Below are positions 1-64,000 of a stretch of 64,000 nt of DNA, piece after piece. The translations under genes were made by a program, and so were the position numbers. The stretch spans positions 1 through 64,000 of the forward strand of contig NDWX01000009.1 of the NCBI GenBank assembly GCA_002855745.1. The letters run 5' to 3'. Every line of letters begins with the position of its first letter. Within the stretch, counting starts at the first letter, position 1. This stretch comes from Thermofilum sp. NZ13. Its GTDB lineage: Archaea > Thermoproteota > Thermoprotei > Thermofilales > Thermofilaceae. The notes under the pieces were generated by a model. It was not told the DNA's origin and did no database searches. It saw nothing but the letters and a program-made list of their open reading frames with translations.

Positions 1-16
1 ACGCACATCGCCACGG

Positions 17-352
17 TTATGCTGTACCGGAGGCAGCTCCGGCTGCGCGTCGAATAAGCCTCAATGCTGCCTCGCCGCACGCCACCTCATCGAGGCTATA
101 GCCGAGCAGAGCGAGGAGGCTGCAGGCCCTCCCCGTCAGGTAGACGTACCTCACGTCGCCGACCACAGCCTCCCTCACGAGACCGGCTGAGCGCAATTTA
201 TCGAGGGCGCTGGCTATGTGCCTCGTGTTGCGCGTGCCGAAGGCCTTGCCGAGGAGCTTCGGCTCTCGTAGGCGCAACAGCACCCTAGCGAGGCCGGTCA
301 GCTCGAGCCACCCCCGCCACGCTCCCCCGGACCCCCCGCTAACCTCGACCAT
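17..352 (-). CDS. small winged-helix-like DNA-binding protein
   Basis: A 111-residue Ala/Arg/Leu-rich protein. Residues about 20-80 look like a winged helix: an N-terminal helix, a helix pair with Arg/Asn-rich turns (RNTRHIASALDKL), then a short beta wing (VVGDVRYVYL). This suggests a transcription regulator; no ligand domain is visible. The ATG at 352 is preferred to the TTG one codon upstream because a TATA-like ttataacc lies 20-28 nt upstream, fitting a leaderless mRNA. It is divergent from the unknown gene at 395 and the two promoters share the same 40 nt. The wHTH call rests on pattern only. Confidence 0.55.
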   Translation of the reverse strand: MVEVSGGSGGAWRGWLELTGLARVLLRLREPKLLGKAFGTRNTRHIASALDKLRSAGLVREAVVGDVRYVYLTGRACSLLALLGYSLDEVACGEAALRLIRRAAGAASGTA

Positions 353-394
353 CAAGGCTAAGCGCGTGAGGGGTTATAAGCCTTCACACGGGCT

Positions 395-1369
395 GTGTCC
401 GTAAAAGTTGCACGCGCGGTGCTCGAACACCCTCCCGCAACCCCCTCTAACCTGCTGGAGGCAAGGGAAGACACGGGTCGAACAAGGGAAGAATCTAGGG
501 AAAAGCTAAAAATAGCATTGCAACTTAGTATAGGTGAGCATAGCTTGCCTTGGATCGGACTGGGAGCTGACTGCATAAAAGAGGAGGAGTTCGAAAACTA
601 CCTCACTAATTACGGCTATAGTTTTTCCAAGAAGTTCGAAATTGAGGTTCTGGTAGAGAGCTCATGGACGAGATTTAAAGTGTACGAGGTCCTAGGCTTC
701 GTCGAGGGTGTTGCAGACATCCTTGCAGAAGCCTTTAGATGCCCAGCTTTAGAAAGTGGTCCACACCTAGTTTTAGGCGAAGTATCGGCCAAACTATGGG
801 ATGAAGCCGTGAAAGTGGTTTTTCCAAACGGCGAGACGCATGTTATCCCTGTATACACTTACGACGGCTTCCTTGATATCAGAATGCCCACCTCAAAGGT
901 TAAAGGGTTGAAGGGCCAAATGATAGTTGGAGGAAAAGTCTTTGACCTTCCCATCACCGAGGAAGACTTTCAGAGAATAGTGCTTCTGGATAAACGCGTA
1001 CGTGAAAAGCTGGAGAAAGCAATAGCGATATATGGCGTCGAGAAGATTCTCGAGAAGAAGCTCCTGGACAAGCTCAGAGAGGAAAAAACGAGGGGTATTA
1101 AAGAGCAGAAAATAACGTACGAAATCGACCCTGAGTCGGGGATTGTCCTGTGCATCATCGACGGAAAGCTCACATCTATGAGCTTGGCAAGATTTGCTGT
1201 TTTGCTTGCCCAAAGAGAGATGTACTCTGAGCTTGAGAAATTTATCTCTAATCTCGCCCCTGAGCAACGCAGAGAAGTGAAAAAACACTTAGAAGAGTTT
1301 TTGCTGATATTCAAAGACTCATTAAAGTCTCCGAGCGATCTGAAGAAAATCCTGGAAAAAATTGGTTAA
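395..1369 (+). CDS. unknown 324-aa soluble protein
   Basis: I do not recognise this protein. It begins with GTG at 395, and a TATA-like gttataag at about 372-379 lies roughly 20 nt upstream, so the mRNA is probably leaderless. No signal peptide or membrane span is visible. Residues 1-50 are polar and probably disordered. Residues 60-190 are mixed alpha/beta, with a repeated motif of strands around VFPNGETHVIPVYTYDGF. Residues 195-324 are mostly charged helices rich in Lys and Glu. Two short gaps separate it from its neighbours, and it is not clearly in an operon. Codon use looks like that of the flanking genes, so it is probably a real lineage-specific gene. Confidence 0.7.
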   Translation: MSVKVARAVLEHPPATPSNLLEAREDTGRTREESREKLKIALQLSIGEHSLPWIGLGADCIKEEEFENYLTNYGYSFSKKFEIEVLVESSWTRFKVYEVLGFVEGVADILAEAFRCPALESGPHLVLGEVSAKLWDEAVKVVFPNGETHVIPVYTYDGFLDIRMPTSKVKGLKGQMIVGGKVFDLPITEEDFQRIVLLDKRVREKLEKAIAIYGVEKILEKKLLDKLREEKTRGIKEQKITYEIDPESGIVLCIIDGKLTSMSLARFAVLLAQREMYSELEKFISNLAPEQRREVKKHLEEFLLIFKDSLKSPSDLKKILEKIG

Positions 1370-1460
1370 CTCACTGATTTTACTTCTAGCATCTTTTATG
1401 CCTAATATTTAAAGTATTACCAGTAATGCATAAATATATGAAAGAGAATAATTCCACGGT

Positions 1461-2666
1461 ATGCCTAGGATAGCAAGTCGTAGCCAAACGATCGTCAGTT
1501 CTCCGATAAGAAGAATAGCCGCGCTTTTAGATGAGGCAAGGCGTAAAGGGGACATAATCAGCTTTGGAGGTGGCGCGCCCAGTCTCCCTCCCCCGCAGGA
1601 GGTGGTGGATTATCTAGCGGATTTACTTAAACGCTCTCCCCAGAGGACGGTAGCTTACGGGAGCACCCGTGGGATGATAGAGCTTCGAGAATTAATAGCC
1701 CAAGACCTTAAGAAGTACTGGGGCGTGTCTTATGATCCTCGTGAAGAGATAATCATCGTAAACGGGGGGACGGAGGGAATATACCTGGCTTTAGGGTCGA
1801 TACTCGAGCCCGGAGACGAGGTCATACTCATAGATCCAACATACGTCGGGTACTCGGAGCCTATTTGGCTTTTTGGTGGGCGTGTTAGGTATGTTCCCGT
1901 GCGCGTGGAGGAGGGTTACCAGCCTAAGATCGAAGATGTGAAGAAGGTCATTTCCCCGTTGACAAAAGCGTTCATACTGCTATCCCCCGATAACCCTACC
2001 GGTCGTATAGTCACTGACGCGTTCGTCAGCGAGCTTGTGAAGTTGGCAAGGGAACACGACTTCTGGATAATATTTGACGCCGTGTACAAGCACATCACGT
2101 ATGGCCGAGCTACGCCTTGGGTTGACGCTTTTCCGGGAGCCAGAGACAGGACTATAACCATTCACAGCTTCAGCAAGGAGGCATCTATACCAGGGTTCCG
2201 ACTCGGCTACGTGACAGGCCCCCCTGAGGTTATAGAGGCAATGGAGAAGATAAAGCAGTATGTTTCCCTTGCACCTGACACGCCAGGGCAACTAGCAATG
2301 ATCAAGTTCTATGAGAACGGTATTAAAGAGCGGTACCTCAACGAAACGGTCATTCCCACCTATAGGAAGCGCCGTGATTTCATGTACAAGGCCATACAGG
2401 AGTATTTACCCGACGCTAAGACGACAATGCCCGAAGGAGCCTTTTACTTTTTCGTAGACCTAAGGCAGTATCTCGAAGCAATGGGGAGAGATGATGAGGA
2501 GTTCGCTAATCGCTTGCTGTACAGGAAGAGCGTAGTAGTCATTCCGGGAAAATATTTCGGCGAGATGGGCAAAGGGCACGTCAGAATGACTTTCGTGAGC
2601 GAAAGCGAGGAGAGGATAGAGGAGGGTCTCAAGAGGATGAACGCCTACATCACCAGTTATCTCTAA
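1461..2666 (+). CDS. PLP-dependent class I/II aminotransferase
   Basis: Fold type I aminotransferase of 401 residues, the usual family length. The PLP Schiff-base lysine is K239 in the motif SFSKEASIPGFRLGY. N178 (in SPDNPTG), D206 and Y209 (DAVYK) are the conserved cofactor contacts, and R247 in GFRLGY is near the substrate carboxylate. The sequence is closest in style to archaeal aromatic or 2-aminoadipate (LysN/ARO8-like) aminotransferases, but the substrate cannot be fixed from sequence. A TATA-like ataaatatatg at about 1430-1440 lies some 25 nt before the ATG, so the transcript is probably leaderless. The stop is 4 nt from the convergent roadblock gene. Confidence 0.9.
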   Translation: MPRIASRSQTIVSSPIRRIAALLDEARRKGDIISFGGGAPSLPPPQEVVDYLADLLKRSPQRTVAYGSTRGMIELRELIAQDLKKYWGVSYDPREEIIIVNGGTEGIYLALGSILEPGDEVILIDPTYVGYSEPIWLFGGRVRYVPVRVEEGYQPKIEDVKKVISPLTKAFILLSPDNPTGRIVTDAFVSELVKLAREHDFWIIFDAVYKHITYGRATPWVDAFPGARDRTITIHSFSKEASIPGFRLGYVTGPPEVIEAMEKIKQYVSLAPDTPGQLAMIKFYENGIKERYLNETVIPTYRKRRDFMYKAIQEYLPDAKTTMPEGAFYFFVDLRQYLEAMGRDDEEFANRLLYRKSVVVIPGKYFGEMGKGHVRMTFVSESEERIEEGLKRMNAYITSYL

Positions 2667-2669
2667 GAA

Positions 2670-3038
2670 CTAAGCTATTTTCGACTCTGTTATCTTCTTT
2701 TTTACTTCTCTTAGGGTGTATAGGAGGACGCCTAGCCTTGTGTCTTTGCTGAAGAGGACTGCCATGTAGCCTAGATCTCCGAGCCTGGTGTAGATGATGC
2801 CTGAGCCGTCTGGGGCGTTGATGGTGATCCACTCCGCCTCCCCCTTCCCGAGCTCAGTGCTAGCCCTGTTGCCCACCTCGCTCAGCACAGCCGTGAGCGC
2901 CGCCACCTTCTCCTCAAGCTCCTTGTCAGCTATGCTGCTCAGCAGTGGCAACCCATCACCCGTAGCAACAACAAACCCCTCAAACCCAGCAACCCTAGTA
3001 ACAGGCTCAATAAGCCTCCTCAAAGCCTCAATATTCAA
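2670..3038 (-). CDS. roadblock/LC7 domain protein (first of two)
   Basis: A 122-residue single-domain protein with the roadblock/LC7 pattern: an N-terminal helix, a beta hairpin with VATGDGLPLLSS, a long central helix (residues 40-62), three strands (EWITINAPDG, GIIYTRLG, YMAVLFS) and a C-terminal helix. Roadblock proteins dimerise and bind or regulate small GTPases, as MglB does for MglA. The only in-frame start is TTG at 3038. A TATA-like ggatatattg lies about 45 nt upstream, in the 70-nt gap after the GTPase gene, so it may have its own promoter as well as reading through from the module upstream. Confidence 0.85.
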   Translation of the reverse strand: MNIEALRRLIEPVTRVAGFEGFVVATGDGLPLLSSIADKELEEKVAALTAVLSEVGNRASTELGKGEAEWITINAPDGSGIIYTRLGDLGYMAVLFSKDTRLGVLLYTLREVKKKITESKIA

Positions 3039-3108
3039 GCTCAGCCTGCATCACCACTAGATTAGCTTTTGACGACAATATATCCTTTACAGTTAAAATG
3101 ATACCCCG

Positions 3109-3636
3109 TTAACCTCTATTAATGATTTCAACTATCCTCTTTAAAACCGCGTAGGCGGAGCTCCTCTCGTATGCTACGAGCGGCATGACGTTTTCCTGTT
3201 TTACTCCGAAGAGTTGCGCCACGATGTTCGGTTTAACACTACCTGGGAGGTCCTGTTTACTCACAGCTAAGATATGAGGATACTCACCTAAGCTTTTCAT
3301 ATAATCATAGACAGCGCGCGAGCGCATTACGTGTAGCATTGAGGTGCCGTCCACGATGAAGATATATCCATGCATTCCAGTTGAAAGAACTCTCCACATG
3401 AACTGGAGGCGGGTTTGCCCTGGGGTTCCAAACAGGTATACATCTACACCGTTTACACTGGTTTTGCCGTAGTCGAAAGCGACGGTCGTATACCGCTTAA
3501 TCTGCGACTCATAAGATGAGGATACAGGGACTTCCGTCGTGAGAACGTTAGATGCTATGGTTTTCACAAAGGTTGTTTTACCGCTCGCATAAGGTCCACT
3601 AATGAGTATCTTTAGGTAACTTCGTTGCGTCGACAT
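3109..3636 (-). CDS. MglA/CvnD-like small GTPase
   Basis: A 175-residue Ras-like GTPase of the type found beside roadblock proteins (COG2229/MglA-like). The P-loop is GPYASGKTT at residues 14-22, and the G2 threonines are T50/T51. G3 is FGTPGQ (69-74), where the usual Asp of DxxG is replaced by Gly. G4 is SKQD (126-129) instead of NKxD. A 150-residue core ends in a C-terminal helix; there is no membrane anchor or lipidation motif. The first 38 nt overlap the end of the second roadblock gene, which implies translational coupling. Its likely role is a molecular switch controlled by the adjacent roadblock proteins; the output is unknown. Confidence 0.88.
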   Translation of the reverse strand: MSTQRSYLKILISGPYASGKTTFVKTIASNVLTTEVPVSSSYESQIKRYTTVAFDYGKTSVNGVDVYLFGTPGQTRLQFMWRVLSTGMHGYIFIVDGTSMLHVMRSRAVYDYMKSLGEYPHILAVSKQDLPGSVKPNIVAQLFGVKQENVMPLVAYERSSAYAVLKRIVEIINRG

Positions 3637-4015
3637 AGCCGACCCCTGCTGCCTTAACGATACTATCCTCGTACTTCCTTAAGACAAGGTGTATCAGCCC
3701 AAGGTTTGGACGAGAGGTCGTGGAGAGAGCGATGAAGGAGCCATCAACCGACGAGATCACGACGTGCTCCCCGTTCTCGAATTCCACGTCTACTCTTCTT
3801 ACTCGGCTACCGAAAATGTCTCCAAGCGCGTCGAGAGACCCCAAGGCTGCGGCAGAGGCTACCGCGAGGAACTCTGCCTGAGACTGGTCAGGCGCGATGG
3901 AGGATATAGGGATTCCGTCGCGCCAGGCAAACACAATGGAAGATACGGCGTCGTGTGTCTCCTTTATTATCTTCCCAAGTATCCCTCTTACTTCCGCCTC
4001 TTTATCCGAACTCAT
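3599..4015 (-). CDS. roadblock/LC7 domain protein (second)
   Basis: A 138-residue protein with a roadblock/LC7 fold: helix 1 (residues 5-20), strand pair SSIVFAWRDGIPISSIA, a long Ala-rich central helix (FLAVASAAALGSLDALGDIF), then strands RRVDVEFENG, HVVISSVDG, SFIALSTT and a C-terminal helix. It fits the MglB/CvnB-like regulators of the small GTPase encoded immediately downstream, with which it overlaps by 38 nt. The membrane-anchored coiled-coil gene ends 14 nt upstream. The central helix normally forms the homodimer interface, and it could also pair with the other roadblock protein of the cluster. Confidence 0.87.
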   Translation of the reverse strand: MSSDKEAEVRGILGKIIKETHDAVSSIVFAWRDGIPISSIAPDQSQAEFLAVASAAALGSLDALGDIFGSRVRRVDVEFENGEHVVISSVDGSFIALSTTSRPNLGLIHLVLRKYEDSIVKAAGVGYVDATKLPKDTH

Positions 4016-4029
4016 AACGGCATTGACAC

Positions 4030-4782
4030 CTACTGGGCTTTTGAGACTATGTCTCTAAAATATCTATTTATCGTTTCTTTTATCGCATCCAGCCTAGCCT
4101 CGTTGACGTTTGCGCTATCCTCCACCTCCAAGATGGCGTACACCGACAAATCTTTTACATCCCCTAGGTAGAAGACTTCGAGCACCCTATCTCCTCTGAC
4201 TAGCGAAACTCTAGGTGTCCTGGATATCCTTAAAATCTCAAGGATCTTCGGAGGTTCCTCGCTAGGCTGACCATAGCTTTTGACGACGTATCCCTGTGAA
4301 GTTATTATACATGCGTACTTAACCTCGGGGTAGTGAAGCGCGAGCTCGTTCAGCTCTTTGATCGAAGCCGCCTCAATATGTTGCGGGACGCGAGGGTAGG
4401 AAACCGGGCGAGGCACCTCGTTTACCTCCCTCGTGAATCTCCTCTCTAGAAGTACGGTTTTGCTCTCGAGTGCCGTCACGCGAGAATCGATGCGGATGAA
4501 GGATTCCTGGAGATTTTTAACAGAGTTGTGCAGTTCGGTTAGCATGGAAGAGGTATTCTTCTCCGCCTCTTCCAGTTTTTTAATTCTTTCATCAAACTCT
4601 CGAAATCTATCATGGGAAGCGCCGCCTTCGCTTATGCGTCCTACTCTTCGCGTGAGGTAAATTAAAGCGATAAAAACACCCAACGAGATGCCGAGCGAAA
4701 GCAGCATAAAGAAGATTAGATAAAAGGAGAATGGCTCTACCTGTAGCAGAGTTTTGTAGGCTTCTGAGTGAATAGCTAGCAT
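4030..4782 (-). CDS. membrane-anchored coiled-coil protein with roadblock-like C-terminus
   Basis: A 250-residue protein, first gene of the GTPase module. One membrane span lies at about residues 18-43. A charged coiled coil with heptad-like Leu/Ile/Val spacing follows at about 58-118, then a Pro-rich linker (122-135). The C-terminal part (140-250) has a helix, YACIITSQGYVVKSYG, another helix, three strands and a final helix. That order resembles a divergent roadblock/LC7 domain; this is inference from pattern. The layout suggests a membrane platform or sensor that presents a roadblock-like surface to the GTPase and the two roadblock proteins. I know of no named family for the full-length architecture. 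Confidence 0.75.
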   Translation of the reverse strand: MLAIHSEAYKTLLQVEPFSFYLIFFMLLSLGISLGVFIALIYLTRRVGRISEGGASHDRFREFDERIKKLEEAEKNTSSMLTELHNSVKNLQESFIRIDSRVTALESKTVLLERRFTREVNEVPRPVSYPRVPQHIEAASIKELNELALHYPEVKYACIITSQGYVVKSYGQPSEEPPKILEILRISRTPRVSLVRGDRVLEVFYLGDVKDLSVYAILEVEDSANVNEARLDAIKETINRYFRDIVSKAQ

Positions 4783-4909
4783 AACACAGCATGTAGTGTT
4801 TCTAGACGCCTTTTGATAAAATTATCGCACTATTAGAAAGCCTCAACACCTGCTTTGGTAAACATTGTTTGCCAACGAATTCACTGCAGTTTTCAGTACA
4901 AGTAGCTGA

Positions 4910-6286
4910 TTAAGAAGCGAAACCTATAACTTCGTATCTCGCGGATACCTGCTCCAAAACTCGTATAAATTCTTCACTCAGATCCGTTTTCACCTGGCTT
5001 AGAACCGAGTTAAATGCTCTCCTGGCACTCAGCCCCTGCTTTATCCTCTTGTTTATTTCCTGAGCAGTGAAGTACAAGGTGACGCGACTAACCCTTGTAA
5101 GCTTATCCGTGTAGGGCTGAACAAGCTTCTCAACGGTTTCAGGATCATAGCCAGTGAGTTTTGAGAGAAGGATCAGCGATGTTTTCTCATCTAAGAAGCG
5201 AAGGTATAAGACGACCGTGGTTTGAGGTGGGAGCTTTAGTAATCCCTCGAGACCTATCCTGTGGAACAAAATTACGTCTGCTGTGCACTTTAATCCATCT
5301 AAGAAGTGCTCCGTAAAGGCTTTTTCCTCCTCGTAGCTAAGGCCTAGAATTACAATCTTCCTGCCTGGTGGAAGTGTTCTGCATAAAAACTGTGCAGTTT
5401 CTCCTAGAGATTCTAGATCTGTAAAAGCGATTTTGAGTTTGTCCTCCTCGGCTGCACGCCTTCTTCCAGTAAAGCCTCTTATGGGTGCGATGATGCGAGA
5501 ATGTAAAGCTACCTGTGAGCTCTCGGCGAAGTAGAGCATAGCGCTTGTTCCCATGGATGAGGCTACGCCCCATGCGTCGGCTAGGCTTGGAGAACCAATT
5601 ATCGGCGTGATCGCAAGGAGGGTGACCTGCGGGGTAATCAGAGAGGCAAATGTTCTCTCACCTACTAGGGAGGTTGCGGTTAGAGATGAAAGTAGCACGA
5701 TGATTTCTGCTATAAACCTGCTGTCATGTGCTAGCACGTTAAAGAGGGTTGAGTAGAAAAGCACAGCATTGGTAACTTCATTCTCTGATGCTTGTAGTCC
5801 ACCAGGTAAAACCAGTAGCGGAGCCCTGATCTCCTCGCTTATTGAAAGGAGTAGGGAGAAGGCAAAGAGGTTGGCGATGAAGCTAAGACCTGTGAAAAAG
5901 GCTTCACGTGGTTTTTCCTTCCAAGTGAGGTAGTAGAGGATGCCGAGGATTACTCCGATAGAACTCGGGTGAGTGATAGCTAAGGGAACAACTAGTAAGA
6001 GAAGTGTAGATGAAACCCAACTGTGTATATTTTTTAAGATGAGAAGAAGCTGAAAGGGAAGAAGGGCCAAAAGAGGGAGAAATCGCTGTAGACGATATAG
6101 CTCCAGCGAGAACATGGCCACAAAGACTGGAACACCGAGTGACGGCGCAGTTAAAGCTGAGACGCTTGGTACAAAGCTCAGAATTAAGCTGTTTGTTCCA
6201 GCTAAGAATATTTCAGAGTAGAGTAGCGCGGCTGTGAAAATACTAGTCGCCGCAAGCAATCGCTCTCCCACTTTAGCCTTCGCCAC
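4910..6286 (-). CDS. large unknown membrane protein with cytosolic C-terminal domain
   Basis: A 458-residue protein starting with GTG. The first 270 residues contain about seven or eight hydrophobic spans. Residues about 280-458 are soluble: an alpha/beta part with KIVILGLSYEEE and VVLYLRF, then a helical segment (LTGYDPETVEKLVQPY ... SARRAF) that looks like the small helical lid of AAA+ proteins, but no Walker A motif is present. It sits 127 nt upstream of the membrane-coiled-coil/roadblock/GTPase genes on the same strand, so it may be functionally linked. I do not recognise the family; the AAA-lid resemblance is weak inference. Confidence 0.7.
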   Translation of the reverse strand: MAKAKVGERLLAATSIFTAALLYSEIFLAGTNSLILSFVPSVSALTAPSLGVPVFVAMFSLELYRLQRFLPLLALLPFQLLLILKNIHSWVSSTLLLLVVPLAITHPSSIGVILGILYYLTWKEKPREAFFTGLSFIANLFAFSLLLSISEEIRAPLLVLPGGLQASENEVTNAVLFYSTLFNVLAHDSRFIAEIIVLLSSLTATSLVGERTFASLITPQVTLLAITPIIGSPSLADAWGVASSMGTSAMLYFAESSQVALHSRIIAPIRGFTGRRRAAEEDKLKIAFTDLESLGETAQFLCRTLPPGRKIVILGLSYEEEKAFTEHFLDGLKCTADVILFHRIGLEGLLKLPPQTTVVLYLRFLDEKTSLILLSKLTGYDPETVEKLVQPYTDKLTRVSRVTLYFTAQEINKRIKQGLSARRAFNSVLSQVKTDLSEEFIRVLEQVSARYEVIGFAS

Positions 6287-6404
6287 AATCTTCGGGAAGT
6301 GAGTTGAGAGATACTTTAATAACGTTTTCCGTTGTAGCCCCTCTACTGGAAAATTGCGGTGCCATTAAAGTAAATAATATTACTGTACACATAGTTGTAG
6401 GGTT

Positions 6405-7508
6405 GTGGAACCCTTCAAAAACCATGTAGAAAGACTGCTAAGAGTCTTGACCAACAGAGGCCTTCAAGCTGCCCTCATATACTCTTCACCTAACATCTTC
6501 TACTTCACAGGCACAGACGCGCCTAGCGTGTCGATAATTTTAGAAAACGGAGAGGTCTTATTGGTTGCAAGCAGGCTGGAGTACTTAAGAGCTGTCGAAG
6601 AGCGTGCGGTCGGCGATGTCTACGCTTTCTCGTCTCAAGAAGAAGTGGCTGAATATGAAAGGGTAGTTGAAAGAGACCTGTATGGTGCTGTTAAGAAGCT
6701 TTTAGGAAGCATTCCTCCAGAGAAAGTTGGCATAGCTGGTGCAAGTCCTGATGTAAAGAAAAGGCTAGCAGAAAAGCTGGGAGCAGAGCCTCTAGATATA
6801 ACACGGGAAGTGCTGAACTTGAGGAGACAGAAGGATAGTGCAGAGATTAGCCGGATCAGGGAGAGCATCAGAGTCGCCGAGCTAGCTATGCGAAAAGCGT
6901 TAGATACTCTTGATAAGGGAGTAAGAGAGGTAGACATCGCTGTTGAAGTACTCAGCTTAATCCTCAAAAGTGGAGCACAACCTTCCTTCGATCCGATAAT
7001 TGCCTTCGGCGATCACGCCGCTCAACCCCACGCAAAGCCCACTCAGCGCGAGCTCAGAGAAGGCGATGTAGTGAAGATAGACTTGGGCGCGAAGGTTAAC
7101 GGGTACTGTAGCGACATGACCCGCTCCGTCATCTTTGGAAAACCGTCGCAAAAGCAAGAGAGGGTCTTCAGAGCAGTAATTAAGGCGCTCGAGAAATCTA
7201 TTGAAAGCCTGCAAGCTGGTAAGGCCGCTAAGGAGGTATACTCGGCCGCCTTCAAGGCACTAAAAGAAGAAGGCCTTCACATTTATTTCAATCATGGCTT
7301 AGGGCACGGTGTAGGCATCGAGATTCACGAGGAACCATACCTGAACAGCGAGAACGAATCCCCTCTTCTGGTGGGAGATATTGTGACCATAGAACCTGGA
7401 GTCTATATGGCCGGCTACCTAGGAGTGAGGATAGAGGACATGCTTTACGTAAGAGAAGACGGGGCGGAACTACTAACATATTTCCCACGGGATTACTTAG
7501 TGATGTAG
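6405..7508 (+). CDS. pepQ: Xaa-Pro dipeptidase (peptidase M24)
   Basis: A 367-residue creatinase/prolidase-type metallopeptidase that would cleave X-Pro dipeptides in the cytosol. The N-terminal domain (1-130) is the creatinase-like fold. The C-terminal pita-bread domain carries all five metal ligands: D226, D237, H301, E330 and E344 (motifs IDLGAK, SDMTRS, GLGHGVG, TIEPGV, RIEDM). It starts with GTG at 6405; a TATA-like taaataatatt at about 6371-6381 lies 24-34 nt upstream. DUF99 follows after 9 nt, so the two are probably cotranscribed. Archaeal prolidase and aminopeptidase P cannot be told apart with certainty by eye. Confidence 0.9.
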   Translation: MEPFKNHVERLLRVLTNRGLQAALIYSSPNIFYFTGTDAPSVSIILENGEVLLVASRLEYLRAVEERAVGDVYAFSSQEEVAEYERVVERDLYGAVKKLLGSIPPEKVGIAGASPDVKKRLAEKLGAEPLDITREVLNLRRQKDSAEISRIRESIRVAELAMRKALDTLDKGVREVDIAVEVLSLILKSGAQPSFDPIIAFGDHAAQPHAKPTQRELREGDVVKIDLGAKVNGYCSDMTRSVIFGKPSQKQERVFRAVIKALEKSIESLQAGKAAKEVYSAAFKALKEEGLHIYFNHGLGHGVGIEIHEEPYLNSENESPLLVGDIVTIEPGVYMAGYLGVRIEDMLYVREDGAELLTYFPRDYLVM

Positions 7509-7517
7509 GGTCTACCC

Positions 7518-8111
7518 TTGCACCTCACTAAGCCAGCCTTTCGAGTACTCGGCATCGCCGAGTCATTTGATAGGAAGTTGAAGAAGTCCATAGCAGTCGG
7601 GGTTTCCTACAGGAGAGATGGGATCGTGGACGGGGTCTACTTGACATGGCTGACTGTTGGCGGTCTTGACGCCACGGAGAAGATCCTCAACCTCGTAAGG
7701 GGTACGGGCAGGCGGGACTTCAACGTAGTCATGCTAAATGGATGCATTATCAGCTGGTTCAATATAGTGGACATAGAGACTCTCTACAAGGAGCTCAGCA
7801 TACCCGTTATTTGCCTAAGTTACGAGGAATCAGGGGGTCTGGAGAAGTATTTGAGCGAGTATTTCCCAGGCGACTCCAAGCGCTTTAGCATGTACCTTGG
7901 GCTCGGTGAACGCCGACTCGTCTACATAAAGAGAACAAGTAGCTACGTTTACGCCAGGTACGTTGGTATCGACGAGGAGGAGTTGCGTGAGTTGCTCAAT
8001 GCCGTCACGCTTCACGGTAAAGTTCCTGAGCCCCTGCGGGTCGCCCAAACTATTGCTAGGTCAGTGTACGAGTTCCTGAGGATCAATGATCCGGCTTTTC
8101 TTTCAACCTAA
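7518..8111 (+). CDS. DUF99 family protein
   Basis: A 197-residue protein matching the archaeal DUF99 (UPF0215) family, related in fold to endonuclease V. Characteristic segments are the N-terminal FRVLGIAES, the GIVDGVYLTWLTVGG strand-turn region and VVMLNGCIISWFNIVDI, which contains the family's hydrophobic core. The start is TTG at 7518, 9 nt after the prolidase stop codon. The family is widespread in archaea and the function is unknown; any nuclease activity is inference from structural kinship. Nothing in the sequence suggests truncation. Confidence 0.8.
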   Translation: MHLTKPAFRVLGIAESFDRKLKKSIAVGVSYRRDGIVDGVYLTWLTVGGLDATEKILNLVRGTGRRDFNVVMLNGCIISWFNIVDIETLYKELSIPVICLSYEESGGLEKYLSEYFPGDSKRFSMYLGLGERRLVYIKRTSSYVYARYVGIDEEELRELLNAVTLHGKVPEPLRVAQTIARSVYEFLRINDPAFLST

Positions 8112-8555
8112 GCGATTTATTTACGTACGCGCTTCTATAGATGCCCTCCCGTACATCGAATAATCAGGCAGATAGCTTAGTGTTGAGGTAGATGTGCCTC
8201 ATGTTGCTCGCCACTGTTCTCTCCGATCAGCTAAGCGTAGCCTCAACAGCGTCCACCATAGGTACTGTTGACCGTAGGGGTTGCCTGAACCTCAAGGCAC
8301 CTCTGTTGAACAGCCACTTTGGATAACCCTGAGATATCTCCCAAGGTTTTCCCAGCTTCAGCTTTTAGGGTAGCTCATGGGTGCGGGGTACGAGCATATT
8401 AAGCTTGCCATAGCTGTTACGTGTCCAGGTGCTCTATATTAGCCTCTTTAACAACCTTCAGTACCTATCTGATCAGCGGGATTTGGACGATTGTGAGTTG
8501 AACGCTGGGAGGAAGCAGGTGAAAGGATAAAAAGTGCTGTTGCTACTCAAGCTTA
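8112..8555. other. gene-poor stretch of 444 bases
   Basis: There is no supported ORF on either strand, and no tRNA, repeat or GC-rich RNA-like element stands out. Short frames on the minus strand (for example around 8230-8400) read through 30-45 codons with protein-like composition before meeting stops, so part of the stretch may be a decayed gene. A TATA-like ggataaaaag at about 8526-8535 lies some 25 nt before the next gene and probably serves as its promoter. Confidence 0.5.
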
Positions 8556-9593
8556 ATGCTGAGGCTCCCGAGAACTATTGAGTGGAGAGACGGCGTCGTT
8601 CGCCTTATCAACCAGAAAGAGTTACCCGATAAGCTTGTCTACATCGAGACCCATGATTGGAGGCGACTAGCTAAAGCGATAAAGGACATGGAAATACGCG
8701 GTGCCCCAGCTATAGGGGTGGCTGCCGCCTTTTCATTGGCTCTCTTTGCCTGGCATTACACCGGAGATTCGCTGGAAGGGTTCTTAAGCGGGTTGGAACG
8801 CGTTGCCGATGAGGTGAAGCAGACCCGTCCAACTGCAGTGAATCTTTTCTGGGCTGTTGAGCGGGTCGTCTCACGGGCCAGGATTGCCACAAGCCTGGAA
8901 GAAGCCAGGAAAGGCGTGGTAGAGGAGGCTTTGAGGATTCAGAGGGAAGACGAGGAGGCAAACCGAAAGATCGGCGAAAAAGGAGCTGATCTGATAGATG
9001 ATGGTGACACAATAATAACGGTATGTAATGCAGGCTCCTTAGCAACGAGCTACTGGGGGACCGCGACAGCCCCGATGTACGTTGCGAAAGAGAGGGGGAA
9101 AGACTTCAGGGTCATTGCTCTTGAGACGAGGCCTTATCTCCAGGGTGCAAGGTTGACCGCCTGGGAGCTCATGCAAGCGGGAATAGACGTTACAATCGCT
9201 ACCGATAACAGTGTTGGGATCCTAGCCATGAAGGAGAGAATAGATCTAGCGATAGTAGGTGCTGACAGAGTCACGAGGAAGGGGTGGGTTGCGAACAAGC
9301 TGGGAACATACCCTCTGGCCCTCGTTTCCAGAGTACACAATATACCTTTTTACGTAGCGGCGCCTAGTAGCTCGTTTGACTTGAAAGCTGAAGGCCCGGG
9401 GGATTTCGAGATCGAGAAAAGGGATCCAAATGAGGTGCTAATCATTAAGGGTATCAGGATAGCTCCCGAGGGAGCTAAAGCGATATACTATGCGTTCGAC
9501 CTAACACCCCCGCAGCTAATTACAGGGTTTATAACCGAGAAGGGAGTACTTTACCCTCCATTCGGAAAGACCATACCGCGGGCACTGCTATAA
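8556..9593 (+). CDS. mtnA: MtnA-type sugar-1-phosphate isomerase (methylthioribose-1-phosphate isomerase or ribose-1,5-bisphosphate isomerase family)
   Basis: A 345-residue enzyme of the eIF2B-like aldose-ketose isomerase family. It has the family signatures IRGAPAIGVAAAF (47-59), TRPTAVNLFWA (90-100), TVCNAGSLAT with catalytic C157, ETRPYLQGARLTAWEL (190-205) and GADRV with catalytic D237. This matches MtnA, which converts 5-methylthioribose-1-phosphate to the ribulose form in methionine salvage. Archaeal paralogues isomerise ribose-1,5-bisphosphate in AMP degradation; the length and N-terminus favour MtnA. A TATA-like box at about 8528 fits a leaderless ATG. Confidence 0.87.
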   Translation: MLRLPRTIEWRDGVVRLINQKELPDKLVYIETHDWRRLAKAIKDMEIRGAPAIGVAAAFSLALFAWHYTGDSLEGFLSGLERVADEVKQTRPTAVNLFWAVERVVSRARIATSLEEARKGVVEEALRIQREDEEANRKIGEKGADLIDDGDTIITVCNAGSLATSYWGTATAPMYVAKERGKDFRVIALETRPYLQGARLTAWELMQAGIDVTIATDNSVGILAMKERIDLAIVGADRVTRKGWVANKLGTYPLALVSRVHNIPFYVAAPSSSFDLKAEGPGDFEIEKRDPNEVLIIKGIRIAPEGAKAIYYAFDLTPPQLITGFITEKGVLYPPFGKTIPRALL

Positions 9594-9668
9594 ATGCTTG
9601 ATCATTTCTATTTTCGTGAAAACCGTGGATCATTTTAACCTATAAACTTATGATTCTAATGGTGCTCG

Positions 9669-10067
9669 ATGACAGCTAAGCTCATCCGGTTGAAGCGTCT
9701 AGTCGATCTAGTGCATGTTCTGAACGTAAGCCAGCTACCGCTGATACATCACTACCAATTAAATGGCTCACACATCTACTTTGTTCCAGTTACGCTTGGA
9801 GGCGAGCCCAGCGTAATATATTACTACGAAGCCCCCCAACCCCTTCAGGGAGTGTACATTCTATTCAATAATTTTACAGGCGAGATTCTGATCTCCAATA
9901 CTTGGGCTTCGGATAGCAAGTTCTCTATAATACCGATAATCGAGGTTGAAAATCAGAGCTTCTTCTCTGAGAAGGAGCTAATCAGCGAGATCGCTAAGCG
10001 CAAGCATACAGGAAGAAAAGACAAGAGCGACCAAGTCGTAGCGAGGGAAGCAGTAATCAACGTTTAA
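9669..10067 (+). CDS. unknown 132-aa protein
   Basis: I do not recognise this gene. It is a soluble protein with a beta-rich core (residues 28-95: HYQLNGSHIYFVPVTLGG, VIYYYEAP, GVYILFNNF, EILISNTW, SIIPIIEV) and a charged Lys/Arg-rich tail (105-132). The TATA-like cctataaact at about 9640-9649 lies some 20-28 nt before the ATG, which supports this start and a leaderless transcript. It stands alone between the isomerase gene and the non-coding stretch upstream of the ribosomal operon. Confidence 0.65.
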   Translation: MTAKLIRLKRLVDLVHVLNVSQLPLIHHYQLNGSHIYFVPVTLGGEPSVIYYYEAPQPLQGVYILFNNFTGEILISNTWASDSKFSIIPIIEVENQSFFSEKELISEIAKRKHTGRKDKSDQVVAREAVINV

Positions 10068-10430
10068 ACCTTTCACCTTGTGCATACCCATCCTGATACG
10101 CAAAAACTGAGTCTACCTAACGTGCTTTTAAATCGCTTAGGTTAGCTGGGGTCTACGCTGTTTACGGCTCTTAACACCGAGACCTCGAAGATTCTGAAGC
10201 ATCCGCAAGCCGTTGCCAAAGATCGAAAGCGGCTTCGCAACTTATTCCCATCTTGCCCAGCCATAAAAGTAGTACTGGTACTTTTTAGTTTTTTCCCTGG
10301 TTTCCTCCGTGTTCGACACGCGCTTTACCCTGCCTGATGGGCTTGGAGAGGGGGGAGGGTGTTCGAGTTGCTAACTTTCAGCGTTCACAGCGAAAGGGAG
10401 ATAAACCCCTGAAGCACCGCCTGTAACGGG
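10068..10430. other. intergenic stretch with promoter-like elements
   Basis: No ORF is supported here. A TATA-like gcttttaaatcg occurs at about 10125-10136. T-rich tracts (actttttagttttttccc) lie near 10285-10300, so a short transcript between them is possible but unproven. Past 10340 the sequence turns GC-rich and merges into the RNA-like element that follows. Confidence 0.35.
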
Positions 10431-10620
10431 TAGGGCAGTTGGCCGCCGCTGCCGCTGAGGCGTGGCGGCCGCCGGCTGCTCCTCCCCGGAGGCCCCGAGA
10501 GGGGCAGGCCCACTGGGCGATGCCTCGCCCCCGTGGGGCGACCCCGAGGCCGAAGAGGGATGACGACAAATTTAGGGGGCCAGTGGGGGCAGAAAAGGAG
10601 GAGCGCACTGCTCGGAGTAG
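10431..10620. ncRNA. GC-rich self-complementary element, candidate structured RNA
   Basis: This stretch is far more GC-rich than the window average and is full of nested complementary arms. 10441-10447 pairs with 10464-10470 (ggccgcc/ggcggcc). 10478-10485 pairs with 10597-10604 (gctcctcc/ggaggagc). Inside that, 10492-10496 pairs with 10501-10505 around a gaga tetraloop, 10509-10516 pairs with 10580-10587 (cccactgg/ccagtggg), and 10526-10531 pairs with 10535-10540. Local GC enrichment in a hyperthermophile is a known hallmark of stable RNA. I could not find the conserved SRP helix 8 or RNase P core motifs on either strand, so identity and strand are unassigned. It may extend upstream to about 10340. 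Confidence 0.45.
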
Positions 10621-10628
10621 CTGAGAAA

Positions 10629-10638
10629 GTTTATAAAC
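10629..10638 (+). promoter_or_regulatory. TATA box of the L24 ribosomal operon
   Basis: The palindromic gtttataaac lies 28-37 nt upstream of the L24 ATG. Being symmetric, it could also support a minus-strand transcript through the GC-rich element. Confidence 0.6.
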
Positions 10639-10665
10639 ACAGTCTGTTAAGGCTAGAGGGGTAAT

Positions 10666-11049
10666 ATGCAACGCGTCGTCTCGTCAAAACCAACGAAAGT
10701 TAGAAAGAGGGAGGTCTACAACGCTCCACTGCACGTTAGGTCTAAGAGAATAGTTGCTCCTCTATCCAAGGACCTCAGGGAAAAGCTCGGCATCAAGAGA
10801 ATACGCGTGAGAAGAGGGGATCGTGTCCTGATAGTCCGCGGCTCCTTCAAGGGTCACGAGGGGGGAGTCACGGGGGTTGATGTTAAAAGGGAGCGTATAT
10901 TTGTTGAAGGCGCTGTTCTGCGTAAAGCTGACGGTACAGAGGTTCCCTATCCTATTCACCCGTCCAAGGTTCTCGTGGTAGAGCTAGACCTAAGCGACAA
11001 GCGCAGGAAGGAGCTTGTAGAGAGAGCTAAAGTAGGTGGTCAAGGATGA
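10666..11049 (+). CDS. rpl24: ribosomal protein L24 (uL24)
   Basis: A 127-residue archaeal/eukaryal-type L24 (L26e-like) of the large subunit. The KOW motif region is at residues 46-80 ([20 protein letters not shown]). The basic N-terminus carries the family's RKREVYNAP and the RVVSSKPTK start. It is the first gene of this operon here. The upstream partners usual in archaea (S17, L14) are absent and the GC-rich element takes their place. The stop overlaps the S4e start by 4 nt. Confidence 0.95.
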
Positions 11050-11789
11050 CGCGAAAAATAAGGAGCTCGCTTAGGCATCTCCGAAGATCCATAGCGCCAC
11101 CGTTTTGGCCAATCAGTAGGAAGGAATATGTTTGGACCGTTAAACCCAGGCCAGGCCCACATCCATTGTTCAAAAGCATACCTCTAGGAATTGTGATACG
11201 AGACATTCTAGGCTACACTACCACGATGCGGGAAACGCGGAGGATACTCGGCGAGAGGAAGGTCGCCGTGGATGGGCGTGTGGTAACTGATTACAAGTTT
11301 CCGGTAGGTTTAATGGACATTGTACATATCATTCCAGAGGGAAAGTTCTACCGCATCGTGCCCGATAGCGTAAAAAGACTAAAGCTAATAGAAATACCGC
11401 CGGAGGAGGCAGGGTACAAGCTATTGAGAGTTATCAGAAAGCAGACAGTTAAGGGAGGCGCTATTCAAGTCACTCTTCACGATGGCAGGAATATTCTCCT
11501 GCCTCAATCCGGAGGAGAGAAAACAAATGTTAAAACCTTCGACTCGGTCCTTATAACAGTTCCTAAGCAGGCCATAGCTCAGATAATTCCTTTCAAGGAG
11601 GGAGTTCTAGCTGTTGTGACCGACGGCCGTCACGCTGGCTTCGTCGGAAGGGTGATATCGATTCAACAGGTGTTTAAGCGCCGGGACGCGCTGGTGGTAT
11701 TGCAGAACGACCAAGGAGAAACTGTGAGGACCAAACTGGAGTACGTACTTCCAGTTGGAGAGGAGAAACCCGCGATCACGATTAGGTGA
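11046..11789 (+). CDS. rps4e: ribosomal protein S4e (eS4)
   Basis: A 247-residue archaeal S4e of the small subunit. It has an N-terminal basic segment ([20 protein letters not shown]), an S4-type RNA-binding domain at about 43-105 ([18 protein letters not shown]), the central S4e domain, and a C-terminal KOW region near 175-215 ([14 protein letters not shown]). The length is normal for the family. The ATG overlaps the L24 stop, and L5 begins immediately downstream. Confidence 0.96.
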
Positions 11790-11794
11790 TGCAA

Positions 11795-12340
11795 ATGAAG
11801 GGTACTTTACTCATGGAAACCGATCATCCGATGCGTAGGATCTTCATAAGTAAAGTTGTAGTCAACATAGGTGTCGGCGAAAGCGGTGAAAGGTTAGCAA
11901 AGGCTGCTAAACTCCTAGAGGAGCTTACCGGGCAAAAGCCCTCTCTTCGTCGAGCGAAGAAAAGCATAAAAGAATTCGGCGTGAAGAGGGGTGAAAACAT
12001 TGCAGCCATGGTAACGCTCCGCGGCGAGAAAGCTGTCAGCTTTCTTAAGCGCGCCTTAGCTGCAGTCGACAACAAAATACCTGAAAAGAGCATCGATAAG
12101 CACGGCAACTTCGCCTTCGGCGTTAAGGAGCACATACTTCTTCCCGGTGTGAAGTATGACCCAGAGGTGGGAATATTTGGCTTCGATGTGGTAGTGGCCC
12201 TTGAAAGACCAGGCTTTCGCGTTGCCAGAAGGAGGAGAAAGCGGTCGAAGGTTGGGTCGAGACACCGTGTTACAAAGGAAGAGACAATAGCATTTCTGGA
12301 AAAGATTTTAGGTGTGCAGGTTGTAAGAGCAAAGAGGTGA
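11795..12340 (+). CDS. rpl5: ribosomal protein L5 (uL5)
   Basis: A 181-residue L5, which binds 5S rRNA in the central protuberance. Family features are the N-terminal [33 protein letters not shown] near residue 45-60 and [16 protein letters not shown] near 105-120. The reading frame is open from a GTG at 11786. The ATG at 11795 is preferred because aggtga sits 5 nt upstream as a ribosome binding site overlapping the S4e stop codon. Confidence 0.95.
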
Positions 12341-12345
12341 TCGGT

Positions 12346-12510
12346 ATGGCTAAGCTTCATCCCCCGAAAAAGCGTAAGTACGGGAAGGGTAGCAGGATGT
12401 GCGTCAGGTGTGGCACTCACGAGGCCGTCATACGAATGTACGGACTAAACCTCTGTAGGAGATGTTTCAGGGAAGTTGCCGAGGATATAGGCTTCAAGAA
12501 GTATTCCTAG
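12346..12510 (+). CDS. rps14: ribosomal protein S14 (uS14), zinc type
   Basis: A 54-residue small-subunit protein in the canonical place between L5 and S8. It reads [17 protein letters not shown] and then a four-cysteine zinc site: CVRC followed by CRRC (Cys 19, 22, 37, 40), ending in the typical GFKKYS. The aggtga at the L5 stop, 5 nt upstream, is the ribosome binding site. The length matches archaeal zinc-type S14. Confidence 0.95.
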
Positions 12511-12522
12511 AGGGCGGTACGG

Positions 12523-12912
12523 ATGATGCTAGATACACTTGCTAATGCTATGGCAACGATCTGGAACAACGAGGTCAGAGGTCATCGCGAGTGCATCATT
12601 TACCCATCTTCGAAGTTAATAGCTCGCGTACTAAATGTCATGAAGCAGCAGGGTTACATCGAGGACTTTGAGTACATCAATGATGGCAGAGGAGGAAAAA
12701 TCATCGTTAAGCTAGCAGGTAAGATTAACAAGTGCGGTGCAATTAAACCAAGGTACTCTGTTAAAAAAGACGAGTACGCGAGATGGGAGCAGCAGTTCCT
12801 CCCCTCAAGGGATATAGGCATTCTAATTGTGTCCACACCGCAGGGTGTAATGAGTCATCGTGAGGCCCAGAGCAGAGGCCTGGGCGGTGTATTGATCGCT
12901 TACGTTTATTAG
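12523..12912 (+). CDS. rps8: ribosomal protein S8 (uS8)
   Basis: A 129-residue S8 that binds the central domain of 16S rRNA. It starts with the family signature [15 protein letters not shown] and ends with the conserved [25 protein letters not shown] block. Two tandem ATG codons (12523 and 12526) are possible starts, preceded by gagggcgg. The next gene is L32e after 13 nt, where archaea normally place L6. Confidence 0.95.
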
Positions 12913-12925
12913 AGGGGGGTGCTAA

Positions 12926-13372
12926 ATGAACGAGGAAAAACAGGTTGAAGGCGCTAAAGAGCCTAAGAAGATAAAGCCCTCCCTCACGCCTGAAAAGGCA
13001 AAGATGCTTAAGCTTCGCGCCGTGCTCAATAGCTCGAGGCCAAGATTCATACGCATGAATTCATGGAAGATCAAGCGGTTAGAGGATAAGTGGCGTAGTC
13101 CTCGGAGAAGCCTTGACAACAAGATAAGGTTGCAGAGGAAGGGGTTCCCGCCTCTTGTCAAGGTCGGCTATAGAGGCCCAGCGGCTGTGCGAGGCTTGCA
13201 TCCTTCAGGCTTTGAGGAGGTTATCGTTCACTCCCCCGAAGAGCTCGAGAAGATAGACCCAACCAAACAAGCAGTGAGGATCGCGTCCACCGTTGGGAGA
13301 CGTAAGCGGATAGAAATCATTAAAAAGGCCGAAGAGAAAGGAATTCGCGTGCTTAACGTAGGGGGTGCTTAA
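12926..13372 (+). CDS. rpl32e: ribosomal protein L32e (eL32)
   Basis: A 148-residue L32e. The N-terminal 30 residues are a charged, probably disordered extension. The core is recognised by FIRMNSWKIKRLEDKWRSPR, GFPPLVKVGYRGPAAVRGLHPSG and ASTVGRRKRIEIIKKAEEKGI. An extended N-terminus is common in Thermoproteota. It lies between S8 and L19e with gaps of 13 and 3 nt. Confidence 0.94.
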   Translation: MNEEKQVEGAKEPKKIKPSLTPEKAKMLKLRAVLNSSRPRFIRMNSWKIKRLEDKWRSPRRSLDNKIRLQRKGFPPLVKVGYRGPAAVRGLHPSGFEEVIVHSPEELEKIDPTKQAVRIASTVGRRKRIEIIKKAEEKGIRVLNVGGA

Positions 13373-13375
13373 CCG

Positions 13376-13819
13376 ATGGACGTGAGTGTTGCTCGCAGAC
13401 TGGCATCAGAGGTGCTCGAAGTTGGGGAGAGCAGAATATGGATAGACCCCACGCGCTTAGAGGAGGTAGCCGCAGCTATAAGTCGCGATGATGTTCGGCG
13501 GCTCATAAAAGACGGTGTGATTAGGGCTCTTCCACCGTCGACGCCATCGCGTGGTCGTCACAGGATCAAGAGAGCTAAGAGAAGGAGTAGAGGCCCCGGT
13601 AGCAAAAAGGGGCCAAGAGTAGACGAAAAGGAGCTATGGATGGCCAGAGTAAGGGCGCAAAGGCGCTTCCTTAAGGCACTGAAAAACAAGGGTTTAATAG
13701 AGAAGAAGGAGTTTTGGAGAGTTTACAAGCTGATTAAAGGAGGCATGTTTAGGAGTGTAGCGCACCTAAGAATGTACTTGCACGAACACGGTATAATTAA
13801 GGTGAGCGGAAGTGGCTAG
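13376..13819 (+). CDS. rpl19e: ribosomal protein L19e (eL19)
   Basis: A 147-residue L19e. Family marks are [20 protein letters not shown] at the N-terminus, the basic [20 protein letters not shown] stretch at about 60-80, and the C-terminal [18 protein letters not shown]. The length is normal. The end overlaps the L18 start by 8 nt. Confidence 0.95.
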
Positions 13820-14402
13820 GGGGTCTACATACAGGGTTGCCTTGAAACGCCGTAGGGAGGGTAAGACGAACTACTACAAGCGAAGAAAGCTGATTATGTC
13901 TAAGAAACCCAGGCTAGTGGTAAGAATACTCTCCAGAACCGCGATTGTCCAGGTCGTGAGAGCTGATCCTAAAGGAGACATCACGCTGGTTTCTGCGCAC
14001 TCAAACGAGCTGAAAAAATTCGGGTGGAAAGGAGGGTTGAAGAACACTCCTGCTGTATACCTCCTTGGTATGCTTGCAGCGCTTAAGGCCAAGAAAAACG
14101 GGGTAGGGGAGGCAGTGCTTGATATAGGATTGCATAGACCCGTAAAAGGAGGCAGGGTCTTTGCGGCGGCTAAGGGTGCCATCGACGCCGGCCTTCATGT
14201 GCCTGCTGGGGAGGGGATATTCCCAGACGAAAGTAGAGTGCGAGGAGAACACATAGCCTCGTACGCCAAACTTCTAAAGGAAAACGACCCTGAGATGTAC
14301 GCTAAGCGTTTCTCGCAGTACCTAGCAAACGGCTTAAACCCTGAAGACCTTCCAGAACATTTTGAGGAAGTAAGGCAGCGTATACTTAAAGCCTTTACAT
14401 AA
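13812..14402 (+). CDS. rpl18: ribosomal protein L18 (uL18)
   Basis: A 196-residue archaeal-type L18 (L5e-like), the 5S rRNA-binding partner of L5. Recognised by [33 protein letters not shown]-like strand [37 protein letters not shown] and the C-terminal [20 protein letters not shown]. It starts with GTG inside the end of L19e. A new TATA-like element (ggtatttaaca) follows before S5. Confidence 0.95.
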
Positions 14403-14450
14403 GGTAAGGTATTTAACATGTCGTAGTGTAACGCTTGAAGGTGGGTCTCT

Positions 14451-15062
14451 GTGTCGTTGGGAAGCTGGGTTCCGCGCACGCAGGTCGGAAGGATGGTAGC
14501 AGAAGGTAAGATCAAGTCTATCGATGAGATCTTTGCCAGGAATCTCCCAATAAGGGAAGTAGAGATCATTGATGCGCTTCTTCCCGACCTGAAGTTCGAA
14601 GTCCTTAATGTTAACTTCGTCCAAAGGCAAACAGACTCAGGCGAGGTAAGCCAATACCAAGTAACAGTCGCTGTTGGAAATGAAAACGGCTACGTGGGAG
14701 TAGGTATGGGCAAATCCAAACACATCGGTACAGCTATAGACAAAGCTGTTAGAAGGGCCAAGCTTAGCATCATACCTGTACGGAGAGGCTGCGGGAGCTG
14801 GGAGTGCCTATGCGGAGAGCCGCACAGTGTTCCATTTCAGGTTGAGGGTAAGAGCGGTAGCGTCCGTGTCGTGCTCATTCCGGCACCAAAGGGGGTCGGG
14901 CTTGTTGCCTCAGATGTAGCTAAAACTGTGCTTAGGCTTGCCGGCATCAACGACGTGTGGTCCCGGTCTTTCGGAGAAACGCGCACAACGCATAACATGG
15001 CTAAAGCTGTTTATGAAGCTCTGAAAGAGACCTACAAGTTTTACTCACCTGATAGTTGGTGA
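14451..15062 (+). CDS. rps5: ribosomal protein S5 (uS5)
   Basis: A 203-residue archaeal S5. The double-stranded RNA-binding fold contains [20 protein letters not shown] and the second half contains [19 protein letters not shown] and [12 protein letters not shown], both diagnostic of archaeal S5/eukaryal S2. It starts with GTG at 14451 after ggtggg. The 48-nt gap before it holds a TATA-like ggtatttaac at about 14407-14416, so an internal operon promoter is possible. Confidence 0.95.
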
Positions 15063-15068
15063 TTCACG

Positions 15069-15539
15069 ATGGCGTTGCTCTTCGTTTTACGGTTGCGGGG
15101 AATTCCTGACAGGTCCCCGGATGAGGAGAAGGCTTTAGAGCTTTTAAGGCTTCACAAAACGTTTCATGCTACACTGGTGCAAGACACTCCCTCAATTAGA
15201 GGGATGCTTGATAAAACACTGAGTAGCGTGGTCACGTACGGTGAAATACGTAGGGACGTGCTGGTGGAGTTGCTCAAGAGGAGGGCGAGGATAACTGGCA
15301 ACAAGAAGTTAACGCTTGAGTATCTGCGAAAAATCGGATATGGGAGCTTTGAAGAGCTCGCAGATGCCCTGCTCAAGGGTGAAGTTAAGCTAGAAGATAT
15401 TCCAGGGCTAAAGCCGGTATTTAGGCTCCGCCCCCCTTCTGGCGGCTTCAAGGGGACTATAAAGAAAAATATCAGAGCTGGTGGCGAGACAGGCTATAGA
15501 GGGGAAGCCATAAACGATCTAATACTTAAAATGTTATAG
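15069..15539 (+). CDS. rpl30: ribosomal protein L30 (uL30)
   Basis: A 156-residue archaeal long-form L30. The N-terminal ferredoxin-like half begins LLFVLRLRGIPDRSPDEEKAL, and the C-terminal half holds PGLKPVFRLRPPSGGFKG and the family ending ETGYRGEAINDLILKM. It is about 2.5 times longer than bacterial L30, as usual in archaea. It lies 6 nt after S5 and is followed by a 231-nt gap. Confidence 0.94.
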   Translation: MALLFVLRLRGIPDRSPDEEKALELLRLHKTFHATLVQDTPSIRGMLDKTLSSVVTYGEIRRDVLVELLKRRARITGNKKLTLEYLRKIGYGSFEELADALLKGEVKLEDIPGLKPVFRLRPPSGGFKGTIKKNIRAGGETGYRGEAINDLILKML

Positions 15540-15770
15540 GAATAATTTATACTTCTCAGCTTATCAACGCATTGGATTTTTAAAATCTCATACTGCATCT
15601 ATTGTAAAGTCAAAATTTTGAAATTAAGCCTTGAGTCCTCTCAATCATCTTGTGGAAGAATAGGAAGTGGGGAACATGAGGATGAAAAGCGATCGGTCAC
15701 CTATCTTTCTACTCTCAGTTGCAATAAACTTAAAAAAGACTCCCCTAAGACTCATTGAGGTGGCATCAAC
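15540..15770 (+). promoter_or_regulatory. AT-rich gap with promoter for L15-secY
   Basis: This 231-nt AT-rich gap interrupts the operon between L30 and L15. T-rich tracts near 15540-15600 could end transcription. The TATA-like aataaacttaaaaaag at about 15722-15738 lies some 35-45 nt before the L15 GTG, and a ribosome binding site gaggtgg sits about 7 nt before it. Transcription of L15-secY is therefore probably restarted here. Confidence 0.5.
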
Positions 15771-16223
15771 GTGGTCAGACGCCGTGAAAAGAAAAGCCGG
15801 TACTATCGGGGTAGCCGAACACACGGGTGGGGGAGAGTAGCGCAACACAGGAGAAGCGGCAGGAAGGGCGGCAGGGGACGTGTTGGCTACCACAAGCACA
15901 AGTGGAGCTGGACGGTAAAGTATGCCCCTGACTGGTACGGGGCGCATGGTTTTACAAGGCATCCATCACTCGTAGTGCAGTTCAGGGCGCTCAACGTCGG
16001 TGTGCTCGATGAAAAGATAGAGGAGCTCGTAAACCTTGGGGTCGCAACAAGAAGCGGTGACAGTTACTACGTCGACCTGACGCTGCTAGGTGTGAATAAA
16101 CTGACGGGGAGTGGAAGGGTTTCGAAAAAAATCGTAGTGCGGGTTCATAAGGCTACCGAGCAAGCTATCGCGAAGATTTCGGGGGCCGGAGGGAAGGTCG
16201 TTACACCTGGTGAAACCAATTGA
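15771..16223 (+). CDS. rpl15: ribosomal protein L15 (uL15)
   Basis: A 150-residue archaeal L15 (L27Ae-like). The Gly/Arg-rich N-terminal extension contains RTHGWGRVAQHRRSGRKGG and GRVGYHKHKWSW, followed by the globular domain with HPSLVVQFRALNVGVLDEKI and the C-terminal VVRVHKATEQAIAKISGAGG. It starts with GTG at 15771. The stop overlaps the secY TTG start, indicating tight coupling. Confidence 0.95.
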   Translation: MVRRREKKSRYYRGSRTHGWGRVAQHRRSGRKGGRGRVGYHKHKWSWTVKYAPDWYGAHGFTRHPSLVVQFRALNVGVLDEKIEELVNLGVATRSGDSYYVDLTLLGVNKLTGSGRVSKKIVVRVHKATEQAIAKISGAGGKVVTPGETN

Positions 16224-17662
16224 GCACTTATGAACGGTTATCACTCATATTCAGAGTACTACCTGAAGTCGAGCGCCCCTCAAGGAAGCCAAGCCTTGGG
16301 GAAAGACTATTCTGGACGGCCTTAGTTCTAATAGCGTACTTCCTATTGGGACAGATCCCGCTTTACGGTATTCCTAGACAGACTCAGGGAACCATCGGTG
16401 CACTCGAGTTCCTACGCATAGTCATGGCCTCAAAAAGAGGGACTTTGATAGAGCTCGGAATAGGTCCGATAGTCACGTCGGGAATAGTGTGGGAGCTTCT
16501 CGTCGGCAGCAAGATAATTAACTTGGATCTTACAACCAGGGAAGGCCGCAGAACCTTCGCCGGGCTACAGAAACTCACCGCTATTGTTTTCGCCGCACTG
16601 GAGGCTTTCGCCTACATATACGGTGGTGTATACGGCGCCCTCACTACTACACAACAGTACCTCGTTTTCGCCCAGCTACTCGTCGCAAGCATCTTCGTTA
16701 TTCTAATGAACGACATGCTTGAGAAAGGCTGGGGTGTGGGTAGCGCAGTTAGCCTATTCATAGCTGCCGGAGTGGCACAGCAAATATTCTGGGAACTGTT
16801 CAGCCCGATAGGCCCTCTGGCGGATGGCCTGTATTATGGCTTTTTCCCATCGCTGGCCGTGGGTATCGCCACTTTTGCTACAACGGGGAACTCTACGCTC
16901 CTTCGCTATGCAATACTTCGCCCCTCGGGCTATCCTGACTTAGTAGGCTTTGCCTCGATGATTTTCCTTCTACTATTCTTGGCGTACCTTGAAAGCACAA
17001 AAGTAACTATACCTGTGGCGAGCGCCAAGTTTAGTGGAATGCGCACGCGCATACCGTTAAAACTCCTCTATGTCTCCGTAATGCCGGTAATCCTTGTAGG
17101 CGCATTATACGCCAATATTGTAATGATAACACAAGCCCTCTGGCCTCGCGTAAACCCCGGGAACACGAACCCTTACCTGAACATAATTGCGATGTACAAC
17201 TACACTCCGAGTGGCCCAATTCCCATGCCGGGAAGCCTGGTCTACTACATAACCCCGCCACGCTCTCTCTTCTCCGTAATCAATGACCCTGTGCATGTTC
17301 TAGTATACTCTTTGCTTTACATCATCCTAGCGGTTTTATTTGGCGTTGCATGGATTATAACTTCCGGTATGGATCCCGAGAGCCAAGCTGAGCAGCTTGC
17401 CAAAGCTCAACTACAGATACCTGGGTTTAGGAAGAGTGAGAAGGTTATTGCGAACATGCTCAGGCGATACATCTGGAGTCTGACAATCCTCAGTAGCGTT
17501 CTGATAGGTGCTATCGCCGTTCTAAGCGACCTGCTAAGAGCCATGGGAGGGGGTACAGGAATTCTTCTGCTAGTCGGAATAATCATCCAGTACTACTCGA
17601 TCCTGGCCAGTGAGCGTGCACTGGAAATGTACCCATCGCTTTCGCGGCTACTGGGCGAGTAG
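16220..17662 (+). CDS. secY: protein translocase channel subunit SecY
   Basis: A 480-residue Sec61-alpha/SecY channel protein of the cytoplasmic membrane, with the expected ten membrane spans. Recognisable parts are the N-terminal LPEVERPSRKPSLGERLFWT, the first span with the plug region (IPLYGIP), LGIGPIVTSGIVWELLVGSK in span 2, SAKFSGMRTRIPLKLLYVSVMPVIL before span 7, and the cytosolic loop ending GFRKSEKVI. The start is TTG at 16220, overlapping L15. Adenylate kinase, often beside secY in archaea, is about 33 kb away. Confidence 0.95.
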   Translation: MSTYERLSLIFRVLPEVERPSRKPSLGERLFWTALVLIAYFLLGQIPLYGIPRQTQGTIGALEFLRIVMASKRGTLIELGIGPIVTSGIVWELLVGSKIINLDLTTREGRRTFAGLQKLTAIVFAALEAFAYIYGGVYGALTTTQQYLVFAQLLVASIFVILMNDMLEKGWGVGSAVSLFIAAGVAQQIFWELFSPIGPLADGLYYGFFPSLAVGIATFATTGNSTLLRYAILRPSGYPDLVGFASMIFLLLFLAYLESTKVTIPVASAKFSGMRTRIPLKLLYVSVMPVILVGALYANIVMITQALWPRVNPGNTNPYLNIIAMYNYTPSGPIPMPGSLVYYITPPRSLFSVINDPVHVLVYSLLYIILAVLFGVAWIITSGMDPESQAEQLAKAQLQIPGFRKSEKVIANMLRRYIWSLTILSSVLIGAIAVLSDLLRAMGGGTGILLLVGIIIQYYSILASERALEMYPSLSRLLGE

Positions 17663-17773
17663 TGTAACTCCTATACAGTACGTGAAACTCGACCTCATAA
17701 GCAATCTTTCGCTTTCTTGAGACAAAATAAAGTTTTAATATACATAAAGGCAATAAAAGCTGGTGAAATAAAA

Positions 17774-17986
17774 ATGCCCAGGAAGGTTACTGACAAAATA
17801 ATTGAGAGGAAAAAACTCATCCATGAGTACTTAAGGAAGCACGGGCCTATCCCGACAGTCGAGATAGTGAGAGACCTGGGTCTTTCCCACAGCCAGGTAT
17901 TCTACATTTTGAGGCTCCTACTGCGCGAAGGTAAAGTCAAGGAGGAAAGAAGAGGGAAAATGGCTTACTGGGTAGCAGTTGACTAG
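17774..17986 (+). CDS. small winged-helix protein
   Basis: A 70-residue protein that is almost entirely one winged-helix domain: helix IERKKLIHEYLRKHG, then IPTVEIVRDLGLSHSQVFYILRLLLREG as the HTH, and a short wing KVKEERRGKMAYWVAV. It is probably a transcription regulator or RNA-binding protein. The frame is open 19 codons further upstream, but the TATA-like gttttaatatac at about 17731-17742 and the ggtga 8 nt before the ATG at 17774 favour this start. It somewhat resembles the fold of ribosomal S25e but lacks the family sequence. Confidence 0.75.
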   Translation: MPRKVTDKIIERKKLIHEYLRKHGPIPTVEIVRDLGLSHSQVFYILRLLLREGKVKEERRGKMAYWVAVD

Positions 17987-17999
17987 GTTTAAACGGTGA

Positions 18000-18034
18000 A
18001 TTTAAATAGTAAACGCGCTGTAATCAGGAGGTGT
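18000..18034 (+). promoter_or_regulatory. promoter and strong ribosome binding site of the 34-aa ORF
   Basis: The TATA-like atttaaat at 18000-18007 is followed 20 nt later by aggaggtg at 18027-18034, which is complementary to the 3' end of archaeal 16S rRNA and lies 5 nt before the ATG at 18040. This is one of the strongest ribosome binding sites in the window. Confidence 0.55.
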
Positions 18035-18039
18035 CAAAG

Positions 18040-18144
18040 ATGGGAGGACGTCAAAGGACCTCCATCTTCATCGAGAAGAAGAGGGAGCTCTCCAAGGAGA
18101 AAGCTCAGGCAGCGAAGACGAAGGAGAAGCAGCCGGAAAAGTAG
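18040..18144 (+). CDS. 34-aa Lys/Glu-rich small protein
   Basis: A 34-codon ORF: MGGRQRTSIFIEKKRELS followed by a Lys/Glu/Ala-rich helical tail ending in KEKQPEK. Its N-terminus resembles the basic leaders of some archaeal ribosomal proteins such as S25e, but the globular part is absent and the frame stops at 18144. The case for coding is the near-perfect ribosome binding site, the TATA-like box and its position 8 nt before the methyltransferase gene. It could be a small ribosome-associated protein or a leader that couples translation. I cannot name it. Confidence 0.55.
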   Translation: MGGRQRTSIFIEKKRELSKEKAQAAKTKEKQPEK

Positions 18145-18152
18145 GATAATCG

Positions 18153-18995
18153 ATGCTAACGTGCGCGTATCCTCCGCGCAAACCCACATACACAAGAGCG
18201 GTAGCTCTGCCCTCCTCAAACTTCTCCAACCTTCCAGAACCGGCGAAAACCTTTCACATAGCACTCCTCGCTAGGGCTGCCGCAATATTCAGAGTGGAAG
18301 AACTGGCTGTTTACGTTCACGAAAGCTATCCATGTGACGCTATTAAAGATGTTGTGGAAGCTCTAGAGACACCGCAATACCTTAGGAGAAAAATCATCCC
18401 TAAGAAACCCTCTTTAAAATACATTGGCCTAGTTCCTCCTCTCGCGATACCGTCTCATCAGCTGAAAAACGATGATCTAATATACAGGGAGGGAGTTATA
18501 CTTGCAAAGAAAGAAGGCAGAGTACTCGTAGACATAGGTCTGGATAAGCCTGTTCTAGCGGTGGGGGAAGGGAAAATAGGATCCCGAGTCACTGTGAAGC
18601 GAGTTGGCGATGCTTGGTTCCTGGCTTCATCCAGCGAGGTTGAGGTTTACTGGGGGTTTAAGGTCATCTGCTTCCAAGGAATGCGACCCTTGGTGGAGCA
18701 CTACAAGAGGAGGAATTTTATGATCATTGCCACCTCTCGGCGAGGTAGAACTGTAGACTTAGCCTTCTTGAAGGCTTTAACTTCTGAGGTGGAAGAGCGG
18801 GAAGCTAAAGGGGTGTTGCTTCTTTTTGGTAGCTGGAAGAAAGGGGTATATGAGATAGGGAAAGAGGAGAATGCGAATATTGATGAACTGGCAGATTTCG
18901 TCTTGAACACGATCCCCTGTCAAGGAACACGCACAGTCAGAACTGAGGAAGCTGTCCTCGCTACGTTATCGCTTCTAAACTTAGTCCTCGATTGA
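18153..18995 (+). CDS. SPOUT-class RNA methyltransferase, archaeal COG2106 type
   Basis: A 280-residue protein matching the archaeal RNA methyltransferase family that commonly sits upstream of the L3 gene. The deep-trefoil-knot SPOUT domain is split: the N-terminal part (TRAVALPSSNFSN ... KTFHIALLARAAAIFRVEELAVYV) and the C-terminal part (GVLLLFGSWKKGVYEI ... IPCQGTRTVRTEEAVLATLSLLNL) enclose an inserted OB-like RNA-binding domain (about 85-185). The C-terminal GTRTVRTEEAV is the expected SAM-binding knot. The likely substrate is rRNA, by analogy with the family. It starts 8 nt after the small ORF. Confidence 0.88.
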   Translation: MLTCAYPPRKPTYTRAVALPSSNFSNLPEPAKTFHIALLARAAAIFRVEELAVYVHESYPCDAIKDVVEALETPQYLRRKIIPKKPSLKYIGLVPPLAIPSHQLKNDDLIYREGVILAKKEGRVLVDIGLDKPVLAVGEGKIGSRVTVKRVGDAWFLASSSEVEVYWGFKVICFQGMRPLVEHYKRRNFMIIATSRRGRTVDLAFLKALTSEVEEREAKGVLLLFGSWKKGVYEIGKEENANIDELADFVLNTIPCQGTRTVRTEEAVLATLSLLNLVLD

Positions 18996-19103
18996 CTCCT
19001 CGTCTTTCCGGCTGTCGCCAAACCTGTTGTTACCGCGTGGCCTGCCCCTAACGTAGTGGGTGCGACTGCTACGTGCCTCATTGTTTCTGCGCTTATTAGA
19101 CAC
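18981..19103 (-). CDS. possible 40-aa R/G-rich small ORF or gene remnant
   Basis: On the minus strand a frame from GTG at 19103 reads 40 codons rich in Arg, Asn and Gly (THYVRGRPRGNNRFGDSRKD) and ends in an acidic tail (EESIED). Its composition resembles the RG-rich acidic tails of archaeal single-strand or RNA-binding proteins. It overlaps the end of the methyltransferase gene by 15 nt. There is no good ribosome binding site and the upstream frame closes at a TGA near 19140. It may be a small protein, a decayed gene or chance. Confidence 0.22.
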   Translation of the reverse strand: MSNKRRNNEARSSRTHYVRGRPRGNNRFGDSRKDEESIED

Positions 19104-19205
19104 CTCGTCGTGATCGGTGAGGCCTATGGGGACTAAGGCAAAGCTGAATCAAAAATGTGGACTGTTGATAAAAGCGGAGACTACTCAACCACAGGTCGTG
19201 TAGAG

Positions 19206-19219
19206 TAAATTTAATAAAC
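19206..19219 (+). promoter_or_regulatory. TATA box of the L3-L4-L23-L2 operon
   Basis: The AT-rich taaatttaataaac lies 52-65 nt before the L3 ATG, the expected place for a leadered ribosomal mRNA. Several G-rich stretches (gaggtg, aggag, ggtga) lie between it and the start. Confidence 0.5.
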
Positions 19220-19270
19220 CTACACCTGTAAAAGCGAAGAGGTGTATCTCAGGAGCTGTGGTGAATGTGA

Positions 19271-20278
19271 ATGGCGAAGGGTCATAGGCCACGTAGAGGG
19301 TCTCGAGCGTATTACCCGCGGAAAAGGGCGCGAAGCATCGTAGCCAGGATTCGTCGCTGGCCTAAAGTCAACAGCGTTGTCCCGTTAGGCTTCGCTGGTT
19401 ACAAGGTGGGTATGGTTCACGTTGTAGGCGTGGAGATGAACAAGAACAGCCCCTTCTACGGTCAGGAGAGGGTGTACCCTGTTACCGTCGTTGAGGTCCC
19501 CCCTCTCCGCGTTGTCGGTATTCGTGTCTACGCGTCGGGCTTTTATGGTTTGAAAGCTATAGGAGAGCTATGGGCCCCGAAGCTTCCGGAAGATTTGAAG
19601 CGCGTGTTCACTGCTCCTAAGAAGGAGAACTACTTCGAGGAGCAGAGGAAAAAGATAGAGGAAGTCCGCGACAAAGTGCAGGAGGTACGGTTGATTGTCG
19701 CTACACAGCCGCGTATTACAGGGCTAGGGAAGAAAAAGCCCGAGGTCTTCGAGATAGCTGTCGGTGGATCGCCATCTGAAGCGCTGGAGTTCGCTCTCAA
19801 CCGTTTAGGCAAGGAGATCGATGTAGGAGAGGTTTTCAAGGAAGGTGACTACGTGGACGTCATAGCTGTCAGCAAGGGCAAAGGCTTTCAAGGCGTGGTA
19901 AAGAGGTTTGGGGTAATGGAGATGCCGCGGTGGCACAAGCACCGGAAGGGCCACAGGAGAATTGGAAGCGTAGGTCCTCAAGGTCCAGCAATAATGTTCT
20001 ACACTCCCTTCCCTGGTCAAACAGGTTTTCACCAGAGAACGGAGTACAATAAAAGGATACTGAAGATCGGCGATGCAAGCTCTGAGAACATAAACCCCCC
20101 CGGTGGTTGGCCTCACTACGGTCTTATAAGGACAAAGTATATCCTCGTTGAAGGAAGCATCCCTGGTGCGATTAAGCGGCTAGTTAAGCTTAGAATGCCT
20201 ATACGACTCCGCAAGCCAGTCGATCCGCCTAAGGTAGTTTATATAAGCACTCAGTCATGGCCTCAGGCAAGCGGGTGA
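19271..20278 (+). CDS. rpl3: ribosomal protein L3 (uL3)
   Basis: A 335-residue archaeal L3, an early-assembling large-subunit protein near the peptidyl transferase centre. It is recognised by the N-terminal HRPRRGSRAYYPRKRAR, VPLGFAGYKVGMVHV, GKGFQGVVKRFGV, WHKHRKGHRRIGSVGPQGPA and GQTGFHQRTEYNKRIL. The length is normal for archaea. It is the first gene of the L3-L4-L23-L2 run and is separated from L4 by 6 nt. Confidence 0.96.
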   Translation: MAKGHRPRRGSRAYYPRKRARSIVARIRRWPKVNSVVPLGFAGYKVGMVHVVGVEMNKNSPFYGQERVYPVTVVEVPPLRVVGIRVYASGFYGLKAIGELWAPKLPEDLKRVFTAPKKENYFEEQRKKIEEVRDKVQEVRLIVATQPRITGLGKKKPEVFEIAVGGSPSEALEFALNRLGKEIDVGEVFKEGDYVDVIAVSKGKGFQGVVKRFGVMEMPRWHKHRKGHRRIGSVGPQGPAIMFYTPFPGQTGFHQRTEYNKRILKIGDASSENINPPGGWPHYGLIRTKYILVEGSIPGAIKRLVKLRMPIRLRKPVDPPKVVYISTQSWPQASG

Positions 20279-20284
20279 GCGTAG

Positions 20285-21085
20285 ATGGGTAGCGCCGAAC
20301 TTGTTCTGAGAGAAGCGACAGTTTACGACATAGAAGGAAAGGAAGCCGGTAAAGTTCAGCTTCCGAAATTCTTCAGCATGCCAGTGCGGCTCGACTTAAT
20401 TAGACGGGCTTTCCTTGCAGTCTTCACGTCCAAACTACAGCCTAAGGGAACAGATCCCCTTGCTGGTCTGCGAACCACCGCTGAAAGCCTTGGCGTAGGC
20501 CACGGCATCGCAAGAGTTGCTAGAATTAAAGGAGGTTTAAGAGCAGCCCGAGTACCTCAGGCAGTAAAGGGAAGGAGGGCGCATCCCCCAAAAGTCGAGA
20601 AGATTATCAAAGAGCACATTAACAAGAAGGAGAAAACTCTTGCACTTGCCTCCGCTTTAGCCGCAACAGCCTCGAGGGAGCTCGTGCAACGCCGAGGTCA
20701 CATTGTGCCGGAAAAACAACTTCCTATAATTGTCACAGACGATTTCGAGAGGGTTAGCAAGGCATCCGAGTTAAGAACAATACTTAAAAACCTTGGGCTC
20801 TGGGCAGACGTGGAACGGGCCGCTGAGCGGGTGAGAATTAGAGCCGGTAAAGGCAAGATGCGCGGACGCAGGTACAAGAAACCGAGGAGCCTTCTAATCG
20901 TCGTAGCTGATGCTAAGAATTTGACTAAGGCTGCCGGAAACATGCCTGGAGTCGACGTTGTTAGTGCACAAAAACTCACGGTGTCGCATCTTGCTCCAGG
21001 AGGCGTACCCGGGCGCCTCACGGTCTACACTGTGGGGGCGCTAAAAGTACTAGAGGAGAGACTTAACTCCGTTATGGTGGTGTGA
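20285..21085 (+). CDS. rpl4: ribosomal protein L4 (uL4)
   Basis: A 266-residue archaeal L4 (L1e type) that lines the exit tunnel. Diagnostic parts are [39 protein letters not shown], the extended loop with [20 protein letters not shown], and [20 protein letters not shown]. It follows L3 by 6 nt and its stop is 2 nt before the L23 ATG. Confidence 0.96.
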
Positions 21086-21087
21086 TA

Positions 21088-21351
21088 ATGAGTAGTGGTC
21101 AAAGTGTAATCATTAGGCCGCATTTAACAGAAAAGACGTTGAGGTTGATAGAGCAAGCCAACACCCTGACATTCATAGTCGATCGTCGCGCCACCAAGAA
21201 ACAAATAAAGGAAGAGGTCGAGCGAATGTTCGGAGTGAAGGTTGAGAAGGTGAACACCTTGATTACGATGGACGGCAGGAAAAAAGCTTATGTAAAACTC
21301 TCTAAGGAATACTCGGCCTCAGATATAGCTACACGTATGGGAATGGTATAG
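21088..21351 (+). CDS. rpl23: ribosomal protein L23 (uL23)
   Basis: An 87-residue L23 at the tunnel exit, where SRP and NAC dock. It reads [40 protein letters not shown] and [23 protein letters not shown], all typical. The ATG at 21088 is preferred to the in-frame GTG at 21082, which overlaps the L4 stop. L2 follows after 9 nt. Confidence 0.95.
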
Positions 21352-21360
21352 GTGGTTTAA

Positions 21361-22104
21361 ATGGGTAAAAGAATACTGGTTCAACGCAGGGGACGCGGTG
21401 GATCAGTGTTTAGAAATCCAGGCTGGAAGCGTGTGGCGCCGGCACGCTACCCCGAGTACAACGCAGAGGAGTTCAAAAACAAGGTCCTAGTCGGCTACGT
21501 GAAGGCCCTCATCCACGAGCCCGGCAGAGGCACGCCACTGGCTATTGTGAGATTTGAGGACGGCAGGGAAATGGTTATGATACCTCCAGAGGGACTGGCG
21601 GTTGGTCAGAAGATCTACTACGGTGCTAAAGCCCCCGTGGTGCTTGGAAGCATTATTGAAGTAGGCAATGCACCTGAAGGTACGATAGTCTCAAACATCG
21701 AGATTCGCCCTGGGGACGGGGGTAAAATAGCGCGAAGCAGCGGAGCATATGCCACGATCTTAGCTCACTCAAACGGCAAAACTCTGTTGCAGCTTCCATC
21801 TAAGAAAGTCAAAGAGGTGGACAGCAATGCGCGCGCTACTGTGGGTATGGTTGCCGCAGGGGGACGTACCGAAAAACCGTTTCTTAAGGCTGGTAAGATG
21901 TACCACTGGTCCCGTGCCAAGTCCTTTAAGTACCCCAAAGTAAGAGGCAAGGCAATGTCGCCGTACGCGCACCCAGCTGGAGGTGGACACCACCCGAAGG
22001 GCTTAACCCCGGCTCCCCGGAACGCGCCTCCCGGGAGGAAAGTAGGGCATATAGCCGCTCGCAGAACTGGCCGCAGAAAAGGCGTTCCAAGAGCGCAGAA
22101 GTAA
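21361..22104 (+). CDS. rpl2: ribosomal protein L2 (uL2)
   Basis: A 247-residue archaeal L2, essential for the peptidyl transferase region. It contains KRILVQRRGRGGSVFRNPGW, GRGTPLAIVRFEDGRE, RSSGAYATILAHSNGKTLLQ and the C-terminal loop with AHPAGGGHHPKG, including the conserved histidine, then RTGRRKG. In most archaea S19, L22, S3 and L29 follow; here the cluster stops and a convergent oxidoreductase gene begins 25 nt later. Confidence 0.96.
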   Translation: MGKRILVQRRGRGGSVFRNPGWKRVAPARYPEYNAEEFKNKVLVGYVKALIHEPGRGTPLAIVRFEDGREMVMIPPEGLAVGQKIYYGAKAPVVLGSIIEVGNAPEGTIVSNIEIRPGDGGKIARSSGAYATILAHSNGKTLLQLPSKKVKEVDSNARATVGMVAAGGRTEKPFLKAGKMYHWSRAKSFKYPKVRGKAMSPYAHPAGGGHHPKGLTPAPRNAPPGRKVGHIAARRTGRRKGVPRAQK

Positions 22105-22129
22105 AAATACAGGATTATTTCTTCTCCGG

Positions 22130-23296
22130 TTAGCCGCTTATTGTCCTCAAAATGGTGCTTTCTAGCGATGTTGCTACGCCGCCACCCAGTTTTCCCTTTA
22201 CATCACGCATTACTATGCTCTCAATGAGCATTTTACTGATGTAGGGAGTTCTCCCGAAAAGAATCTTGCTTTCCCAGACCATGATGGCTTTGTTAAAGCC
22301 GACTGAGCAAAGGGTTTTAGGCTTAGAAGCGAGGAAAATAGGCTTGTGTACATGGATGGGTTTTTGCCCCTCGAGTTGCCTCAGTACGTTTTTCGCGGCT
22401 GTTTTACCTTGCAGTATAGCCTCTTCCGCCATCTTCATCGCGTAGTCACTGTCGTATGCGAAATGGTTGATGTCGCCGATGGCATAAACATCCTCAAAAC
22501 CCTTAAGCTGTAAAGTCTGGTTTACTACTAGCCACCCCCTTCCTTTAGTTTCGACTGGTAAGTCGAAACTAATTTGAGGTGCTCTGATGCCCAAAGACCA
22601 GACGATGTGGGAACACTCAAGTACGTGGCCGCTCTCAAGTATAAGCCTGTTATCCTCCACCCGCTTTACTCCATCGCCTTTTATCACTTTAACACCGCTC
22701 ACGCGGAGAAAGCTTTCTACGATTTCGCTCGCACGCTGGTTATTTAGAGTAGGGAGCAAGTTAGGCATTTTCTCAACGATAACAACCTTCTCTCGCCCCA
22801 GCTTTTCCGCGAGCTCACCAGCGACCTCAACTCCTGTAAGACCACCACCAGCAACGCACACGTGATCCGGTGGAGCCTCTTCGAGCCGTCTTTTCAACTC
22901 AAGGTAGTCTTCCAATCGCCACGACGGGATCGTAGTCTCGGCTCCGGGTATTCCGTAGTACTCTGTCTGAGCTCCAGCCGAGAGAATCAAGTAGTCGAAT
23001 TCCAAGCTTTCACCGCTCCTTAAAAGAACCTGCTTGTTCTTCAGAGATACTCCTACAACCTCACCTTTAATGAAGGAAACTCCAAGGCGTCTCGAAATCT
23101 TCTCGAAAGGCTCGGTTATATCATCTACTGTCTTTTTATCCGAGAGTAGGTAGGGTAGCGAGGGCAGGTAGACAAATCTATCACTCTTGTCCACCAAAGT
23201 TATCTCACAAGACTCTGCAGCCGCAGATTGTCTTAGTGTTTTCAGAGCGTAGTAGCCTCCGAATCCTCCTCCTACAACAACTATCTTTTTAGTCAT
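22130..23296 (-). CDS. FAD/NAD(P)-dependent oxidoreductase, NDH-2-like
   Basis: A 388-residue two-dinucleotide-binding flavoprotein. The FAD Rossmann motif is GGGFGGYYA (9-17), the NAD(P) motif is AGGGLTGVEVAGE (149-161), and the second FAD contact is VYAIGDIN (270-277). This matches type II NADH:quinone oxidoreductases and related sulfide:quinone-like enzymes. No CxxC redox pair is present, so disulfide reductase activity is unlikely. The C-terminal 60 residues are amphipathic, as in membrane-attached NDH-2. It is inserted, in opposite orientation, between L2 and S19. A TATA-like gaatatatc lies some 25-35 nt before its ATG. Confidence 0.83.
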   Translation of the reverse strand: MTKKIVVVGGGFGGYYALKTLRQSAAAESCEITLVDKSDRFVYLPSLPYLLSDKKTVDDITEPFEKISRRLGVSFIKGEVVGVSLKNKQVLLRSGESLEFDYLILSAGAQTEYYGIPGAETTIPSWRLEDYLELKRRLEEAPPDHVCVAGGGLTGVEVAGELAEKLGREKVVIVEKMPNLLPTLNNQRASEIVESFLRVSGVKVIKGDGVKRVEDNRLILESGHVLECSHIVWSLGIRAPQISFDLPVETKGRGWLVVNQTLQLKGFEDVYAIGDINHFAYDSDYAMKMAEEAILQGKTAAKNVLRQLEGQKPIHVHKPIFLASKPKTLCSVGFNKAIMVWESKILFGRTPYISKMLIESIVMRDVKGKLGGGVATSLESTILRTISG

Positions 23297-23655
23297 ACAT
23301 GACGTTTTTCATAGTCGATAAGATATATTCACTTAAGTAAACTTAGTTGTTATTAGATTACCTCTCTCAACAAGATAAGTTCGCTACCTTACCTCGTGCC
23401 TCCATGAAGGTGCTTTTCCCATCTCCCAGGGCTTATTCAAGTTCTCTAAGGGTAGAAACTGTCGTGATATTTAGGGAATTTAGGGAGAGTGCTAAGTTGG
23501 GAGGTGACTTAAGGAGTCTTAAATCAAGTGTTGCTCCCTTTATACCCTTTGTCTTCTCTTGCATTTTAACGATGACGATAAAGTAAGGGATAAGTGGAGG
23601 GGGTATCGAAAAAGCTTAAATTGCCGAGAACGTATGTGAGGCAGGTGCAACCCTA
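23297..23655. other. intergenic stretch with divergent promoters
   Basis: No supported gene. A plus-strand frame at 23347-23586 (79 codons, Ser/Leu-rich) has no convincing start signal or protein-like pattern. The left end holds the TATA-like gaatatatc of the oxidoreductase gene (minus strand, about 23323-23332). The right end holds gcttaaatt at about 23614-23622, some 35-40 nt before S19, and a weak ribosome binding site. Confidence 0.5.
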
Positions 23656-24081
23656 ATGGAGTCGTCCAGTAAATACGCCTACCGAGGGTACAGCTTTGAA
23701 GAGTTAGCTCAGATGCCGCTAGAGAAGTTCATCGAAATTGTGCCCTCCAGACAGCGAAGAACGATTCTAAGGACGATAATTAAGGGCACTAGCGAGGAGC
23801 ACCTGAAACTCCTCGAGAAAATCAGACGCGCCAATAAGCTTGTCCAAGAGGGTAAGAAGCAGCCCGTCATTAGAACGCATCTGAGAGACTTCGTTATCCT
23901 CCCCGAGATGGTAGGTCTCGTGATACACGTCCACAACGGAAAAGAGTTTGTCCCGGTTGAAATAACGCCCGAACGCATAGGTCATTACCTAGGCGAGTTC
24001 GCGCTCACAACAAAGAAAGTAGAACACGGAGAGCCTGGCTTGAAGGCTACAAGATCCTCAATGTTCGTAGCGCTGAAATAG
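23656..24081 (+). CDS. rps19: ribosomal protein S19 (uS19)
   Basis: A 141-residue archaeal S19 of the small-subunit head. It has the N-terminal [17 protein letters not shown] typical of archaeal/eukaryal S19/S15, then the conserved [29 protein letters not shown] and [20 protein letters not shown]. It normally follows L2 in the S10 cluster, but here it heads the L11-L1-L10 operon and has its own promoter. Confidence 0.95.
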
Positions 24082-24093
24082 GGGTGAAGCATA

Positions 24094-24600
24094 TTGTCGC
24101 AGAACATCAAAACATTCAATTTTCTCATCGAAGGAGGTAAAGCCACTGCAGGTCCACCCATCGGCCCGGCACTCGGACCCCTAGGGCTAAACGTAATGCA
24201 GGTGGTTAAGAAAATCAACGAGTTAACTCAGGACTACGCCGGTATGCGGGTTCCCGTCAAGGTAACCGTAGACGTCGAAAAGAAAACATTCGAAGTCGAG
24301 GTCGGGACTCCAACAACCGCGGCACTTATTGTCAAGGAGCTCAAAGTTGAGAAGGGGGCCCACCAGTCGACGAAGGAATGGGTCGGGAACCTTACGGTAG
24401 AACAGGTGATAAAGATAGCCAAGATAAAGATGAAGGACATGGGCGCAAAAACTCTTAAAGCAGCCGTTAAAACCGTAGCGGGAACCTGCCAAAGTATGGG
24501 TGTCACCATAGATGGGAAGCCCCCGAAGCAATTTATAGCAGACCTTGAGAAGGGTTTGTACGATGAGGTTATAAGTAAACACGAGGGTGAGGCATCGTGA
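24094..24600 (+). CDS. rpl11: ribosomal protein L11 (uL11)
   Basis: A 168-residue L11 of the GTPase-associated stalk base. The N-terminal domain has FLIEGGKATAGPPIGPALGPLG, and the C-terminal rRNA-binding domain contains KIAKIKMKDMGAKTLKAAVKTV and GTCQSMGVTIDG. The start is TTG at 24094, with ggggtga about 8 nt upstream. The stop overlaps the L1 GTG by 4 nt. Confidence 0.95.
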   Translation: MSQNIKTFNFLIEGGKATAGPPIGPALGPLGLNVMQVVKKINELTQDYAGMRVPVKVTVDVEKKTFEVEVGTPTTAALIVKELKVEKGAHQSTKEWVGNLTVEQVIKIAKIKMKDMGAKTLKAAVKTVAGTCQSMGVTIDGKPPKQFIADLEKGLYDEVISKHEGEAS

Positions 24601-25274
24601 GCGCAACGGTAGCAAGTATCGTTAACAACATCCCTGAAGCTATTCGTAGTGCTCTCCAGGCATCTCCAAAGAGAAGGAGATTCAAACAGAGCGTTGAAAT
24701 GATAGTTACCCTCAAGGATGTTGACTTGAAGAAGCCTGAGAACAGGATAAACACTATCGTTACGCTGCCATACCCTCCCCCCTCGAAGCTGGCTAAGGTT
24801 GTGGTAATAGCAACCGGTGATACGGCGCTTAAGGCTAGAGAAGCCGGCGCTGACCTCGTGATAGATGCTGAAGGGTTGCAGAAGCTTTCTGGCGACAAGA
24901 AAGCACTTAAGAAGCTTGCGAAGAGGTATGACTTTTTCCTGGCCCAAACAGACCTTATGGTGCAGGTTGGACGTGTGCTAGGCAAATTCCTCGGCCCCCG
25001 AGGCAAGATGCCTCAACCAATACCTCCTAATGCGCCAATAACCCCCCTTCTAGAGAGGTTCAAGCGGTCTATCAGAATCAGGTTGCGCGACGACCCTGTT
25101 GTCATGTGCAGGATTGGAGTGGAGGATCAGCCCATTGAGCATCTTGCTGCTAACGCAAAGGCTGTCCTGGACGAACTGCTCAAGAAATTCACGTACAACA
25201 ATATTGGTAGGATATACTTTAAGCTAACCATGGGTAAACCTGTAAGACTCGAGAAAGCAGGTGAAACGAAGTGA
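24597..25274 (+). CDS. rpl1: ribosomal protein L1 (uL1)
   Basis: A 225-residue L1 of the mobile L1 stalk. Family marks are RRFKQSVEMIVTLKDVDLKK, the Rossmann-like second domain (FFLAQTDLMVQVGRVLGKFL) and LGPRGKMPQPIPPNAPI. Archaeal L1 can autoregulate translation by binding its own mRNA. It starts with GTG overlapping the L11 stop, and its own stop overlaps the L10 GTG. Confidence 0.95.
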   Translation: MSATVASIVNNIPEAIRSALQASPKRRRFKQSVEMIVTLKDVDLKKPENRINTIVTLPYPPPSKLAKVVVIATGDTALKAREAGADLVIDAEGLQKLSGDKKALKKLAKRYDFFLAQTDLMVQVGRVLGKFLGPRGKMPQPIPPNAPITPLLERFKRSIRIRLRDDPVVMCRIGVEDQPIEHLAANAKAVLDELLKKFTYNNIGRIYFKLTMGKPVRLEKAGETK

Positions 25275-26161
25275 GCGTGGCTGTAGCCATACCAGGTAGA
25301 AGAATGAGCGCAGCGAGAGCACGTAAAGCGAAGCTCGTAGAGGAGCTGATTGGTTACCTGAAGAGCTATAAGTACTTCATGATCGCAGGGATCACGGGAT
25401 TGCCTTCATCAGTCATCAAGGAGAGCCGGAAGCTGCTAAACCAAAGAGGGTCAGTGCTCAAGGTGGTGAAGAACACCCTATTCCTTCTCGCGCTCAAAGA
25501 GAGCGGCAGGTACGTGGATGAGTTCAAGAACTACCTTCGAGGGCAGAATGCCGTCATATTTACGAACGATAACCCCTTCGAGATCCTTCTTTTCCTGGAC
25601 AAGCAAAAGATAATGCGTGAGGCGCGCCCAGGCGATATAGCCACCAAGGAGATCGTTGTTCCTGCTGGCAACACCGGGATACCTCCGGGCCCGGCTATAA
25701 GCCTCTTCAATAAGCTCAATATACCCATAAGGGTTCAGGAGGGCAGCATATGGGTGGCGAAAGACACCGTTGCCGCTAAGCCGGGGGACACCATTTCACC
25801 GGAGCTCGCCGATTTGCTGAACAAGCTAGGGGTAAAACCGATTGAGAGCAAGTTGAACATCAAGCTTATAGCAATTGATAGCAGGGTTGTTAAACCCGAA
25901 GAAGTAGAGCTAGACCCCAGCATCTATAAAGAAAAAATAAAGGAAGCTTACTCGCGGGCCTTCAACCTGGCCTTCAACGCGGCTATTCCTCTACCCCAGG
26001 TAGTGCACCTACTCGTTGCAAAGGCCCATCAAGAAGCGGTAGCGCTCGCCCTCGAAGCCGCGCTTCCGGTAAAGGAGACCCTGCCTTTCGCGATCGCCAG
26101 GGCTCACGCTGAGGCAACCGTCCTCTATAACCTCATAAAGTCTCGGAATCCGAACTTTTGA
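25271..26161 (+). CDS. rpl10: ribosomal protein L10/P0 (uL10), short form
   Basis: A 296-residue archaeal P0. The N-terminal rRNA-binding domain contains KYFMIAGITGLPSSVIKESR and GNTGIPPGPAISLFNKLNIP. From about residue 215 onward come the stalk-spine helices to which L12 dimers bind (AFNLAFNAAIPLPQVVHLLV, AKAHQEAVALALEAALPV, AHAEATVLYNLI). The protein ends in SRNPNF and lacks the charged, hinge-linked C-terminal tail (acidic run then a Phe/Leu-rich end) seen in many archaeal P0 proteins. No L12 gene follows; alaS comes next. Confidence 0.93.
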   Translation: MSVAVAIPGRRMSAARARKAKLVEELIGYLKSYKYFMIAGITGLPSSVIKESRKLLNQRGSVLKVVKNTLFLLALKESGRYVDEFKNYLRGQNAVIFTNDNPFEILLFLDKQKIMREARPGDIATKEIVVPAGNTGIPPGPAISLFNKLNIPIRVQEGSIWVAKDTVAAKPGDTISPELADLLNKLGVKPIESKLNIKLIAIDSRVVKPEEVELDPSIYKEKIKEAYSRAFNLAFNAAIPLPQVVHLLVAKAHQEAVALALEAALPVKETLPFAIARAHAEATVLYNLIKSRNPNF

Positions 26162-26199
26162 ACATAAAACTAAATATTTGGTAGAACCTTCTAGCCTTT

Positions 26200-28917
26200 G
26201 TGACGGTGAAGGAGGACTTCATTAACCTGCCGTTTTTCGTTGAAAACGGCTGGGTAAAGAAAACATGCCCTGTCTGCGGCCGTGTATTCTGGACTCTAAA
26301 CCCTGAGAGGGAAAAATGCGGGGATCAGCCGTGTGAGCCTTACTCTTTCATCGGACAAAAAGTAGGTGTGAGCGTCGACTCAATATCTGAGGTTCGCAGA
26401 ATGTTCATAGATTTCTTTGAGAAAAGGGGTCACACCTCCGTAAGAAGGTACCCTGTTGTGGCAAGGTGGCGTGAGGACGTTTACCTCGTGGGGGCTTCAA
26501 TATACGATTTTCAGCCTTGGGTTACGGAGGGCTTAGTCCCGCCCCCCGCAAATCCACTCGTCATCTCGCAGCCGAGCATTAGGCTAACGGATGTAGATAA
26601 CGTGGGGAAAACAAGCCGACACCTGACCGGGTTTGAGATGATGGCTCACCACGCTTTCAACTTCCCTGGCGTCAATATATACTGGGCGAACGAGACCGTG
26701 GAGTTCGCCTACGAACTCTTTACGAGGGTTTACGGGGTAAAGCCTGAGGAAATAACCTTTATTTACGATATGTGGAGTGGGGGTGGGAACGCAGGAGAAG
26801 ACTACGAGGTCATAGTCAGAGGCCTCGAGGTTGCCACTCTTGTATTCATGCACTACAAGACAGACGAGAGCGGCGGGCTGATCCCGATAAGCAACAGGAT
26901 AGTAGACACAGGCTACGGCTTGGAGCGAATCTACTGGCTCCTAACAGGCGCCTACAACGTCTATGAAGCTGTTTTCCCGGAGATAGTAGAGTACTTGAGG
27001 GTGAAAAGCGGCCTGGAGAGACCGCAGGAGGAGATAATGAGTAAAGTCGCTAGGGCCAGTGGTAGCTTAGACTACAAGAAGCCCCTCGAGGCTTTAGCTA
27101 CGCTTTCAAACATAGCTAAATCTGTCGGGATGAGCGTAAACGAGCTTAAACGGTACCTGGAGCCGTATGAGGCCATATATGCCATAGCTGATCACACGCG
27201 AACTCTGATGTGGATGATTGGGGATGGGATCGTGCCGAGTAATACAGGAGCTGGCTACCTAGCTCGCCTCCTCATCAGAAGAAGCCTGAGGTATATGCGG
27301 AAGCTCGGGCTCGAGATGAAGCTGAGCGATATAATAGCTAAGCAGATAGAGAAGTGGAGAAACGATTTCCCCGAGTACAGCGAAGTTCAAGAAGACATAC
27401 TTGACATCATCGATTACGAAGAGGATAGGTTTAGGGAAACTGTCGCCAGGGGTGAGAAGGTTATCGAAGAGATAATTAAAGACAGCCTTGACAAGGGTGT
27501 CAAAGAGATTCCGGGGGACACTCTCTTGAAGCTATATGAATCGCACGGCATTCCACCCGAGTTTCTTGAGGAGAGAGCTGCGCAACGGGGTTTGACTGTG
27601 AACACCGTTGGCTTCTACTCTAAGTTGGCAGAGCTCAAAGGACGCTCGGCTCAAGCCTTCAAGGAAGCTGTGAGGATGCAGATAGACCCAAGCCTGGTTC
27701 AAGGCTTCCCGCCCACGAGAAAGCTCTACTACGAGAACGAGAAGCTTTTTGAGTTCACAGCAAAAGTTGTGGGCATTATCGACGGGAAGTACTTGGTTCT
27801 GGACCAGACGGCTTTATACCCTGAAGGAGGTGGTCAGCTGGCTGACACGGGTTACCTTGAGTTCGACGGGCAGAGATGCGAGGTCGTACATGTCCTAAAA
27901 GTTGGCGATGTGATACTTCACGAGGTTCGGGGTGAACTGCCAGCTGTAGGGTCCACGCTGAGAGGCGTGGTCAACATAAGTAGGCGCCTCAACCTAATGC
28001 GCCATCACACTGCAACGCACGTCATCCTAGGGGCACTGAGGAAGGTCTTAGGCAAGCACGTCTGGCAAGCGGGCGCGCTGAAAACAGAGGACTACGTGAG
28101 GTTTGATTTCACGCACCATAAGCCAATTACCCCAGAGCAGGCTCAGCAGATCGAGCTCCTTGCAAATCGGGTGGTTTGGGAGAACAGGCGTGTGATAAAG
28201 CGGTTCATTGGAAGAACAGAAGCTGAGCAAAAGTACGGCTTCACGCTCTACCAGGGCGGGGTGGTCCCCGAGAAGGTGCTCAGGGTCGTGGAGATCGAGG
28301 GGTGGGATGCCGAAGCCTGCGGGGGAATGCATGTGGATAACACGGGGGAGATAGGCCTCATAAAAATTGTGGGTTTCGAGAAGATCCAGGATGGGGTTGT
28401 AAGGGTAGTATTTAAGGCGGGAGAGCCTGCTCTAAGGTACGTTCAGAGCAGAGACTCCTTGGTCTCTGCTCTTAAGGAGCTCTTGAAGGCTCCTGAAGAA
28501 ACCCTCGTCGAGAAGGTGGCAGAGCTTCTGAGCAGAGTAGATCATCTTGAAAAAGAGGTGAAACGCCTGAAAGAGCAGACTCTTATAGGCTCTCTTCAGC
28601 AGACCGTAGCTCCAGCTCTCACGATCGGTGAGACAGAAGTTTACCTAATCGACAGCGCTGACGCAGATCCCCGTGAAGTTGCGACTACATTGGGAAGGTT
28701 AAAACCCAACGCGGTGGTGGTTGCGTATGGCAAAGACGGGAAAATAGCTATCAAGGTGGGCGATCGGGCACTGAGCACATACGATGCGCGAGACGTAGGC
28801 AGGAAGCTCTGCGAAAAACTGGGAGGGAGAGGAGGAGGCGTGAGGGACCTGTTCCAGGGCCGCGTGGCCGATGTCGCGAACTTAAAGAAGGTTCTCGCGG
28901 ATGTCTTTGGAGCTTGA
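26200..28917 (+). CDS. alaS: alanyl-tRNA synthetase
   Basis: A 905-residue archaeal-type AlaRS. The N-terminus has an archaeal zinc-ribbon-like segment (CPVCGRVFW ... CGDQPC). The class II catalytic core follows (motif 2 near RQPS-like VISQPSIRLTDVDNVG, motif 3 near ADHTRTLMWMIGDG). The editing domain has the zinc ligands in RHHTATHVIL and ACGGMHVD, and a coiled coil and C-Ala domain finish the protein (GGRGGGVRDLFQG). A leaderless GTG start is indicated by ctaaatattt about 25-30 nt upstream. It overlaps the DUF434 gene by 17 nt. Confidence 0.96.
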   Translation: MTVKEDFINLPFFVENGWVKKTCPVCGRVFWTLNPEREKCGDQPCEPYSFIGQKVGVSVDSISEVRRMFIDFFEKRGHTSVRRYPVVARWREDVYLVGASIYDFQPWVTEGLVPPPANPLVISQPSIRLTDVDNVGKTSRHLTGFEMMAHHAFNFPGVNIYWANETVEFAYELFTRVYGVKPEEITFIYDMWSGGGNAGEDYEVIVRGLEVATLVFMHYKTDESGGLIPISNRIVDTGYGLERIYWLLTGAYNVYEAVFPEIVEYLRVKSGLERPQEEIMSKVARASGSLDYKKPLEALATLSNIAKSVGMSVNELKRYLEPYEAIYAIADHTRTLMWMIGDGIVPSNTGAGYLARLLIRRSLRYMRKLGLEMKLSDIIAKQIEKWRNDFPEYSEVQEDILDIIDYEEDRFRETVARGEKVIEEIIKDSLDKGVKEIPGDTLLKLYESHGIPPEFLEERAAQRGLTVNTVGFYSKLAELKGRSAQAFKEAVRMQIDPSLVQGFPPTRKLYYENEKLFEFTAKVVGIIDGKYLVLDQTALYPEGGGQLADTGYLEFDGQRCEVVHVLKVGDVILHEVRGELPAVGSTLRGVVNISRRLNLMRHHTATHVILGALRKVLGKHVWQAGALKTEDYVRFDFTHHKPITPEQAQQIELLANRVVWENRRVIKRFIGRTEAEQKYGFTLYQGGVVPEKVLRVVEIEGWDAEACGGMHVDNTGEIGLIKIVGFEKIQDGVVRVVFKAGEPALRYVQSRDSLVSALKELLKAPEETLVEKVAELLSRVDHLEKEVKRLKEQTLIGSLQQTVAPALTIGETEVYLIDSADADPREVATTLGRLKPNAVVVAYGKDGKIAIKVGDRALSTYDARDVGRKLCEKLGGRGGGVRDLFQGRVADVANLKKVLADVFGA

Positions 28918-29644
28918 AATTTGCGGTAAAACAGCTCCTATACGGCTTTCACCCAGACGCGAGCTTTTTGAAGCCGCTGCAGATTTCTACTATCTCCTCA
29001 ATAGGGGTTACAACAGGAAGCTTATTCTCGACCTCGTGACTTCAAGGTACTCACTCTCAAGGCTGGAACGACTGTGCCTCTACCGTTCGGTGTTTTCAAA
29101 GTCAGTTAGCAATCTTCGCAGAGCGAAACTCGTGAAGGTGGGGGCTCTCAACGAGTATGGAAAGCTGGTGATAGACGGCTTCAACCAGGTAAGCACTGTA
29201 GCCTCGGCCCTCATCGGAGACACGCTTGTAGCGTCCACTGATGGGCTTGTGCGGGATCTTGCCGCTACTAACAGGAAGGTTACTTTATGCCCGCTCTATG
29301 TTTCAGCCCTCTACTTTTTACTCTCGATCTTGAGTAGGCTGTTTAAAGGCGACGTGGTGATCGTTTTTGACTCGCAGGTAAGCTGGTCCAAACACTTCGC
29401 TGAGATTGCCAGAGAGCTGTGCAAGCTCCAGTCTCTGAACTGCACTGCCTTGCTGTCTAATAAAGCGGACCTCACTGTTGTTGTTCAAGCTAAAGAGGGC
29501 ATACCAGTCGCTTCCAGCGACTCTGTCATCGTTGACCGCGTAGCTCGCGTGTTCGATCTCGCGGGGGAGCTAGGCAAAATTATATCACCCTGCGCGGTTC
29601 TAGAGATCGTGGTGTCGCAAGTTGAAGAGGCTCAGCCCACGTGA
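28901..29644 (+). CDS. DUF434-like protein
   Basis: A 247-residue protein resembling the DUF434 family of archaea. The N-terminal signature LFEAAADFYYLLNRGYNRKL, LDLVTSRYSLSRLERLCLYRSVF is characteristic; the rest is an alpha/beta domain with putative hydrophobic strands (VVIVFDSQVSWSKHF, DLTVVVQA, SVIVDRVARVFDLAGEL). That part looks like a PIN-like or Toprim-like fold (inference only). The function is unknown. It overlaps alaS by 17 nt and the NAC gene by 23 nt, so all three are probably cotranscribed. Confidence 0.65.
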   Translation: MSLELEICGKTAPIRLSPRRELFEAAADFYYLLNRGYNRKLILDLVTSRYSLSRLERLCLYRSVFSKSVSNLRRAKLVKVGALNEYGKLVIDGFNQVSTVASALIGDTLVASTDGLVRDLAATNRKVTLCPLYVSALYFLLSILSRLFKGDVVIVFDSQVSWSKHFAEIARELCKLQSLNCTALLSNKADLTVVVQAKEGIPVASSDSVIVDRVARVFDLAGELGKIISPCAVLEIVVSQVEEAQPT

Positions 29645-29984
29645 GCAACGCCGAATACTGGAGAGAATGGGGTTGAACCTCCGCGACCTCCCGGATGTTG
29701 AGGAAGTGACGCTTAAGCTTAAGGACAAGGTGATCGTCATCCGAAACCCCGTGGTGCATGTTCTGGAGATAAAGGGGGGCGGTAAGATCTACCAGGTATC
29801 CGGCAACGAAGAGGTAGCTGCTCAGGTCCCGCAGACCCCGGTCGAGGTATCAGAGGAGGACGTCGACCTCGTTGTCGCGCAGACAGGGGTTAGCCGGGAT
29901 GAGGCCAGGCAGGCGCTCCTAGAGAGCGGCGGCGACTTGGCGAAGGCGATTCTACTCCTCTCGGCTAAAAAGCGAGGTGTTTAG
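29622..29984 (+). CDS. nac: nascent polypeptide-associated complex protein (alpha-NAC)
   Basis: A 120-residue archaeal NAC, the ribosome-associated chaperone that binds nascent chains near L23. The NAC domain spans about 28-75 (DKVIVIRNPVVHVLEIKGGG, YQVSG) and a UBA domain lies at about 80-118 (VDLVVAQTGVSRDEARQALLES). The start is TTG at 29622, inside the end of DUF434. The length is typical. Archaea encode only the alpha form, which homodimerises. Confidence 0.92.
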   Translation: MKRLSPREQRRILERMGLNLRDLPDVEEVTLKLKDKVIVIRNPVVHVLEIKGGGKIYQVSGNEEVAAQVPQTPVEVSEEDVDLVVAQTGVSRDEARQALLESGGDLAKAILLLSAKKRGV

Positions 29985-30027
29985 CACCTTTTAGGCACAG
30001 ACCCGCGTCCAGAAACGGTGAGATAGC

Positions 30028-30609
30028 ATGTTAAACAGGCTGAAAGGAAGACTGCAATCTGCTTTTGCCATCCTGGCAAAGCCCCTAGTTCGCGCTCGCG
30101 TGGACCCAAACTTCATTACGGTTTTCGGCCTGGTTTCCGGGGTGCTGGCGGTATGCTTCTACAAGATTTACCCGCTGATGCTTCTCTTTGTCCTGCTTAT
30201 GGCCCTGTCTGACGGTCTTGACGGCTACGTGGCCCGCGCGTTGAATAAAGCAACAAGTTTCGGGGCTTTCCTCGATTCGACTATAGACCGGGCTGAGGAC
30301 ATGCTGCTAACCTACTTACTTTACCTAGTAGGGGCCGTAGACGTGCCCGAACTGGTAGCGCTGTCAACGGGGGCTTTCCTTGTAAGTTACACGCGGTCTC
30401 GGGCCGAAGCCTTGGGGGTTCATATGGCGGGAGTTGGCCTCGCCGAGCGCGCTGAGAGACTCATCCTGACCTTCATCGCCCTGGCAGTCTACCCACTTAG
30501 CGCTGAATTGGCTCGCACAGTATGCCTGATACTTCTCTTACTCATAGTTGCAACAGTCATTCAACGGATCTTACACGTATATAAAACTCTAGCAGGTGAG
30601 AGCACTTGA
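30028..30609 (+). CDS. CDP-alcohol phosphatidyltransferase (archaetidylinositol-phosphate synthase-like)
   Basis: A 193-residue membrane enzyme with six hydrophobic spans. The complete family motif D-x2-DG-x2-AR-x8-G-x3-D-x3-D is present as SDGLDGYVAR ... GAFLDSTIDR (residues about 61-88). It transfers a polar head group from or to a CDP-activated lipid in ether-phospholipid synthesis; the archaetidylinositol-phosphate synthase subgroup is plausible. The acceptor cannot be fixed from sequence. The stop overlaps the rtcA TTG start by 4 nt. Confidence 0.88.
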   Translation: MLNRLKGRLQSAFAILAKPLVRARVDPNFITVFGLVSGVLAVCFYKIYPLMLLFVLLMALSDGLDGYVARALNKATSFGAFLDSTIDRAEDMLLTYLLYLVGAVDVPELVALSTGAFLVSYTRSRAEALGVHMAGVGLAERAERLILTFIALAVYPLSAELARTVCLILLLLIVATVIQRILHVYKTLAGEST

Positions 30610-31652
30610 TAGAAGTCGACGGGTCCTTCGGCGAGGGAGGAGGGCAGCTGCTAAGGTACAGCGTAGCGCTCGCAGCGCTCCTCGGCGAGGAGTTGAGGGT
30701 GTTCAACATCAGAGCTAAGAGGGACAATCCGGGTTTGAGACCGCAGCACATGGCTGCGGTGAAGTTCATAGCACAGCTTGTGAAAGCTCAGGTTGAAGGC
30801 CTTCGCGTTGGTTCCACCGAGATAATCTTCCGGCCCTCAAGGAAAAGGCTAGAGGGGGGCACATACTCTGTAGATATTGGAACAGCGGGTTCTATTACGT
30901 TATTCCTTCAGGCAACGCTCCCAGTACTGCTAGCCGCCAAGGGAAGTGTGGTGCTTGAGGTGAGAGGCGGCACGAGTGTGCGCTGGAGCCCCCCATACTA
31001 CTATTTCGAGAATGTTCTGCTACCGCTTTTCTCAAAGATCGGCGTGAACGCCTCCTCGAAATTAGTAAGGCACGGTTTCTACCCCGAGGGAGGAGGTATA
31101 GTTAGAGTGACGACGCACCCCTCCTACCCTCTCTCGCCGCTCAAACTTGTGAGAAGCGACAAGGTAGGGTTAATTGAAGGGATTTCATACGTGGGAAACT
31201 TGCCGTGCAGCATCGCATCTAGACAGGCTACCACGGCTAAAGCATCCTTAGAGAAGATGGGTTACCACGTCGGGGAGCTAAGGCTCGATTGCAATACGCC
31301 GTCTGTGGGGAAGGGGACGGGCATAGTGCTCTGGGCAAAGGTGGGTGAAGGCATAGTTGGCGGGGACTCGATAGGGGAGAAAGGTAAGCCGGCAGAAGTG
31401 GTGGGGGCAGAGGCCGCAGAGTCCCTGCACAAGAGTCTCAGGTTGGGAGTGCCTGTTGACCCTCACGCCTCAGATAACTTGGCTATCTACCTGTCGCTAG
31501 CAGATGGCGAGTCGTTTTTCGAAACCTCTGAGGTGACGTTACACCTTGAAACAGCGCTTGAACTGTGCAAGCAGATTCTAGGCTCAGAGTATTACGTCGA
31601 AAAATCTTCCACTGGAGTGAGGGTAAGGATAAGAGGAGTGGGATTCAGGTAA
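30606..31652 (+). CDS. rtcA: RNA 3'-terminal phosphate cyclase
   Basis: A 348-residue RtcA, which converts RNA 3'-phosphates to 2',3'-cyclic phosphates via covalent AMP on histidine. The N-terminal EVDGSFGEGGGQLLR and GTAGSITLFLQATLPVLL are family signatures; the catalytic histidine is in VDPHASDNLAIYL near residue 290. The start is TTG at 30606, translationally coupled to the lipid enzyme. Full length, no defects. Confidence 0.93.
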   Translation: MIEVDGSFGEGGGQLLRYSVALAALLGEELRVFNIRAKRDNPGLRPQHMAAVKFIAQLVKAQVEGLRVGSTEIIFRPSRKRLEGGTYSVDIGTAGSITLFLQATLPVLLAAKGSVVLEVRGGTSVRWSPPYYYFENVLLPLFSKIGVNASSKLVRHGFYPEGGGIVRVTTHPSYPLSPLKLVRSDKVGLIEGISYVGNLPCSIASRQATTAKASLEKMGYHVGELRLDCNTPSVGKGTGIVLWAKVGEGIVGGDSIGEKGKPAEVVGAEAAESLHKSLRLGVPVDPHASDNLAIYLSLADGESFFETSEVTLHLETALELCKQILGSEYYVEKSSTGVRVRIRGVGFR

Positions 31653-31670
31653 TCACTCGCATCCTCATCA

Positions 31671-31712
31671 CAATTTTTGCCGGTTTTTCCGTCCCAAAAT
31701 GGAAAAAAGATT
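31671..31712. terminator. T-rich tracts between convergent rtcA and SAM-hydrolase genes
   Basis: On the plus strand two T-runs (atttttg, gtttttcc) follow rtcA. On the minus strand cttttttcc precedes the gap after the SAM-hydrolase stop. Runs of T are typical archaeal termination signals; the assignment is pattern-based. Confidence 0.4.
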
Positions 31713-31746
31713 GTTCGCAATAGTATGAAACTTGAGAACATTGCGC

Positions 31747-32541
31747 TCAGGTCGACGCTTTTATCTCCAGAGGCGTCCCGACTTTAACCCCGATAATGTC
31801 AGAAGCCCTACCGCGGTTCACCGCGAGCTCGAGAACCCCACAGCTGTTGATGAGGGCTATAAGCTCTCCTTCCGCGGCTTCACCGAACGTCCTGTAAAAT
31901 CTCGCCGTGTAGCGTCTCCCATCAACGAGGATGTGAAGGGTTGACCCGAGACTTACACCAGCCTGTTGAAGAAGCCTTGAATCAATGCTGGTCGCCACGT
32001 TCCCGAACCGATCAATATGCGCTACGTAACCCACGAGACTTCCGTCCTTGAACGAAGTCTCAGGCTTTCTCAGGTGCACTATACCCTTCACCTGCTCTCC
32101 AACCTCCTCTACACTGCCGCCGCAGGCCAGAAAGGAGGCTACTGGCGCGAAAATGTCCCGTCCGTGAAAAGTATGCGAGCTCTTGGTCTGCCACGGGACG
32201 CGAACTATCGCCCACGCGCTGGTCGGCGGGTCTTTTGCCGCCACCTCTGCGAAAACACCGTTGTCAGGCCCCACAAACCAGAACCTCCTCGTCTTGACAA
32301 TTATAGGTCTCCTCTCGGTCCCCACACCCGGGTCCACAACCACGAGAAAGATCGTCTCATCAGGGAAATCGTCGAAGCAGCAGTTGAGAAGGTACTCCGC
32401 ATCAAGGAGAGACCATGGATCGATCTCATGAGTTATATCAATGAGCTCGGCTCTCGGGCAAAAACGCTTAAGGACAGCTTTAACGGCTCCTACGTAATAA
32501 TCCTTTGTTCCAAAATCCGTCAAGAGGGCTATTAGGCTCAT
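31747..32541 (-). CDS. SAM hydrolase (S-adenosyl-L-methionine hydroxide adenosyltransferase, DUF62)
   Basis: A 264-residue protein of the fluorinase/chlorinase-like DUF62 family. Archaeal members hydrolyse SAM to adenosine and methionine with an activated water. Signatures are IALLTDFGTKDYYVGAVKAV (N-terminal Asp/Phe site), VVDPGVGTERRPI, FVGPDNGVF and the C-terminal IDRFGNVATSI. The conserved Asp-Arg-His set appears as D68 in VVDPGVG, R75 and H125 in HTFHGRDIFAPVA. No halide-specific insertion is obvious. It is convergent with rtcA. Confidence 0.88.
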   Translation of the reverse strand: MSLIALLTDFGTKDYYVGAVKAVLKRFCPRAELIDITHEIDPWSLLDAEYLLNCCFDDFPDETIFLVVVDPGVGTERRPIIVKTRRFWFVGPDNGVFAEVAAKDPPTSAWAIVRVPWQTKSSHTFHGRDIFAPVASFLACGGSVEEVGEQVKGIVHLRKPETSFKDGSLVGYVAHIDRFGNVATSIDSRLLQQAGVSLGSTLHILVDGRRYTARFYRTFGEAAEGELIALINSCGVLELAVNRGRASDIIGVKVGTPLEIKAST

Positions 32542-32602
32542 GGGTACCCAAGAAAGGCATCTCTCTACAAACTATTTATCCTAATCCCCGCACGAAGAAG
32601 AC

Positions 32603-33136
32603 GTGAACATTTCGATACGCTTTGATGGCAAAGAGTACACATTGGTGTACGGATGCCTGGAGGGGCTTAGTGACGAAGGGTTCCAGGGCGCATTAAAATG
32701 GTCGAGGGAAAAGACTAAGGAAGGCTCCTGGCTCATACTTCTACGAGACTGCTGTAAGCTACCCGACAGGCGAGTAATAGTCACTTCTCTGCTTCACACT
32801 CTTAGGAACTTTAGTAGCGGTAGAATGATATCGAGAGATCTAGTCCACGAATTCCTACTGTTCCTAATAGGCGTGAGAAACATCAAAGACGCGGTGAGTT
32901 TCTTCGGTGAGGGTCAAGGTACCAGGGCTGGCTTCGTAGGTATAAGTAGCCGCGGCGCCGAACCCATATTCGGCTTGCTCGAAGAAATAAGGGGGGTCTT
33001 TAAAGCTGTTGAGGAGGAACCCGACGAAGACTGCTGGATTAGCCTCTACTCAGCCTTCCTGAACCTGCCCCCTGACAGAGAGCTTCTGGTCAGAGCTCTA
33101 AGGGCCAGAGCCACTCTTCTCGCCCTCACTTTGTAG
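32603..33136 (+). CDS. cgi121: KEOPS complex subunit Cgi121-like
   Basis: A 177-residue protein matching archaeal Cgi121, a KEOPS subunit that binds tRNA for threonylcarbamoyl-adenosine (t6A37) formation. The family core is ISRDLVHEFLLFLIGVRNIKDAV then FFGEGQGT ... AGFVGIS (residues about 76-115), where a helix and the Thr/Gly-rich turn match Cgi121. The start is GTG at 32603. Other KEOPS genes are not in the window. The 3' end overlaps the convergent THUMP gene by 39 nt. The call is moderate because the family diverges. Confidence 0.68.
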   Translation: MNISIRFDGKEYTLVYGCLEGLSDEGFQGALKWSREKTKEGSWLILLRDCCKLPDRRVIVTSLLHTLRNFSSGRMISRDLVHEFLLFLIGVRNIKDAVSFFGEGQGTRAGFVGISSRGAEPIFGLLEEIRGVFKAVEEEPDEDCWISLYSAFLNLPPDRELLVRALRARATLLALTL

Positions 33137-33682
33137 ACTCCTCCCACTTCTCCTTGCCTCCCTCCTCAGCCTCTCGACGGACACTATACTCGAGAACTTT
33201 ACAACACCTACTCCAGCTTTCTCGCCGATAACCTCTACAACAATAACCTTGTCGGGAGCCTCTAGACTTACTCTGTTTTTAATGTTGCTGGCGATTGCGT
33301 CGATTATCTCTTCGCGCCTGAGCTCAGAGAGCCTTACGTGCGCTTCTACTTTGTAAGTTTCTGAAGGAAGGATTCTCTCAGCTGCGAGCCTGAGTGCTGC
33401 CTCTCGGATCTGATCCAGAGTTGCAGGCACCGTTGTTTGCACGGGTGTAACCTTTAAAATGTATCTGAAGTACCAAGGATTACTCATCAATTTCTCACGT
33501 ATTTTCTCGGTGAAGGCCTCGGGGTCCATGCTCGTTTTTGCGACAATAAGGGAGGGCAACCCCGTCTTGCTAGCATCAAGGTACTTATCGCCTATCTCGC
33601 TCGCAAAGAACCAGAGCTCGCTTATGCAGTCATTTTCCCGTTGCCTATAGGTTGCGACGACGAGATTAAATTCGTCTAGCAT
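33098..33682 (-). CDS. THUMP-domain protein (Tan1-like)
   Basis: A 194-residue protein with a THUMP domain at about residues 55-165: PEAFTEKIREKL, FRYILKVTPVQTT, LDQIREAALRLAAERI, ETYKVEAHVRLSEL, EIIDAIASNI and VIVVEVIGEKAGVGVVKFS. This is an RNA-binding domain without a catalytic module. It matches archaeal Tan1-like proteins, the THUMP partner in acetylation of tRNA cytidine-12. The C-terminal 25 residues are Ser/Arg-rich and probably disordered. It overlaps the Cgi121 gene tail-to-tail. Confidence 0.8.
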   Translation of the reverse strand: MLDEFNLVVATYRQRENDCISELWFFASEIGDKYLDASKTGLPSLIVAKTSMDPEAFTEKIREKLMSNPWYFRYILKVTPVQTTVPATLDQIREAALRLAAERILPSETYKVEAHVRLSELRREEIIDAIASNIKNRVSLEAPDKVIVVEVIGEKAGVGVVKFSSIVSVERLRREARRSGRSLQSEGEKSGSGP

Positions 33683-33752
33683 ACCAGCGATCGATACTTA
33701 TTCCGAAAAGCATTAATATATTTCATGTGTAGCAATACCCCTTAGCCGTGAG

Positions 33753-34040
33753 GTGGTTACGGTGGAATTCTGCCCCAAGTGCGGCTCACTTATGGTGCCC
33801 AAAAAGAAGCAGGATGGCCTCTACCTCGTCTGCCCTAACTGCGGGTACGAGGTGAAAACAAAGGATACTAAAGGCTACTCAATGCGTGAAAGCGTCTCTG
33901 AGGACAAGAAGACTAAGGTCTCGGTTTTTGACGTGAAAGCCGCTAGAACGGACGAGGAGGAGCGGAGCCAACTACGGGAGATCTACGAGGTTTTCCTAGA
34001 GACCCTTGAGGAACAGGAGGAAGAATCGTCTGAAGAGTGA
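33753..34040 (+). CDS. TFS/RpoM-like zinc-ribbon protein lacking the C-terminal ribbon
   Basis: A 95-residue protein whose first 35 residues form an N-terminal zinc ribbon like that of TFS, RPB9 and RpoM (C7, C10, C27, C30: EFCPKCGSLMVPKK ... LVCPNCGYEV). Residues 40-95 are Lys/Glu-rich and helical; the second zinc ribbon with the acidic cleavage hairpin of TFS is absent. It could bind RNA polymerase without stimulating transcript cleavage. The start is GTG at 33753; ABCE1 follows 15 nt later. Confidence 0.75.
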   Translation: MVTVEFCPKCGSLMVPKKKQDGLYLVCPNCGYEVKTKDTKGYSMRESVSEDKKTKVSVFDVKAARTDEEERSQLREIYEVFLETLEEQEEESSEE

Positions 34041-34055
34041 GCCCTCGGGATAGAG

Positions 34056-35867
34056 ATGAGGCTCGCCGTCGTCGATAAAGCACTGTGCAAGCCGAGCAAG
34101 TGCAACCTCGAATGCGTGCGCTTCTGCCCGGTTAACAGGGCAGGGTCTAAGTGTGTATGGATTGATGAAGCTGAAAACAAAGCCAGGATCTCCGAAGAGT
34201 TGTGTGTTGGTTGCGGAATATGCATCAAGAAGTGCCCCTACTCCGCCATATCGATTGTTAACCTGCCGGAGAAGCTTTCTAGAAACCTTGTGCACCGCTA
34301 CGGCCCAAATGCCTTCGAACTGTTTAAGCTCCCGGTACCTAAGGAGGGGAGATCGCTTGGAATACTGGGTAGCAATGGAGTTGGAAAGTCAACCTCGCTG
34401 AAGATCCTAGCCGGTGTTATAAAACCGAACCTCGGGAGGTATGAGTCTCCACCTGACTGGGATGAGATAATCGACTTCTTTAAGGGTTCTGAGCTCCAAC
34501 CCTACTTCGAGAAACTGGCAAGCGGCAGTCTCAAAGTATCTTTTAAGCCTCAAGCAATCGACGCTTTGAGGAAGTACTTCATAACAGTGCAGGAAGCTCT
34601 CGGGAAAGTTGACGAAAGAGGCATTGCGAGAGAGCTAATGGAGTACTTGGGGCTCTCGCAGATAAAGGACAGACCCCTCCGAAACCTAAGCGGTGGGGAG
34701 TTGCAGAAGGTCGCTGTGGCGGCAGCTTTATCTAGGGATGCTAGTGTCTACCTCCTCGACGAGCCTTCTAGCTACTTGGACGTTCGCGAAAGGCTCCGCG
34801 TGGCTAATCTTATTCGCGACCAAGTGAAGCCAGGAAAATACGTCATCGTCGTTGAGCACGACCTAGCGGTGCTGGACTATGTGAGCGACCTAGTCTCCGT
34901 CATCTACGGTGAGCCTGGAGTCTACGGAATCGTTGGCATAGTGAAAGGTGCTAGAGCCGGGATAAATGCGTTCATTGAAGGCTACATACGTGAGGAAAAC
35001 GTGAGGTTCAGGGAGTATAAAATAGAGTTTCATGAGAGACCACCCCCGGTTGAGTGGCCTGTTGAGAGCGTAATGTTAAGGTGGAGCGACCTTGTGAAGA
35101 AGCTCGAAAACTTCACGCTGCGCGTCGAGCATGGAGAGGTGCATCGAGGAGAAGTTATCGGCGTTTTAGGACCAAACGGGATCGGCAAGACTACGTTTGT
35201 AAGGATGCTTGTGGGGGAGCTCGACCCGGACGAGGGCTGGATTGAAAGGCCTTTAAACCTGAGGCTTAGCTACAAACCACAGTTTCTCGGAGAAGTACAA
35301 TTCGAAGGTACAGTCAGGCAATTTCTTCAGGCATCGGGGGTCGATACGTCTTCAAGCTTCGTTCAGGCTGAGCTTCTGAAGCCTCTTCGTGTTCACAGCC
35401 TCTTTGACCATGATATGCGTGACCTCAGCGGGGGTGAGCTCCAGAGGGTCTTGATTGTCTCAGCTCTAGGGAGAGATGCTGACCTCTACCTCCTCGACGA
35501 GCCGATGGCTTACCTTGACGTAGAGCAGAGATACGCTGTAGCTAAGGTGGTAAAACGCCTTACGGCCGAGAAGGGTACCGCGACGATAGTGGTCGAGCAC
35601 GATATTGTGGCTGTGGACTTCCTGGCTATGACGATAATGGTATTTAAAGGTCAGCCAGGGCTGAGGGGTGAAGCCCTAGCGCCGAGCAGTATGCAGAAAG
35701 GTATGAACGAGTTCCTTAGGGATATGGGTATTACGTTCAGGAGAGATCCTGAGTCTAAAAGACCAAGGATAAACAAGCCAGGCTCCTGGCTTGACAGGTA
35801 CCAGAAAACCGTGCTAAATGAGTACTATTACGTCGTGATGGAGGACAAGGAGGAGAGTCGAGAATAA
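34056..35867 (+). CDS. abce1: ribosome recycling ATPase ABCE1 (Rli1)
   Basis: A 603-residue ABCE1 that splits ribosomes after termination and in initiation. Two 4Fe-4S clusters occupy residues 11-62 (C11, C16, C20, C24 and C50, C53, C56, C60). The first ATPase has P-loop GSNGVGKST (105-113), signature LSGGELQKVAVAA and Walker B VYLLDEPSSYLD. The second has GPNGIGKTT, LSGGELQRVLIVS and YLLDEPMAYLD. A hinge joins them. Full length. Confidence 0.96.
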   Translation: MRLAVVDKALCKPSKCNLECVRFCPVNRAGSKCVWIDEAENKARISEELCVGCGICIKKCPYSAISIVNLPEKLSRNLVHRYGPNAFELFKLPVPKEGRSLGILGSNGVGKSTSLKILAGVIKPNLGRYESPPDWDEIIDFFKGSELQPYFEKLASGSLKVSFKPQAIDALRKYFITVQEALGKVDERGIARELMEYLGLSQIKDRPLRNLSGGELQKVAVAAALSRDASVYLLDEPSSYLDVRERLRVANLIRDQVKPGKYVIVVEHDLAVLDYVSDLVSVIYGEPGVYGIVGIVKGARAGINAFIEGYIREENVRFREYKIEFHERPPPVEWPVESVMLRWSDLVKKLENFTLRVEHGEVHRGEVIGVLGPNGIGKTTFVRMLVGELDPDEGWIERPLNLRLSYKPQFLGEVQFEGTVRQFLQASGVDTSSSFVQAELLKPLRVHSLFDHDMRDLSGGELQRVLIVSALGRDADLYLLDEPMAYLDVEQRYAVAKVVKRLTAEKGTATIVVEHDIVAVDFLAMTIMVFKGQPGLRGEALAPSSMQKGMNEFLRDMGITFRRDPESKRPRINKPGSWLDRYQKTVLNEYYYVVMEDKEESRE

Positions 35868-35870
35868 AAA

Positions 35871-35926
35871 AGTTTATAAGTTTACCTAAAGTAGAGTTAG
35901 CGCACGCAAAAACAGGAGGTTGAGGT
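35871..35926 (+). promoter_or_regulatory. promoter and ribosome binding site of the Alba gene
   Basis: The TATA-like gtttataag at about 35872-35880 is followed by a leader that contains aggaggttgaggt at about 35912-35924, a strong ribosome binding site 5-10 nt before the ATG. This fits a highly expressed gene. Confidence 0.55.
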
Positions 35927-35929
35927 ATC

Positions 35930-36205
35930 ATGGCGGAAGCTGGAACTGTCTTCGTTGGGAACAAACCAGTTAGCAGCTACGTGCTCGCCGCAGTAACCCA
36001 GTTCACAAGCGGTAGCAAGCGTGTCATTCTGAAGGCAAGGGGCCGTGCCATTTCCAGAGCCGTCGATGCGGCCGAACTTGTTAGAAGATTCCTTGGAGGC
36101 AAGGTCAGCTACGGTACAATAAAAATTGGCAGCGAAAAGGTAGGAGAGCCTGGCAAAGAGAGAACAGTGTCCACCATCGAAATAGAGCTAGTGAAAACCG
36201 AGTAA
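35930..36205 (+). CDS. alba: DNA/RNA-binding protein Alba
   Basis: A 91-residue Alba chromatin protein that dimerises and coats DNA and RNA. Conserved parts are VFVGNKPVSSYVLAAV with the lysine and serine residues of the binding face (K12, region 9-22), VILKARGRAISRAVDAAELV, and the beta hairpin with KIGSEKVGEPGKER. The length is standard. It has its own strong leader and a ribosome binding site. Confidence 0.95.
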   Translation: MAEAGTVFVGNKPVSSYVLAAVTQFTSGSKRVILKARGRAISRAVDAAELVRRFLGGKVSYGTIKIGSEKVGEPGKERTVSTIEIELVKTE

Positions 36206-36259
36206 ATCAGTATCTCTTCACGGCAATTTTTTCTCTAAATCTTGATTGAGCTGGTATTC

Positions 36260-38077
36260 ATGCTAAAAATAGCTACTAACTTTGACCAAGCAGTCTTCCT
36301 GGGCGGCACGAACCTGGAAGTTTCTTTTGCATTGCTAAACGTGGAGGACATGGAGCGTGAGGTACGACCATACATTTCACTCCGCGTAAACGGCAAACAG
36401 GAGGTACTTACCATATTTGACTTCGAGAAGATTCCACCTAAAGGGCAAAGAGAGTACAAAGTTAAATTGAAGATACCGGAAGTTGTGGGTGAAGGCGTTC
36501 TCGGAATATACTTTGAGGAGAAAGACGGCACTACGAAAGGCCTCGAGTTCCCCGTTTTTATAGCAGATAAAGGCGCCCCCATCTACGTTTCATTCGTCTG
36601 GCACCACCACCAAGCTCCTCAGTACTACCCTGAGGGGACATTCAAGGACCTGTGGGCCTACAAGCACGTCTTAGAGGGGGATTTCGAGGGATTTAAGAAG
36701 GGTCCCTACTCGGTGCATCTAGCTATTCACGGGGAATTCCAGGGTTTCAGCGATGTCGACCACTTCTCCCCCTCTCTACTTGAGCAGTGGGAAATGGTCG
36801 TCTCCGAGGATAAGCGCGTCCCCCCAGAGGTTATTCAGCGGAAGGAAGAGATAAGAGAGCTTATGGACACGATCCGGCACCTCGTGTCTCAAGGCAGGAT
36901 TGAACCCATGGGGAGCGTCTACGCTCACACAGTATTAGGCTTCGTGTTGAAGAAGGCTCGCGAAAAGAACCTCCTCGATGAAGCGAAAAAGCTTTTATCA
37001 TGGGAGATCGCCCAAGGGCTCACTATTGTGGAGAATGAGATCGGCAAGAGGCCTAAGGGATTCTGGACTCCGGAAATGTTTTGGAGCATGGAGCTAGTAG
37101 ACATTTACCGTGAACACAACATTCTTTATACCGTTCTCTGCCAGCAACACTTTGAAAAGGCTAGCGGCGAAAAAGGCACGATTTATGAGCCATACATCGT
37201 GCGTAACCCGGAAACCTCTAATGAAATCATAGTTTTCTTCAGAGATCTTGCGCTTAGCAACTGGATAAGTTTCAACGTGGACTTCAAGGATGAAGAAGAG
37301 GCTGATATGGCAGCAAGGCGCTTCGTCATCGAACTGGCTAAGAGGCGATTAACGGCACCGGGGGGCATCGTCGTCATCGCATTGGATGGAGAAAACTGGA
37401 TGATAATACCGCAGTACCGGAGGTTTGCACCCTACTTTCTGAAACGCATAATAGAGTACATTGAGAAAAGCCAGGTTATAAAAACGACGACTCTGGAACA
37501 GTATCTACAGGGTCACAAACCCTCTAGGGTACTTACCTACGTGCCTTACGGCTCATGGGTAAACCTCTCCGAGTCCCAGTGGACGGGGGGTGTGAAAGAT
37601 GAGATGTGGGAGGAGGCTTTTAAAGCTCTGGACGTTGTCTTCTCCCTGTATAGGATTATAGGTGAAAACGCGCAAGCCCTAGCCCTAGATAGGAGCACCG
37701 AGCTTTTCCAAGCCATGAAGGCTTTAGCGATCGCCTTTGACAGCGACTTCTACTGGTATGGCGAAGTTCACAGGGAGCGCGAGTTTGTAAGAAGATGGGC
37801 GCAGCGTAGCATCGAGATAGCCGAGAACTTTGCAAAGAAATACTTGCAAGCCTCCATAGTGGAGAAAGCTGATGATCATCTTGTGATTCAGCTTGAGAAC
37901 AAGTCCCCTTACAGCCTTCACCTCTCGATTTTCGTTGAAGATAATGGCTTCAGAAGCGAAACCTTGGTGAAGCTTGAGCCTAACTCTAACAGAAGGATTA
38001 CTGTTTACACACCGCTGAACGGAAGCCCAAAAGTAGCAGTCAAAGCGGGCGCAATAACACTTCCGGTGACTCACTAA
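36260..38077 (+). CDS. glycoside hydrolase family 57 protein
   Basis: A 605-residue GH57 enzyme, the family of archaeal amylopullulanases, 4-alpha-glucanotransferases and branching enzymes. A beta domain (1-105) precedes the catalytic (beta/alpha)7 barrel with WHHHQAPQYYP, GFWTPEMFW (nucleophile Glu at about 272) and LDGENW (acid/base Asp at about 376). A C-terminal beta domain follows. There is no signal peptide, so it is cytosolic and may act on glycogen. A TTG 18 nt upstream is possible, but the TATA-like ctctaaatc at 36232-36240 places a leaderless start at the ATG at 36260. The substrate is not fixed. Confidence 0.9.
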   Translation: MLKIATNFDQAVFLGGTNLEVSFALLNVEDMEREVRPYISLRVNGKQEVLTIFDFEKIPPKGQREYKVKLKIPEVVGEGVLGIYFEEKDGTTKGLEFPVFIADKGAPIYVSFVWHHHQAPQYYPEGTFKDLWAYKHVLEGDFEGFKKGPYSVHLAIHGEFQGFSDVDHFSPSLLEQWEMVVSEDKRVPPEVIQRKEEIRELMDTIRHLVSQGRIEPMGSVYAHTVLGFVLKKAREKNLLDEAKKLLSWEIAQGLTIVENEIGKRPKGFWTPEMFWSMELVDIYREHNILYTVLCQQHFEKASGEKGTIYEPYIVRNPETSNEIIVFFRDLALSNWISFNVDFKDEEEADMAARRFVIELAKRRLTAPGGIVVIALDGENWMIIPQYRRFAPYFLKRIIEYIEKSQVIKTTTLEQYLQGHKPSRVLTYVPYGSWVNLSESQWTGGVKDEMWEEAFKALDVVFSLYRIIGENAQALALDRSTELFQAMKALAIAFDSDFYWYGEVHREREFVRRWAQRSIEIAENFAKKYLQASIVEKADDHLVIQLENKSPYSLHLSIFVEDNGFRSETLVKLEPNSNRRITVYTPLNGSPKVAVKAGAITLPVTH

Positions 38078-38296
38078 TATCCTGTTACACTCTACTAGAC
38101 TTGCTTATTACCCCCATAGCTTTTTCGCGCACGTGCAAGCTACCCGAAAATGCTCTATGGACTCTGCGGTCTATGGCTTTTCTTTTCAAGCTCTAGAAGC
38201 TAAATTACAATGTTTGCTTTCGCCTCGGGCTAGCATGGTAACAGGTTCGAGCTGCGGCTCGCAAGTCTTAAACCGAAGTGCCACGAAGTTATACCC

Positions 38297-39640
38297 GTGA
38301 GCGAAGCCGAGGAGAATGCTCGCATCATCGCTCTGACATTGGCGCTTGAAGGCATACGGGTCGCTGAACCAGGGGCGGCTGTGAAGCGCTACATATCTGT
38401 AAGCAACTCTGCAATTCACCTGCTGGACGGGACCGAGATACCACTCAAAGGCAGAGTGTACGTTGTCGGCGCAGGAAAGGCGTCTGGAGGCATGGCTCAG
38501 GCTGTCGAGGAAATTCTCGGAGATAGAGTAGCAGGCGGGGTGGTAGCCGTCCCAGAAGAGCTCGTGGGAAAATACTCCCTGAAGAAAATCAAGCTAGTAG
38601 GGGCAACCCATCCGAGAGCCTCACAGAAGAGCGTTGAAGCAGGGCGCTTAGTCCTAGAAACAGTTTCGAATCTGTCTGAGGATGACGTGGTTATAGCTCT
38701 ATTCTCGGGAGGAGGCTCAGCCCTCCTAGAGTATCCCGTGGAAGGCGTGACGATAGACGAGATAGGTGATCTGAGCATACTTCTGATGAAGCGCGGAGCA
38801 GATATATTCGAGTTAAACACCGTACGCAAGCACCTCTCTCGAATTAAAGGAGGGTGGCTGGCTCGGCACTCTCAACCAGCAACGGTGCTCACGCTTATGA
38901 TATCTGACGTCGTAGGCGACAGAATGGATACCATCGCCTCGGGTCCCACTGTTCCCGACCCGACAACGTTTAAAGACGCGTACGCGGTACTTACTAGGTA
39001 CTCGGTGTGGGATGAAGCCCCTGAGTCTATAAGAAAGTACATTGAGAAGGGATTACAGGGCCTCGTTCCAGAGACGCCTAAACCCGACGATCCAGTTTTC
39101 TTAAAAGTGATTAATAGGGTTATCGCAAGTAATATACAATCTTTGGAGGCTATGGCAGCTAAAGCCCGAGAGATGGGTTACACGCCTCTAATACTAACAT
39201 CTATGCTAGAGGGAGAAGCACGGGAAGTGGGCAAAGTAATAGCATCAATTGTAAAAGAGGTGAGAAGAACCGGTAACCCCCTCCAACCGCCACTCGCACT
39301 TCTCATAGGAGGCGAGACCACTGTGACTGTGAAAGGCAGGGGGATCGGGGGTAGAAACCAGGAACTGGCCTTAAGCTTAGCTATCTACTTGAAGGGAGTA
39401 AAAGGAGTGGCTGTCGCCTGCCTTGGAAGTGACGGGCGTGACGGTCCCACAGACGTAGCAGGCGCCGTCGTGGATGGCTCAACTTACGAGAAAGCCATAT
39501 CTATGGGGCTGAGACCAGAAGAATTCCTTGAAGAGAATGACAGCTATGAGTTCTTCAAAGAAGTTGGGGGTCATATTAAGACAGGCTACACGGGTACGAA
39601 TGTTAACGGCTTCGTAGTAGCCGTTATTGAGGAGATATAG
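38297..39640 (+). CDS. gckA: glycerate 2-kinase (MOFRL/GckA family)
   Basis: A 447-residue D-glycerate kinase of the MOFRL family, which makes 2-phosphoglycerate in the non-phosphorylative or semi-phosphorylative Entner-Doudoroff branch of Thermoproteota. Family motifs are VVGAGKASGGMA (56-67), ALFSGGGSALLEYPVEGV (about 132-150), ISDVVGDRMDTIASGPTVPD (about 205-225), GGRNQELALSLA and the C-terminal SDGRDGPTDVAGAVVDG. A leaderless GTG start fits the TATA-like cttaaacc at about 38268-38276. Confidence 0.92.
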   Translation: MSEAEENARIIALTLALEGIRVAEPGAAVKRYISVSNSAIHLLDGTEIPLKGRVYVVGAGKASGGMAQAVEEILGDRVAGGVVAVPEELVGKYSLKKIKLVGATHPRASQKSVEAGRLVLETVSNLSEDDVVIALFSGGGSALLEYPVEGVTIDEIGDLSILLMKRGADIFELNTVRKHLSRIKGGWLARHSQPATVLTLMISDVVGDRMDTIASGPTVPDPTTFKDAYAVLTRYSVWDEAPESIRKYIEKGLQGLVPETPKPDDPVFLKVINRVIASNIQSLEAMAAKAREMGYTPLILTSMLEGEAREVGKVIASIVKEVRRTGNPLQPPLALLIGGETTVTVKGRGIGGRNQELALSLAIYLKGVKGVAVACLGSDGRDGPTDVAGAVVDGSTYEKAISMGLRPEEFLEENDSYEFFKEVGGHIKTGYTGTNVNGFVVAVIEEI

Positions 39641-39654
39641 AGAAACAGTAAAAA

Positions 39655-39680
39655 TGAAATAAAAAATTTTTAGGGAAAAA
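39655..39680. terminator. A/T-rich bidirectional terminator-like tract
   Basis: An alternating A-run and T-run (taaaaaatttttag) lies between the convergent ends of glycerate kinase and the SSB gene and could end transcription from either side. Pattern-based. Confidence 0.4.
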
Positions 39681-39683
39681 TGC

Positions 39684-40103
39684 CTAGAAGTGCCGTCTGC
39701 CTCCTCTTCTGCCTCTAAATCCTCCTTCCTCGAATTCCCTCTCAGATACGTTATTCTCGGAATTCACGTTCTCGATTTTCTCATCGGAAGGTTTAATTGA
39801 GCCAAAGCGCCCAAGCCCCAACCTAAGCTTACCTTGATACAGTGACACGTACCCATTCTGAAGCATCACTGTTTGTCCTATCATTTCACGGAACCTGTCG
39901 ATCTCGTTGTCCCACGCCGTGAGTATAGCTACACCGGTTTCATCGCCAACAAGAACATCGGCTACGCGGTGCTCGGAACCATCACGTCTAGAGGTAATCT
40001 GCTTCTCATTATCGACATTTAGTACCTTGAAGGTTACAGAGAACCTTCGCGTGCTCGGAGTTATATCAGCTATTTTTACTTCCCTTGTTTCTGAGCTATA
40101 CAT
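39684..40103 (-). CDS. ssb: single-stranded DNA-binding protein, crenarchaeal OB-fold type
   Basis: A 139-residue SSB with one OB-fold (residues about 5-105) and a flexible tail. Family marks are VKIADITPSTRRFSVTFKVL, EHRVADVLVGDETGVAILTAW and VMLQNGYVSLYQGKLRLGLG. The tail (about 110-139) is acidic then RG-rich (GGFRGRRGGRRHF), like the tail of Sulfolobus SSB. The frame is open 16 codons upstream, but the ATG at 40103 has the TATA-like cctaaaaag about 20 nt upstream. It is likely to protect ssDNA in replication and repair. Confidence 0.87.
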   Translation of the reverse strand: MYSSETREVKIADITPSTRRFSVTFKVLNVDNEKQITSRRDGSEHRVADVLVGDETGVAILTAWDNEIDRFREMIGQTVMLQNGYVSLYQGKLRLGLGRFGSIKPSDEKIENVNSENNVSEREFEEGGFRGRRGGRRHF

Positions 40104-40402
40104 TCGCCTCTCATGTCGCCTTTTTAGGCGCGAGTCACTACCACAGGCCACAGTAATATACCTGTCGTTTTTCTCATCATCATCCCCCTAATCGTCGTGT
40201 TAGCCGCAAGTTGTAAGAAAACGGGTCTACCTGCCCTACCAGTCTTCTCTTCAAACGAAGTCGCCATTTCTTCAGTAGCTTCCGAGTAGCAACAAAAGGC
40301 GTCCCGCTATTTAACGGCCTCTTTCTCTCCCATCTCTCAAAGTAGAATCAATTGTCCAGAAGTGTAAACTACGAAAAGCTACGGTCTCTTTGTTCGAAGG
40401 GT
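40104..40402. other. intergenic stretch between SSB and glycosyltransferase genes
   Basis: No gene recognised in these 299 bases. The left end holds the SSB promoter. A minus-strand ggatgatgatgag near 40178-40190 resembles a C box of a C/D sRNA, but I found no matching D box, so it is not called. Confidence 0.35.
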
Positions 40403-41455
40403 TTACTTGCTTTTCTCAGTGAAATACCTCGTGAGAAGGGCCCTAAGCATTATAATCGTCCCCAACAGGTCTCTACGCAAGAAGCCCTTCTTGTAAAGAA
40501 ACTTGTCGCTCACGAGCCTCTTTCTCTGCACAATTTTTCGGTGGACAAGACGCCTAGGCAAGTTAGAGATAACGTTTGCTGTCGCCTTTAAGTAGGCATA
40601 TGCCTCGCGTCCCCTCAGCGATAGGCTCAGCATTAGGACATTCAAATATGCTAGGTAGAGGGTAGACACCAGGCTTATAGCCATGTTTTCGGCTTCAAGG
40701 TTTTTTATAATGTTTAGAAGCCTGTTCCTAAAACCGAAGTAAAGCTTATCGTACCGGAGCCTGTTCTCGAACTTATCCTCGTGGTAGACAATCGCCCGAG
40801 GCTCGTAAGCCACCGTGTAGCCCTGTAACCTAACTCTCCAGCTGTAATCAGTGTCGTCATCGTAGATAAAGTACGTGTCGTCGAAACCCAAGGCCTGAAA
40901 GTACAGCTCGCGCCTAGTTATCATGAAAGCGGACGAGGCTGCAAATATTTCCAATGGCTCATCATACGCCCCGGCCTCCTGCCCATACGTAGTCACCCAC
41001 GTTCCGGCAATGTCAAGCCCCAAACCCATATGGTCCATTTTCCCACGGTTGCTTTTAGAGACAACTTTCGCCTGGAGAATGCCGATTCGATGCTCCTTCT
41101 CCATCGTTTCAACTAGAAAACGTATCGCCTCCGGCGTGACGAAGACGTCATTATCCATAAAGATCAGGTATTTGGATTCCGGATCGCTTGCAACTGCCCC
41201 GATGTTGTGAGATGCAGAGGCACCGATGTTCGAGTCAAAGTGAACAACCTTGATTGCACGGTCTTTGAAATCCTCTCTTATCTTCTTCTCTAAACCCTGA
41301 GTCAGCGAATCAACAACTACAACCTCGAAATCGGGGTAGTCGCTTCTCAGGAGGCTCTCCAAGCAGCGCCGAAGCACGTCATACGACCTGTAGTTCACAA
41401 CAACAACGCTAACCCTTGGTAGACCGTTCACGCACCTTCTAACAAGCGGGACCAT
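40403..41455 (-). CDS. glycosyltransferase family 2
   Basis: A 350-residue GT-A fold glycosyltransferase. The nucleotide-sugar part begins RVSVVVVNYRSYDVLRRCLESL; the DxD-type metal site is IFMDNDVF (D101, D103), and the catalytic region is FIYDDDTDYSWRVRL (about 196-210). The C-terminal 100 residues have a hydrophobic segment (about 258-280) and a basic tail, suggesting attachment to the membrane. A shared TATA element (ctaatataag) lies between it and the divergent flippase-like gene. It probably adds a sugar to a lipid or surface glycan; the donor is unknown. Confidence 0.87.
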   Translation of the reverse strand: MVPLVRRCVNGLPRVSVVVVNYRSYDVLRRCLESLLRSDYPDFEVVVVDSLTQGLEKKIREDFKDRAIKVVHFDSNIGASASHNIGAVASDPESKYLIFMDNDVFVTPEAIRFLVETMEKEHRIGILQAKVVSKSNRGKMDHMGLGLDIAGTWVTTYGQEAGAYDEPLEIFAASSAFMITRRELYFQALGFDDTYFIYDDDTDYSWRVRLQGYTVAYEPRAIVYHEDKFENRLRYDKLYFGFRNRLLNIIKNLEAENMAISLVSTLYLAYLNVLMLSLSLRGREAYAYLKATANVISNLPRRLVHRKIVQRKRLVSDKFLYKKGFLRRDLLGTIIMLRALLTRYFTEKSK

Positions 41456-41512
41456 TAAATTACTTTAGCATACTTATATTAGCAGGCTTCCTACATCACA
41501 CGTGGTCTGATC

Positions 41513-42607
41513 ATGAAAACGTCGCTTACAGCGTGGTTGAGACGACACGCGGTGCTCTTGGCTCAACTCATCCTAATAATCGTCATGGTCCTTTACATTG
41601 CCCAGGGCTTCGACGTCGAGGAGTTTCTCCAAGCAATTTCCTCGGTTAACCCTCAGCTACTTCTATACCTCGTACTCTTCGAAGTAGCCTACTACCTTTC
41701 TCACGCGTTGGCTTACTGGGCTTTAGCCTACAAAAGGTTTAGGCTACGCTTGAGGGACGCTGTGGGAGGAACCATGCTTGCCTGGCTCGTAGATCTCCTA
41801 TTACCCAGTGCTTTCATTGAAGGTGACATAGTTAGGATTGTTTTTCTAAAGCAGTACGGTGATTGGGCTGAGTCGATAAGCTACGGTCTCTTCTTTCGCT
41901 TCTTGCTCAACACTACGCTATCCATTTTCATACTCGTAGCTTCTCTCCTCATCGTGAACATTTATGTGGGGTTCTCTCACTACCTGCTGCTTTATGCCTC
42001 GGCTGTCCTCCTCTCGATCCTTAGCTCAGCTCTTATTGCATTTTTCATATTTAATGCACAGAAATTAAAATCCTTCATGTCCAGGCTCGTCTCGAAGCTT
42101 CCCATCAACAATAAGCATGCACTTCTGAATGACCTCAACGAATTCCTGAATTACGTCTCCGAGACATCTAGGGATTTCTCTCCGTACAACTTCTACCTTT
42201 GGCTCGCCGTCGCCGCCCTGATGGGGCAGTGGGTAAGCGGGATAATGACCCCCTATTTTTCTTTGAAGTGCGTGGGAATCGATATTAATCCTCTGCTGAT
42301 AGCTCCAGGGTATACAATACTTTCCACACTCTCATTAGCTTCTATAGGAGTACCCTTCATGATCGGGAGCGTGGACGTCGCCTTAATTACGCTCTACATC
42401 ATCCTCGGGGTCCCTAAAGAGCGCGCGGTCCTGGCTACACTGATAGGCAGAAGCGTGACAATACTCGTGACCCTCTCCCTAATATACCCCATAGGAGTCT
42501 ACTACTCAAAGAAGATTTTCTCCGAGAAGAATCTGAAGGAGATTAAAGGTACTCTCACGAGGCTAGCGAGAGACTACGGCATCGAAGTCCCGTTCCTAAA
42601 ACCCTGA
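41513..42607 (+). CDS. flippase-like membrane protein (UPF0104/LPG-synthase TM-like)
   Basis: A 364-residue integral membrane protein with about eight spans. It resembles the lysylphosphatidylglycerol-synthase transmembrane family: the first span ILIIVMVLYIAQGF, then AISSVNPQLLLYLVLFEVAYYL, LLDLLLPSAFIEGDIVRIVFL with the conserved PxxxxGD-like loop, and late spans. It shares a divergent promoter with the GT2 gene, a pairing consistent with synthesis and export of a glycolipid. Transport is inferred from family. Confidence 0.75.
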   Translation: MKTSLTAWLRRHAVLLAQLILIIVMVLYIAQGFDVEEFLQAISSVNPQLLLYLVLFEVAYYLSHALAYWALAYKRFRLRLRDAVGGTMLAWLVDLLLPSAFIEGDIVRIVFLKQYGDWAESISYGLFFRFLLNTTLSIFILVASLLIVNIYVGFSHYLLLYASAVLLSILSSALIAFFIFNAQKLKSFMSRLVSKLPINNKHALLNDLNEFLNYVSETSRDFSPYNFYLWLAVAALMGQWVSGIMTPYFSLKCVGIDINPLLIAPGYTILSTLSLASIGVPFMIGSVDVALITLYIILGVPKERAVLATLIGRSVTILVTLSLIYPIGVYYSKKIFSEKNLKEIKGTLTRLARDYGIEVPFLKP

Positions 42608-42618
42608 GCGCAGTCTCG

Positions 42619-42954
42619 CTAGCCAAACGTTTCTCGGAGCTCCCTTCGAACTCTGTCCCTAATTCTCTCGTCGAGAAAGCTATCAATGCTTTTTATACCC
42701 GATAGCGTCGATACTGCGATCACATGCGAGCATATCCCTTTCTCCTGGAATCCTTTACACGTGCACGTCAGCCTCCCACCCTCTACTCTGACGAGGTGTT
42801 TACCGTTTTTACCCATAACGTAGTACAGGTACGGGCTTATCTTCACCACGCGCCCTTCAGCCAGAAGCCAGGCCGCTCTAGCTATCATCCTATCCAAAGG
42901 AATTTCCCGCTGCATCGTAGCTTCGCTTTTCCCCTCAGCGTTATTCGCCGACAT
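42619..42954 (-). CDS. SWIM zinc-finger protein
   Basis: A small protein of about 111 residues. The SWIM motif CxCx8CxH is present as CTCKGFQEKGICSH near residues 75-90, preceded by strands YYVMGKNGKHLVRVEGG. SWIM domains bind DNA or proteins and occur in MEKK1, SWI2 and bacterial transposases. The start is uncertain: the frame is open to 42975 and the Met at 42954 is chosen because residues before it look unstructured. It is close to the divergent phosphodiesterase gene; its function is unknown. Confidence 0.72.
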   Translation of the reverse strand: MSANNAEGKSEATMQREIPLDRMIARAAWLLAEGRVVKISPYLYYVMGKNGKHLVRVEGGRLTCTCKGFQEKGICSHVIAVSTLSGIKSIDSFLDERIRDRVRRELRETFG

Positions 42955-42998
42955 TACGGTAGATTTTAATTCCATCCGGCTTATTAAGCTTGAGCCTC

Positions 42999-43502
42999 AT
43001 GAAGCGTATTGCGATTATATCAGACACACACGATAACCTGGATGCCGTGAACGCCTTTCTCGCGAGAACTGGTGGGAGTATCGATGCTATTATACATGCA
43101 GGCGACATTGTTTCCCCGTTCACACTAAGGTTATTCAAGGGGTTTAAGGTCTACGCGGTGTTCGGCAACAACGATGGTGAGAAGCTTTTACTGGAGAAAA
43201 CAGCGGAGAACATTGGAGTCGTACTAGAGGAGGCTCCTCTCTTCCTCAAGATCAATGGAAGGAGCATTGCCGTGATTCATGGAGCCTCTACACCGGAGAA
43301 AACTGAACAGTTGGTTGAAGCTCTGGCTAGGAGTGGCCTTTTCGACATCGTGGTCTATGGTCACACGCACAGAGTGGACGTCCGGAAAATAGGAGAAACG
43401 CTTGTGGTAAACCCCGGCACGCTCTCAGGGTACCTTGCTACTACGCGCACCTTCGCCGTAGTTGACTTAGAAAAGCTTTCAGTGGAGGTAATTGAGGTGT
43501 AG
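42999..43502 (+). CDS. MJ0936-type metallophosphodiesterase (YfcE-like)
   Basis: A 167-residue calcineurin-like phosphodiesterase of the YfcE/MJ0936 family. Dimetal ligands are IISDTHDNL (D, H), IHAGDIV, VFGNNDG, VIHGAS and VYGHTHRVDV. It would hydrolyse phosphodiesters such as cyclic nucleotides or small RNAs; the natural substrate is unknown. A TTG 9 nt upstream is also in frame; the ATG at 42999 is preferred. It runs into the inositol-phosphatase gene. Confidence 0.86.
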   Translation: MKRIAIISDTHDNLDAVNAFLARTGGSIDAIIHAGDIVSPFTLRLFKGFKVYAVFGNNDGEKLLLEKTAENIGVVLEEAPLFLKINGRSIAVIHGASTPEKTEQLVEALARSGLFDIVVYGHTHRVDVRKIGETLVVNPGTLSGYLATTRTFAVVDLEKLSVEVIEV

Positions 43503-43517
43503 CAAGCCTTGGGCAGC

Positions 43518-44363
43518 ATGGTGTTTCTGAGCCTCATCCGGGAGGCAGCTAGAGAGGGTGCTGAAAGGGCTATTGAAGCCATCAAGCTAGGGACAGCTGG
43601 TAGCGTTGTAGGCAAAGGTAAAGGCGGTGATTACTCGCTTCAGGGCGATGTGGCATCCGAGGAGGCTATCATAAACTACCTCCGTCAACACATGGGGAAT
43701 TTAAGGGTAATATCGGAGGAAGCCGGAGAGCTCTCTTACGGGGAGAGTCCCGCATACACATTCATTATAGATCCCATCGACGGAAGCAGGAACTACAAGC
43801 GCGGGCTACCCTTCTTCGCCATTTCTATTGGTGTTGTGGAAGGCGAGACCTTAGACGACCTTGTTGCAGGCGTTGTCTACGCTCCTCTCCTGAACATGGA
43901 GTTCACTGCTGTCAGAGGTCAAGGCGCTTGGCTTAACGGGAAACCAATTAGAGTGACGTCTCAGGACGATCTTGCCAACGCTCTAGTCTTCGTTGGAGCT
44001 ACGCCTAAGGCTGTCTTTCTCCCACAAGTATATGCACTCATGCTCACGCTTAGGGGGAGTGTGGTCAGGAGCCTGGGGAGCGCCAGCCTAGAGCTCTCGT
44101 TTGTGGCATCGGGAGGTGTGGACGCGTACATAGACCAGTGGGGTACCATGAGGGTCATTGATGTCGCGGCGGCTATCCTTATAGCGCGTGAAGCGGGCGC
44201 CTGGGTTAAAGTGAGGGGCTCTCTCAATGAGCGGGGGGCTGTTTCGCTTAAAGAGAAGCTAGCAGTAATAGCCGCTTCTACTGAGAAGCTTGGGAAGCAG
44301 CTGGAGGCCGTTTACCGCGAAGCGCTCAACATGGACTTCACGGAGATGTTCTATGCCTCGTGA
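43518..44363 (+). CDS. inositol monophosphatase / fructose-1,6-bisphosphatase family
   Basis: A 281-residue metal-dependent phosphatase. The metal-site signature is IDPIDGSRNYKRGLPFFAISIGV (about 82-104), with Glu66-type VISEEAGEL upstream, and the C-terminal WGTMRVIDVAAAILIAREAGA motif. Archaeal members have dual inositol-phosphatase and FBPase activity; inositol lipids are plausible here because an archaetidylinositol-phosphate-type synthase is also in the window. It overlaps the TatD gene by 11 nt. Confidence 0.88.
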   Translation: MVFLSLIREAAREGAERAIEAIKLGTAGSVVGKGKGGDYSLQGDVASEEAIINYLRQHMGNLRVISEEAGELSYGESPAYTFIIDPIDGSRNYKRGLPFFAISIGVVEGETLDDLVAGVVYAPLLNMEFTAVRGQGAWLNGKPIRVTSQDDLANALVFVGATPKAVFLPQVYALMLTLRGSVVRSLGSASLELSFVASGGVDAYIDQWGTMRVIDVAAAILIAREAGAWVKVRGSLNERGAVSLKEKLAVIAASTEKLGKQLEAVYREALNMDFTEMFYAS

Positions 44364-45093
44364 CTTTCTCTACCTTGACGCCCACGTACACCTCTACGAG
44401 TTCCAGGTGGAGAAAGTTGAGCGCTTCATCTCATCTGGCATACGACTGATCGCGGTTTCAGAGGATTACGCCTCATCCCTCAAAGTCTTGGAACTCCGCG
44501 ATTCCTACCCAGAAAACGTCCTAGCTTGCGTGGGATTGCATCCTTGGAATCTGAAAGAAGAGGGCGCGGCCTCCCGTGAGGTAGATCTGATCGAGGCTCT
44601 TATCCCAGATGCGGATTGCGTAGGCGAGGTTGGGCTCGACTTAAAGTTCGTAGCTGACACGTTCCCGCTGCAGAGAAAAATCTTTGAGCGCTTTGTAGAG
44701 CTCGCCATAGCGCACAACAAGCCTATGAACATCCACTCTGCTGGAGCGTGGCGTGAAACACTGGATCTTTTAAGGCAACGTGGTGTGAAAAGCGCTGTTT
44801 TCCACTGGTACACCGGCCCCCTAGATCTACTGCAGGAGATACTTTCTTCAGGTTACATGATAGGCGTGAACGCCTCACTGCGCATACAGCCGAAGGCTAA
44901 GCAGGTAGTATCTGCGGTTCCGGTGAGCTCGATGCTAACAGAGAGCGACGGACCCTACAACTATAGGGGCCTTACTCTCACTCCACTTTTGATTCCAGAG
45001 CTAATAGCAGAAATAGCCGCCTTGAAAGGTATTCCTGAAGACACCCTGAGGAAAGAAGTGCTCGGGAATGCCAAAAAGCTTTTTAATAGGTAA
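44353..45093 (+). CDS. TatD-like metal-dependent hydrolase
   Basis: A 246-residue TIM-barrel amidohydrolase-superfamily protein of the TatD type. Metal ligands are LDAHVHLYEF (D and two His near residues 8-13), VGEVGLDLKF (Glu and Asp), NIHSAGAW, FHWYTG and LTESDGPYNYRG. The usual role is a 3'-5' DNA exonuclease; archaeal ones are little studied. The frame is open 21 codons upstream in the preceding gene, but MPRDFLYLDAH at 44353 is the natural start, overlapping the phosphatase by 11 nt. Confidence 0.85.
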   Translation: MPRDFLYLDAHVHLYEFQVEKVERFISSGIRLIAVSEDYASSLKVLELRDSYPENVLACVGLHPWNLKEEGAASREVDLIEALIPDADCVGEVGLDLKFVADTFPLQRKIFERFVELAIAHNKPMNIHSAGAWRETLDLLRQRGVKSAVFHWYTGPLDLLQEILSSGYMIGVNASLRIQPKAKQVVSAVPVSSMLTESDGPYNYRGLTLTPLLIPELIAEIAALKGIPEDTLRKEVLGNAKKLFNR

Positions 45094-45397
45094 TCAGAGT
45101 CTTCTCGCTGAATAGGATTTTCCTTCGATGAAGAGTACTCCCGGTGCCGATGCGATGAGGGGAACTTACCCTGCGGATTCTGGCAAAAAATCGTCTTCTC
45201 AGACGGTTTGGTACTCATCACCTTTCAGTGTCGCAGGTGTTCATCAGCGATTAGCTCAAAACACTACACCCTATTATGCTTTCATTGGGCTCACTGCCAT
45301 GGAATCCCCTAGCGTCAACGTGAGCGGCTCTTGCGCGCGAAACGCGTGTAGACTAAGCTGGGAGAGTTAATGTAAGTTTTTTAAGTGTCGTCGGGCT
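45094..45397. other. intergenic stretch with leaderless promoter
   Basis: Nothing gene-like is seen apart from an 80-codon Ser/Ala-rich frame at 45128-45370, which I reject. The TATA-like agttttttaag at about 45373-45383 lies some 25 nt before the GTG of the PAC2 gene. Confidence 0.5.
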
Positions 45398-46183
45398 GTG
45401 AAACCTGTGCGTACGTTTGAGTGCAGGGGGTACAGGATCTTCGTTTACAGGGAATTGACGCTCAGGCGCGGCATCTTGGTGCAGGGGCTACCTGGCATAG
45501 GCTTGGTGGGGAAGATCGCAGTTGATTACATTGTCTCGACGCTCGGGCTTGAGAAAGTGGCCGAGCTCGTGGGCCCTGGGCTACTCCTTCCCGTCGGGAA
45601 CGCTGGGGTTTTTGTCGACCAGACGGGAACCCTGAGGCTTCCATCCTATAAATTTTACCTCTATAGCGGCGAGGAGCATGACATCCTTTTTCTAACGAGC
45701 GAGGTTCAACCCGTCAGCTGGGCTCAGTATGATGTCGCAGATTGCGTCCTTGACTTCTTCAGCTCTCTTGGGGGTGAAAAAGTTATAGGGGTCTGCGGGA
45801 CATCCTCCGAGACTCCGGCAGTTGAGGTTGTTTTTACAGTCGCTGGCTCTGGATCAGCACCAGAGCTCGAAGCCCTTGGCCTCAAGCGTAGTGCTGGCGG
45901 GACCATAACCGGGGCGTGCGGCCTCCTACCTGCATTAGCCGCGCTAAAAGGCATTGAAGGCCTCGTCATAATGGGAAGCACGCATACCCCCGAGCCGAAC
46001 TTTGAATCTTCGCGGGAGGTGGTTAGAGTTCTGTCAAAAATTCTGAAGCTTGAGGTGAATCTGGAGGGCCTGGACAAGCTTATTCAGGAAGAGAAAGCAC
46101 GGGAAGAGGAGCTGAGGAGAGAGATCGAGAAAGCAGAACAGGCCGAGGAGAGAAAAGAAGGCTTGCCGAGCTGGTACGTCTAG
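45398..46183 (+). CDS. PAC2-family proteasome assembly chaperone homologue
   Basis: A 261-residue PAC2-domain protein. The domain occupies residues about 20-225 (LVQGLPGIGLVGKIAVDYIV, ILFLTSEVQPV, GSTHTPEPNFESSREVVRVL), followed by a charged coiled-coil tail. The last three residues are W-Y-V, a HbYX motif of the type that docks in the proteasome alpha ring. This matches archaeal PbaA/PbaB, which activate or assemble the 20S core. The start is GTG at 45398 with a TATA-like box about 25 nt upstream. Confidence 0.88.
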   Translation: MKPVRTFECRGYRIFVYRELTLRRGILVQGLPGIGLVGKIAVDYIVSTLGLEKVAELVGPGLLLPVGNAGVFVDQTGTLRLPSYKFYLYSGEEHDILFLTSEVQPVSWAQYDVADCVLDFFSSLGGEKVIGVCGTSSETPAVEVVFTVAGSGSAPELEALGLKRSAGGTITGACGLLPALAALKGIEGLVIMGSTHTPEPNFESSREVVRVLSKILKLEVNLEGLDKLIQEEKAREEELRREIEKAEQAEERKEGLPSWYV

Positions 46184-46488
46184 CTCCAGCTCACTGCTTC
46201 CCAATCCTCCTCCAGGATTCCTCCTTCTACAATCGATTCGAACATCTGCCACATCTTCTCTAATTTCTCATCGTCTTGGGTTCGCTTCATCAGCTCGCGC
46301 CAATCGTTCCAGCTCTCAAAGAGGTAGATTTCTAAAAGCACCGCCTCACCCTCTGCCTCCCTTATAAGCGTTAGCTTCTTAAACTCCACGGAGTATGATC
46401 GCATGATTGAGTCCATCTCTCTGATTAGCGCAACTGCCTCAGACAACCTCTCTGATCTGACTTTGTACCGAAATGTTCTCGAATACAT
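46180..46488 (-). CDS. unknown small alpha/beta protein
   Basis: A 102-residue protein with a compact alpha/beta pattern: strand SRTFRYKVRS, helix RLSEAVALIREMDSIM, strands SVEFKKLTLIREAEGEAVLLEIYLFES, then Trp-rich helix and EDWEAVSW tail. The layout could be a ferredoxin-like (dimeric alpha-beta barrel) fold; no catalytic residues are evident. The frame is open 30 codons further, but the ATG at 46488 has the TATA-like atatttaaacc about 25 nt upstream, so this start is used. It is divergent from the DUF4129 gene, sharing the promoter region. Confidence 0.6.
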   Translation of the reverse strand: MYSRTFRYKVRSERLSEAVALIREMDSIMRSYSVEFKKLTLIREAEGEAVLLEIYLFESWNDWRELMKRTQDDEKLEKMWQMFESIVEGGILEEDWEAVSWS

Positions 46489-46547
46489 AACAAGCCAGGG
46501 GCAAGCTCGGTTTAAATATTCGCCGATCACCGATGACATGAGCTTAA

Positions 46548-47435
46548 GTGAGGTACGGAGACATACTGTTGCTTGCAATCATTACGATCCTGATACTTTT
46601 GGTAGCCACGGGTGAACCAAGAGAACTCTATGTTCCAAGCGTGGCCGAACAGGATGTTAACGCGGCAGTTTTTCTGGGGTTTGTAGCCTTAGTTTCGGTA
46701 AGCATTTACGTGGCAAGGCGCGATGTCGCAGAGGTTATCCGCGAGCTCCTCAAAAGAGATAAGAATAGAGGAGAGAGCAGGGGAAAAAGCCTTGCTTTCT
46801 CCCTGCTGTTCAACCTTCTTCTTCTACTGCTAGTACTCCTGGTTATAAGCAGGAATCCATCCAAGGAGGAATATCAGGTTCAACTTGACATCAAGCCCGC
46901 TAACACCTCTCTAACTCAGGAATTCAACACGTCAGGTACGCGCTTAAACTCCACCGCCACCACCTTCTATCCGCAAGCCTCGGGAAAACTCTTACACTAT
47001 ACACCCTGGATAGCATCAGTTTTATTAGGATTAGCCATTGCCTCAGTTTTTCTTACTGCTCGGTTTAGCCGCAGAGAACAGATAAACAGCGAATCAGCCA
47101 CGAGAGAAGTACGTGAAGCGATTCTGGAGGAATCAAAGCAGGCTCTGACGATGATCAGATCCGACTTAGATGTTAGGCGCGTTATATCCGAGCTATACAA
47201 ATCTTTTTGCCGAGAGCTTAACAAGAGGCGAGTTGACACGCCAGGGCAGATGACGGCTCGAGAAATAATGCAGCGTACAATTACCTTGATACCTACTATC
47301 CCGATCGCCCCCCTGGAGGATCTAACGTACCTTTTCGAGAAGGCCCTATACAGCGATTATCCATTGAACACGGAAGACCGCGAGCGCGCTGAGAAAGCCT
47401 TAGCGTCTCTAATCAACCACCTTGAGGCGACGTAG
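46548..47435 (+). CDS. membrane protein with DUF4129-like C-terminal domain
   Basis: A 295-residue protein with three or four membrane spans (about 6-22, 38-55, 80-103, 150-170). The cytosolic C-terminal domain (about 190-295) has the DUF4129 pattern: VISELYKSFCRELNKRRVDT, MTAREIMQRTIT, and LEDLTYLFEKALYSDYPLN. This domain often accompanies MoxR, DUF58 and transglutaminase genes. It starts with GTG at 46548 and begins a run of five plus-strand genes with short gaps or overlaps. Confidence 0.75.
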   Translation: MRYGDILLLAIITILILLVATGEPRELYVPSVAEQDVNAAVFLGFVALVSVSIYVARRDVAEVIRELLKRDKNRGESRGKSLAFSLLFNLLLLLLVLLVISRNPSKEEYQVQLDIKPANTSLTQEFNTSGTRLNSTATTFYPQASGKLLHYTPWIASVLLGLAIASVFLTARFSRREQINSESATREVREAILEESKQALTMIRSDLDVRRVISELYKSFCRELNKRRVDTPGQMTAREIMQRTITLIPTIPIAPLEDLTYLFEKALYSDYPLNTEDRERAEKALASLINHLEAT

Positions 47436-47436
47436 A

Positions 47437-47742
47437 GTGGAGAGAGCCGTCAAGACTCTGCTCGTTTTAGCGTCTATTTCACTCGCTGTTGCCGCAGTCT
47501 ACGAAGTATACGGTTTGCGGCTGGCATGGAGTATAGCGTGGCTTTCATCGCTGCTTTTAGCGGCTGTAGCCACCCTGCAGGTAGTCGTTACGATGCTTAA
47601 ATCCCTGAATCGCCCTAAAAGGCGAATTGAAATCGAGAGCGAGGAGTATAAGGGGCTAATCTATGAGGTGGAAGAAGTGTTGAGCAAAGGACACGAGCCT
47701 TCTCCTAAAGAACTTAAGAAAAGGATTTTTCAAGGAGCCTAA
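47437..47742 (+). CDS. small membrane protein of the MoxR/DUF58 cluster
   Basis: A 101-residue protein with two N-terminal spans (about 8-22 and 28-48) and a charged cytosolic tail (RPKRRIEIESEEYKGLIYEV). It begins at GTG 47437, with a gagg site about 9 nt upstream; TTG 47422 is an alternative inside the preceding gene. I recognise no family. It probably works with the adjacent membrane proteins. Confidence 0.6.
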   Translation: MERAVKTLLVLASISLAVAAVYEVYGLRLAWSIAWLSSLLLAAVATLQVVVTMLKSLNRPKRRIEIESEEYKGLIYEVEEVLSKGHEPSPKELKKRIFQGA

Positions 47743-47784
47743 ACGAATATTAACAGTATCTCCCATTCAAAAACGGTCAAGGAG

Positions 47785-48732
47785 ATGCCTGATAAACAGC
47801 GCTTCGAGAGGCTCTACGCTGAGATCGAAAAGGCTATCGTCGGAAAGAGAGATGTTGTTGAGAAAGTTTTAGTCACGCTCCTAGCTCAAGGTCACCTGCT
47901 CATCGAAGACTACCCGGGAATGGCTAAAACCCTTCTAGCTTCATCTTTTGCTCATGCGCTTGACCTGGAGTTTCGGCGTGTGCAGTTTACCCCGGATCTA
48001 CTACCCTCGGACATCACAGGGGGCTACATTTACGACCCAAAGTTAGGGGATTTCAGGCTTAGAAAGGGACCGATATTCACGAACATTCTTCTCGCGGACG
48101 AGATAAACAGAGCCCCGCCGAAGACGCAGAGCGCGTTGCTGGAAGCCATGCAGGAGAGGCAAGTTACAATAGATGGGAGTACCTTTGCCCTGAACGAGCC
48201 TTTTATGGTTGTAGCCACCCTCAACCCGATTGAACTCGAAGGAACATACCCTTTACCGGAGGCCCAGCTGGATCGCTTTCTGATGAAGGTAAAGATGGGA
48301 TACCCTAGCTTCGAAGAGGAGAAGATGATTTTGAGAAAACGCGTCGAGCGGAGAGCGGATAAGCCTATAATCAACAAAGTCGTCTCGCGGGATGAGATCC
48401 TCGCACTTCAGAAAGCCGTAGAAGATGTCTACGTGGACGAGAGCATCCTCGAGTACATAGTGAAGTTGGTCTCCGCTACCCGACGATTGAAGGAGGTGGA
48501 GGTGGGAGTCAGCCCGAGAGGCGCGGAGGCTCTGATGAAGGCCTCAAGGGCCCTTGCATTCATACGAGGCCGAAAGTACGTCATTCCCGATGATTTAAAG
48601 GAGCTCGCTGTTCCAGTTCTAGCTCACAGACTTGTACTGAGGGTTGAGAGCGCGATCAGAGGTTTCACATCCGAGGAGCTGGTCAAACAGGTTCTTGAGA
48701 AAACCGAGGTTCCGAGAGAAGTAAGGGATTAA
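47785..48732 (+). CDS. MoxR-family AAA+ ATPase
   Basis: A 315-residue MoxR ATPase. The Walker A is DYPGMAKT (42-49), typical of MoxR in lacking the first Gly of GxPGxGKT; Walker B is ILLADEIN (101-108). Helix-2 and sensor motifs are at SALLEAMQERQVT and ATLNPIELEGTYPLPEAQLDRF, and the C-terminal lid carries VSPRGAEALMKASRALAFIRGR. MoxR proteins are chaperone-like ATPases that act with DUF58/VWA proteins in protein-complex assembly. It ends 2 nt before the DUF58 gene. Confidence 0.92.
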   Translation: MPDKQRFERLYAEIEKAIVGKRDVVEKVLVTLLAQGHLLIEDYPGMAKTLLASSFAHALDLEFRRVQFTPDLLPSDITGGYIYDPKLGDFRLRKGPIFTNILLADEINRAPPKTQSALLEAMQERQVTIDGSTFALNEPFMVVATLNPIELEGTYPLPEAQLDRFLMKVKMGYPSFEEEKMILRKRVERRADKPIINKVVSRDEILALQKAVEDVYVDESILEYIVKLVSATRRLKEVEVGVSPRGAEALMKASRALAFIRGRKYVIPDDLKELAVPVLAHRLVLRVESAIRGFTSEELVKQVLEKTEVPREVRD

Positions 48733-48733
48733 C

Positions 48734-49954
48734 GTGTTGACGGAGAAGGGTTGGGCCACAGCGATACTAGTATTGCTAATTGTTTCGTTAGCTGTAGGTC
48801 TGCAAAAGTGGAGCCTCCTCCTCTTCTCCCTACCGCTAATCTACTCTTTAATCCTCAGTCGGCATTCCCCAGCCACGGGTACAGCACGTGTTGACTTCTC
48901 TCGAGAGCTCTCCAGAACGAGGCTTATTGAAGGCGAGGAGCTTGAAGTCACCCTAAGAGTAAAGAACCTCTCAAATTCTCCGCTTATTCTAGGCCTCGAG
49001 GATAAGATAGCGGAACCTCTCACAGTCGTGGAGGGCGCGAACAAGGGCTTCCTGGTCCTGAGGCCACATGAGGAGAAATCAGTCAAGTACAGGGTTTCTT
49101 CTATAAAGAGAGGTCATTACGAGATAGGTCCTGCGATAGTCGAGATATACGATCCTTTTCTAATGAGAAGAGTGGAGAGGTTCAGCTTCGAACATGATAA
49201 AATCGTGTATTTACCCAAACTGCTAAGAAAATACCGCGTAGGCTTGGCTGCAACCTACACTATTCCCAGGACAGGCGAAATAGCCTCAAAAAGACCCGGT
49301 GAGGGCGGAGATTTCCTGGAAGTTAAAGAAGCTCAAGGTGGGGTGTTGCGCCGCATAAACTGGAAGGCAACAGCTAAGCTTCAAAAGTGGATGGTTAATG
49401 TCTTCGAATCTGAGAGGCTCACCAACGTAATCGTAGTCCTTGACGTGAGTGGTAAGAGGATCCTGGGTCGAGAAGTCGAGGATTTCGTTGACGCTTTAGT
49501 AAGGGTAGCTGCCTCATTGGTGTTTGGATTGACGCTTTCAGGCTACCGCGTCGCGATGCTTGTTGTGGGAAACTACCGCGACTGGGTTAAACCGGGCTCA
49601 GGGAAAAGGCACCTGATCAGGCTCTTGTCTGCACTAGCTGACGTGCGTTACTTGCCGACTAGACAGATTGTCGACTACGGTGAAGTCTTCAAAAGAATCT
49701 CGTACATCCTCTCTCCCTCGGGCTCATCCGTCGTCATTATTTCTTCTTTTACAGAGGAAGAGGTCTACAGAATAATCTCGGAGGCTGAAGGCATGGGATA
49801 CAGCATAACGTGTATAGCCGTTAACCCATTCGAGATACCAAGCCTACGTAGCCTCAGGTCGAAAAATCTTCTCTCAGAGATCTGGAGAGAGGGAATACTG
49901 GAAATTTTACCTCGCAAATCGAGAAGAGCCGTTGTGGTGGAGTCCTATGAGTGA
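48734..49954 (+). CDS. DUF58 (VWA-like) membrane-anchored protein
   Basis: A 406-residue protein: two N-terminal membrane spans (about 6-38), a beta-rich domain (45-160), then the DUF58 VWA-like domain with RRINWKATAKLQKWMVNVFES and VIVVLDVSGKR. Only part of a MIDAS-like DxSG motif is visible (D-V-S-G). DUF58 partners with MoxR. The start is TTG at 48734. It overlaps the next membrane gene by 8 nt. Confidence 0.87.
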   Translation: MLTEKGWATAILVLLIVSLAVGLQKWSLLLFSLPLIYSLILSRHSPATGTARVDFSRELSRTRLIEGEELEVTLRVKNLSNSPLILGLEDKIAEPLTVVEGANKGFLVLRPHEEKSVKYRVSSIKRGHYEIGPAIVEIYDPFLMRRVERFSFEHDKIVYLPKLLRKYRVGLAATYTIPRTGEIASKRPGEGGDFLEVKEAQGGVLRRINWKATAKLQKWMVNVFESERLTNVIVVLDVSGKRILGREVEDFVDALVRVAASLVFGLTLSGYRVAMLVVGNYRDWVKPGSGKRHLIRLLSALADVRYLPTRQIVDYGEVFKRISYILSPSGSSVVIISSFTEEEVYRIISEAEGMGYSITCIAVNPFEIPSLRSLRSKNLLSEIWREGILEILPRKSRRAVVVESYE

Positions 49955-50420
49955 GCAAGGTTTTCTCGCCTTAATCCTCTTAACTCTCTGTGTTTTGACG
50001 GTGCTGTTGTTAAGGCTTCCGATTACCTACAAGCTCGTGTTTATCTCACTTCTAGCACTGGAGTTCGCGGGTTACCGCGCCCCCCACGTGGAGGTTATAG
50101 AGTCTGCATTCTCCACCATGTACCTATTCTTGGTGATACTAACTGCCTTTGATCAATTAGACGTAGTTTCTGCGATGTTTTTAGGCCTCCTTTTGATAGC
50201 CTCGCGGGACTCGTTACACATAATCGGTAAAGGGACTTTAGCTGGGGTGCACTATGTCTTAAACTGGTACACGCCGCTCTACATCGCCTTAACGCTCGTG
50301 CCCCTCATCTGGGAGAGCGTTGAAAGCATACAATGGAGGCCCCCCTCACTTGCCATAACTCTGACAGTCGCGGCTATCGTCTATGTCATTTACCGGATTG
50401 CGAGCGAGGTGACTCCTTGA
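49947..50420 (+). CDS. unknown membrane protein of the MoxR/DUF58 cluster
   Basis: A 157-residue protein with four or five membrane spans and almost no soluble part. The ATG at 49947, overlapping the DUF58 stop, is used; a TTG is possible 15 nt upstream. It overlaps the convergent adenylate kinase gene by 35 nt. No family is recognised; it is probably part of the same membrane complex. Confidence 0.65.
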   Translation: MSEQGFLALILLTLCVLTVLLLRLPITYKLVFISLLALEFAGYRAPHVEVIESAFSTMYLFLVILTAFDQLDVVSAMFLGLLLIASRDSLHIIGKGTLAGVHYVLNWYTPLYIALTLVPLIWESVESIQWRPPSLAITLTVAAIVYVIYRIASEVTP

Positions 50421-51069
50421 ATCGCATTTCGAGGATACTTAGGACTCTTGGTATGACAACTGGAGCTTGCTCGTTGGCCTCTACGGTTATGAGTCTCCCC
50501 CTCTCTTCGTAAAAGCGTATAATCGGCGTGAATTGCTCGTGGAAAACTTTCAGTCTCTCTCTGATCACTTCAGGCCGATCGTCACGTCGAATGATAAGAG
50601 GTCCACCGCACTTGTCACACACTCCTGGCACCCTGGGAGGCATGTATTTAACGTGGTAGATGGCGCCGCAGTTAGCGCACACGCGACGCCCGCTAAGCCT
50701 CTCTATTATAACATCCTCCCGAGCGATGAAGTTTAAGACTAGATCTGGCTTTGCGAACTCTTCGAGAGCAAGAGCCTGGGGTAACGTCCTGGGGAAGCCA
50801 TCCAGTATGAACCCGTTCCTGCAATCGGTTTCCTGAAGCCTCCTCTTAACTATCTCTATTACAAGGTCATCAGGCACTAACAGGCCCTTGTCCATGTACT
50901 CTTTCACAAGCTTCCCAAGCTCGCTGCCCTTCCTAGCCTCCTCTCTGAAAATGTCGCCCGTAGATATGTGAGGAATACCGTATCTTTCACTGACAGCCTG
51001 CGCGTAAGTTCCCTTCCCGACGCCCGGAGGACCTATAAATACGAGCTTCACGTCGTTCCTCCCGCTCAC
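50386..51069 (-). CDS. adk: adenylate kinase, zinc-lid type
   Basis: A 227-residue long-form adenylate kinase. The P-loop is GPPGVGKGT (13-21), the NMP-binding part has STGDIFREE (36-44), and the lid holds a four-cysteine zinc site (C131, C134, C151, C154) as in bacterial and some archaeal enzymes. It is long-form, unlike the short trimeric adenylate kinases of Sulfolobus. It starts with GTG at 51069. The long form in a crenarchaeon-like genome may reflect old transfer or lineage retention. Confidence 0.92.
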   Translation of the reverse strand: MSGRNDVKLVFIGPPGVGKGTYAQAVSERYGIPHISTGDIFREEARKGSELGKLVKEYMDKGLLVPDDLVIEIVKRRLQETDCRNGFILDGFPRTLPQALALEEFAKPDLVLNFIAREDVIIERLSGRRVCANCGAIYHVKYMPPRVPGVCDKCGGPLIIRRDDRPEVIRERLKVFHEQFTPIIRFYEERGRLITVEANEQAPVVIPRVLSILEMRFKESPRSQSGK

Positions 51070-51118
51070 TTTGACAAGATATCTAGTTAAAAATTTATGT
51101 AGCTAAGCCTGTGTATTT

Positions 51119-52573
51119 GTGACCAAGATGCCTTGGAACCACGAGGATCTCGTTCTGAAGGCGCTCGATGTAGGCTCGAGCCTCGGGGCTCGATACGTCG
51201 AAGCTAGGTACCACAGGCATAGCAGGAGCAGCCTCTTTTCCAGGAACGGAGAGGTCATCGGGACGGAGTCTTCTGTCTCGGAGGGCATAGCAGTCAGAGT
51301 TATCGCCAACGGGGCGCTTGGCTTTGCTTCAACCACTATCCTCACAGAGGAAAGTGTGAGGAAGACTGTTGAAGACGCTTTCAGAAAGGCGCAGGCTCAC
51401 AGCAAGCTCGTAAAGAAGCCCATTCAGTTTTCCCAGGAGAGGCTAGGAAGAGCCACGTATGAAGTGAACGAGGTTAAACCTTTCATGAACGTTAGTGTAG
51501 AGGAGAAGGTATCCTACCTCTCTGACTTGTGGAAAAACGTCAGCTCCTCTGTTTCTACCGCGCGCGTCGCCACGCTAACATCCTGGATCGGGGAAAGCGT
51601 GGAAGAAAAGGTGGTCGCGAACACTGACGGTGCCTACATCAAGAGCAGGATACCTCGGCTCTCTTTAGGCTACAACGTCGTCGTGACCCTGCCTTCCCAT
51701 GGGACCATCCAGCGCTTCTTCTCACATGGCGCGTCGGGCGGGTACGAGCTCCTTGAGAAGTGGAATGTGATCGGTTACCTCCCGGAAGATGTGCGGAAGT
51801 TTGAGAAAATAATCCTAGAAGCAAGGTCTCCCCCAACGGACAGACCTGTTGACGTAATAGTGGGTAGCGAGATCGTCGGACTCATGGTCCACGAGAGCTG
51901 CGGGCATCCCAGCGAAGCAGACAGGATACTCGGGCGCGAAGCCGCACAGGCTGGAAAGAGCTTCATAAAGCCTGACATGTTGGGCGAAAAAATAGGAAGC
52001 GAGTATGCAACTGTGATAGACGACCCCACAATTCCGGGAAGCAACGGCTTTTACCTTTACGACGACGAAGGGGTCCCTGCCCGTCCAAGGTACCTCTATA
52101 AGGAGGGCAAGATAAACGAGTTCCTGCACAACCGCTGGACAGCAAAGCTCTTCGGGGTTAACAGCAACGCGGCCGCTAGGGCCATGAGCCACGAGTCCGA
52201 GCCCATAATCAGGATGGCGAACACCTATTTCAAGCCCGGCGACTACACGTTCGAGGAACTTCTAGAGGACGTGAAGTTTGGTGTGTACATTAAGGGTTAC
52301 ATGGAGTGGAACATCGACGACGAGCGGTGGAGCCAAAGGTACGGTGGCCTGGAGGCGTACCTGATTGAGAACGGCGAGTTGAAGAACCTAGTGAAAAACC
52401 CCGTCCTGGAGCTCACGACAAAGACATTCTACAGCAGCGTGGATGCCGCGGACAAGAACCTGGAGTTTTATGCCGGCACCTGCGGGAAAGGCGAACCAAT
52501 GCAGGGGGTGCCTGTGTGGTTCGGGGGTCCAAACGTTAGGGTGAGAAACATTTTGTTGCGGGTGATAGCGTGA
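51119..52573 (+). CDS. tldD: TldD-type metallopeptidase subunit
   Basis: A 484-residue TldD, which forms a heterodimer with TldE to degrade peptides. The active-site zinc motif HESCGH is at residues 258-263, with the following PSEADRILG region. The N-terminal domain has YVEARYHRHSRSSLFSRNGEV. The start GTG at 51119 has the TATA-like gttaaaaattta about 25 nt upstream; an ATG follows three codons later. It overlaps tldE by 4 nt. Confidence 0.92.
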   Translation: MTKMPWNHEDLVLKALDVGSSLGARYVEARYHRHSRSSLFSRNGEVIGTESSVSEGIAVRVIANGALGFASTTILTEESVRKTVEDAFRKAQAHSKLVKKPIQFSQERLGRATYEVNEVKPFMNVSVEEKVSYLSDLWKNVSSSVSTARVATLTSWIGESVEEKVVANTDGAYIKSRIPRLSLGYNVVVTLPSHGTIQRFFSHGASGGYELLEKWNVIGYLPEDVRKFEKIILEARSPPTDRPVDVIVGSEIVGLMVHESCGHPSEADRILGREAAQAGKSFIKPDMLGEKIGSEYATVIDDPTIPGSNGFYLYDDEGVPARPRYLYKEGKINEFLHNRWTAKLFGVNSNAAARAMSHESEPIIRMANTYFKPGDYTFEELLEDVKFGVYIKGYMEWNIDDERWSQRYGGLEAYLIENGELKNLVKNPVLELTTKTFYSSVDAADKNLEFYAGTCGKGEPMQGVPVWFGGPNVRVRNILLRVIA

Positions 52574-53904
52574 TGGACTTGTTAGAAGTGGGTACTAAGG
52601 TTAAAGAGAAAGCCCTCGCGATCGGCTTCGACGAGGTTGCGGTCGGGGTAACCGCAACCGAGAGCGTTATGGTGAAGTTTGCTAACAGCGAACCCAGCGT
52701 CGTACAAAACTGGTCAACTATAGAGGTTGGCGTCTACGTCACGAAGGGCCAAAGGATACTCGGGACTAGCGCGCCTGTAAGCTCGCTGGAGGACGCGTAC
52801 AGGATCCTTGAAAAACTCTACGCGATGCATCACAGGCTTCCTCCAAGTATGCTCTACGCTCCTCTGCCTGAGCCAGGGAAGCCCGCGGTGCTTCAGGGGC
52901 TTGTAGATAAGAGGCTCGTCGAATCAATCCGCGACCCATCCGGCATCTCTGAGGCTATAGTTGAAGCCGCAAACCGCTACAGAATAGACTACTTCGCCGG
53001 AATGCTCCAGATCTCGCACGACAGGAAAGCCCTGGCGACGAGCAAGGGTGCGGAGATGCAGGAGGAGTCCACGTACCTTAAGATGTACATCCGCGCGTTC
53101 GCCGGTGAAGGGTCGGGACAGTGGTCTTTAGGCACTAGGAGGCTGGATATGAGGAGAGTCGAGGAGGTGGCGGAGACCGCGGCAGACTTCGCCTTCCGCT
53201 CCAGGGTGCAGGAGGAAGTGCAGCCTGGGAGGTACAACATCCTGCTTTCACCAATGGTCGCTGGGAACCTTTTCAACTACATTGCTGACATGGCGCTCGC
53301 CCACAGCGTGCTGATGGGTAGCTCGATATTCATGAACAATCAGCCTGGAGATAGGGTCGCCTCCGAAGCGTTAACCATCGAGGACGCCCCCCACCTCGTG
53401 GAGCTGCCAGGCTCCACCTCGTTCGACGACGAGGGGGTTCCAACATACAATAAGCCGATAATAGAGAAGGGTGTGCTCAAAACACTTCTTCACAACACCA
53501 AGACTGCCTCGAAGTTCGGCGCTAAGACGACCGGAAACGCTGGCCTCGTGTTTCCGCGATTATGGGCTCTCAACGTGAGGCCTGGGGACTACAAGTTCGA
53601 AGAGCTCTTGAGCGAGATGAAAAACGGCCTTATAGTCACCAACAACTGGTACACCAGGCTTCAAAACTACGTCGAGGGCACCTTCTCTACCATAACCAGG
53701 GATGCGATATTCATCGTGAAAGACAGCGACATTGTCGGCGCGGCTAGGAAGCTCAGAATCGCCGACTCGTTCCCGAGGATGCTTCAGAACATAGTCGCCG
53801 TTGGCGACACGCCCTACGACATGTACTGGTGGGAAGTCGAGACACCTACTAGAACACCTTACATTCTAGTAAGAGATTCGGGAACCTCCAAGCACACCGC
53901 TTAA
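52570..53904 (+). CDS. tldE: TldE/PmbA-type metallopeptidase subunit
   Basis: A 444-residue TldE (PmbA), partner of TldD. It has the family's LSPMVAGNLFNYIADMALA, FDDEGVPTYNKPIIEKGVL and the C-terminal NWYTRLQNYVEGTFSTITRDAIF, but no zinc-binding HExxxH, as expected for TldE. It starts with GTG at 52570 or ATG at 52573, inside the end of tldD. The 3' end overlaps the convergent exported-protein gene by 39 nt. Confidence 0.92.
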   Translation: MMDLLEVGTKVKEKALAIGFDEVAVGVTATESVMVKFANSEPSVVQNWSTIEVGVYVTKGQRILGTSAPVSSLEDAYRILEKLYAMHHRLPPSMLYAPLPEPGKPAVLQGLVDKRLVESIRDPSGISEAIVEAANRYRIDYFAGMLQISHDRKALATSKGAEMQEESTYLKMYIRAFAGEGSGQWSLGTRRLDMRRVEEVAETAADFAFRSRVQEEVQPGRYNILLSPMVAGNLFNYIADMALAHSVLMGSSIFMNNQPGDRVASEALTIEDAPHLVELPGSTSFDDEGVPTYNKPIIEKGVLKTLLHNTKTASKFGAKTTGNAGLVFPRLWALNVRPGDYKFEELLSEMKNGLIVTNNWYTRLQNYVEGTFSTITRDAIFIVKDSDIVGAARKLRIADSFPRMLQNIVAVGDTPYDMYWWEVETPTRTPYILVRDSGTSKHTA

Positions 53905-54957
53905 GCCCGAGCTTTTCTTTCTACTCCCTCTGATGGCTACTAGAGCGAATACTGTAGCTACGAAAATGGCGATTATCACCAGGATAGTGACGTACACGCT
54001 CGTACGCTTCAACGCTGGAGTTGGAGCACCCTCGAGAGCAGCAACGCTTCTTTCGTCCAAAAGCCTGTCCCCGGAGAAAAGCTGGACTACAACGTTCTTC
54101 GAGTCGACGTAGGGGAAAGCAACCTCCTTCTCTTCCCTGGAAAAAAGGTAAATCTTCCTAACCTGCTCCAACCCCCCTTTAACGTAAACGTAGACGTAGC
54201 CGCTACTGCCTCCAGTATTCTTTATCTTCAAGCGCAATGTACCGCCCTCTAGGACTGCATCCGTTATCGCGGCAGTAACTTCGGGGGGCTCGCCAACGTG
54301 CTTTAACCCGGGGATCACGAGGATGAAACTGTATATGTCAGGGGCCTCCTGCTCGTTGAAGTTGATCCACATCAGTCTGCCCTGCCCCCTAACAGAGGGG
54401 CCGTGGGCGAAGAAGGGCTCCCACGCGAAGTTCTCAAGAGTGGTGCCGTTGAACACTATCTCCAAAACATCTATCCAGCTCCGCGGATCAGTGCTCGTGA
54501 AGCTGTCGCGAAGCTTGACTTCAAACACCGAGTCGTTTATCTTCCTCAAGTAGTTGCTGGTGTTCAAAAACACCTTAACTGACAAAATGTAAGCGCCTCG
54601 AAACTCCGTCATCTTACCTGTGCCCGCCGCGTCGCAGAGCACCGATTCACCATACCTTTTATCCATCTGCGTCAAAACCTGGAAGTTGAGCAACCTAGGG
54701 TTGTCGGAGAACATCAGGAGTATGTAGCTTAGCGTCTGGGAGGTCTGGTTCCTCAAAGCTGCCTCAACCTCCTTGTTCTCGAACAGGCTCTTACCATCGA
54801 CAGTAAAGGGGTGCAACTTAGCGTCAACGGTAGCTGTTCCGTCAGCGTTGAAAGTCACCCTGAAGTTGAGAGCGATCCAGTACGATGGCTGTGCTCTTGA
54901 TGCTGTAGCATACAGCGTGAGGAGTCCCAGCAAGATGATCAGCAAGCTCCTCCTCAT
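53866..54957 (-). CDS. exported, membrane-anchored protein of unknown function
   Basis: A 363-residue protein with an N-terminal signal peptide (about 1-22, cleavage near ASRAQ) and a C-terminal membrane span (about 325-347) followed by a short basic tail. The extracytoplasmic part is beta-rich, with repeated hydrophobic strands and several potential N-glycosylation sites (NQT, NTS, NGT). I recognise no family. The ATG overlaps the end of the transglutaminase-like gene; both probably form one operon with carbamate kinase. Confidence 0.7.
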   Translation of the reverse strand: MRRSLLIILLGLLTLYATASRAQPSYWIALNFRVTFNADGTATVDAKLHPFTVDGKSLFENKEVEAALRNQTSQTLSYILLMFSDNPRLLNFQVLTQMDKRYGESVLCDAAGTGKMTEFRGAYILSVKVFLNTSNYLRKINDSVFEVKLRDSFTSTDPRSWIDVLEIVFNGTTLENFAWEPFFAHGPSVRGQGRLMWINFNEQEAPDIYSFILVIPGLKHVGEPPEVTAAITDAVLEGGTLRLKIKNTGGSSGYVYVYVKGGLEQVRKIYLFSREEKEVAFPYVDSKNVVVQLFSGDRLLDERSVAALEGAPTPALKRTSVYVTILVIIAIFVATVFALVAIRGSRKKSSGLSGVLGGSRISY

Positions 54958-55961
54958 GAGAGCTCACCGTCGAACCAGTACTCGATGTATCTCAAGGTCA
55001 TGTAGCTGGGAATGCAGCTGCTCGTCAGCGACGATCCATAGTACTTGGTTTCCTCGAAGCCGAAAACCACGTGCCTCGCGCTGAACCGCCCAACATTAGG
55101 CGACATTCCATCCAGCATGTCCACGTCGATCCACCCGTACGGGTCTATGTAAACCTGAGGCCACATGTGCCCGCCCCAGTGGCTCAGGATCGCCTCGCCC
55201 TCCTCCTCAACGGTGCTCATGTTAAGCCACATGTGCTCCTTGTAGCTCGTCAGCAGGAAGCCGTAGGCGGCTCTGGAGGGAATTCCCAGCGAGCGTGCCA
55301 TGGTTACGAAAACATCCGAGACTTCGACGCAGTCCCCCTGAATAGCGTAGCCCCTACCGGTATACACTAGGGCGTGGTTGCTCCCGCTACGCCCCAGGTT
55401 CACAGTGTACCTAACTCTGCCAACGACCCAGCTTGCAAGCCTATCAACCACCTCTAGCGGAGCGTCCCGGTAGGCAATATCGTAGGCGATTTTTACCAAG
55501 GTCGCGTTGTATATATCCCAGTACATGGTAGACCTTGTGTACCGCCTTACTAGCTCTCCCTGGGGCCACACCCCCCGGCTCTGCGCCCTGTCGATCTCGT
55601 ATGGCGTAACGATAACTCTGTATGTCACGTTAACCCAGACCCTCTCGTTCGGCCTAGCCGTCACAGCAGCCACCGCGAACACGTTGCCATCCTCGTCCTG
55701 CAAGAGCCTGATAGGCCTGGGCTCTATCTTCACCACGTAGCTTTGCTGGAAGCTCGTGTTCTGGGGGAGTGAAATGTATATGTAGTCATTAACCGTGACG
55801 TTGTTGTTATTCACTAGGAGGAAACGTCCGACGATTGTGTAAGTTACCTGAGATCCGAGCTTAAAACCTGAGGAAGAAATTATTGGAGGAGACAGGGGGA
55901 GAAAAACCACCGCTAGAACAATACACGCGAGAACCAACCTATAGCTACTATGACCCATCAT
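54954..55961 (-). CDS. exported transglutaminase-like protein
   Basis: A 335-residue protein with an N-terminal signal-like segment (about 8-26) and a transglutaminase-like (papain-like) domain at about 170-290. The catalytic triad is visible: Cys in GYAIQGDCVEVSDVF (about 211), His in WGGHMWPQVYID (about 265) and Asp in GWIDVDM (about 280). Such proteins act on the cell surface as peptidases or cross-linkers. The ATG at 55961 is used because it has aaagg upstream; a GTG at 55991 is in frame but lies in the arcC coding end. It overlaps arcC by 14 nt. Confidence 0.8.
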   Translation of the reverse strand: MMGHSSYRLVLACIVLAVVFLPLSPPIISSSGFKLGSQVTYTIVGRFLLVNNNNVTVNDYIYISLPQNTSFQQSYVVKIEPRPIRLLQDEDGNVFAVAAVTARPNERVWVNVTYRVIVTPYEIDRAQSRGVWPQGELVRRYTRSTMYWDIYNATLVKIAYDIAYRDAPLEVVDRLASWVVGRVRYTVNLGRSGSNHALVYTGRGYAIQGDCVEVSDVFVTMARSLGIPSRAAYGFLLTSYKEHMWLNMSTVEEEGEAILSHWGGHMWPQVYIDPYGWIDVDMLDGMSPNVGRFSARHVVFGFEETKYYGSSLTSSCIPSYMTLRYIEYWFDGELS

Positions 55962-56907
55962 CAGTAACCTTTCTACCTGGTTTATAAGCACACCTCTTCA
56001 CGACTGTTCCGGATCTCCCCGCAATAATCTCGGGAAGCCTATCAAGGCTACCTATACGTGCCTCTCTACCCGTTACGCTGGCGTAGAGCACCGACGCCTC
56101 CACCTTAGGACCCATGCTCCCTTTTGGGAAGTAACCTCTCTCTAGTAGCTCCTCAGCCTCCTCGCAGCACATCTCCCGAATAACAGCCTGGCTCGGCGTA
56201 CCGAAGTCTCGGTAAACACCTTCGACATCCGTTAGAATGACGAAGGTGTCTGCGTCCAGTGATATCGCTAGGAGTGACGAAGCGAGATCTTTGTCGATCA
56301 CGGCGTCAACGCCCTCAAGCCCTTGTCTTCCTCGAATAACTGGCACACCCCCGCCCCCCACGGCGACCGTAACCTCAAATCTCTCAATAGAAGCCCTTAT
56401 CTGCTCGAGCTCAATTATCTCTCTAGGCATCGGGGACGGGACAACGCGCCTCCACCCCTTCCCCTGAACGAAGATCAAACTCCACCCTTTTTGCCTGAGC
56501 CTCTCCACCTCGCTCTCAGGGTAGTACGGCCCAATGGGCTTAGACGGGTTGAGGAAAGCGGGGTCACCGGGATCCACGAGAACCCTTGTCGGAACCACGT
56601 TAACCCTGACTTCAGGACAGCACCTCGCGAAGGCTGTCTGGATCATGTATCCGATAAGGCTCTGGGTCATAGCAACACAGGCGTGTAGCGGCATAGGGGG
56701 GACCTGCGTAGCACACTCCTGCTGAAGGTACAAGTTACCTACCTGAGGCCCGTTCCCGTGCGTCAGCACGACCCTGTAATCTTCTGTTAGACGCGCCAGA
56801 GCTGGTGCGACGCGTGAAATGTTCTCAACCTGCTCCTCAAACGTTCCAACCTGGCCCCTACGGATGAGAGCGTTCCCGCCAAGCGCTACAACAATAGTCT
56901 TCTTCAC
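55948..56907 (-). CDS. arcC: carbamate kinase
   Basis: A 319-residue carbamate kinase of the amino-acid kinase superfamily, interconverting carbamoyl phosphate + ADP and carbamate + ATP. It has VVALGGNALIRRGQVGTFEEQ, VLTHGNGPQVGNLYLQ (about 48-63), VAVGGGGVPVIR, VIDKDLASSLLA and FPKGSMGPKVEA. The length fits. The C-terminal few residues overlap the transglutaminase-like gene, an odd partner that suggests an operon organised by convenience or unknown function. Confidence 0.93.
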   Translation of the reverse strand: MKKTIVVALGGNALIRRGQVGTFEEQVENISRVAPALARLTEDYRVVLTHGNGPQVGNLYLQQECATQVPPMPLHACVAMTQSLIGYMIQTAFARCCPEVRVNVVPTRVLVDPGDPAFLNPSKPIGPYYPESEVERLRQKGWSLIFVQGKGWRRVVPSPMPREIIELEQIRASIERFEVTVAVGGGGVPVIRGRQGLEGVDAVIDKDLASSLLAISLDADTFVILTDVEGVYRDFGTPSQAVIREMCCEEAEELLERGYFPKGSMGPKVEASVLYASVTGREARIGSLDRLPEIIAGRSGTVVKRCAYKPGRKVTDDGS

Positions 56908-57010
56908 ATAAGGTTCCTAACGAAGTTAAATATAAAGAACACTCAGAATAAATTTAAGCAGAGAAAACGAGGAAAAGAAAAACCTTTCGCACCACCTCCC
57001 CGAAAAACAG

Positions 57011-57361
57011 TTAAAGTTCTGGAGCCCCCTTCACGAACTCCTCAATGCTTCTCTCAACAAGCTTTCGAGCCCGCTCGTAGAGTTGTACTAGGAGACGCCC
57101 TTCCGGAGTTAGCGACGTACCCCCTCTCTCCCCGCCACCCCTATGCGACTCAACCACTTTCTTTCCCAGAAGCTTTTCAACGCGTTGCAGGTACCTCCAT
57201 GCGAAGCTGTAGGAAACTCCCAGCTCCTCGGCTGCCTTGACCAGAGAGCCTTTTTCTTCAATCTTCTTGAGGAGTAGGTACCCACCCTCTCCTATGAGAG
57301 GCTTCCCGTTAGCAGTAAGCCAGAGTTTAGTCCTCGCTGATATCTTAACCAAATCATCCAC
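57011..57361 (-). CDS. ModE-like winged-helix regulator (N-terminal domain only)
   Basis: A 116-residue protein with the LysR/ModE-type N-terminal winged helix: LLLKKIEEKGSLVKAAEELGVSYSFAWRYLQRVEKLLGKKVVESHRGG and the wing GGTSLTPEGRLLVQLYERA. ModE proteins repress molybdate or tungstate transport and cofactor genes. The metal-binding TOBE domains are missing, which is common in archaeal forms. It overlaps the MoaD-like gene by 8 nt. Its location beside AOR supports a role in tungsten or molybdenum control. Confidence 0.85.
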   Translation of the reverse strand: MDDLVKISARTKLWLTANGKPLIGEGGYLLLKKIEEKGSLVKAAEELGVSYSFAWRYLQRVEKLLGKKVVESHRGGGERGGTSLTPEGRLLVQLYERARKLVERSIEEFVKGAPEL

Positions 57362-57626
57362 CGGCTATTGGTGGAAAGATAGCTATCACGTCACCGTCTT
57401 TCAGGCTTACCTCACCGATGAACTGTATGTGCCTGCCGTTCACTAGGATCAGCCTGTCGCTCCTGTAGCTACCGTCCTCGAAGACCTCTCTAACGAATTC
57501 CTTGCCGAGCACCCTGGCGGCGTTCTCGATAGCCTCTCTGAAGTTGCCGCTTGTCTCAACCTCAACCTCTTTAACACCGTACTTGTCACGTAAGGTAGCA
57601 AACAGTAGTATCTTGACTTTAGCCAC
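57354..57626 (-). CDS. moaD: MoaD-like ubiquitin-fold sulfur carrier
   Basis: A 90-residue beta-grasp protein: KVKILLFATLRDKYGVKEVE, SLKDGDVIAIFPPIAGG. The C-terminal Gly-Gly is the site of adenylation and thiocarboxylation. It would donate sulfur for molybdopterin synthesis, or act as a SAMP-like protein modifier. It lies between AOR and the ModE-like gene, with the JAMM metalloprotease about 2.5 kb away. Confidence 0.9.
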   Translation of the reverse strand: MAKVKILLFATLRDKYGVKEVEVETSGNFREAIENAARVLGKEFVREVFEDGSYRSDRLILVNGRHIQFIGEVSLKDGDVIAIFPPIAGG

Positions 57627-57666
57627 GGAAAACTAAAAAGAGAAGGTAAAGAAAAACTTTTTCGAT

Positions 57667-59502
57667 TTAAACTTCGATGCCCAGCTCCTTCAGCTTCTCC
57701 TTCGTGGGAACTCCGTCGACCCAGCCGCGGAGCTGGTAGTACTCTTTGAGCATCTTGTCGAGCTCAACAACCTGACCCTTCGCCGGGCCTTCTGGCATCG
57801 GCTCGTGCGTCAGCCTCTTCGGCAGAGTGTCGTCCTTGGCCGAGAAACCGTAGAGTGACATAATGTAGCGCTCAAGGTTGTATATCCTCTCACCGATCTT
57901 CATGACATCATCCGCCGTGAAGTTGAAGCCGGCAACTGTGTTGAATAGGTCCGCGTAGTCCTTGGCGCCGATCTCGAAGGTGGTGAACAGGCAGTTTACA
58001 GCGGAGTTGACTACGCTGGTGAGGTCCTGGAAGACCTTCACCCACTGGGCCTTCCCCTCAGGCGTCAGCGGGTCGATCTTCTGCGGAAGGCCGAGGATCT
58101 CGGGGGATATCGTGTAGCCCGTGACGTGGCAGCCTCCCCTGTTGGCCGTAGCGTAGTTCAGGCCGATACCCTTAGCGCCGCGTGGGTCGTATGCTGGCAT
58201 CTCTAGGCCCTTCACGCTCATCGAGAGCTCCGGTGCACCGTACATTTCGGCAAGCCTCTTGCTGCCGAGTGCGAGCTTGGCACCGAAACCCGCTTTGTAT
58301 GCAGTCCTCCACGTCGCCTCAACCAGTGCCGCAGCGTTCCCGAACCTCATGTCCAGACCCTGGAGGTCCTCCTCTGGGATGTAGCCCTTCTCGTAGAGCT
58401 CCATGGCTGCCGCAATCGTGGATCCCAGCGAGATCGGATCCATGCCGAGCTCGTCGCAGAGGTGGTTAGCCTTTATTATCGCAGCAAGGTCCATAACGCC
58501 GGTCGAATTGCCAAGGGCCCATATCGACTCGTACTCCGGTCCTTCGCTGTAAAGGATTTGATATGGACCATAGGGAACTTTGACTACGCGACCACAACCA
58601 ATCTGGCATCCCCAGCAGGGGCGCCTGGCTATCAGGTAGGTCTTCTCGAGGGTTTCGCCGCTGATCTTGTCGGCCTCCGGGTTGTAGCCGAACTGCCAGT
58701 TCTTGTAGGGTAGCATACCGGCCTGGTTTATTATGTTTACTAGGATAGCCGTGCCGTATTTCGGCAAGCCTTCACCGGTTACAGGGTTCTTCTTGATCCT
58801 CTCAATAAGGTTCCTTGACAGCTCGCGGAACTCGTCTGGCTTGGCTACCTGAGGCTTCTCGTCGCCACCAACGACGACAGCCTTCAGCTTCTTGCTACCC
58901 ATGACTGCACCTACTCCTGTGCGCCCTGCCGCTCTGTGCTCGTCGTTCATGATGTTGGCAAACAGTACCAGGTTTTCACCGGCAGGGCCGATGCAGGCTA
59001 CGCTTACGTTCTTAGCCTTGACTCTTCCCTTCAGCACCCTGGTTGTGTCGAAGACGTTCCGGCCCCAGAGGTCTGAGGCATCTTTAATCTCTGCATGACC
59101 GTTCACGACCTCGAGGTACACTGGTTTCTCGGATGCCCCCTCAACGACTATCATGTCGTAGCCGGCGAACTTCATGTAGGCCCCGAACTCTCCGCCGCTG
59201 TTCGCGCTGCCCACGGAGCCCGTTAAGGGAGACCTCAGCGTCATGACGTGGTGCCTTCCCGGTGAAGGAACGCCCGCAACTCCGGTTAGCGGCCCGGTCC
59301 CGAAGATTAGGACGTTTTCAGGGCCAAGCGCGTTGATGTCCTTAGGAGATATTCCCTTCTTCATGTACTCCTTCAAATACCTGTAATACAGTAGGTACAA
59401 GGCGTATCCTTTTCCTCCGATGTACTTCTCGGCAACTTGCGGGTCGATGGGCTCGGTCCTTATCGTCTTGTCAGTCAGGTTCACGAAGAGAATTTTACCC
59501 AT
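57667..59502 (-). CDS. aor: aldehyde:ferredoxin oxidoreductase (tungsten-pterin)
   Basis: A 611-residue AOR-family tungstopterin enzyme. The N-terminal domain has KYIGGKGYALYLLYYRYL, GPENVLIFGTGPLTG and SVGSANSGGEFG for pterin binding. Three Fe4S4 cysteines sit in CWGCQIGCGR (about 296, 299, 303), with the fourth probably at about 504 (SAVNCLFT). It oxidises aldehydes to acids and reduces ferredoxin. ATG at 59502 is preferred to one 5 codons upstream because ggcgg precedes it. The FOR, GOR and WOR paralogues cannot be fully excluded. Confidence 0.92.
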   Translation of the reverse strand: MGKILFVNLTDKTIRTEPIDPQVAEKYIGGKGYALYLLYYRYLKEYMKKGISPKDINALGPENVLIFGTGPLTGVAGVPSPGRHHVMTLRSPLTGSVGSANSGGEFGAYMKFAGYDMIVVEGASEKPVYLEVVNGHAEIKDASDLWGRNVFDTTRVLKGRVKAKNVSVACIGPAGENLVLFANIMNDEHRAAGRTGVGAVMGSKKLKAVVVGGDEKPQVAKPDEFRELSRNLIERIKKNPVTGEGLPKYGTAILVNIINQAGMLPYKNWQFGYNPEADKISGETLEKTYLIARRPCWGCQIGCGRVVKVPYGPYQILYSEGPEYESIWALGNSTGVMDLAAIIKANHLCDELGMDPISLGSTIAAAMELYEKGYIPEEDLQGLDMRFGNAAALVEATWRTAYKAGFGAKLALGSKRLAEMYGAPELSMSVKGLEMPAYDPRGAKGIGLNYATANRGGCHVTGYTISPEILGLPQKIDPLTPEGKAQWVKVFQDLTSVVNSAVNCLFTTFEIGAKDYADLFNTVAGFNFTADDVMKIGERIYNLERYIMSLYGFSAKDDTLPKRLTHEPMPEGPAKGQVVELDKMLKEYYQLRGWVDGVPTKEKLKELGIEV

Positions 59503-59823
59503 GTATCCGCCTTTCATCGGCGGTCAATAACTATTCATGCTTTCGTAATAGAAAAGCTTTACGATATTTCCAGATAAAAATATCGCGAAATTTTTAATAA
59601 AAACACACAGTAATGATAGCTCACGCTTGGCACGTCCACCTCTCACTGATCTGGCTTCCTCGCGGCTTTCATAATGTCCCGTGCAGGCTTTCGTTATGCA
59701 AGGATCCCCCTTGAGCGATCCGACAGCCTTTTTCTCGAGTGTGTCGACGTTCTGAGTCTGGTTGAACCAGGTCTGGGGTTTGCAAGCTGACGTAGACCTC
59801 CTCGTTAACTTCCCAATCAGGTT
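59503..59823. other. intergenic stretch upstream of AOR
   Basis: AT-rich near AOR, where tatttccagataaaaatatcgcgaaatttttaataaa (about 59565-59602) could contain minus-strand promoter elements. A minus-strand frame at 59524-59832 (102 codons, Cys/Lys-rich, mixed composition) has no convincing features and is not called. No RNA gene was seen. Confidence 0.4.
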
Positions 59824-59943
59824 ATGGTGCATGCGCGGGGTATGGGCATCGCGATTGACCTAGCAGTGTATTATGTAGCAGTGCAGGCACCCCTTGGAGC
59901 CTCTCTCGCTATCCAGCAACTTTACGAGAAGCGGAAGTGTTAA
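59824..59943 (+). CDS. possible 39-aa hydrophobic small ORF
   Basis: A 39-codon frame from ATG at 59824 to TAA at 59943: MVHARGMGIAIDLAVYYVAV and then APLGASLAIQQLYEKRKC. The middle could be one membrane span or a hydrophobic helix, with a basic tail. Ribosome binding site and promoter are weak, so this may be chance or the remnant of a larger gene. Confidence 0.22.
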   Translation: MVHARGMGIAIDLAVYYVAVQAPLGASLAIQQLYEKRKC

Positions 59944-59999
59944 GGCGAAGTAGGGGGTTAGGGGAAAACAAAAATGTGTAGCAACTACGTAAAAGGTTT

Positions 60000-60425
60000 G
60001 TGGATGTTTGTCCAAGCCTGATCGTAGAAAGCCTTAACGTTAGGAAGATCGTTGTACCTAGCCTCGCCCTAGAATCGCTCTGGCGCGAGTGTCCAGGCGA
60101 GTGCGCCGCGGCGCTTTCTGGTACGAGAATCGAAGATGTGTACCATGTTTTGGAAGCGTACAAGCTTAGAGGAACTTACACCCAGGGGGCTTTCCGAGTG
60201 GACTTTGGGGACTGGGTTGAAGCCGTACACAGGGCTGCATCCAGCGGGCTCGAGTACATCGGCCTCCTCCACATTCACAAGGATTCTCAATCAACGCCCT
60301 CACCCCTAGACCTGAGGAGGATGATGGAGTGCCCGGGTGAAGTATGGGTTATAATGTCTAAAAGGGGGGTCAGGGCCTGGGTCTACGAGTCGGAGCTACG
60401 TGAATTAGTGGTTTTCGTGACATAG
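60000..60425 (+). CDS. JAMM/MPN-type metalloprotease
   Basis: A 141-residue protein with the full JAMM zinc motif: E34 in CPGECAAALSGT and HIHKDSQSTPSPLD matching HxHx7Sx2D (H91, H93, S101, D104). JAMM proteases cleave isopeptide bonds; archaeal forms remove ubiquitin-like SAMPs and related beta-grasp proteins. The MoaD-like gene nearby offers a plausible substrate. It begins with GTG at 60000. It overlaps the convergent mobA gene by 21 nt. Confidence 0.85.
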   Translation: MDVCPSLIVESLNVRKIVVPSLALESLWRECPGECAAALSGTRIEDVYHVLEAYKLRGTYTQGAFRVDFGDWVEAVHRAASSGLEYIGLLHIHKDSQSTPSPLDLRRMMECPGEVWVIMSKRGVRAWVYESELRELVVFVT

Positions 60426-61031
60426 CCTTTGAGCAACCTCTAAATCACCGCGAGTGTTCACGTTGAAGAACTCCCGTTGCGGGTTCTCGGATATTTCCTC
60501 CACGCTCACGTACTTCGTTCTTATGTTTTCGAGAAGCCACGAGACCCTCACACCGCTGAGCGCGGCGTTGCTGAGGGCTCGCCTCACAGCTTCTCTCCTG
60601 TAGACGGCGACGAGGGGCTCAACGTACCCGTTGGGCCACCTCGGTACAACGGCGTCGGTTCCGTCGTCGAGAAGCCGGTAGAGTGTCTTCATCGTCTCCC
60701 CTCTGATGAAAGGTGTGTCAGCGGGAACCACTGCAAAAATCCCTTCTTTAACGGTCAGCGAGGCCGTGTACAGGCCGTTCAGCGGTGAGGCCACCTCCAG
60801 GATATCCCTTACTACATCCACCCGTAACCCTAAACCGGTAGCTATATCAGAGATCGCCTCGATCTGCTCGGCGTCATGTACTATAACGGTTACCTTGTCA
60901 AAGTACCCTGACATGGCCTCCAGTATCCTGAGGATCATCGGCTTGCCGCACAGCACTAGAAGAGGCTTGTAAACCCCGCCTAGCCTTCGACCAGCACCAC
61001 CGGCCAGCACTACCAGGTTCAACCCGTGCAC
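60405..61031 (-). CDS. mobA: molybdenum cofactor guanylyltransferase MobA-like
   Basis: A 208-residue nucleotidyltransferase of the MobA type. The nucleotide motif is LAGGAGRRLGGVYKPLL (9-25), with VVPADTPFIRGE as the acidic metal site and VEPLVAVYRREAV late in the chain. It attaches GMP to molybdopterin, or forms the bis-pterin guanine cofactor. It belongs to the tungsten/molybdenum region with AOR, MoaD-like and ModE-like genes. Other nucleotidyltransferases of the same fold cannot be ruled out. Confidence 0.82.
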   Translation of the reverse strand: MHGLNLVVLAGGAGRRLGGVYKPLLVLCGKPMILRILEAMSGYFDKVTVIVHDAEQIEAISDIATGLGLRVDVVRDILEVASPLNGLYTASLTVKEGIFAVVPADTPFIRGETMKTLYRLLDDGTDAVVPRWPNGYVEPLVAVYRREAVRRALSNAALSGVRVSWLLENIRTKYVSVEEISENPQREFFNVNTRGDLEVAQRLCHENH

Positions 61032-61092
61032 CCCGTGTTGACGTGATTAATTATGAAAAATGTTTTTACGTGCCATGTTGTAGTTTCGAGGT

Positions 61093-61518
61093 GTGGAGCG
61101 TTACGTAGAGAGGGTCGCGGGAGGCCTAATTACTCTGCTTGAAGCCCTGATAGCGTTTCTGCTCGCCATAGCCGTCATGCTGTCTCTTTGGAAGCTTGGA
61201 GGAGAAGCGTTAAAGCTGGCTGCCGAGGCGACCTTCGACAGACAGCACTTCGTAACCTTTCTCGACGAGTCGCTCCTTATGATAGTGGCGGTGGATCTTA
61301 TGCGAACCCTAGTGGGAGGCATTGTCGAGAAGAGAATCTCGGTGATCGTCGTACTCGAAGCAGCTCTCATCTTCATAATCCGAGAGATAATAACTATGGA
61401 GCTGAAGGAGGTCTCAGACATACGCCTTATCCTTTACATCGCCGTGTTCGCAGCACTCTTTGCCTCGTGGATCATATCCCGCAAGACTCGCCTGGTAAGT
61501 CAGCAGGATGAAGTATAA
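61093..61518 (+). CDS. PsiE-like membrane protein
   Basis: A 141-residue protein with four membrane spans: [53 protein letters not shown], and [17 protein letters not shown]. The pattern and [13 protein letters not shown] resemble the phosphate-starvation-inducible PsiE family, whose function is unknown. It starts with GTG and overlaps the macro-domain gene tail-to-tail by 19 nt. Confidence 0.7.
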
Positions 61519-62063
61519 TCCCTCAGCAGTTCACTGAACACCGTCGCGAAGGCGCTGTACGCCTCTCTCCCGTAAAGGCAGAACACGATCCTGCTTACGC
61601 TTTTCAGCCTGCTAGCCGTCTCTAGGACAGCCCTGGCAGCTATCTCCGCGCACTTCTCGTATGGGTAGCCGTACACCCCGGTGGATATAGCCGGGAAGGC
61701 TATGCTCTTCAGCCCCAGCTCCTCCGCTTTGAGAAGCGAGTTCGTGAAAGCATTCAGGAGCTTCTGGTCTCCCATAGGATCCCCGTACTTCGGGCCCACC
61801 GCGTGGATTACGTACTTCGCCTTGAGTTTACCAGCTCCAGTGACAGCCACCTGGCCCTCAGGCACGGGTCCATGTCTCGAGACGTACTCATCGCTTTCCC
61901 GCTGTATGGTGTAACCCCCCTTCTTAACTATCGCCAGCGCAACACCGCCTCCGTGTTTAAGGTAGCTGTTAGCGGCGTTAACTATAGCGTCGGCTTCAAG
62001 CTCCGTTATGTCGCCTTCGATGAGCTCAACCGAAACGCCCTGCACCTTGAAGCACGCGCGCAT
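61500..62063 (-). CDS. macro-domain protein (ADP-ribose binding/hydrolase)
   Basis: A 187-residue macro domain. Core motifs are [64 protein letters not shown] and [13 protein letters not shown]. It binds ADP-ribose and may hydrolyse ADP-ribosylated protein or O-acetyl-ADP-ribose. The TATA-like ggttttaaa lies about 20 nt upstream, so the mRNA may be leaderless. It is divergent from the Clp1-type kinase. Confidence 0.92.
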
Positions 62064-62111
62064 AGCAACTTTAAAACCCCTTCGAGGTGTTATAAGGAAA
62101 TCGCCGGAGGC

Positions 62112-63383
62112 ATGCCTGAGATAAGTCTACCTAAAGGGTACACACTGGTAGCCCATGGCCCCTCGAAGGTCAGAGTCCTCGAAGGCTCTGTAATGATCTT
62201 CGGAGCGACTCTCAGCGCCGGGAGCGAGGCCTTCGCAGAGCCTACCAGGTCGTTACCCCTGTACGCTACAGACGACTCTAGACTGGAGGTCGATAAGGGT
62301 AGTTTCTCCCTGGTTGAGGGGGACACGATACCGGCCGAATGGTACAGGCTCGCAGAGGCTATAAGCCAAGGCGAGTTCAGGCGCGTTATCATCATGGGGG
62401 ATGTAGACAGCGGGAAAACCTCTCTCGCCACGTTGCTTGTCAACTCTCTCACGGGGAAGGGGCGAAGAGTGGCTGTTATCGACGCGGATGTGGGGCAGAA
62501 AAGCGTAGGGCCTCCAGGGGCTATTGGGCTTGGCGTAGCCTCGAAGCCCGTCTACTCCCTCGTGAACGTCGAGGTTTACGACTCCTTCTTCATAGGCTCT
62601 AACACTCCCTCGGGGCTACTCCATAGGAGCATAGGTGGTGTAGTTGTCCTTCTGCGTAAGGCTGAGAAGCTGGCCGATATCACGATAATAGACACCACGG
62701 GCTGGGTTACCGAAAGCGAGGGTAGAGACCTAAAGCTCATTAAAACCCTCGCCGTAGAACCCGACCTCGTTGTGCTCGTGGGCGGATCCAGCACCCTAGT
62801 CCAGCTGGAGCGCCCCCTGAGGAAGATGTTTAGGCTCACTAGAGTTCCCAAGCCTCAATACGTCTTCGAGAGGAGCAGAGGGGACAGGAGAGAGTACAGA
62901 AGGTGGGTGTTCTCGAGGTACCTCGCATCAGCCTCCGTGAAAAGCGTAGACTTCGCTAGCATAGACATAGCTTACACGTTTTTCTTCACAGGCGCTCCCC
63001 TGGTCGCGGAAGAAGTTTCAAGGCTTCAGGCGATTTTAGGAGTCAACGTGCTCTACGCTGAGAAGTCGGACGACCACCTTGGGGTTATCACTCAACCCCA
63101 GCCACCTCCACAAGCCGTCGAGCTAGCAAAGAGCGTGTACGGCGTAAGGCACGTCAAAGTGCTAAGCGGCTACGAGCTAATGCACAGCGTTGTAGGCTTC
63201 ATGAGCCGGGAAAAGTACTGCGAGGGCATAGGCGTCATAACCGGGGTTAATCCCCGTGAAGGCAGGATCCAGGTCCTGACTCCCGTCGACAATCCCGCCG
63301 AGAAGCTTTGGCTACTAGGAGTCCAGAAGGTGAACCCTAGCACATTTGAGGAAGAGGCAGGGTTAGAAAAATGGTCTATTTAA
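62112..63383 (+). CDS. Clp1/Grc3-type polynucleotide 5'-hydroxyl kinase
   Basis: A 423-residue protein with an N-terminal beta domain (1-85), a central P-loop kinase domain (Walker [12 protein letters not shown] at 95-105, [19 protein letters not shown] at 121-139, the lid region near [18 protein letters not shown]) and a C-terminal beta domain. This matches archaeal Clp1, which phosphorylates RNA 5'-hydroxyl ends during tRNA or rRNA processing. The frame is open for 309 nt upstream over the macro-domain gene, but the ATG at 62112 with ggagg upstream and ttataagg about 20 nt earlier is the start. Confidence 0.87.
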
Positions 63384-63388
63384 CGTGT

Positions 63389-64000
63389 TTACGCCTCAAC
63401 CTTCTCAAATCTATCCTTCAGCTTGGATAGAATCTGCGGGAGAGTGGTGTACTCCATCTCCTCGGGGCCGAGCCTGTGAGGCATGAATGGACCGTGCCTC
63501 CTCATGTAGTCAGCGATTTCCTCCGCGATCCTCCTGGTGTAGTCGAAAGCAGGGTCGTCGAAAAGGTCGACCGGGCCCTCCAGCAAACCATCATGTAGCT
63601 GAAATCCTAGACCCACAACCCTGGGCGGGCCGTCGAAGCGTGTGCACTTCGCGTCGCGGAGACTCACAGGCATTAGTGGCCCCGTGTGGGAGCCTCGCAT
63701 CCAGCCGGAAACCAGGTGCGGGAAGGCAAACGCCTCCAGAACCTCCCCTGTAGCCGGAAAACCGTGCTGCGCCCTGATTATCAGGACGGGGTCGTCCTTA
63801 CCGACGTACCTCCCAGCTATTAGTGAGAGCCTGGTCACTGAAGCTGAAGCCGCAACCTCATTATCCACTCTTCTCCAAACCTTCCTGATCACATACCTGC
63901 CAGGTGTCCCTATGAGACCCAGGAGGTCGTAGATCTCCTCGGGAGCCCTAAGCTTCACGGCTTTACCCTCTATAAGGTCCAAAACCTCGAAGGTAAACCC
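63389..64000 (-). CDS. fbp: fructose-1,6-bisphosphate aldolase/phosphatase (C-terminal part, partial)
   Basis: Partial: the 5' end lies beyond the right edge. The 203 visible codons are the C-terminal part of the archaeal bifunctional FBP aldolase/phosphatase, a gluconeogenic enzyme. Matching blocks are SLIAGRYVGKDDPVLIIRAQ, VLEAFAFPHLVSGWMRGSHT, TRFDGPPRVVGLGFQL and GPVDLFDDPAFDYTR. The segment that should hold the Schiff-base lysine reads GRYVIRKVWRR, where family members as I recall read RYVIKRV, so Lys and Arg look transposed. The metal and substrate residues in the blocks above look intact. Confidence 0.9.
   Translation of the reverse strand, partial: GFTFEVLDLIEGKAVKLRAPEEIYDLLGLIGTPGRYVIRKVWRRVDNEVAASASVTRLSLIAGRYVGKDDPVLIIRAQHGFPATGEVLEAFAFPHLVSGWMRGSHTGPLMPVSLRDAKCTRFDGPPRVVGLGFQLHDGLLEGPVDLFDDPAFDYTRRIAEEIADYMRRHGPFMPHRLGPEEMEYTTLPQILSKLKDRFEKVEA

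Follow-up and report, generated by a model that had tools for sequence, protein, structure and literature searches.

Four minus-strand genes encode a membrane protein, two roadblock proteins, and a GTPase

The window analyzed here, a stretch of 64,000 nucleotides, is contig C32 of the 1.88-Mb assembly of a Thermofilaceae archaeon (genome G000). Within it, positions 2670-4782 hold four minus-strand open reading frames, which we call M, R1, G, and R2. M (4030-4782) encodes a 250-aa protein with one N-terminal transmembrane helix, a long coiled coil, and a C-terminal domain (residues ~144-250) with a predicted roadblock fold. R1 (3599-4015) encodes a soluble roadblock/LC7 protein of 138 aa with a PNLG motif that is invariant in the alignment, G (3109-3636) an MglA-like small GTPase of 175 aa, and R2 (2670-3038) a second roadblock protein of 122 aa, which starts with TTG. 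A 14-nt gap separates M from R1, the reading frames of R1 and G share 38 nt, and 70 nt lie between G and R2; the coordinates, strand, and spacing given in the preliminary description match these reading frames exactly. Upstream of M lies fam6 (4910-6286, minus strand), a 458-aa multi-spanning membrane protein whose C-terminal domain is related to AAA ATPases.

Both soluble roadblock proteins pass the 23-bit cut-off of the Pfam family Robl_LC7 (PF03259), R1 with 24.8 bits and R2 with 39.1 bits. R2 also has a paralogue, R2', on contig C13 of the same genome (G000:C13; L052:7486-7860). The two are near-identical across a core of ~250 nt and have diverged at their ends, and over that core, R2 orthologues of two conspecific genomes diverge by 3-10%. 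Because the paralogues within a genome are more alike than the orthologues between genomes, we read the similarity of R2 and R2', as it appears from these alignments, as the mark of gene conversion.

The C-terminal domain of M is predicted to adopt a roadblock fold

M has a single hydrophobic segment near its N-terminus (residues ~12-45), with a long helix or coiled coil also predicted. About 20 residues lie on the outside of the membrane helix, and there is no extracellular sensor domain. The charges that follow the helix, judged by eye, would place the C-terminal domain in the cytoplasm. This domain has no match in Pfam, Robl_LC7 included; in a profile comparison, it reached 73% probability against R2 and ~1% against R1.

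An AlphaFold model built from eight aligned M proteins has a mean pLDDT of 78, with values of ~70-92 in the C-terminal domain. The model places helices at residues 144-150, 177-187, and 228-249 and strands at 154-161, 166-170, 191-196, 199-209, and 212-221. The resulting order of elements (helix, two strands, helix, three strands, helix) is the order of the roadblock/LC7 fold. In addition, a Foldseek comparison of the model with the PDB retrieved chains of MglB, MglC, an Asgard roadblock protein, a Streptomyces roadblock protein, and Ragulator MP1-p14, with E values of ~2e-4 and a probability of 1.00. Sequence profiles alone were insufficient to assign this domain, and it is the modeled structure that decides: as predicted, the C-terminus of M is a roadblock fold. 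Searches with full-length M returned a spurious match, an 899-aa reading frame antisense to TadC at locus L050, and subsequent searches used only the C-terminal domain as the query.

G is an MglA-like GTPase of a TACK lineage

G matches GTPase families in Pfam, including Arf (E 2e-8), and a sequence comparison with the PDB places Thermus MglA first (E 3.5e-7). Its G1 (GPYASGKTT), G2 (TT), and G3 (GTPGQ) motifs are invariant or nearly so in relatives. When compared with the motifs that Wuichet and Sogaard-Andersen defined for MglA Groups 2-5 (PMC4316618), G shows GxxxxGKT, GTPGQ, and a threonine in G2, where the arginine typical of Group 1 is lacking, as well as coupling to a roadblock gene, which is provided by the overlapping R1. 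The serine of its G4 motif, SKQD, is a departure from these groups. In a tree of 99 GTPase sequences, which includes few euryarchaeal sequences and no published Group 4 references, a single branch with support 100/95 splits the TACK sequences from the bacterial and euryarchaeal ones.

Other assignments were considered and rejected. The crenarchaeal Rup GTPases (Group 2) need a DxxG of the eukaryotic kind in G3 and lack coupling to MglB, and G has GTPGQ and a roadblock gene. Arf, Sar, and SRbeta require DxxGQ in G3, where G reads GTPGQ, so that the Arf match is one to a related family. Altogether, these data bear out how the preliminary description had identified the proteins: G as an MglA-like GTPase, R1 and R2 as roadblock proteins, and M as having a roadblock-like C-terminus, for which model topology and structural matches agree.

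The M-R1-G triad is conserved across archaeal families

We found G in 21 of the 27 genomes of the order, including all 14 of those that are at least 90% complete. The phylum-wide set of 299 genomes contains 52 with G and 32 with M. Three families, Thermofilaceae (f1, 8 genomes), f22 (11 genomes), and f39 (6 genomes), supply 25 genomes in which M is encoded upstream of G and in the same direction. In these 25 genomes, the interval between the matched stretches of M and G is always 362-411 nt, which is the space for one roadblock gene, and R1 occupies this interval at every locus read. In Geocrenenecus (L088), Calditenuaceae (L092), and Wolframiiraptor (L105), M was detected in its expected position before R1-G. 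This finding is not circular, because the profile used at these loci was built from Thermofilales M proteins only.

The distribution of M has limits. Vulcanisaeta and Caldivirga have G (and Vulcanisaeta an R1-like gene as well) and no detectable M, and searches around 65 loci with GTPases of this kind in bacteria or Euryarchaeota detected no M, although roadblock proteins were found at 40-45 of them. A literature search, which left most subscription journals outside its scope, returned no description of the triad or of a membrane-anchored member.

Could such an arrangement be a chance or hitch-hiking cluster, its order retained merely through close kinship of the genomes? The region around the window does show general synteny within Thermofilaceae (PepQ, Endo_dU, and IF-2B-like genes), as that explanation would predict. 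However, the order and spacing of the triad persist among families in which all other neighbors differ, and at only 6 of its 36 places is M found without G within 8 kb. For M-R1-G, chance adjacency is contradicted by these results, and we regard the explanation as barely credible; for R2, which adjoins G in one genus only, it is possible.

Judged by gene order, then, the widely conserved unit is one of three genes, M-R1-G, rather than of four. Conservation of gene order in relatives, one of the checks by which the preliminary description had proposed to judge its grouping, holds for this triad across three archaeal families, and the four-gene module that it had drawn does not extend to R2. In genus g6, R2 lies several kilobases away beside PepQ, and it was rejected as a core member since it is not adjacent to G beyond the genus of the window. 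R2-type roadblock genes do recur near TadA in the pilus loci of f22 and beside other roadblock genes in f4. In this last family, a third roadblock-like protein (fam35), detected by iterated profile only, is encoded between R2 and G (L042:8234-8683; L043:957-1403).

Further variants of the gene set were seen elsewhere. In Thermofilaceae genera g3 and g7 (L048:6875-10684, L047, and L050), a divergent GTPase gene faces R1, and a neighboring gene encodes a 128-aa protein (fam39) that looks like a transmembrane helix joined to a short roadblock-like domain; genus g7 also has a second GTPase gene plus R2 near TadA/TadC. In an Archaeoglobaceae genome (L142:876-2042), a 388-aa protein combines an N-terminal half that is KaiC/RecA-like by eye with an MglA-like GTPase as its C-terminal half, and a roadblock gene follows.

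Gene order in relatives links the triad to type IV pili

In f22, a family of the Wolframiiraptoraceae type, a divergently transcribed TadA gene (T2SSE) is followed by M-R1-G, TadC (T2SSF), and a pilin-like gene; such pilus-embedded triads occur at L105, L088, L197, L198, L200, L204, L215, and others. Two Thermofilales families other than that of the window show the same association. Specifically, the triad follows TadC and pilin-like genes in f5 (L085), and it adjoins TadA/TadC in f4 (L042), where M is located after G. Since the f22 loci are interrelated rather than independent, we counted this evidence by lineage (f22, f5, and f4). The Pfam family T2SSF is present in 55 of 57 G-bearing genomes, so that possession of pili is in itself uninformative; we used gene order alone as evidence. 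Five genomes (G034, G158, G202, G220, and G164) have a duplicated M-R1 pair that lacks G and immediately precedes the TadC and pilin genes. Because such pairs occur without G, M and R1 are likely to be a joint unit, as far as gene order can tell.

At the loci examined in Thermofilaceae and in f39, pilus genes are not adjacent to the module. The genome of the window has two pilus systems, on contigs C5 and C2, and the TadA/TadC pair that matches the module is that of C5, a separate contig. Its TadC is 40-66% identical to the TadC proteins encoded beside the module in relatives, compared with ~25% for the C2 system. It has been reported that various archaeal loci for type IV pili often include genes for roadblock proteins (arCOG02603; PMC4858521) and that bacterial MglA governs pili and polarity (PMC9481161). 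These arrangements suggest that the output of the module in relatives is the type IV pilus. A candidate for the output, which had been given as unknown, can be named for these relatives by gene order, and for Thermofilaceae it would follow by extrapolation from them.

A similar arrangement was noted in Actinomycetota-type bacteria (L095:6098-13685 and L100), in which a roadblock gene, a gene for a protein of ~400 aa, and an MglA-like GTPase gene immediately precede PilB/PilT/PilC-like and pilin-like genes, in parallel to the linkage of the archaeal module with pili.

The neighbors of the triad in Thermofilaceae differ from those in f22. fam6 is the upstream neighbor of M, conserved in Thermofilaceae only (11 loci examined), and has several hydrophobic segments. 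An AAA match and an intact P-loop are present only in L040, the P-loop having been lost elsewhere, including in the window. With a mean pLDDT of 46.7, its AlphaFold model is not good enough to interpret. fam6 is possibly an accessory protein. In most Thermofilaceae, a gene for a HIT-domain protein of ~400 aa, likewise restricted to this family, lies between fam6 and M (e.g., L033:4886-6073); it is missing in the window species (4782-4910), L035, and L041.

Such neighbors allow a broader reading, in which the module would be a general membrane-landmark or polarity switch that, in Thermofilaceae, acts with fam6 and the HIT protein on another envelope process, pili being one of several outputs and linked to the module in other lineages. 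The precedence of fam6 at 11 Thermofilaceae loci, with pilus genes elsewhere, is consistent with this, as is the f39 triad, which has neither fam6/HIT nor pilus neighbors. Against it, fam6 and the HIT protein are confined to one family, the HIT gene is absent from the very species of the window, and the AAA P-loop is mostly lost, whereas the pilus linkage recurs in several families. We consider this reading unlikely, if still one to be weighed seriously.

A membrane-tethered switch may control type IV pili

The explanation that we favor, and hold to be probable although by no means secure, is that M-R1-G constitutes a membrane-tethered switch of the MglA/MglB type that controls type IV pili. 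In this model, the N-terminal helix would hold M in the membrane, and the coiled coil would present its roadblock domain to the cytoplasm. There, the domain would pair with R1, its presumptive partner by gene order, and the dimer would serve both as membrane receptor and as GAP (or GAP/GEF) for G. Once recruited, G-GTP would act on the motor and platform of the type IV pilus (TadA/TadC) and so determine the time or place of pilus assembly or operation, similar to the role of MglA in bacteria. The genes would have left the pilus locus in Thermofilaceae and come to lie beside fam6, the HIT protein, and (in one genus) R2. We infer the M:R1 dimer, the binding of G, the GAP activity, the cytoplasmic orientation of M, and the effect on pili, the last step being the most conjectural in Thermofilaceae.

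Spatial switches based on small GTPases have received much study in eukaryotes and bacteria such as Myxococcus, whereas archaea are underexplored in this respect (PMC9481161). The module offers a concrete, testable candidate for the control or placement of type IV pili in archaea. If the model is correct, membrane-tethered roadblock scaffolds, the principle of Ragulator, would extend to archaea outside Asgard.

Comparison with known systems

The preliminary description had called the locus conservon-like. Like the Streptomyces conservon (CvnA-D), it combines a membrane protein, a roadblock protein, and a GTPase in one operon, and to this extent, as an archaeal set of such proteins, the description stands. 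The kinship does not: no histidine kinase was matched in M or among the neighboring genes scanned, DUF742 had no match in M, R1, G, R2, or the neighbors scanned, and the G4 motif of CvnD, NxFD, is replaced by SKQD in G. The GTPase itself is a separate lineage in the tree, outside the actinobacterial sequences sampled. With neither a CvnA kinase nor a CvnC DUF742 protein among the genes scanned, and with a GTPase of another lineage, membership in the conservons was rejected. A relay of conservon type, in which M senses the outside through its short N-terminus and the coiled coil signals to the roadblock protein and GTPase, with development or transcription as the output, would share the same broad logic of membrane protein, roadblock, and GTPase as in Streptomyces (PMC4316618). 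The missing kinase, DUF742 protein, and extracellular sensor domain, together with the position of G in the tree, make such a relay very improbable.

The favored reading, a tethered MglA/MglB-type switch, finds a close counterpart in Myxococcus and Thermus, where an MglA-type GTPase is likewise encoded beside roadblock proteins; by fold, the roadblock domain of M is closest to MglB. The differences are that G3 reads GTPGQ here and TVPGQ in Group 1, that G belongs to its own archaeal clade, that M joins a roadblock domain to a membrane anchor and coiled coil in one protein, and that RomR, Frz, and a kinase are absent. The MglA proteins of the archaeal Group 4 share with G the GTPGQ motif, a threonine at the G2 position otherwise held by arginine, and a coupled roadblock gene. 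However, the reported members of Group 4 are almost all from Euryarchaeota, with a coupled MglB and "no conserved proteins" nearby (PMC4316618), whereas here the genes are carried by TACK archaea, and M is conserved as a third member. As for the roadblock proteins of type IV pilus loci, the association has already been reported, and the text of that paper contains neither an MglA-like GTPase nor a membrane-anchored roadblock (PMC4858521).

Finally, the module resembles Ragulator/LAMTOR-Rag in that a membrane-tethered roadblock scaffold would serve a small GTPase, and the predicted fold of the M C-terminus matches p14/MP1. Here, though, anchor and roadblock form one polypeptide, and G is a single-domain MglA-like protein rather than a Rag; the likeness is one of analogy, not of membership. 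An extension of this analogy, which we put at slightly less than an even chance, is that the triad is an ancient membrane-tethered platform of TACK archaea akin to a minimal Ragulator, and with it a spatial GTPase switch beyond the Asgard group; an obligate M/R1 heterodimer would recruit G to the membrane and control where type IV pili are placed.
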